A stretch of DNA of 20,099 nt, taken from positions 1 to 20,099 of the forward strand of contig JAUXHY010000002.1 of the NCBI GenBank assembly GCA_030621275.1. The letters are read 5' to 3'. The DNA is from a bacterium (GTDB lineage Bacteria; Fidelibacterota; Marinisomatia; Marinisomatales; JAHJCW01). The notes below the pieces were generated by a model. It did no database searches and was not told the DNA's origin. It was given only the letters and a program-made list of their open reading frames with translations. The translations under genes and the position numbers were made by a program. Below are positions 1 through 20,099 of this stretch, one piece after another; within the stretch, counting starts at the first letter, position 1, and each line of letters opens with the position of its first letter.

Positions 1-75
1 ACCACTTCAGGTTTTACCACTTCAGGTTTTACCACTTCAGGTTTTACCACTTCAGGTTTTACCACTTCAGGTTTT
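1..75. repeat. 15-bp tandem repeat, five copies, coding KPEVV
   Basis: Five identical copies of ACCACTTCAGGTTTT run from base 1, followed by a partial copy (ACCACTT) at 76-82. The period is a multiple of three and lies in frame inside the membrane-protein gene, so changes in copy number would lengthen or shorten the KPEVV arm without a frameshift. The array probably continues beyond the window. Confidence 0.95.
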
Positions 76-359
76 ACCACTTTTTCCTCAATTTTAAGTA
101 CATCTTTCTTTGCACCAGCTTTTAGCTTTGTAATACTTGATTTTAGTAATGTATCACCTAATCCAATTCCGACTAGGATACTAATGATAGTAAGAATAAG
201 AAGTTGAAGTTTTAAAAATTTACTCTTTGTTGACTTTTTTACTACTTCAGTTGCTGTTTCAGTTGTTACTTCAGTTGATCCTTCAGTCACTTCTTTAACT
301 ACCCTTTTAGCTACTTCCTTCGGTACGATTTTTCCAACTTTTTCCTTTTTATTTACCAT
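1..359 (-). CDS. Membrane-anchored protein with KPEVV repeats (C-terminus cut by window edge)
   Basis: The reading frame starts at ATG 359-357, preceded by an AAAGGA ribosome site about 8 bases upstream, and stays open to the window edge (119 codons seen). Residues 1-48 are Lys/Glu/Thr-rich and probably cytoplasmic. Residues about 51-68 (LQLLILTIISILVGIGLG) form one hydrophobic membrane segment. A charged stretch follows, then at least five copies of the pentapeptide KPEVV. The order is like a TonB-type or spanin-type anchor with an extended Pro-rich arm, but no family is recognised. It lies directly downstream of the portal gene on the same strand and may be co-transcribed from its late promoter. 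In T4 the small prohead proteins gp67/gp68 follow gp20, but neither has this architecture. The frame is certain; the function is not known. Confidence 0.7.
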   Translation of the reverse strand, partial: MVNKKEKVGKIVPKEVAKRVVKEVTEGSTEVTTETATEVVKKSTKSKFLKLQLLILTIISILVGIGLGDTLLKSSITKLKAGAKKDVLKIEEKVVKPEVVKPEVVKPEVVKPEVVKPEV

Positions 360-445
360 TTTATGGTCCTTTTTTAGTTTTTAGGATGTTTAAACTTAAA
401 AAAATACAACGCCAACATCTTAAAACGTCATATATAAAAATTTAT

Positions 446-2140
446 TTAGAATTCATCATCGCCAGCAGTATCCTCAGATGGGGTACCATGATCTTCAATA
501 TTAGATATTTTACGTTCAATATATGCTTGACGTAAAGCTTCCTTTTCTAAGTACTCAGCATTTTCTTTAATATCTTTTCCTGACCAATTTAAATATTTCA
601 TTGCAGCTAAGTCTTTACTAAATGACTCATTATCAGCAACTGTATTATAATTTTCAATTTTAATATTTAATAATTTTTGCTGTGCATATATATCAAAGGT
701 CATTGGTGGTACAAATTTTATATTAAATGTACGTTTATTTAAGTTAAATTTCTTCCATATACCTTTTAATTTAAGATGTACAATAAATGCTGATTCTAAA
801 CCTTTTGAATATTGTTGCTGAATTCTCATAACAAATTTACTGAATTTATAATCTTCTCTTGATATCGAATCACTATTCTCAACTGTAGATGTTGGTTCTT
901 CGTAGGATGCCCATGGTGCTTTTAATGAACGATATAATTTCTTTTGAAAATATATTAAATCTTCTATTTCTCCTAAACTTGAGCCACCACCAATAGTTTC
1001 TATTGTTGTACCTTCAGATCCATCAGGTTTAGCAAACCAAAAATTCTCTTGCATTTGATGAGGATCGTAATCTTGTGTTACACCACCAGATTGCGGGTCA
1101 TATACTTTTTTAGTTTGAAAACGGCGCATAGCTTTATTTAAAATAGTATTAGCTTTTGGACCTCTAGCTTTTCCTGTTGATACGTTAAATAATAATCTTT
1201 CTGGTGCTCGAACTAAACGATAAATTATAATTGAATCTTCAATTAATTGTAATTGTCTATACGTTTTACGTGATGATTCAAGTATAGGATAAATAATACT
1301 TTTATCACTATTATATTCTCCACTATTAACCAATGTGATTTGATTAATACTTAATGGAATAGCGTTACATGTATTATTTTGTTGATATTTATGACTAACT
1401 TTATTGTTGTTATACATTCCAACATTATGCCATCCACTTTTATTAAGACCTCGTTGACTATTATTATTTATCGTTGATTGAACATCAACTCCACCTTCAG
1501 CTGCTTCCTCATCTAATAATAATCTAGCATTTAATACAATTCCAAAAATCTCATGTTTAAGATCTACCATATATTCAAAACATTCAGGTAATATTCTATG
1601 AACATTTATTATTCCCAATTCTTCGCTATTTTTTTCATTAATAATATTTTCCCAAACAACTTCTCCATCTCTAATCAAATCTCGAAAATGTAACCAACCG
1701 TCATTTTCAATATTAAATAATGAAATAAAATACTCAAATTCTTTCATAACTTCATCTTTTCTATCACTATTTAATGTAACACCTTTAGAAAATAATAAAT
1801 TAATAATGTTACCATTATCATCATAATTAATACATTCATCACATATTTCACCTACTATATCAGAAACTTCTGGATAGTTTGCCATTTGTCTAAAGAAATT
1901 TAGTCTAACAATTTTTTGATTTGAAATATCACCATATATGTAACTCTTGTAAGCATTAACTGATTGAAACGTTATCTCTGTTGCATCATTACCAGAATCA
2001 TTTATAATCTTATTAATAATTCCATGTTCATTTTCATCAGTTAATTCTTCAAATTTATTATACTCTTTATTTACACTGTCAAGTTCTTGCTTACTGAATA
2101 AGTTTTTAATAAAATTTCCAGTATTTTGTATTATTCCCAT
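446..2140 (-). CDS. 20: Portal vertex protein (T4 gp20-like)
   Basis: This 564-residue protein would form the dodecameric portal through which the terminase packs DNA and to which the neck attaches. The length is close to T4 gp20. The best match is the central-to-C-terminal stretch: RAPERLLFNVSTGKARGPKA (about residues 308-327), a QNFWFAKPDG-like segment containing ENFWFA, then an ETIGGGSSLGEIEDLIYFQKKLY-type segment, KAPWASYEEP and SREDYKFSKF. These follow the T4 gp20 order (RAPER, YW, GNMEDIRWF, VPLSR, TRDELTFAKF). A ribosome site AAGGAA lies about 9 bases before the ATG. A minus-strand late promoter sits at 2255-2262, about 115 bases upstream. The C-terminus is acidic (EDTAGDDEF). In this genome the gene points away from the gp15-like gene. 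Confidence 0.9.
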   Translation of the reverse strand: MGIIQNTGNFIKNLFSKQELDSVNKEYNKFEELTDENEHGIINKIINDSGNDATEITFQSVNAYKSYIYGDISNQKIVRLNFFRQMANYPEVSDIVGEICDECINYDDNGNIINLLFSKGVTLNSDRKDEVMKEFEYFISLFNIENDGWLHFRDLIRDGEVVWENIINEKNSEELGIINVHRILPECFEYMVDLKHEIFGIVLNARLLLDEEAAEGGVDVQSTINNNSQRGLNKSGWHNVGMYNNNKVSHKYQQNNTCNAIPLSINQITLVNSGEYNSDKSIIYPILESSRKTYRQLQLIEDSIIIYRLVRAPERLLFNVSTGKARGPKANTILNKAMRRFQTKKVYDPQSGGVTQDYDPHQMQENFWFAKPDGSEGTTIETIGGGSSLGEIEDLIYFQKKLYRSLKAPWASYEEPTSTVENSDSISREDYKFSKFVMRIQQQYSKGLESAFIVHLKLKGIWKKFNLNKRTFNIKFVPPMTFDIYAQQKLLNIKIENYNTVADNESFSKDLAAMKYLNWSGKDIKENAEYLEKEALRQAYIERKISNIEDHGTPSEDTAGDDEF

Positions 2141-2254
2141 ATAATCATTCCTTGTTTATATTTTAAACATTAAAGTCCCCAAAAAATTTACTCTATTTAA
2201 AAATAAGTTTTTTTAAATAAATGTAAACATTTTTATACTTAACACTTACTAGTT

Positions 2255-2262
2255 TATTTATA
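2255..2262 (-). promoter_or_regulatory. T4-type late promoter for the portal gene
   Basis: The minus strand reads TATAAATA, identical to the T4 late -10 consensus recognised by gp55. It is intergenic, about 115 bases before the portal ATG and oriented towards it. Confidence 0.7.
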
Positions 2263-2320
2263 AAAGTTTAATTAAAAACGAATGCAAAATATAATTAATG
2301 ATCATTATATTGGTAATTAA

Positions 2321-2360
2321 TAATGGTTGTTTTTTATAAATAATGGTTGTTTTTTATAAA
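2321..2360 (+). repeat. Perfect tandem duplication of a 20-bp late promoter unit
   Basis: TAATGGTTGTTTTTTATAAA occurs twice head to tail (2321-2340 and 2341-2360) with no mismatch. Each unit plus the following TA contains a complete TATAAATA, so the duplication doubles the late promoter ahead of the gp15-like/fibre gene cluster. Confidence 0.9.
2335..2342 (+). promoter_or_regulatory. T4-type late promoter, copy 1, for the gp15/fibre cluster
   Basis: TATAAATA on the plus strand, 53 bases before the ATG at 2396, inside the first 20-bp repeat unit. Confidence 0.7.
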
Positions 2361-2362
2361 TA
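2355..2362 (+). promoter_or_regulatory. T4-type late promoter, copy 2, for the gp15/fibre cluster
   Basis: TATAAATA on the plus strand, 33 bases before the ATG at 2396, formed at the end of the second 20-bp repeat unit. An AAAGGAGA ribosome site follows at about 2376-2383, about 12 bases before the ATG. Confidence 0.75.
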
Positions 2363-2395
2363 AATAAAATAATAGAAAGGAGAATTTTTTTAAAA

Positions 2396-3544
2396 ATGAA
2401 GTTTTATAGTCATAATTACGAATTTAGAAATACGACAGCACAAGTTATGGACGTATTTAATAATATGATAATTAAGCGGAGACGTGCAAGTGGGGATGGT
2501 ACTATTAATAATAAAAATATTCCAGTACCATGTGTATACGGTCCACGTTCAAGAATATATAAATCATTAGAAAATAAAGATGGTGTAGCTGTCTTACCAA
2601 TGACTTCAATTTCATTTTCTGGAATTAATCGTGATAATGCTAGAGCACATTCTGTAAATTCATCAGTTGAATTTCAGACCGGTTCTTTTAATTTATTACA
2701 TAATGTTGCAGTTCCAGTTAATATAACTTATGAGCTATCAATTGTTACTACAAATATGAATGATTTTAATCAAATTATAACAAATTTTGTAGCTTTAATG
2801 AATCCTGACATTTATATAACGTGGCCTAATCCAAAGGGTCAAGGAAATATAAAAACACAATTAATATGGGATGGAAGTATATCTGTTGAACACAATGAAG
2901 AAATTGGAGAAGAAGAACCATGGAAAATTTTTGGGAGTACAACGTTTGACGTTAAGACATGGATCTTTCCTGGAGAATCATTGTATGACGATACGATTGA
3001 ACCAAGCATATTATCTATTAATTTTGATGGTGGAAGTATTCCTGGTATTGCAGGTGTAATTAATTGTAATGGATGGGAACCTGGAGATCTTTCTGGAAGT
3101 CTTTCAGGAGATCTTTCTGGAAGTGTTTCTGGATGTGTTTCTGGAGATTTTCCAGAAATTAGTCAACCAGTTGTATTTTCTAGATGGTATGATAATAATA
3201 AATATACGTTACCTATGGATGATTTTATGGATGCAATTGCAGATGGAAACGTATTAGATCCAAATTATGACGTGGGGTTAGGTAGTGACGTATCAGAATT
3301 ACCCATATTCTATCTTAAAAATATACATGCAATATTAAGTGGTGAAATTTATAATTTTAACAATTCTAGTGATTTAACTACATTAATTGAAAATTATGAT
3401 AGTGAAGATTTAAATATTATATATATTAAAGAAGATGGGGATTATTTGACACCCGAATCGTTAAATTATGATACAATTGATTGGCTTTGTATTTGGAATA
3501 GAATGCTAAGTGGGGACTTACAATCAATTTGTCAAATAAATTAA
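2396..3544 (+). CDS. 15: Proximal tail sheath stabiliser (T4 gp15-like) with repeat-bearing C-terminal extension
   Basis: Residues 1-195 follow T4 gp15, which caps the tail and joins it to the neck. Markers are the N-terminal KFYSHNYEFRN (T4 FGYFYNSSFRR), IIKRRRASGD, IPVPCVYGPRSR, VNITYELSIVTTNMNDFNQI (T4 IYELSIFTRYEDDMFQI) and STTFDVKTWIFP (T4 LTFEVNGWMYP). T4 gp15 is about 272 residues; this protein is 382. Residues 230-253 are six tetrapeptides of the type G-x-L/V-S, and the rest of the extension (254-382) is acidic and unrecognised. It heads a plus-strand cluster behind two late promoters and is followed 24 bases later by a virion-like gene. The gp15 assignment rests on the N-terminal half. 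The extension may be an added decoration or adaptor domain. Confidence 0.8.
   Translation: MKFYSHNYEFRNTTAQVMDVFNNMIIKRRRASGDGTINNKNIPVPCVYGPRSRIYKSLENKDGVAVLPMTSISFSGINRDNARAHSVNSSVEFQTGSFNLLHNVAVPVNITYELSIVTTNMNDFNQIITNFVALMNPDIYITWPNPKGQGNIKTQLIWDGSISVEHNEEIGEEEPWKIFGSTTFDVKTWIFPGESLYDDTIEPSILSINFDGGSIPGIAGVINCNGWEPGDLSGSLSGDLSGSVSGCVSGDFPEISQPVVFSRWYDNNKYTLPMDDFMDAIADGNVLDPNYDVGLGSDVSELPIFYLKNIHAILSGEIYNFNNSSDLTTLIENYDSEDLNIIYIKEDGDYLTPESLNYDTIDWLCIWNRMLSGDLQSICQIN
3083..3154 (+). repeat. 12-bp tandem repeat coding GDLS/GSLS tetrapeptides
   Basis: Six successive 12-base units begin with GGA (GGAGATCTTTCT, GGAAGTCTTTCA, GGAGATCTTTCT, GGAAGTGTTTCT, GGATGTGTTTCT, GGAGATTTTCCA). They encode GDLS, GSLS, GDLS, GSVS, GCVS, GDFP at residues 230-253 of the gp15-like protein, at the start of its C-terminal extension. 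Confidence 0.9.
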
Positions 3545-3568
3545 ACAATTAAAATAAGGAAATAAATT

Positions 3569-4045
3569 ATGTCATATAACTCTAATAGTGATTCGGGAAT
3601 GGCCGAAACAAAAAGTTGGGTACAAGTGCCTTGTAGTGTATTCGATGATATAGATCAAGGTATTGAATTAGAAGATAAAAATTATGCGATGATGGTTCAT
3701 CAAATAAATTCAACCCCATTAACAGTTGAAGGAGATTTAACCGTAGCTGTTGATACTGTAGGTATTGATGATAGTGGAGATGTCGGTATTACTAATGGTA
3801 AACTTAACGTTATTGATGATATAAATTACTCAACCCGTATTGAAGTTGAAACGAATGAAACGCAAATTATTACTTATGTTATGTCAGCAAAGTTTGAAAC
3901 AACTAATTTATTGTCTGAAGCAGTATGGAGAATATCAAGAACTATTGAGGATGATACTGGATTAGAAACAGCCTGGGCCGATGGCAATGATCTTTTTGAT
4001 AATATCGCTGAAAATTATAATACAACAGTAGTCTATTCACTATAA
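3569..4045 (+). CDS. Hypothetical virion-associated protein
   Basis: A 158-residue acidic protein with no signal peptide or membrane segment and a beta-rich look (alternating hydrophobics, many Asp/Gly turns, e.g. VEGDLTVAVDTVGIDDSGD). I do not recognise the family. A ribosome site (AAGGAAA) lies about 8 bases before the ATG. The gene lies between the gp15-like gene and the fibre-like genes on the same strand, 24 and 15 bases from its neighbours, so it is probably a late structural or appendage component. Function is inferred from context only. Confidence 0.6.
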   Translation: MSYNSNSDSGMAETKSWVQVPCSVFDDIDQGIELEDKNYAMMVHQINSTPLTVEGDLTVAVDTVGIDDSGDVGITNGKLNVIDDINYSTRIEVETNETQIITYVMSAKFETTNLLSEAVWRISRTIEDDTGLETAWADGNDLFDNIAENYNTTVVYSL

Positions 4046-4060
4046 GGAGTTTTCTATATT

Positions 4061-4573
4061 ATGAATAAATTAAGAATAGTTAGAAGTATTAAATTAGGCA
4101 ATGGCTATGAAATTCATAGTCATAAAGAAGTTGTTGATAATAATAATGATATAATAGCATTAAGTGGTCATTTAGAAATTATAGATACTGATTTGGATTC
4201 AGCCGAGAGTAATATAATAGCATTAAGTGGTGTTGTTGATGCAAATAAATCTTGGGATAGAAATGGAACTATCCTAACCCCACGAAATATAGATGATAGT
4301 GTTGAAGTTAAGGAAATGACAATAGGTGACTTATCTGGCGCGGTAAATACTGTCCCAGTAACTGACGCTAACGGAACCTTAGTTGACACAGGTGTCACAA
4401 TTACAGATGCACCCCTTAATGGTTCAATGATAAGCATACAACCATATCCAAGTGACCCAGTCTTAAAAATTACTCACGACGTATTTCTTGAAGATGTTGA
4501 TGCTATAACAAAACGTTTAGTATATTTTGATGGGTTTGATAGATATTCGGTCACTTTAGATAAGGAAGTATAG
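4061..4573 (+). CDS. Putative short tail-fibre or collar protein with 21-residue repeat
   Basis: A 170-residue protein. Residues about 28-70 contain two copies of an IIALSG-x-x-x motif spaced 21 residues apart (three heptads), matching a 20-base exact DNA repeat. This pattern is usual in coiled-coil shafts of trimeric phage fibres. The C-terminal part (from about residue 90) is beta-like with a VNTVPVTDANGTLVDTGVTI stretch that recalls fibre shaft modules. A strong ribosome site (AAGGAG, 4045-4050) starts right at the upstream stop codon. No catalytic motif is seen. The role as a fibre or whisker component is inferred from repeats and neighbours. Confidence 0.6.
   Translation: MNKLRIVRSIKLGNGYEIHSHKEVVDNNNDIIALSGHLEIIDTDLDSAESNIIALSGVVDANKSWDRNGTILTPRNIDDSVEVKEMTIGDLSGAVNTVPVTDANGTLVDTGVTITDAPLNGSMISIQPYPSDPVLKITHDVFLEDVDAITKRLVYFDGFDRYSVTLDKEV
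4149..4231 (+). repeat. 20-bp exact repeat spaced 63 bp (21-residue coiled-coil unit)
   Basis: ATATAATAGCATTAAGTGGT occurs at 4149-4168 and again at 4212-4231. The 63-base period equals 21 codons and encodes the repeated IIALSG segment of the fibre-like protein. Confidence 0.85.
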
Positions 4574-4576
4574 TCA

Positions 4577-5314
4577 ATGGATCGAATTAGCATAAAAAAT
4601 AATAGAATTACAATTCCTAGCGATAATAGACTGAAGAGTTGTACGATGGCCGACATACAGTCCGAGATAAGCATGTGGATAGACTTCTCTGACGAGGAGT
4701 ATATCGTGCTAAACGGAAATAATATATCTTCTATCATTGACAAAAGCGGTGGTAACATAGATTTCTTTAAGCAGGCAACGGCAACGTATCAACCTTCATA
4801 TGTCAATACAATTAATGGACTTAAAGTTGGAACGTTTAATGTTGATGGATCTCTAGGGCAGTTTCTTAAATGGAAAGGTGATTTCGATTTAAACGACAAT
4901 ACATTACTATTGATATTCAAACCTACAAATGTTACCCATGATAAAGAATCAGTCTTTAGTTGCGATGGGGGCGGTAACGACTTCCAAATACAATCAGATG
5001 ATTATGATGAATGGGAAGGTGATATTCATGGTGATAAGATTAGCGAAGATGATTGGATAGACCACCTGCTAATGTACAGTATTGATATGGATAGTGTAGA
5101 CTTGCAAGGGTTTAGGGTCTATCAAAACAGAGAGTTAATGGTAACAGCAACAGAAGACAGGTTGGGTACTACATCATTAGAGTTAATGATAGGCATTAAT
5201 CGTGCCGAAGTAAGAGGATTTATAGGACATATCTGTGAAATTATATGTGTATCAAGACAGTACAGAACCTTTGTAGAACACTACTTAGCAAACAAATGGG
5301 GAGTTTTAGTATGA
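4577..5314 (+). CDS. LamG/concanavalin A-like jelly-roll protein (tail adhesin)
   Basis: A 245-residue protein with the layout of LamG-like jelly-roll domains seen on phage tips. There is an early aromatic/acidic start (residues about 33-39, MWIDFSD), a SSIIDKSGGNIDFFKQ segment (the usual DKSGN turn), FKPTN, and a typical end GHICEIICVSRQYR...HYLANKWGV (about 217-243), matching the E-I-I-x-x-R-x...YLxxKWG ending of this fold. Such domains often bind surface polysaccharide. The gene starts 3 bases after the previous stop and its own TGA overlaps the next ATG (ATGA at 5311-5314), indicating translational coupling. The first 200 bases have more GC and different codons than the neighbours, suggesting a swapped-in module. 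Carbohydrate binding is inferred. Confidence 0.7.
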   Translation: MDRISIKNNRITIPSDNRLKSCTMADIQSEISMWIDFSDEEYIVLNGNNISSIIDKSGGNIDFFKQATATYQPSYVNTINGLKVGTFNVDGSLGQFLKWKGDFDLNDNTLLLIFKPTNVTHDKESVFSCDGGGNDFQIQSDDYDEWEGDIHGDKISEDDWIDHLLMYSIDMDSVDLQGFRVYQNRELMVTATEDRLGTTSLELMIGINRAEVRGFIGHICEIICVSRQYRTFVEHYLANKWGVLV

Positions 5315-5613
5315 CACTATATTATGTATTTAGCACAGAAGAATTAGCTATCCAAGCCGAAGCACAAATATCAATTTTAGGGAACGCACCAATTAAGGGA
5401 CGTAATGCTAAAACTGGTGAATTAGTAGACATTGGTGAAACTACTAGGTGGGCAATACCAGAGCAACGATTAGATGGAAAATGGGTATTTCCTAAAGTTA
5501 ATGATGAATTACTAGCTCAATATAGCTCTGATATAATAAATGAATTTAATAATGCTTTTCCAAACACCTTGGAAGAATATAACAAAACTTGGTTCCCAAG
5601 TGAGGATGAATAA
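5311..5613 (+). CDS. Small fibre-associated protein
   Basis: The start used here is ATG 5311, overlapping the upstream TGA (ATGA) and preceded by GGGGAG at 5297-5302, giving 100 residues starting MTLYYVFSTEELA. An ATG at 5245 is in frame but lies inside the jelly-roll gene and has no ribosome site. The protein has an N-terminal YYVFSTEELAIQAEAQI segment and a RWAIPEQRLDGKWVFPK motif. Small proteins of this type (YxF...EE...A..., then W.IP...DG.WV.P) are common beside phage fibre genes, but their function is not known to me. A chaperone or capping role is possible. Confidence 0.65.
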   Translation: MTLYYVFSTEELAIQAEAQISILGNAPIKGRNAKTGELVDIGETTRWAIPEQRLDGKWVFPKVNDELLAQYSSDIINEFNNAFPNTLEEYNKTWFPSEDE

Positions 5614-5615
5614 AT

Positions 5616-7289
5616 ATGAGTAATGGACATACAAAAAAACATGGATTAGGTGAAGTAGATAATCATTTAGCTTCTACAATAGAAGAATTAAATGGGTTAG
5701 TTAGTGACGGGGTTTTAGTTTCAACCCCCGATGGTGGTGCAACCGTTGATAATAATATTATACCAATTGATAAAAATACTGTACCATTAATAGTAATAAT
5801 TGGTCAATCTAATGCTGATGGTAGAGGTGGGTTAACTAATCTATCTGAAACATTGGTTGATTTTTATTCAGAAGATCATCCTCACTTAAAAATATATTAC
5901 AAGCCAGCAGTTAAAACTGGTGGAACAGTAACGTCAGGAACAAAGATTGATGATGGTGAATGGTATACCTTAAAAAATGATCATTCTGATATAGACAAAT
6001 ACACAAGTATGAATATTGGTAATGTTGATAGTACAGTTGCTATTCAGTCAGCCTCACAACATGGACCAGAATTACAGTTAGGATATGATTATTTTCAAGA
6101 ATTTGGTCATAACGAACTCCGTATAATTAAATTTGCTGTAGGCAGTTCATCACTCAAAGATCATTGGCTTCCTACTGATGGATTGTATGATACTTTTATG
6201 AGATACGTTTATCAACCTGCTATTCGTGCAATCTTACGAGAAGGTAAAAAACCAACTTTACTTGGAGTTCTATTTAATCAAGGTGAAGGTGATGCTAATA
6301 GTACAAATTCTCCACTATATCAAGCTAATTTAGAAACATTAATTAGTCAATTCAGGGCTGACTCAGGGTTTGAAAATGCAACATTCAACATTGTACAACT
6401 AAGTGATTTTAAGTCGGACTCTGACTGGTTGAATGTAAAAGCGGTACAAGCAACAATCTCAAGTTCAGACATATATACTAATTTAATAGTCACTGATGGT
6501 AGTGATGATTTACCGTCATTCTTTAGACGAGACGGTGATGAAATTCATTTTTCTACTCAAGGTCAAAGCCAAATAGTTGAACAAGTGTGGCCTCTATTAA
6601 ATTATACATCAAATTCTGATTATACCAAGTGTCATGCAGTTGAAACGTTTGCGGCATATACTGGAACGCCTGGAACTTTCTTGGATTGGAATTGTGCCAC
6701 AGAGAATGGTAAGTGGGGGTCGCTAGTCATCGACACACTTGACGGCGAGAAATGCTGTTCGTGGCAAATAGATAATAGAGGTGCAAGACCTCTACAAAAT
6801 AGTCATACTGTTCGCTCCGAGTTGTTGAACGTAACTGATGATTTTGAGATGGTAATGACTTCAAACGGATATACGGACAGTTTTACCAAGCCATCGATTC
6901 TTTTTAGAGGGGTATGGGCGGCCAACAATGATAACCCTACTGCTGGATATTTATTCCAGATAAAAGCGGGGGACCGAACAATTAAAATCTTCAAAAGAGA
7001 AGGTGGTACTTGGAATGGGTTTCCAGATATTTCGGATTATTATTATACGTTCGAAGAAACAGACTGGGATGCTTTAGGTGATGTAAAATATTTCAAGGCA
7101 CGTCTCAGCGGTAGTACATTAGAGTTCTATTCAAGCGTAGATCAAGGCAAGACGTGGACAAATAGAGTAACTACAGTAGATACCACATACACTACAGGGG
7201 ATGCATTCATAACACTATTCAACGGGTTGATATTAGCAGGTGATGCACACTATTGGTTCAAAGAAATTTACGGCGACACAAAACTTTAA
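5616..7289 (+). CDS. Tail fibre/spike with SGNH (sialate O-acetylesterase-like) domain and C-terminal jelly-roll
   Basis: A 557-residue protein in three parts. Residues 7-30 hold a LG-x-x-D-x-HLAST-x-EEL motif shared with the next gene, probably the virion anchor. Residues about 56-330 form an SGNH hydrolase of the carbohydrate acetylesterase (SASA) type: block I IIGQSNADGRG with Ser65, Gly176 in FAVGSSS, block III FNQGEGDAN with Asn221 and Glu224, and block V DEIHFSTQGQ with Asp308 and His311. All catalytic positions are present. Residues about 335-557 look like a jelly-roll/concanavalin A-like domain, rich in Trp and Tyr, ending HYWFKEIYGD. The expected reaction is removal of O-acetyl groups from host surface glycan during adsorption. 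The ATG follows the previous stop by two bases. The C-terminal third is richer in GC than the esterase part, suggesting module exchange near 6690. Confidence 0.8.
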   Translation: MSNGHTKKHGLGEVDNHLASTIEELNGLVSDGVLVSTPDGGATVDNNIIPIDKNTVPLIVIIGQSNADGRGGLTNLSETLVDFYSEDHPHLKIYYKPAVKTGGTVTSGTKIDDGEWYTLKNDHSDIDKYTSMNIGNVDSTVAIQSASQHGPELQLGYDYFQEFGHNELRIIKFAVGSSSLKDHWLPTDGLYDTFMRYVYQPAIRAILREGKKPTLLGVLFNQGEGDANSTNSPLYQANLETLISQFRADSGFENATFNIVQLSDFKSDSDWLNVKAVQATISSSDIYTNLIVTDGSDDLPSFFRRDGDEIHFSTQGQSQIVEQVWPLLNYTSNSDYTKCHAVETFAAYTGTPGTFLDWNCATENGKWGSLVIDTLDGEKCCSWQIDNRGARPLQNSHTVRSELLNVTDDFEMVMTSNGYTDSFTKPSILFRGVWAANNDNPTAGYLFQIKAGDRTIKIFKREGGTWNGFPDISDYYYTFEETDWDALGDVKYFKARLSGSTLEFYSSVDQGKTWTNRVTTVDTTYTTGDAFITLFNGLILAGDAHYWFKEIYGDTKL

Positions 7290-7301
7290 GGAGATTTTAT
7301 A

Positions 7302-10073
7302 ATGGCAAAAAAGAGACAACATAAATTAGGTGATGGAGATAGTCACTTAGCTTCTACAGTAGAAGAATTGGATGCAATAGTATCAAATAAGGATGTAATA
7401 GCAGGATTAGATAGTTCACCACTTTCAACGGGACTTATAGCTGATACAGTATATTTATTTGCGATTGACAGTGAGGATTCATCCAAGTTGAAGATAATAG
7501 TTCCTTTCAAAGCACGTTTTGTTAATTACAGTGCACCACTTACCAACCCCCTTATTGAAATGTTTGACATACCTATAACATCAGGCATCTCACATACTTG
7601 CCCAATTAATACAAACTTTGTATTAGCAGTAGGACATAACAATGGAAGTATCATATTTGATACTAGAGAAGATCCAGGTGATTTTGATCAAAATGATTGG
7701 ATAGTCTTAGGACATTTTTATACCAATGACACTCTTATCGGTGGTTCTCCTGAAATAGTCCATGTATCAAACTACCCATATCTTGGATTTAATTATGGTA
7801 AGTCAATAACAGAATTAGCATTGGCATTTGGTCCATCAGTCAGAATGAATGATGGTACATTAACAATGCATACCGACGGTACTTATACAAGATCAGAAGG
7901 TAAATACTTTAGATTTAACAGTAGAAAATCTGTTGAGAATCACCATATTGGTACAGACGAAGAGACTCATTTTGGTCCTTCTGGTGAGTATTTTTTACAT
8001 TTTAATAATACTGGTGCGTTTACCCTAGATGAAACAGTTGATACGAACAATTATTGTCTTAGTGGGGTTACAACTGCAATACCTGATAATCATTGGTCTA
8101 TTTTATATATTACACATTGGTATTCATCTAATGAGGAAGGACTTCAACGGATTGATCAGTATTTTGCAAATAAAAATGATGCTTTAGTTGCAATGACAAT
8201 GCCATGTGAGAATATTCCCGATTTACTTAGAGGAGCATTAACTGAAGTGCTTATATTTAAAAAAGGTACTACATTTGACAATCCCGAAGATTATGAATTA
8301 ATTACATTAAATAAATATGGTATTATGCCAAGTGGTGATCCTCTTATTGCTTCACTGCAATCTTCTGGAGTTATTGACTGGAATACTGATGATATTCTCG
8401 CAGTTAATATAATAGATGATGCTAAGTTTGATATAGGAGAATTTAGAATAGCTGGTGTTGATTATGATGTTGATGGAAACCCTGTAAAATTAGTAAGAAC
8501 AATTTCTGCTCAAACTGCGTTAACTACAACTTATCTTAGTACACATCCGATTACAATTATTGTATATAATTGGAAAACAGATAGTATCGTACAGAGAACC
8601 ACAGGACTTAAGAGATCTGAAATGGCGGACCTAATTCATATTGGAATTCTTTATCATTTTGACAATGCGTTAATAACAGAAGCATTGACACTACCAAAAA
8701 CACATGATACTTCAATTGATTTAGCAGGAGAGCTTTACACAAGTGGTCCACGAAAGCTTGAAGGATTTAAGTTAACTGCAAACGGAGCTAATCTAAAGGT
8801 TGACATAGCTACTGGTCAAAGTTTTAGAATAGGAGCAAATAGTGGTAATCGTTCAAATCCAAACTTTATCACTTACACGGCAACACCAACTGTAAGTATG
8901 AGGAAATTTCATCGAAATAGTTCAAATAAACCAGTGGATGAAGGTCTTAGTACTCTAATAGATACTACAAATATAGAAGACGGAGCTGGTGGTATAATAG
9001 CATTAGAGGACGGAAAATTTGGAAATATGTACGCAGTACTTTATCCTTATCGAGACAATGGTATGGTTGCGATGCTGAGAGGTGACAAAGGGTATGACAA
9101 TTTAACTGATGCTGAATTGGGTCACATTGGAGATTTTCCTGAAGATATTGATGGTCTTGAAAAGTTTCTACTTATTGGAGGTATTTCATTTCAGAAGGGT
9201 ATCACAGATCTAACTGACGCTATAGAGAAAGGAAAAGCTTCGATAATTGAACCTTCACCATTTGGAACAATTGACGCGGTACCAGGTTACACCGCTTTAG
9301 TTGTTCGTTCATATAATTTGAATGATCTTGGTAATTCTGGAACATCATATCTTGCTGGGTTTTACGAAGCTCCAGTAACAGATGCGAATTTAGATAATGG
9401 TACAACAACTCAAACTTATGGTTCGGCAAATAAAGGACACGGTGCACACGCATTTATCGTAGCTAGTGGTGTTGGTACCGTTAATGCAGGTCAAGTAGGA
9501 TTAAAAGTTTCAGGAACTTCCATTTTAGACGATGGTACCATTACTAGCGGTGACTTTGAAGTACTTACTGATAATATTACAACACTTTCAACTAATGAAT
9601 ACGTAGAAGGTCCGAAAAAATGGCTCGGTATAATTACGTATGAATTATACACTGTTAGTGGGACACCAACAACATACAGTCTTGATTTTAATTATGGTTT
9701 TGTGAAATATGAGGATTTCTCAAATAATAATTTCGTAGTAAATGGATTCCAAGTGCTCGTTAAAGCGCAAGGTTCAGACACAGGATTTAACATTATATTG
9801 CAACATCATAATAATATAGGATGGATATATAGTGCAACGGCCTTCGAACCTGGATCAGGAAGCGAAATTCTAAATATGTACGATGACTATTACGACGGAG
9901 TAACACACTTCAATCAACTTGTAGGAGGTGAATATTTTGCATATAAGCGTGTAGGTATTAGTAAATTTATTGATGGAGCATCGAATGACGGTATAATTAT
10001 TAAAGTCGTAACGGGAAGCAACAATACTATTCAAAATGGAACGGCAATTATTAGTGTTAAGTTACAAGCATAA
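7302..10073 (+). CDS. Large tail fibre-like protein sharing the N-terminal anchor motif
   Basis: A 923-residue protein, probably a trimeric fibre or receptor-binding protein. Residues 6-27 repeat the anchor motif of the preceding esterase (LGDGDSHLASTVEELDAIVS). Residues about 150-342 look like a jelly-roll: they end GALTEVLIFKKG...LITLNKYGIM, matching the E-V-x-I...L-x-K-x-G ending of LamG-like folds. Residues 350-640 are beta-rich with repeated short strands. The C-terminus (about 700-923) has a Gly/Ser/Thr-rich beta pattern that is unrecognised. No enzyme motif or signal peptide is visible. A strong ribosome site (AAGGAG) lies 9 bases before the ATG. It is the last gene of the plus-strand cluster and faces a minus-strand gene 49 bases away. 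Confidence 0.7.
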   Translation: MAKKRQHKLGDGDSHLASTVEELDAIVSNKDVIAGLDSSPLSTGLIADTVYLFAIDSEDSSKLKIIVPFKARFVNYSAPLTNPLIEMFDIPITSGISHTCPINTNFVLAVGHNNGSIIFDTREDPGDFDQNDWIVLGHFYTNDTLIGGSPEIVHVSNYPYLGFNYGKSITELALAFGPSVRMNDGTLTMHTDGTYTRSEGKYFRFNSRKSVENHHIGTDEETHFGPSGEYFLHFNNTGAFTLDETVDTNNYCLSGVTTAIPDNHWSILYITHWYSSNEEGLQRIDQYFANKNDALVAMTMPCENIPDLLRGALTEVLIFKKGTTFDNPEDYELITLNKYGIMPSGDPLIASLQSSGVIDWNTDDILAVNIIDDAKFDIGEFRIAGVDYDVDGNPVKLVRTISAQTALTTTYLSTHPITIIVYNWKTDSIVQRTTGLKRSEMADLIHIGILYHFDNALITEALTLPKTHDTSIDLAGELYTSGPRKLEGFKLTANGANLKVDIATGQSFRIGANSGNRSNPNFITYTATPTVSMRKFHRNSSNKPVDEGLSTLIDTTNIEDGAGGIIALEDGKFGNMYAVLYPYRDNGMVAMLRGDKGYDNLTDAELGHIGDFPEDIDGLEKFLLIGGISFQKGITDLTDAIEKGKASIIEPSPFGTIDAVPGYTALVVRSYNLNDLGNSGTSYLAGFYEAPVTDANLDNGTTTQTYGSANKGHGAHAFIVASGVGTVNAGQVGLKVSGTSILDDGTITSGDFEVLTDNITTLSTNEYVEGPKKWLGIITYELYTVSGTPTTYSLDFNYGFVKYEDFSNNNFVVNGFQVLVKAQGSDTGFNIILQHHNNIGWIYSATAFEPGSGSEILNMYDDYYDGVTHFNQLVGGEYFAYKRVGISKFIDGASNDGIIIKVVTGSNNTIQNGTAIISVKLQA

Positions 10074-10101
10074 GTATACATGTTGGCGTTAAACTACAAA
10101 C

Positions 10102-10131
10102 ATAATTATCTAATGATAGTAATTATTTTTT
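10102..10131 (+). terminator. Weak hairpin plus T-run between convergent genes
   Basis: ATAATTA at 10102-10108 can pair with TAATTAT at 10120-10126, and T residues follow to 10131. The stem is only seven A/T pairs with a loop of about 11 bases, so this is a weak candidate terminator for the fibre cluster. It overlaps the stop codon of the convergent minus-strand gene. Confidence 0.35.
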
Positions 10132-10398
10132 CTTTGATTTAGTCTTAGGTTTTGAAATGTACCGTATATAACTATTGCGACTATATGGTACATTTTTAAC
10201 TAAATATTTGTACATTTGTACATTTGTTAATGTGCATTGAAGACTGTTGGCTAATCTTGCTATTTTAGCAAATTTATTATCCATACTCAAATATCGAAGT
10301 ATCATAAAAGTATTCCATGATTTATCGAAGTATGGTGATTTATCTAAGGTACCACGTTTAGTTGTTATTATTTCTTTAAGACAATCAAAAAGTGTCAT
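10123..10398 (-). CDS. Small clamp-loader-subunit-like protein (T4 gp62-type, short form)
   Basis: A 91-residue basic protein. The pattern YFDKSWNTFMILRYLSM (residues 23-39), then a helix (AKIARLANSL), then MYKYLVKNVPYSRNSYIRYI, resembles what I recall of short gp62-type clamp-loader small subunits in T4-like marine phages (Y-N-P/S-F-M-V-N-R-x-L-S, ...YDF...N..., ...K/R-R-F). T4 gp62 itself is about 187 residues, so only this core would be present. The ATG has a very strong site TTTAGGAGATTTTATG that overlaps the upstream gene's stop, so the two are translationally coupled. It sits with two nuclease genes, consistent with a replication role. The assignment is moderate and needs a profile search. 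Confidence 0.5.
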   Translation of the reverse strand: MTLFDCLKEIITTKRGTLDKSPYFDKSWNTFMILRYLSMDNKFAKIARLANSLQCTLTNVQMYKYLVKNVPYSRNSYIRYISKPKTKSKKK

Positions 10399-10406
10399 AA
10401 AATCTC

Positions 10407-11000
10407 CTAAATTAAATAGTGCTTCTTTAAAAATATATCAATTGATGTTATTAAATAATCAGGAAAATTCTTATTTAAACAATGTTCATACAAATTATTC
10501 ATATCAAAAATAATTTTAATAAGTGATTCTGTTTTTTTAACAAAAGTCTCACCTACTATATCAATAATTATATCTTCAGCATCGACAGCATCAATATTTT
10601 TTGGTGAATAATATATCGCATCTTGCTTTTTTTGTAAATCCTCCCAAGCTGCATTAATTGCATCATCAAGAAATTTTGGGACAGTTAACACACTCTCATC
10701 AATTATTCTATATTCAGTGTTAATATTATTCATATAAGCAGGATCTAAATGTTGATTAGCCTTTCTCCAATTATTATTCAAATCGCAAGATTTTATTATG
10801 ACTAATTTTTGCCCAAAGGCACAATATTGTTTAGCAGATTTATATACACAATCACAAAATAATTTACGATTTTTTGATGACTTAATATCAATTAGCATCA
10901 TATTATCAGTGACAGAAATGAAAACAGACATTTCATCTAAAAAATTTAAGAAGGCTTCAGAACAAATCGTTTCAAATTTTACAATTTTGATAATTGACAT
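10407..11000 (-). CDS. Hypothetical protein in the nuclease cluster
   Basis: A 197-residue soluble protein with alternating hydrophobic strands in residues 1-75 and a mostly helical C-terminal half. The family is not recognised and no catalytic motif stands out. Its ATG (11000-10998) shares one base with the stop of the upstream PD-(D/E)XK gene (TAATG), and its own stop lies inside the ribosome site of the downstream gp62-like gene. It is therefore the middle member of a tightly coupled minus-strand set (RNase H, nuclease, this protein, clamp-loader-like), which suggests a DNA replication or repair role. Confidence 0.6.
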   Translation of the reverse strand: MSIIKIVKFETICSEAFLNFLDEMSVFISVTDNMMLIDIKSSKNRKLFCDCVYKSAKQYCAFGQKLVIIKSCDLNNNWRKANQHLDPAYMNNINTEYRIIDESVLTVPKFLDDAINAAWEDLQKKQDAIYYSPKNIDAVDAEDIIIDIVGETFVKKTESLIKIIFDMNNLYEHCLNKNFPDYLITSIDIFLKKHYLI

Positions 11001-11551
11001 TATTTTCCTAATCGTTCTTTTACGATATTTGGTGTTACATTTTCAAAAAAATCTTTCTCCATTACAAACACAGCTGGAGGATAATCATTTTCTGTAGATG
11101 GCCAAGACAATGTTAAGGTTCTTGACTCAATTAATACGTCCTTTAATTTATCGTATGTTAATTGATCCATAGCTAAAAATACGCCACAATTATGTTTTTT
11201 GAATATTAACAATGGTAATTTTTCTACAGTTCTTGCATCTCTTAAACATTGGTCCCAAAATAATTTTATTTCATCTGATTTTAGACCTAGTAAGTGTTTA
11301 TCAAATCTTGTTCCTTTGTAACCATTTTTTAATTCGATAGAAAATATATCGGTTAGAAAATTACCATCTGGATGGATTGAATGTATGTCGCCAGCTAGAT
11401 TTTTACCATCCTGAAACATTGATCGTTGCAATAATCCACCAGATGAAATTTGACGCCAGAATAATAATGGATCACCTGTACCATTTATCCATTTGGATAA
11501 TTTTTTACTCATATCGCGCTCAAATGCACTTCCTTTTGAACTTTTACTCAT
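11000..11551 (-). CDS. PD-(D/E)XK-fold nuclease (resolvase-like)
   Basis: A 183-residue protein with the order of motifs of Holliday-junction-resolvase-like PD-(D/E)XK enzymes: GSAFERDMSKKLSKW (Glu11) in the first helix, a FWRQISSGG strand/turn with Arg33, Asp55 in AGDIHSI, and the signature E73-L-K75 in FSIELKNGY. The expected activity is metal-dependent cleavage of branched or otherwise structured DNA. T4 uses the unrelated endonuclease VII (gp49) for branch resolution, so this could be a replacement, but another nuclease role is possible. The ATG lies 8 bases inside the upstream RNase H gene, with GAGGAT as ribosome site, and the stop overlaps the next ATG. Confidence 0.65.
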   Translation of the reverse strand: MSKSSKGSAFERDMSKKLSKWINGTGDPLLFWRQISSGGLLQRSMFQDGKNLAGDIHSIHPDGNFLTDIFSIELKNGYKGTRFDKHLLGLKSDEIKLFWDQCLRDARTVEKLPLLIFKKHNCGVFLAMDQLTYDKLKDVLIESRTLTLSWPSTENDYPPAVFVMEKDFFENVTPNIVKERLGK

Positions 11552-12440
11552 AAAAATGATCCTCTATTGATGTTTCAATATCTTTTACTATTACTTTTGG
11601 TATATTTCTAAAATCAATTATTTTTGAATTTAATTTGAATTGTTCTACTGCTTTAGGATACTCTTTAAATTTTTGTTTTAATAAACCATCCTCATTTATT
11701 AATTTATTAATAGCAACCTTTCCTGCACCTCTACTAAGAATTTTATCACCTTTAACTTTAGTAAAACAACCAGGAATACCATCTGAACCATCACCAATTA
11801 AAATTTTATATAGTAAATCTCGTTTAGGACTTCCTTGTGATTTATCGTTTATGCATTCACCTTGTGTAGTAAAAATAAGTGTATTGTCATCTATAAGTTG
11901 CATAAAATCACCATCAGAACCTAAAATAACAATTTCCCGATTTGGTTCTTTAGACCTAATATAATTTTTAGAAATTGCTATAATATCATCACCTTCTGCA
12001 GTATCGTTCGCCATAGTAAAGACAATGCCTCTTGATTCTAAAGATGGCAATAAAACTTTATCCACATATTGAAATATGTATTTCCGATTTAATCCCTCAG
12101 GTGCTACATTTTCAACCATTCGATGTAGTTTATATTCTTGAAATAAATCTCTACGCCAAATATTCTTTTTTCTACAATCTTTTGCAATAATAACATGTCC
12201 TTTTGGACAATTATATGTCGTTGATAGTGTTTTAATTTTGGATAGTACATTTTTCGTGAAGATACCAATGAATTCTTCGTCCTTTGAAAAATCAATTTTC
12301 CACAATTCTTTTGGATCTTTGGGATAGTCATACATTCTTTTGTAAATATTTAACGCTCTAAAACTAATAGCATGAACAAGATATGACAAATCTATAATTA
12401 TCACACCTTCATTTTCTGAAAAGTCTACTTTAATACTCAT
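11544..12440 (-). CDS. rnh: 5'-3' exonuclease / RNase H (T4 Rnh, FEN-1 family)
   Basis: A 298-residue protein, close in length to T4 RNase H (305). The FEN/5'-nuclease acidic clusters are all present: IIIDLSYLVHA (Asp17), AKDCRKKNIWRRDLFQEYK (Asp88 plus the basic helical-arch start), TAEGDDIIA (Glu149, Asp151, Asp152), GSDGDFMQL (Asp176, Asp178) and LIGDGSDGIPG (Asp217, Asp220). GAGKVAINKLI matches the helix-hairpin-helix region. The role is removal of RNA primers and 5' flaps during lagging-strand synthesis. The ATG is preceded by AAAGGAA. A possible sigma70-like -10 (TATAAT at 12472-12467) lies upstream without a clear -35, and no late-type TATAAATA is present, so this set may be expressed earlier than the virion genes. 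Confidence 0.88.
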   Translation of the reverse strand: MSIKVDFSENEGVIIIDLSYLVHAISFRALNIYKRMYDYPKDPKELWKIDFSKDEEFIGIFTKNVLSKIKTLSTTYNCPKGHVIIAKDCRKKNIWRRDLFQEYKLHRMVENVAPEGLNRKYIFQYVDKVLLPSLESRGIVFTMANDTAEGDDIIAISKNYIRSKEPNREIVILGSDGDFMQLIDDNTLIFTTQGECINDKSQGSPKRDLLYKILIGDGSDGIPGCFTKVKGDKILSRGAGKVAINKLINEDGLLKQKFKEYPKAVEQFKLNSKIIDFRNIPKVIVKDIETSIEDHFYE

Positions 12441-12466
12441 AACTTATATTCCTTTAATAAATTTTT

Positions 12467-12472
12467 ATTATA
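12467..12472 (-). promoter_or_regulatory. Candidate host-type -10 element ahead of the nuclease set
   Basis: The minus strand reads TTTATATAATAA with TATAAT at 12472-12467, 26 bases before the RNase H ATG, in the 78-base gap 12441-12518. No TTGACA-like -35 or MotA-like box is seen at the right distance, and the region is very AT-rich, so chance is quite possible. Confidence 0.3.
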
Positions 12473-12518
12473 TAAAATAAAAAATATAAGGGATAAGTAA
12501 ATTAATACAGTAAAGTTT

Positions 12519-12902
12519 TTAACCTTTTTTAAAGGCAGACCATCCAAATGTTTTGCATGCTCCATAAAGTCGCCAAGATTCAAAATAAAAATACCACGAT
12601 GTGTACCATTTACATCTATTTTTTACTAAAATTTTCATATTTTTATATAAACGTTTATTGGATATTTTGAAGTTTTCTTTAGTTTTTTCTAGTTTAGCAT
12701 AATCCCAATCATGTACTAAGAATGCTGGGGCAAATAAAGAGAAATATCGATCAAGGAATTTTCTTGCAAAATTAGGTAAACTTTCAGGTCCACATCCATT
12801 AAAAATTGCACTAAGATTATTTTTATCTTTAGACATTAATGGATCCATTTCTAGGTTATGTACCTTAGCCATAAAAAATAATGATAATGTTGGGTGATTC
12901 AT
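12519..12902 (-). CDS. Phospholipase A2-like protein
   Basis: A 127-residue protein with the core of a small phage PLA2-type family: NGCGPESLPNF (residues 35-45, Cys37-Gly-Pro like the calcium loop), then AFLVHDWDYAK with His64-Asp65 and Tyr68 (the H-D-x-x-Y catalytic motif), followed by a helix with regularly spaced basic residues (NKRLYKNMKILV). In secreted PLA2s the His-Asp pair activates water to cut the sn-2 ester. Here disulfides are few and no signal peptide is present. Possible roles are membrane damage at lysis or during entry. The start has AGAGAGG 7 bases upstream. It is flanked by the Ntn-hydrolase gene (11 bases) and the nuclease set. Confidence 0.6.
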   Translation of the reverse strand: MNHPTLSLFFMAKVHNLEMDPLMSKDKNNLSAIFNGCGPESLPNFARKFLDRYFSLFAPAFLVHDWDYAKLEKTKENFKISNKRLYKNMKILVKNRCKWYTSWYFYFESWRLYGACKTFGWSAFKKG

Positions 12903-12913
12903 AATAAGCCTCT

Positions 12914-13834
12914 CTAAAATTTTAAAATATTTTCATCAAGACGACTATAACCATCAATTAATACATTATCAAATGATTCAAATATTTTTCGTGCTGATAA
13001 AATTTGAAAATATGTTTTCGATTTAACTGAATCTAATTTATCGAAATTAAAATCCATATTACACCAAATTGGTCTATAATATAAAGTCATATCGTTAGGA
13101 ATAATCATTAATTGACCAGTAGTTCTAAGAATCGTTTTTCCGAATGTTTTTTCTATTCTTAATGGATTCATTTGAGGATTTGGATTAGAACGATCTGAAA
13201 CAGCATCTAACATTTTATATGGATCTTTCACTTTTTTTAGATCTTTTAAGGAACGATTCATTCTAGATATAGAACTTTTATAGGCTAATCGTTCATTTTC
13301 ATCTTCAGAATTTGGATTATATCCAGATTTAATATCAACACCAAGATTTGTTCTTACTGCTATTTCATCCTTTTTAATGTTTCGAGCTTTATAAATATAT
13401 TTTTCTTTGTCATCGAGTGTGGCTTCTAATAAAATACAATGTTCTTTATCAAAAATAAAGGTATTACCTTTTAATTCTCTTTTAATAAGGAATTTAAGTG
13501 CATCTTCAACGGTCTTTTCTAGTAATGAAAATCTTATTGATTTACCATCTGGGGAGAAAAAATCAGGATCACCACTACGTGGACGACCGGAATGGCCAGA
13601 ATCTAAAAATCCTTCCTTTTCATCCTTTTTGCCATTTACAGATGCAGAGATGACAGAAACACCATATTCGTTAATTCCTTCAGTGTATTTAGTTACAACA
13701 TCCCAAATATATAATCGTTCTATTTGTTTTCGATTTGATTGTTTTATTTTAATCGTCGGTCGATAGTTTCTATCTCTATTTTTTACACCAACAAAACCGA
13801 CATCTTTAAAATATTTTATAGCTATTACACACAT
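12914..13834 (-). CDS. Ntn-type cysteine hydrolase (peptidase C45 / choloylglycine hydrolase-like)
   Basis: A 306-residue protein starting Met-Cys: MCVIAIKYFKDVGFVGVKNR. Removal of Met1 would expose Cys2 as N-terminal nucleophile. The VKNRDRNY segment (Asn19, Arg20, Asp21) and the GINEYGVSVIS segment (Asn55-Glu56) are where choloylglycine hydrolase, acyltransferase (C45) and TANGO2/NRDE-like families have their catalytic Arg/Asp and Asn/oxyanion regions. GNTFIFDKEHCILLEA (123-138) and VRTNLGV (160-166) also fit this fold. The substrate is unknown; amide bonds of acylated amines or peptides are typical. The start is fixed by the GGGAGAA site and the Cys2 requirement. It may be co-transcribed with the tail tube and neighbouring genes. 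The fold is fairly sure, the exact reaction is not. Confidence 0.7.
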   Translation of the reverse strand: MCVIAIKYFKDVGFVGVKNRDRNYRPTIKIKQSNRKQIERLYIWDVVTKYTEGINEYGVSVISASVNGKKDEKEGFLDSGHSGRPRSGDPDFFSPDGKSIRFSLLEKTVEDALKFLIKRELKGNTFIFDKEHCILLEATLDDKEKYIYKARNIKKDEIAVRTNLGVDIKSGYNPNSEDENERLAYKSSISRMNRSLKDLKKVKDPYKMLDAVSDRSNPNPQMNPLRIEKTFGKTILRTTGQLMIIPNDMTLYYRPIWCNMDFNFDKLDSVKSKTYFQILSARKIFESFDNVLIDGYSRLDENILKF

Positions 13835-13859
13835 GTATATTTCTCCCTCTCTAGTATAT

Positions 13860-14063
13860 TTAAATTATAATTTCCTTAAAATATGTATCACACCAATCAG
13901 TAGTTGGATATGGTATTACTGGATATTTTGATAAAACGTATTCGCGATAATTCCCATTATCATCTTCAATATCAATTACTGTTGGTGTGGGAGGTAAAGC
14001 CCTACAAAATCTATTACGCGGATCATAATGATCACAATTCTTACAACATTTTTTCTTTTTCAT
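13860..14063 (-). CDS. Small Cys-rich, probably zinc-binding protein
   Basis: A 67-residue protein with Cys6, Cys7, Cys10, Cys20 and Cys58: KCCKNCDHYDPRNRFCRALPP ends in a Pro-rich turn, and YPTTDWCDTYF closes the protein. This C-x-x-C...C-R-x-x-P-P...P-x-T...W-C-x-x-F pattern is found in an unnamed family of tiny proteins in phages and proteobacteria and suggests one metal site. The ribosome site is AAGGCGG about 8 bases before the ATG. The function is unknown. Confidence 0.65.
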   Translation of the reverse strand: MKKKKCCKNCDHYDPRNRFCRALPPTPTVIDIEDDNGNYREYVLSKYPVIPYPTTDWCDTYFKEIII

Positions 14064-14082
14064 TTTATTGCCGCCTTCTTAT

Positions 14083-14697
14083 TTAAAATGAATTTTTGAC
14101 CATTCCAGCTGCTTTGCCCCAATCATCATCTGATTTATCGATTGCATTTTTAACAATATCATCAATAATTTTTTGATCTGCTTTATCACCAAATACTTCT
14201 TTTGCAATAGCATTAGCATATTTAGTTAAACTATCTTCGTCAGTTACCTCTGATTCCTCTTTAATAACTTCTTCTTTATCTTCTTCTTTATCTTTTACTT
14301 TATCAACTTCTTTTTCTTCTTCTTTTACGTCTTTAGCACATTCTTCATTCAAGGCTTTATAAGCACGGAGAATATCAGGAATAAGATCTTCGTCAAAGTT
14401 TGCCATGTTACTTCCGCGTCTTTTTCCAAACATACGATTAAGTTCGGCATATGCAGCATTGATCTTATCATTTTCATTCTTGAGGCCCTTAGGCATCGCT
14501 TCTGCAACTTCGTCGTAAGTATAGTTTTCATTTATAATATCATAATAAGCTTCTAACATTTCCTTCTTACTTGATGCATAATCAGTTTCGATGTTACGAT
14601 CTATGTGTGTTGGTTCAAGTATAGTCTCTTCATTAATTTCTTGACTATTAACTATTTCACCATAGGCTTCTAAATATTCTTTTCTTAAACTAGACAT
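14083..14697 (-). CDS. Acidic helical protein, possible prohead core/virion-internal protein
   Basis: A 204-residue protein, highly charged. An N-terminal helix (LRKEYLEAYGEIVNSQ, residues 4-19) recurs with changes at 43-58 (SKKEMLEAYYDIINEN). Residues about 121-155 are almost all Glu/Lys/Asp/Val, and the C-terminus is another amphipathic helix. Such acidic, coiled proteins beside head/tail genes are often scaffold or internal head proteins, but no family match is recognised. It has its own late promoter (14765-14772), 68 bases upstream, and a GGAGAA ribosome site. The role is inferred from composition and promoter only. Confidence 0.55.
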   Translation of the reverse strand: MSSLRKEYLEAYGEIVNSQEINEETILEPTHIDRNIETDYASSKKEMLEAYYDIINENYTYDEVAEAMPKGLKNENDKINAAYAELNRMFGKRRGSNMANFDEDLIPDILRAYKALNEECAKDVKEEEKEVDKVKDKEEDKEEVIKEESEVTDEDSLTKYANAIAKEVFGDKADQKIIDDIVKNAIDKSDDDWGKAAGMVKNSF

Positions 14698-14764
14698 AAT
14701 ATATTCTCCATTTTTTGTTTTAATTATTAAATTGACATAAAAACTTTACCTATTCAATTTTATT

Positions 14765-14772
14765 TATTTATA
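14765..14772 (-). promoter_or_regulatory. T4-type late promoter for the acidic virion protein
   Basis: The minus strand reads TATAAATA in the 80-base gap between the tail tube gene and the acidic protein gene, 68 bases before the latter's ATG. Confidence 0.7.
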
Positions 14773-14777
14773 AAAAA

Positions 14778-15293
14778 TCACCCTAATCCTTCAAATTTAT
14801 AGAAAGCATAATTTATTCTAAATCCGTGTACTATATTTTCTTCAGCTGATTGATAATTAAAATCTACAGCATCTAAAGCTGATATCCATGCTCCTATATA
14901 ATCTATTCTAAATATTGGATTCTTATATTCAGATAAAACGTACACTGATAAATCAAGTAAAAACTCGCTGGGGGTTACTTCATATCCACTGGTGTCTTGA
15001 TTAGAAACTAGATTAAACCATTTATACAATATATCATATTGGTGCCAATTGGATGATAGCATATAATTAAACGATATTGTTTTGTCCTCATTTCTAGTTC
15101 CTGTTGGAACATTAAATGTTCTTCCATATTGTGAAATATCTGCTGATTCTATTGTTAATTCCGGGATTGAAAAATTAGTTAAATTTAATGCAACATTATT
15201 TGCTGAAAATTTTTGATCAATAGATTTAAATGGGATCGTTAAAATCCATTTATTCCCTGTTGCTAAATTATAAGCATTATTTGATAGTGGCAT
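14778..15293 (-). CDS. 19: Tail tube protein (T4 gp19-like)
   Basis: A 171-residue protein, near the T4 gp19 length (163). It has the order of the tube fold: an early KWILTIPFKSID strand, a NLTNFSIPELTIE strand pair, RTFNVPTGTRNEDKTISFNY (T4: INVAGDRTFDDWTVTVM), HQYDILYKWFNL (T4: ARQKFVDWQS), then FRIDYIGAWISALDAVDFNY and the last strand HGFRINYAFYKFE (T4: IEIKGLWPTNVGELQLDWD and FEVTLALDYWE). These subunits stack as hexameric rings inside the sheath. Its AAGGAGAAA site overlaps the terminase stop codon, so it is co-transcribed with, and probably coupled to, the terminase. A gp18 sheath gene, which separates 17 and 19 in T4, is absent here. Confidence 0.75.
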   Translation of the reverse strand: MPLSNNAYNLATGNKWILTIPFKSIDQKFSANNVALNLTNFSIPELTIESADISQYGRTFNVPTGTRNEDKTISFNYMLSSNWHQYDILYKWFNLVSNQDTSGYEVTPSEFLLDLSVYVLSEYKNPIFRIDYIGAWISALDAVDFNYQSAEENIVHGFRINYAFYKFEGLG

Positions 15294-15307
15294 TGTATAT
15301 TTTCTCC

Positions 15308-18169
15308 TTAAAAGAATTCATCGTCTTCATCATACATATATTCGTCGTCTTCATCATAATCATATTCATTTTCATTGTCATCCTCATCTAATATTGTTGT
15401 TATATTTTTATTTTTAATTGATTTAAAAATGGAGTCAATTTCTTTATCATATAAACCATTAGTTTCGCTTTCGTTACTATCAATAGTTAATACACTAGGA
15501 ATAAATTCAAGGCCTATTTGTTTAACACTTTCAATTATAAGAAATTCTTCAGTATATTCTTGATCCAATATAAGCATCGCCCAAACTAATGCCATTACGT
15601 TATCATCATAATGTGAACTACCAATAGCATTATACGTATATTTTCCAGATTTAGTAGATCTACGTTCAAATGTAAGTAATTCACTTAATGTATCTGGATT
15701 TTTTACTATTAAATTTATACCTTTATTATCAAATAATTTTTTTAAATTACGACATGCCTGTGATTTTAAAGTGTTATTACTTAAAATACCAAAATCTTTA
15801 CTTTCAACACTCGCAATATTATAATAGTCATATATTTCATTCATAAATCTGCATGTAGTTGAACCAATTCCATTATATTCTATCATCACTATACCCATAT
15901 TATACATATTTGCCAATTTAACTGATAGATATGCTAATTCAGTTGGTGATATTTTATTACATGAAAAATGTGCCACTTCATCAATTATTTCACCTGGACG
16001 AGTTATATCATAAATATCTATAACAGATTTGTCCTTTCCAGCACCATCAGCTACGTCAATACCCAAAACATAAATAGCTTTTGGTTTTGGTTGTTTCCAT
16101 ATTTTTATATCATTATCATATATCGTAATAGTTTCATATTTAATATTTTTATTATTTTTAATCATTTCATCTATAATTTTTGCAGAAATTAATGACTGCG
16201 ATGAACCTATAAAACTATTTCCAAATTCTTGTGCGAATCTTCGGTCATCTCCATTAAAAGATTCTAATTGTTCCTGCTTCCATCTTTCATCTCTACCTGG
16301 TACGTCAAACCAATCAATCCTAACGGTATTCCACCGTATACCTTTTTCTTCAGTCTTTTTCCTTTTTAATCCGGCAGTATACATTTCATGAAATAAATTA
16401 CCAATCCCATTTGGTGTTGATACTAAAATACATTTTGATTTTCCACTAGTATCCGAAGAAATTGTTGGATATACTGCAGTCCAAAGGTTGTCCATAACGT
16501 TTGGAGCAATAAATGCACACTCGTCGATTATAATACAATTATGTGATTTAATTCCATTAGTAATAAAACAACTGTCGTATCCAGAGTCTACTATGTCGTA
16601 TACATATTCATGTTCTTTCGCTGGAATAGTTGTAATTTTAGTAATATTAAGGTTACCATTATCAGATATGATTAAGTCATTGGTCTCAAAGTCTTTAGCT
16701 AACTTCGCCATATTATTAGAATCATAAAATAAATGATTGGGTGTTGATGCTATTTTTTTACCATTAATTAGCTCAAATTGAATAATATCCCCAATATTTT
16801 TGTTTCGCTTTATACCTGCAAATGGTTCAAATCCATTAGGTGTTAAAATACGCAAACCATTATTAGTAGCAGTGTCAATAAAAAATATATTACTAACATT
16901 GTCACCAAATATATCCATTAGTTTTTTAATATAATTATCAAATTTAATATTAGTTTTTATATTATCCCAGCATAAAAGTACCTTATAACCTTTGTCAATA
17001 TACGTTTCATATTTTAGTTTATCTTTTAATTTCTGTTTATAATTTAAATGATAAGCTTCATTTACTTCTACTATTATTTTATTTTCTACGTTTATACCAT
17101 CTGGAAAAAAACCACCAGAAAATAGTTTATTACGTTGGAAAGTTAAATCAACATGTTCTTCGACATATCGTATAAGTTCTTCCTCATGCTTACCTACATT
17201 TGTCATATAGCCAGATGAGTTTGTTGAATTATTACGTAATCGCTTCTCTATGTTTTTTCTATATTTATTATTGCATTTTATAGAACATGTAATAGGGTAC
17301 AATTGAGTAGGTGTATTAAAAGAATATTTTAAAGTTTTATCGCAATGACCACATTTGCTATACTTATCAATTTCATATTTAATGTGATATAACATTTGAC
17401 TAGTTTTTATCCCTTCTATATTTTTATCTTGTATAATTTCTAAAAACTTACTAATAATAATTTTTTTTAATTTAATAGAATCATTTAAAATACGTACAAT
17501 TAATCGTCGTAATTTTTTATCATTATATGCATTCATAATCTTTTCAAAATTATTGAATCTTGTATTATTCCTACTAATAGTTTCACATTTTTTACAGCAA
17601 TATTTAAATGAACTAAATTTATTTTTATTAGAATTAATTATAGGCATTTCGCAAATAATACATTTATGTATGGTAGTTTTACCATTTGCTACATAAGTAT
17701 ATCTCCCATAAAGGGATGTATTCAACGGCATAAATTGTGTCATACTATGTATGATGTTAATTAAAATATCTGATTTTTTTACTTTTTTAAACATAATCGG
17801 ATACGTAAAGGCTTCGATAATAAATTTTCTATCTAAACTTTTAAGATTTGATTTAAATGTAGGTTCCCTAGTTGAAATGTAACCGTCTTTAAAACTCTTA
17901 AATGCCATAAAATGTGACGTAATTGGATCTTTAGGTATTTCATAAATTTCATAAAAGGCATGCCAAGCACGTTGGGTTAAACTATCACTAATACCATATA
18001 TTTTTGATGTTTTGCTATTTACCCAATCATTTACTTGCTTGTTTTGTATTAATAATGAACATACTGAATGTTGGATGGAGAGTTTACCTAAAGCATTATT
18101 TATCGTATCAAAAAATTTGGATTTAATTGATATATTAATAATATTTTTATTCGTTTTATCTGTAACCAT
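15308..18169 (-). CDS. 17: Homing endonuclease-intein C-fragment-terminase large subunit C-terminal part
   Basis: A single 953-codon frame in three parts. Residues 1-433 are a putative homing endonuclease: two zinc-finger-like sites (Cys170/173/191 or 192/195 and Cys273/276/295/299) and a PD-(D/E)XK-type core with HEEEL (328-332), Asp357 in FPDG, Glu368 in VEVNEAYH and a final GYKVLLCWD. Residues about 435-544 are an intein C-fragment (block B TPNH at 476-479, end ITNGIKSHN). Residues 545-953 are terminase: Walker B IIIDECAF (546-552), STPNG coupling motif, and nuclease acids Asp705 (GIDVADG), Glu764 (IEYNG) and Asp855-Asp856 (HYDDNVMALVWA), matching T4 gp17. The tail is very acidic. The frame begins at ATG 18169, 13 bases after the preceding TAG and in another frame, with AGGGGTG as likely ribosome site. 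Trans-splicing would release the 409-residue extein. Confidence 0.85.
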   Translation of the reverse strand: MVTDKTNKNIINISIKSKFFDTINNALGKLSIQHSVCSLLIQNKQVNDWVNSKTSKIYGISDSLTQRAWHAFYEIYEIPKDPITSHFMAFKSFKDGYISTREPTFKSNLKSLDRKFIIEAFTYPIMFKKVKKSDILINIIHSMTQFMPLNTSLYGRYTYVANGKTTIHKCIICEMPIINSNKNKFSSFKYCCKKCETISRNNTRFNNFEKIMNAYNDKKLRRLIVRILNDSIKLKKIIISKFLEIIQDKNIEGIKTSQMLYHIKYEIDKYSKCGHCDKTLKYSFNTPTQLYPITCSIKCNNKYRKNIEKRLRNNSTNSSGYMTNVGKHEEELIRYVEEHVDLTFQRNKLFSGGFFPDGINVENKIIVEVNEAYHLNYKQKLKDKLKYETYIDKGYKVLLCWDNIKTNIKFDNYIKKLMDIFGDNVSNIFFIDTATNNGLRILTPNGFEPFAGIKRNKNIGDIIQFELINGKKIASTPNHLFYDSNNMAKLAKDFETNDLIISDNGNLNITKITTIPAKEHEYVYDIVDSGYDSCFITNGIKSHNCIIIDECAFIAPNVMDNLWTAVYPTISSDTSGKSKCILVSTPNGIGNLFHEMYTAGLKRKKTEEKGIRWNTVRIDWFDVPGRDERWKQEQLESFNGDDRRFAQEFGNSFIGSSQSLISAKIIDEMIKNNKNIKYETITIYDNDIKIWKQPKPKAIYVLGIDVADGAGKDKSVIDIYDITRPGEIIDEVAHFSCNKISPTELAYLSVKLANMYNMGIVMIEYNGIGSTTCRFMNEIYDYYNIASVESKDFGILSNNTLKSQACRNLKKLFDNKGINLIVKNPDTLSELLTFERRSTKSGKYTYNAIGSSHYDDNVMALVWAMLILDQEYTEEFLIIESVKQIGLEFIPSVLTIDSNESETNGLYDKEIDSIFKSIKNKNITTILDEDDNENEYDYDEDDEYMYDEDDEFF
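15311..16537 (-). other. 17: C-extein: terminase Walker B and nuclease domain
   Basis: Codons 545-953. The first residue, Cys, would be the +1 nucleophile for splicing; T4 gp17 has a hydrophobic stretch and IDECAF at the same place. The ATPase lacks Walker A, so this part cannot work unless joined to the upstream piece. Confidence 0.8.
16538..16867 (-). other. Intein C-fragment 2 (AceL-TerL-like, long C-part)
   Basis: Residues about 435-544 begin LRILTPNGFEPFAGI, include block B (STPNHLF), AKDFETNDLI, block F (EYVYDIVDSGYDSCF) and block G (ITNGIKSHN, penultimate His, terminal Asn) before Cys. From memory, the AceL-TerL split intein C-part has the same order (ILSPNGF..., SINHPFG, ...YITNGVVSHN). 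No block A is present here; it is in the upstream gene. Confidence 0.85.
16868..18169 (-). other. Putative zinc-finger PD-(D/E)XK homing endonuclease domain
   Basis: Residues 1-433 of the 953-codon frame, lying between the N- and C-parts of intein 2. It has two Cys-pair fingers and a nuclease core of the Vsr/DUF559-like type (Asp357, Glu368, Lys380-Lys384 region). Endonuclease genes of a Vsr-like family are known between the halves of fractured, split-intein phage genes. Here the domain is in frame with the intein C-part rather than free-standing. Confidence 0.65.
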
Positions 18170-18182
18170 TATTTTAACACCC

Positions 18183-18290
18183 CTAAGAAAAATCTGTAAT
18201 GTTCGGAATATTTTCTATATGTGAAATTGGACACTTATAGAGCATTCCATCTTGAGCTTCAAGAATAATATCACTATCAGCCGTCACACA
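18183..18290 (-). other. Intein N-fragment 2 (35 residues)
   Basis: Begins with Cys201 after Asn200 of the extein; block A-like CVTADSDIILEAQDGMLYKC, then PISHIENI and a TAG stop. An N-part of this size, with block B in the other fragment, matches the atypical early split of AceL-TerL rather than the usual split near residue 100. Confidence 0.8.
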
Positions 18291-18890
18291 ATTAGATGAC
18301 GTTCCTCTAGCTGCATCTGAAGCTGTAGCAAAGGCCTGAATTTTACAACCATTCGTAAACTCAATAGTCCGTTTATTCCATGTTACTACACCTGGTTTTA
18401 ACCACTTAGGTAGTAATTCAAATGCCATTCTTAAATGTCCCATTATTTCTATAGCTATACTACCTTTATTTGCTAATATTAATACACGTTTATCAGTATT
18501 AAAACATATCAACCAACAAGCGAATATGGAATATGCAGTAGTATTATGACTTAGTATGCCGTCAGCGTAATATCTATGATCAGTGGAATTGACGGCAATA
18601 TCATACATATTAGAAAACTTATTCGTTGGATAAACTTCAGTAATTGATTCAAGACCATCATTAGTAATTATTTCGTCACCGATATTTAAATCTTTAGTAA
18701 ATATTTCATTATAATATTTATCAAAAATGATATGAGTATCAGCACACTTAATGGTATGATTGGTTGTTTTAATTATCCATTCTTCGTATTTAATAGTTTT
18801 ATTTGATGATAATATAGGTTGCCAACCGTCATCAGTCATTATTTCATACTTATTTGTTGGAACTATTTCTATAAATTTTTTTTCTTTCAT
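18183..18890 (-). CDS. 17: Intein C-fragment 1-terminase ATPase segment-intein N-fragment 2
   Basis: A 235-residue precursor in three parts. Residues 1-116 are an intein C-part: KYEIMTDDGW, block B (NHTIKCADTHIIF, His53), KDLNIGDEI, block F (MYDIAVNSTDHRYYADG) and end ILSHN. Residues 117-200 are terminase (TTAYSIFACW to DAARGTSSN) matching T4 gp17 from KTTVVAIFLAHF to DAVRGNS, including LANKGS and ELLPKWLKPGVV-WNK. Residues 201-235 (CVTADSDIILEAQDGMLYKC...) are an intein N-part starting with Cys, cut by a TAG. The +1 residue after intein 1 is Thr117, so this intein splits the Walker A motif (GK/TT). The first half of Walker A is not in the window. A late promoter lies 77 bases upstream. The ribosome site is weak. 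Confidence 0.85.
   Translation of the reverse strand: MKEKKFIEIVPTNKYEIMTDDGWQPILSSNKTIKYEEWIIKTTNHTIKCADTHIIFDKYYNEIFTKDLNIGDEIITNDGLESITEVYPTNKFSNMYDIAVNSTDHRYYADGILSHNTTAYSIFACWLICFNTDKRVLILANKGSIAIEIMGHLRMAFELLPKWLKPGVVTWNKRTIEFTNGCKIQAFATASDAARGTSSNCVTADSDIILEAQDGMLYKCPISHIENIPNITDFS
18291..18542 (-). other. 17: Middle extein: terminase ATPase segment (84 residues)
   Basis: Residues 117-200, from the second half of Walker A (TT) to the residue before the IIIDECAF Walker B strand. Both ends are intein junctions, so this piece joins the terminase only after two splicing reactions. Confidence 0.8.
18543..18890 (-). other. Intein C-fragment 1 (116 residues, Walker A insertion site)
   Basis: Starts at the gene's own ATG with KEKKFIEIVPTNKYEIMTDD and ends SHN before Thr. 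It resembles C-terminal parts of inteins known at the GK/TT site of phage terminases. Its block A (starting Cys or Ser) is missing: the 150 bases upstream hold a promoter and terminator, not an intein-N. Confidence 0.8.
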
Positions 18891-18966
18891 TTTACTTAAA
18901 CACTATTTACTCGATTACGTTAGCTTTCTTGATAATTTTAACTTAAATTGTCTAATTTATTTTATT

Positions 18967-18974
18967 TATTTATA
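18967..18974 (-). promoter_or_regulatory. T4-type late promoter for the fractured terminase
   Basis: The minus strand reads TATAAATA 77 bases before the ATG at 18890. Its first T is also the last T of the upstream terminator's T-run, so terminator and promoter are fused end to end. Confidence 0.75.
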
Positions 18975-19006
18975 AAAAAAGGGAATAATTATTATTAATT
19001 ATTCCC
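18974..19006 (-). terminator. Strong intrinsic terminator before the terminase
   Basis: On the minus strand a perfect 10-base stem GGGAATAATT / AATTATTCCC (19006-18997 and 18990-18981) with a 6-base loop is followed by seven T residues (18980-18974). It would end transcripts of the 19041-20099 genes. A TTTTTT run also flanks the other side (19011-19016), so it could act on both strands. Confidence 0.85.
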
Positions 19007-19040
19007 TAAATTTTTTGGATGAGTTTTTAGTTATAAACCA

Positions 19041-19493
19041 TTAAAACTTTATAGTATCAGCAAATTCTTGAATTTGCCCTTTATCATATGCACCATTATC
19101 ATCATATTCAAAATTTAAAGATAAAAGTGATTTATAAAAAGGTACATCACTACCAATTAATTTATCAACCTTTTTAGCATGCGCCATGGCCTTTTTATCA
19201 TTACCGTCACCAAAATATGATATGAAGTAGAGTGGATCCTCCCATGGGTCTTCTGACCAATATGTAACAACTACCAGAGATTCATCATTCTCCTCATAAT
19301 CATTACCAACTGCAATTTCAACAACAAATTTAGCACCATCCAAAAATCCATCATTACTTGAAATTTTAAATCCATCAGTTAAACCTGGAAAGTTCCCTTT
19401 TTGTATGTTATTTGGGCTTTTAAATTTCTCTGTCAACATCTCATTTTCTTTATTAATTATATTTTCATATAATTCATTAAATTTAGTAGTCAT
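19041..19493 (-). CDS. Hypothetical, possible virion-internal protein
   Basis: A 150-residue protein. The start chosen is ATG 19493 (MTTKFNELYENIINKENEML), preceded by AAAGGAATAATAATAATA. An in-frame ATG at 19535 would overlap the upstream gene and add a low-complexity KTKNKKKGIIII leader that is really the ribosome-site region. The N-terminal amphipathic helix (FNELYENIINKE) resembles leader segments that direct proteins into T4-like heads, but that is a weak guess. The remainder is acidic with alternating strands (KFVVEIAVGNDY, SLVVVTYWSEDPWEDP) and matches no family I recognise. It is the last gene before the terminator at 18974-19006. Confidence 0.6.
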   Translation of the reverse strand: MTTKFNELYENIINKENEMLTEKFKSPNNIQKGNFPGLTDGFKISSNDGFLDGAKFVVEIAVGNDYEENDESLVVVTYWSEDPWEDPLYFISYFGDGNDKKAMAHAKKVDKLIGSDVPFYKSLLSLNFEYDDNGAYDKGQIQEFADTIKF

Positions 19494-19515
19494 TATTATT
19501 ATTATTCCTTTTTTC

Positions 19516-20099
19516 TTATTTTTTGTTTTTGTCAATAGTTAAAATAAAACTATCACGAATTTCAATATTATTATTTGCATCATTTATTTCGCCAAATATA
19601 GTAGTATGTGTTTTCATAACTAATGGTGAATTACGCATTCCTGAAACACGTTTGCTAAGTCTTTTTAAAAATTTGTGGTCTACTTCAGGTTCTATATTGA
19701 TATTTACTATGAATTCACTTATAGTTTGGATTGAAATTTCACCCATTGATTCTAAGTATTGGGTACGAAAAATTTCCCATTCTAAATTTTCAAGTGCTAC
19801 TGAGACTCCCTTAAGACTACCTTGATCTATTTTAGATTTAGCTAATCCATCTTCAATAATACTCATTAATAATTTCTTACCATCACCTTTAGCCCATTTC
19901 TTCCACGCTTTATTAACTTCAACAAGGAGTTTTTTAAAATCTGTGGGGTCTTCTATATATACCTTTTCTATAACCTTTTTAAATGCTTGTAAAATTTTAC
20001 CACCAGGTTTGGTTCTTGTACCAGATGATCCTGATAATCGATAGACTTTCTCATCCAAGATACTTTCATCTAATTTAGTAAACGGTACATCTGATTCAA
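19516..20099 (-). CDS. Hypothetical protein (5' end outside the window)
   Basis: The frame is open to the window edge; residues SDVPFTKLDESILDEKVYRL precede a TTG at 20058 that could be mistaken for the start. At least 193 codons are present. The middle (about KILQAFKKVIEKVYIEDPTD to KKLLMSIIEDGL) is helical and basic, and the C-terminal half is strand-rich (EISIQTISEFIVNINIEPE, PLVMKTHTTIFGE). I do not recognise the family. It ends 22 bases before the next gene's ATG and shares its terminator, so both form one transcript. Terminase N-terminal motifs (Walker A) are absent from it. Confidence 0.6.
   Translation of the reverse strand, partial: ESDVPFTKLDESILDEKVYRLSGSSGTRTKPGGKILQAFKKVIEKVYIEDPTDFKKLLVEVNKAWKKWAKGDGKKLLMSIIEDGLAKSKIDQGSLKGVSVALENLEWEIFRTQYLESMGEISIQTISEFIVNINIEPEVDHKFLKRLSKRVSGMRNSPLVMKTHTTIFGEINDANNNIEIRDSFILTIDKNKK

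What the first reader, a model, noticed from the sequence alone, without database searches (positions are those of the whole stretch)
15308..18890. Three-piece large terminase needing two protein trans-splicing events
Two adjacent minus-strand genes carry terminase segments bounded by intein ends. Gene one reads intein C-part (SHN)-T-T... terminase ...RGTSSN-C intein N-part, stop; gene two reads intein C-part (SHN)-C-IIIDECAF terminase. Intein 1 splits Walker A (GK/TT), intein 2 sits just before Walker B. The N-terminal third of the terminase with Walker A and intein-N 1 is absent from the window. ATPase function then requires joining three polypeptides in order. Split inteins in phage terminases are known (AceL-TerL); a double fracture producing a middle piece flanked by two inteins is not something I recall.
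Basis: partly seen in the sequence, partly recalled or inferred. Interest (0 to 1): 0.95.

Follow-up and report, generated by a model that had tools for sequence, protein, structure and literature searches.

The report
Phage motor stitched from three proteins
In this phage contig the gene for the DNA-packaging motor is broken into separate pieces whose ends carry halves of two inteins, so the motor is predicted to work only after at least three proteins are spliced together, and the same layout recurs in other environmental phages.

Summary
Confirmed. Gene one (18890-18183, minus) is a C-half of intein 1, an 84-residue middle piece of a T4-type large terminase (TerL), then a 35-residue N-half of intein 2. 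Intein 1 splits Walker A; intein 2 sits just before Walker B. The N-terminal piece is neither in this complete 20,099-base contig nor found in the bin, where no other part of this phage was found.

The layout recurs: 23 other non-redundant middle pieces carry two split-intein halves; L064 and L158 hold all three TerL pieces with breaks at exactly the window's two positions; a 306-kb phage contig scatters four pieces over 61 kb on both strands. An occupied/empty pair (L047/L042) shows a 1,031-base cassette (intein N-half, endonuclease-like ORF, intein C-half) lying exactly between two TerL codons.

Splicing itself was not measured; it is inferred from catalytic residues, purifying selection and isolates whose TerL halves lie 25 kb apart. 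New variant of the known fractured-gene kind.

The parts
18183..18890 (-). Gene one, 235 aa: intein C-half 1, TerL middle piece, intein N-half 2
18543..18890 (-). Intein 1 C-half, residues 1-116, ending SHN before Thr117
18291..18542 (-). TerL middle piece, residues 117-200: from the Walker A Thr to just before Walker B
   Evidence: PF03237; T4 gp17
18186..18290 (-). Intein 2 N-half, Cys201 to Ser235, then stop
   Evidence: 18/33 identical to the contiguous site-2 intein of P0105; Cys201 invariant in 18 aligned proteins
15308..18169 (-). Gene two, 953 aa: endonuclease-like region, intein C-half 2, TerL C-terminal piece
16880..18169 (-). About 430 endonuclease-like residues fused before intein C-half 2
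   Evidence: DUF559 20.9 bits alone; profile of three relatives matches PDB 3r3p 'Mobile intron protein' E 7.5e-4
16538..16873 (-). Intein 2 C-half, about residues 433-544, ending SHN before Cys545
   Evidence: Cat intein E 3e-5, profile E 5e-12; 35/105 identical to the P0105 intein
15311..16537 (-). TerL C-terminal piece, residues 545-953: Walker B and nuclease domain
   Evidence: T4 gp17 E 2e-25; best homologue 44% identity
18980..19007 (-). Terminator-like hairpin with T run between the upstream ORF and gene one
   Evidence: 12-pair stem, 3 G-C pairs; 4 terminator-like sites found in the region against 1.1 expected

Best explanation
The two genes encode the middle and C-terminal pieces of one T4-type large terminase, and the working ATPase is predicted to form only after two protein trans-splicing reactions join them to an N-terminal piece that is not in this contig. 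Shown from sequence: the intein halves and their end residues, the break inside Walker A and the one just before Walker B, and the endonuclease-like region fused to the second C-half. Inferred: a partner of about 130 residues, ending RQxGK and a Cys-initial intein N-half, would splice with gene one and complete the P-loop; gene one's own N-half would splice with gene two, place Walker B behind the P-loop and set free the endonuclease-intein protein. Inferred origin: a pre-split cassette (intein N-half, endonuclease, intein C-half) enters the gene as one DNA unit, once per site, and each entry adds one polypeptide.
For: Both TerL pieces are collinear with gp17. Relatives with all three pieces: L064, L158 at exactly the same two breaks; L046, L066 nearly so. 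His115, Asn116 and Cys201 invariant in 18 aligned proteins. Intein C-half 1 under purifying selection in split relatives. Sister P0105 has intein 2 uncut. Occupied/empty pair L047/L042. Isolated Campylobacter phages with only two TerL pieces, 25-27 kb apart on opposite strands. No intron RNA.
Against: No N-terminal partner found for this phage. In 28 of 32 relative groups with both pieces the N-piece ends within the 1,209 bases that the contig still shows upstream, yet it is not there; so it must have moved or been lost. Gene two's PF03237 score only equals the cut-off. No splicing was measured. Whether inteins 1 and 2 avoid cross-reaction is untested.
Confidence: 0.85

Rival explanations
1. 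The phage has an intact TerL elsewhere and these pieces are remnants or spare copies.
For: Most of the phage genome is not in hand; the bin shows no tail sheath.
Against: No other TerL in the bin. The reading frames, intein end residues and Walker B are whole. In the phages CP30A and NCTC12673 the fractured TerL pieces are the only TerL hits.
Confidence: 0.07
2. The pieces assemble without being ligated, and the intein halves are idle.
For: No splicing assay exists for these proteins.
Against: The break runs through the Walker A motif; splice residues are invariant in 18 aligned proteins; dN/dS of intein C-half 1 is 0.013-0.084 in seven related pairs.
Confidence: 0.04
3. The gene is rejoined at the RNA level by group I or II introns, as reported for terL of Jug phages (passages of PMC12363816).
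For: Such splitting of terL is reported.
Against: No Rfam match at gathering score in the window, and only sub-threshold, implausible ones near the genes; the borders carry intein ends.
Confidence: 0.01
4. Assembly error or decayed gene.
For: The contig comes from a fragmented metagenome bin of 274 contigs.
Against: L114, from an unrelated contig, shows the same border at site 2 (short intein N-half, stop, then the endonuclease-intein-TerL gene); 12 other proteins share the gene one layout.
Confidence: 0.03

Closest known systems
Fractured genes with split inteins (Dassa et al. 2009; recalled, not held)
   Same: A conserved phage enzyme is broken by a split intein, with a Vsr-like endonuclease; a later fractured phage gene with a GIY-YIG ORF is described in passages of PMC7891396.
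   Different: Two breaks in one gene, a middle piece between two inteins, and the endonuclease fused to the intein C-half instead of free-standing.
AceL-TerL, GOS-TerL and the engineered Cat intein (passages of PMC11766414)
   Same: Split inteins in phage TerL with a short N-half (25 and 37 residues there, 35 here); intein C-half 2 matches Cat.
   Different: Other insertion site: from recall their extein is QEFE/C, here the second break is SSN/C; described there as single splits.
VidaL atypically split intein (PDB 6vgv)
   Same: Closest solved relative of intein C-half 1.
   Different: Its N-half of 16 residues (passage of PMC13014065) is far shorter than the N-halves seen at Walker A in relatives.
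Walker A intein of Kuttervirus TerL (Salmonella phage moki, Escherichia phage LHE287)
   Same: Same position in Walker A; about 42% identity over residues 5-211 of gene one.
   Different: Contiguous intein in one gene; no intein before Walker B. Only these two records were opened.
Pseudomonas phage PspYZU05 TerL
   Same: N gene with intein N-half, endonuclease gene, C gene with intein C-half.
   Different: One break only, at IDE/C inside Walker B.

Membership tests
Fractured gene with split intein (definition recalled) | Conserved enzyme gene broken at an intein, halves on separate ORFs | tested here: met
   Second break. First break: only the C-half is present.
Fractured gene with split intein (definition recalled) | Free-standing endonuclease gene between the halves | tested here: not met
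   The endonuclease-like region is in frame with intein C-half 2; 13 bases separate gene one and gene two
Fractured gene with split intein (definition recalled) | Vsr-like (EDxHD) endonuclease | tested here: inconclusive
   DUF559 20.9 bits against 20.6 alone, 19.5 in the whole protein; 3r3p E 7.5e-4 with a three-sequence profile; that 3r3p is I-Bth0305I is recalled; the structure model was too poor to use (pLDDT 48.6)
Class 1 split intein | Cys at N-half position 1 | tested here: met
   Cys201 of gene one for intein 2; intein 1 N-half is not in the contig
Class 1 split intein | C-half ends His-Asn before Cys, Ser or Thr | tested here: met
   HN/T for intein 1, HN/C for intein 2
Class 1 split intein | Splices in trans | not testable with these tools
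   No assay was possible
T4-type large terminase | Terminase_6N domain and gp17 similarity over ATPase and nuclease | tested here: met
   PF03237 27.7 and 22.0 bits, cut-off 22; gp17
T4-type large terminase | Complete Walker A | not testable with these tools
   Its first half would lie on the missing N-piece
Gene split by a group I or II intron | Catalytic intron RNA between the pieces | tested here: not met
   0 Rfam matches at gathering score

The most novel reading that the evidence does not exclude
TerL is a serially fractured gene: pre-split intein-endonuclease cassettes home into its ATPase core again and again, so that the packaging motors of many environmental phages exist only as two to four polypeptides, sometimes scattered and shuffled across the genome, and it is the set of inteins, not the order of the DNA, that holds the order of the protein. 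Where the endonuclease is fused to an intein half, each act of motor assembly would release one homing endonuclease.
Probability: 0.6. Interest if true: 0.87.

Novelty: new variant of a known kind. Interest (0 to 1): 0.78.

Why it matters
It would give natural three- and four-part protein ligations whose inteins differ widely within one gene (C-halves 17-28% identical within five loci), which is raw material for multi-part ligation. It makes the origin of split inteins testable, because occupied and empty sites exist in nearly identical phages. It also warns that TerL, often used as a marker gene for phages, can lie in fragments that a gene finder names hypothetical or misses.

Tried and rejected
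N-piece in the bin: PF03237, a full TerL, a 103-residue TerL N-terminus and a 12-row N-piece profile found none beyond the two window genes. The profile does work: 5 of 5 other records matched. No tail sheath in the bin (control rang in 3 of 14 genomes). No gp23 either, but that control rang nowhere, so nothing follows. Of 150 genomes searched with gene one, 3 matched, the bin included; the other two carry intein-free TerL.

Frameshift between gene one and gene two: the ATG is in the +1 frame, 16 bases after the first base of the stop; L114 has the same frame without a shared slippery sequence, and of the six other close junctions three use one frame and three the other. Not needed.

Calling 'intact' sites from HMM alignments misled, because alignments run a few residues into inteins; replaced by counting ORFs. 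There I left out by name four ATPase-only TerL-like ORFs (L028, L030, L046, L059), and grouping at 95% identity of the middle region ignored split pattern (L047, three pieces, is filed with L042, two pieces). L010, L157, L159 and L186 break at stops inside TerL without intein ends, perhaps another genetic code; the A2-scan count keeps L010 apart as 'five ORFs'. One search listed 25 non-redundant middle pieces with the window; I dropped L144 (its ORF starts at the contig edge and its sister L145 has a contiguous intein), which leaves 24; one of these (L081, states 207-277) has an unclear left border. I first took L046 and L066 for exact matches of the window's two breaks; one search shows their second break two residues earlier. 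One fetched Klebsiella phage record (L101) looked split only because of a masked stretch; set aside. Fold search with the poor endonuclease model (pLDDT 48.6) gave no match at E 0.001.
Full report
What is there. The window is one whole contig (20,099 bases, G000:C229) of a 1.54-Mb metagenome bin in 274 contigs, 70.7% complete. It carries T4-like phage genes: portal (phrog_213, E 6e-92), tail tube (phrog_45), exonuclease (phrog_107), sheath stabilizer (phrog_227) and clamp loader (phrog_225). On the minus strand gene one (18890-18183) and gene two (18169-15308) follow each other with 13 bases between stop and ATG. A terminator-like hairpin lies at 19007-18980, upstream of gene one, so gene one may begin its own transcript.

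Anatomy of gene two. The intein C-half ends HN before Cys545; residues 545-953 are TerL from just before Walker B to the end (gp17 E 2e-25; best homologue P0001, 44% identity). A sister of gene one, P0105 (53% identity), has the same split start at Walker A but a contiguous 137-residue intein at the second site. Its start matches the window's N-half (18 of 33) and its rest the window's C-half (35 of 105). So intein 2 of the window looks like that small intein cut open near residue 35, with about 430 residues placed before its C-half.

The added region. Scanned alone it matches DUF559 at 20.9 bits (cut-off 20.6); in the whole protein it stays under the cut-off (19.5). With two relatives (P0143, L114) its profile matches PDB 3r3p, 'Mobile intron protein', at E 7.5e-4 (from recall, I-Bth0305I, an EDxHD endonuclease). 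The same order, endonuclease-like region, intein C-half, TerL, occurs in P0143, on a 172-kb contig, and in L114, where a TerL gene with N and middle parts and a short intein N-half ends 22 bases before the ATG; L114 scores 24.5 bits for DUF559. At exactly this site others differ: L064 has a GIY-YIG domain fused to the intein N-half (SegE_GIY-YIG 29.3 bits, cut-off 25); L158 has a separate 386-residue ORF between the halves (not domain-searched); P0105 has no endonuclease. In L046, whose break lies two residues earlier, a separate ORF has NUMOD3 over and GIY-YIG under the cut-off. The endonuclease thus seems exchangeable and able to join either half.

Is the double break unique? No. Gene one finds 37 other proteins at E <= 0.001; 12 of them (P0106-P0117) read as intein C-half, TerL middle, intein N-half; His115, Asn116 and Cys201 are invariant in the 18 sequences aligned. 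Of 90 sequences (window, L006-L094) 86 had TerL; they form 55 groups at 95% identity of the middle region. Of the 54 groups without the window 42 span the whole TerL: 10 are one ORF with contiguous inteins, 21 are two pieces, 10 three pieces, and 1 (L010) is five ORFs that I do not trust. The set was drawn by likeness to intein C-half 1, so these are not frequencies in nature. Over both scans 24 non-redundant middle pieces between two split halves remain, window included (after dropping L144). L064 and L158 have N, middle and C pieces in order with breaks at exactly the window's positions; L046 and L066 have the second break two residues earlier, and L066 has a third, contiguous intein. L192 and L193 have four pieces in a row.

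Scattered pieces. In the 306,333-base contig IMGVR_UViG_3300035665_000001 four TerL pieces lie at 169,376-170,020 (-), 184,945-185,316 (-), 200,315-201,181 (-) and 230,130-230,759 (+). Each open end carries an intein half. One C-half ends Lys-Asn, not His-Asn, as does the same junction in L192. The N-piece match runs past a stop; its ORF has 147 codons. A TerL profile found no other copy, but the record may be incomplete. In the isolated Campylobacter phages CP30A and NCTC12673 the two TerL pieces lie 25 and 27 kb apart on opposite strands, with no other hit to a full TerL query; intein ends were read in the C-piece of the first and the N-piece of the second. As these phages grow, joining of unlinked pieces very likely works; this is inference. 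Against an easy reading for the window: in 28 of 32 relative groups with both pieces the N-piece ends within 1,209 bases upstream (range -56 to 1,518), the length that the window still shows, and there it carries two other ORFs.

How fractures arise. L047 and L042 are 98.8% and 99.9% identical on either side of a 1,031-base stretch found only in L047. L042 reads RQEFE/TEFIGSS; L047 has between these two codons a 34-residue intein N-half with stop, an ORF of 210 codons with a GIY-YIG match just under the cut-off (20.3 bits, 22.6), and an intein C-half ending HN. The cassette turns a two-piece TerL into a three-piece one, or its exact loss did the reverse; the direction was not tested. L012/L015 differ by 714 bases inside intein 1 and L053/L060 by about 426 bases at site 3. 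Two such entries, at Walker A and before Walker B, would give the window's state.

Is it functional? Intein C-half 1 has dN/dS 0.013-0.084 in seven pairs among L028, L030, L034, L036 and L040 and 0.061 for L070/L082, all split there; of the listed pairs with a value, one (L155/L167) is above 1, on five differences, and the next highest is 0.54. The window itself has no relative close enough for this test. Within a locus, intein C-halves 1 and 2 are 17-28% identical (5 loci, window 26%), against a median of 48% (range 40-64%, 55 pairs) between loci for site 1; site 2 is looser (median 34%, range 25-52%, 21 pairs). That suggests, but does not show, that the inteins of one gene do not cross-react.

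What is known. TerL split inteins with short N-halves (AceL-TerL 25, GOS-TerL 37 residues) and the engineered Cat are described in passages of PMC11766414, and AceL-TerL and VidaL in passages of PMC13014065. A fractured phage gene with a GIY-YIG ORF between the halves appears in passages of PMC7891396; a split PolB intein with an HNH ORF in passages of PMC6892783. Jug phages split terL into 2-3 fragments, laid to group I introns (passages of PMC12363816); no intron RNA is found here. Dassa et al. 2009 is recalled, not read. In ten searches I saw no listing that announces a gene naturally broken by two or more split inteins; the library holds open-licence papers only, so this is weak evidence of absence.

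Verdict. A real and recurrent variant of the fractured-gene kind.

Noticed in passing
L028:2095-2793, L030:6501-7199, L046:8013-8642, L059:1362-2054: TerL-like ORFs of 210-233 codons with an uninterrupted Walker A and little beyond the ATPase part, lying just upstream of the TerL N-piece (L028, L030, L046) or of the intein 1 C-half gene (L059); phrog_5989 at E 8e-31, 5e-37 and 1e-22 for three of them. Function unknown.
   Followed up: partly
window 12914-13834 (-): Ntn-hydrolase-like protein (PF03417 AAT, 26 bits, cut-off 23.2) in a phage contig.
   Followed up: no
window 5616-7289 (+): Carbohydrate esterase domain (PF03629 SASA, E 4.5e-22), perhaps part of a tail fibre.
   Followed up: no
window 11000-11551 (-): Putative PDDEXK nuclease (PF24608, E 2.7e-22).
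   Followed up: no
P0130, P0139, P0140: Proteins with AAA or Clp domains that match intein C-half 1 of gene one; in P0130 the intein end is followed by TELVK, which looks like another Walker A break.
   Followed up: no
L010, L157, L159, L186: TerL ORFs interrupted by stop codons without intein ends; perhaps a reassigned stop codon.
   Followed up: no
L086: TerL split at Walker A on a 104-kb contig binned with the archaeon Nitrosarchaeum; possibly an archaeal virus or a misbinned phage.
   Followed up: no
L012 and L015: Two contigs whose TerL intein 1 differs by 714 bases, as if an endonuclease part were present in one and absent in the other.
   Followed up: partly
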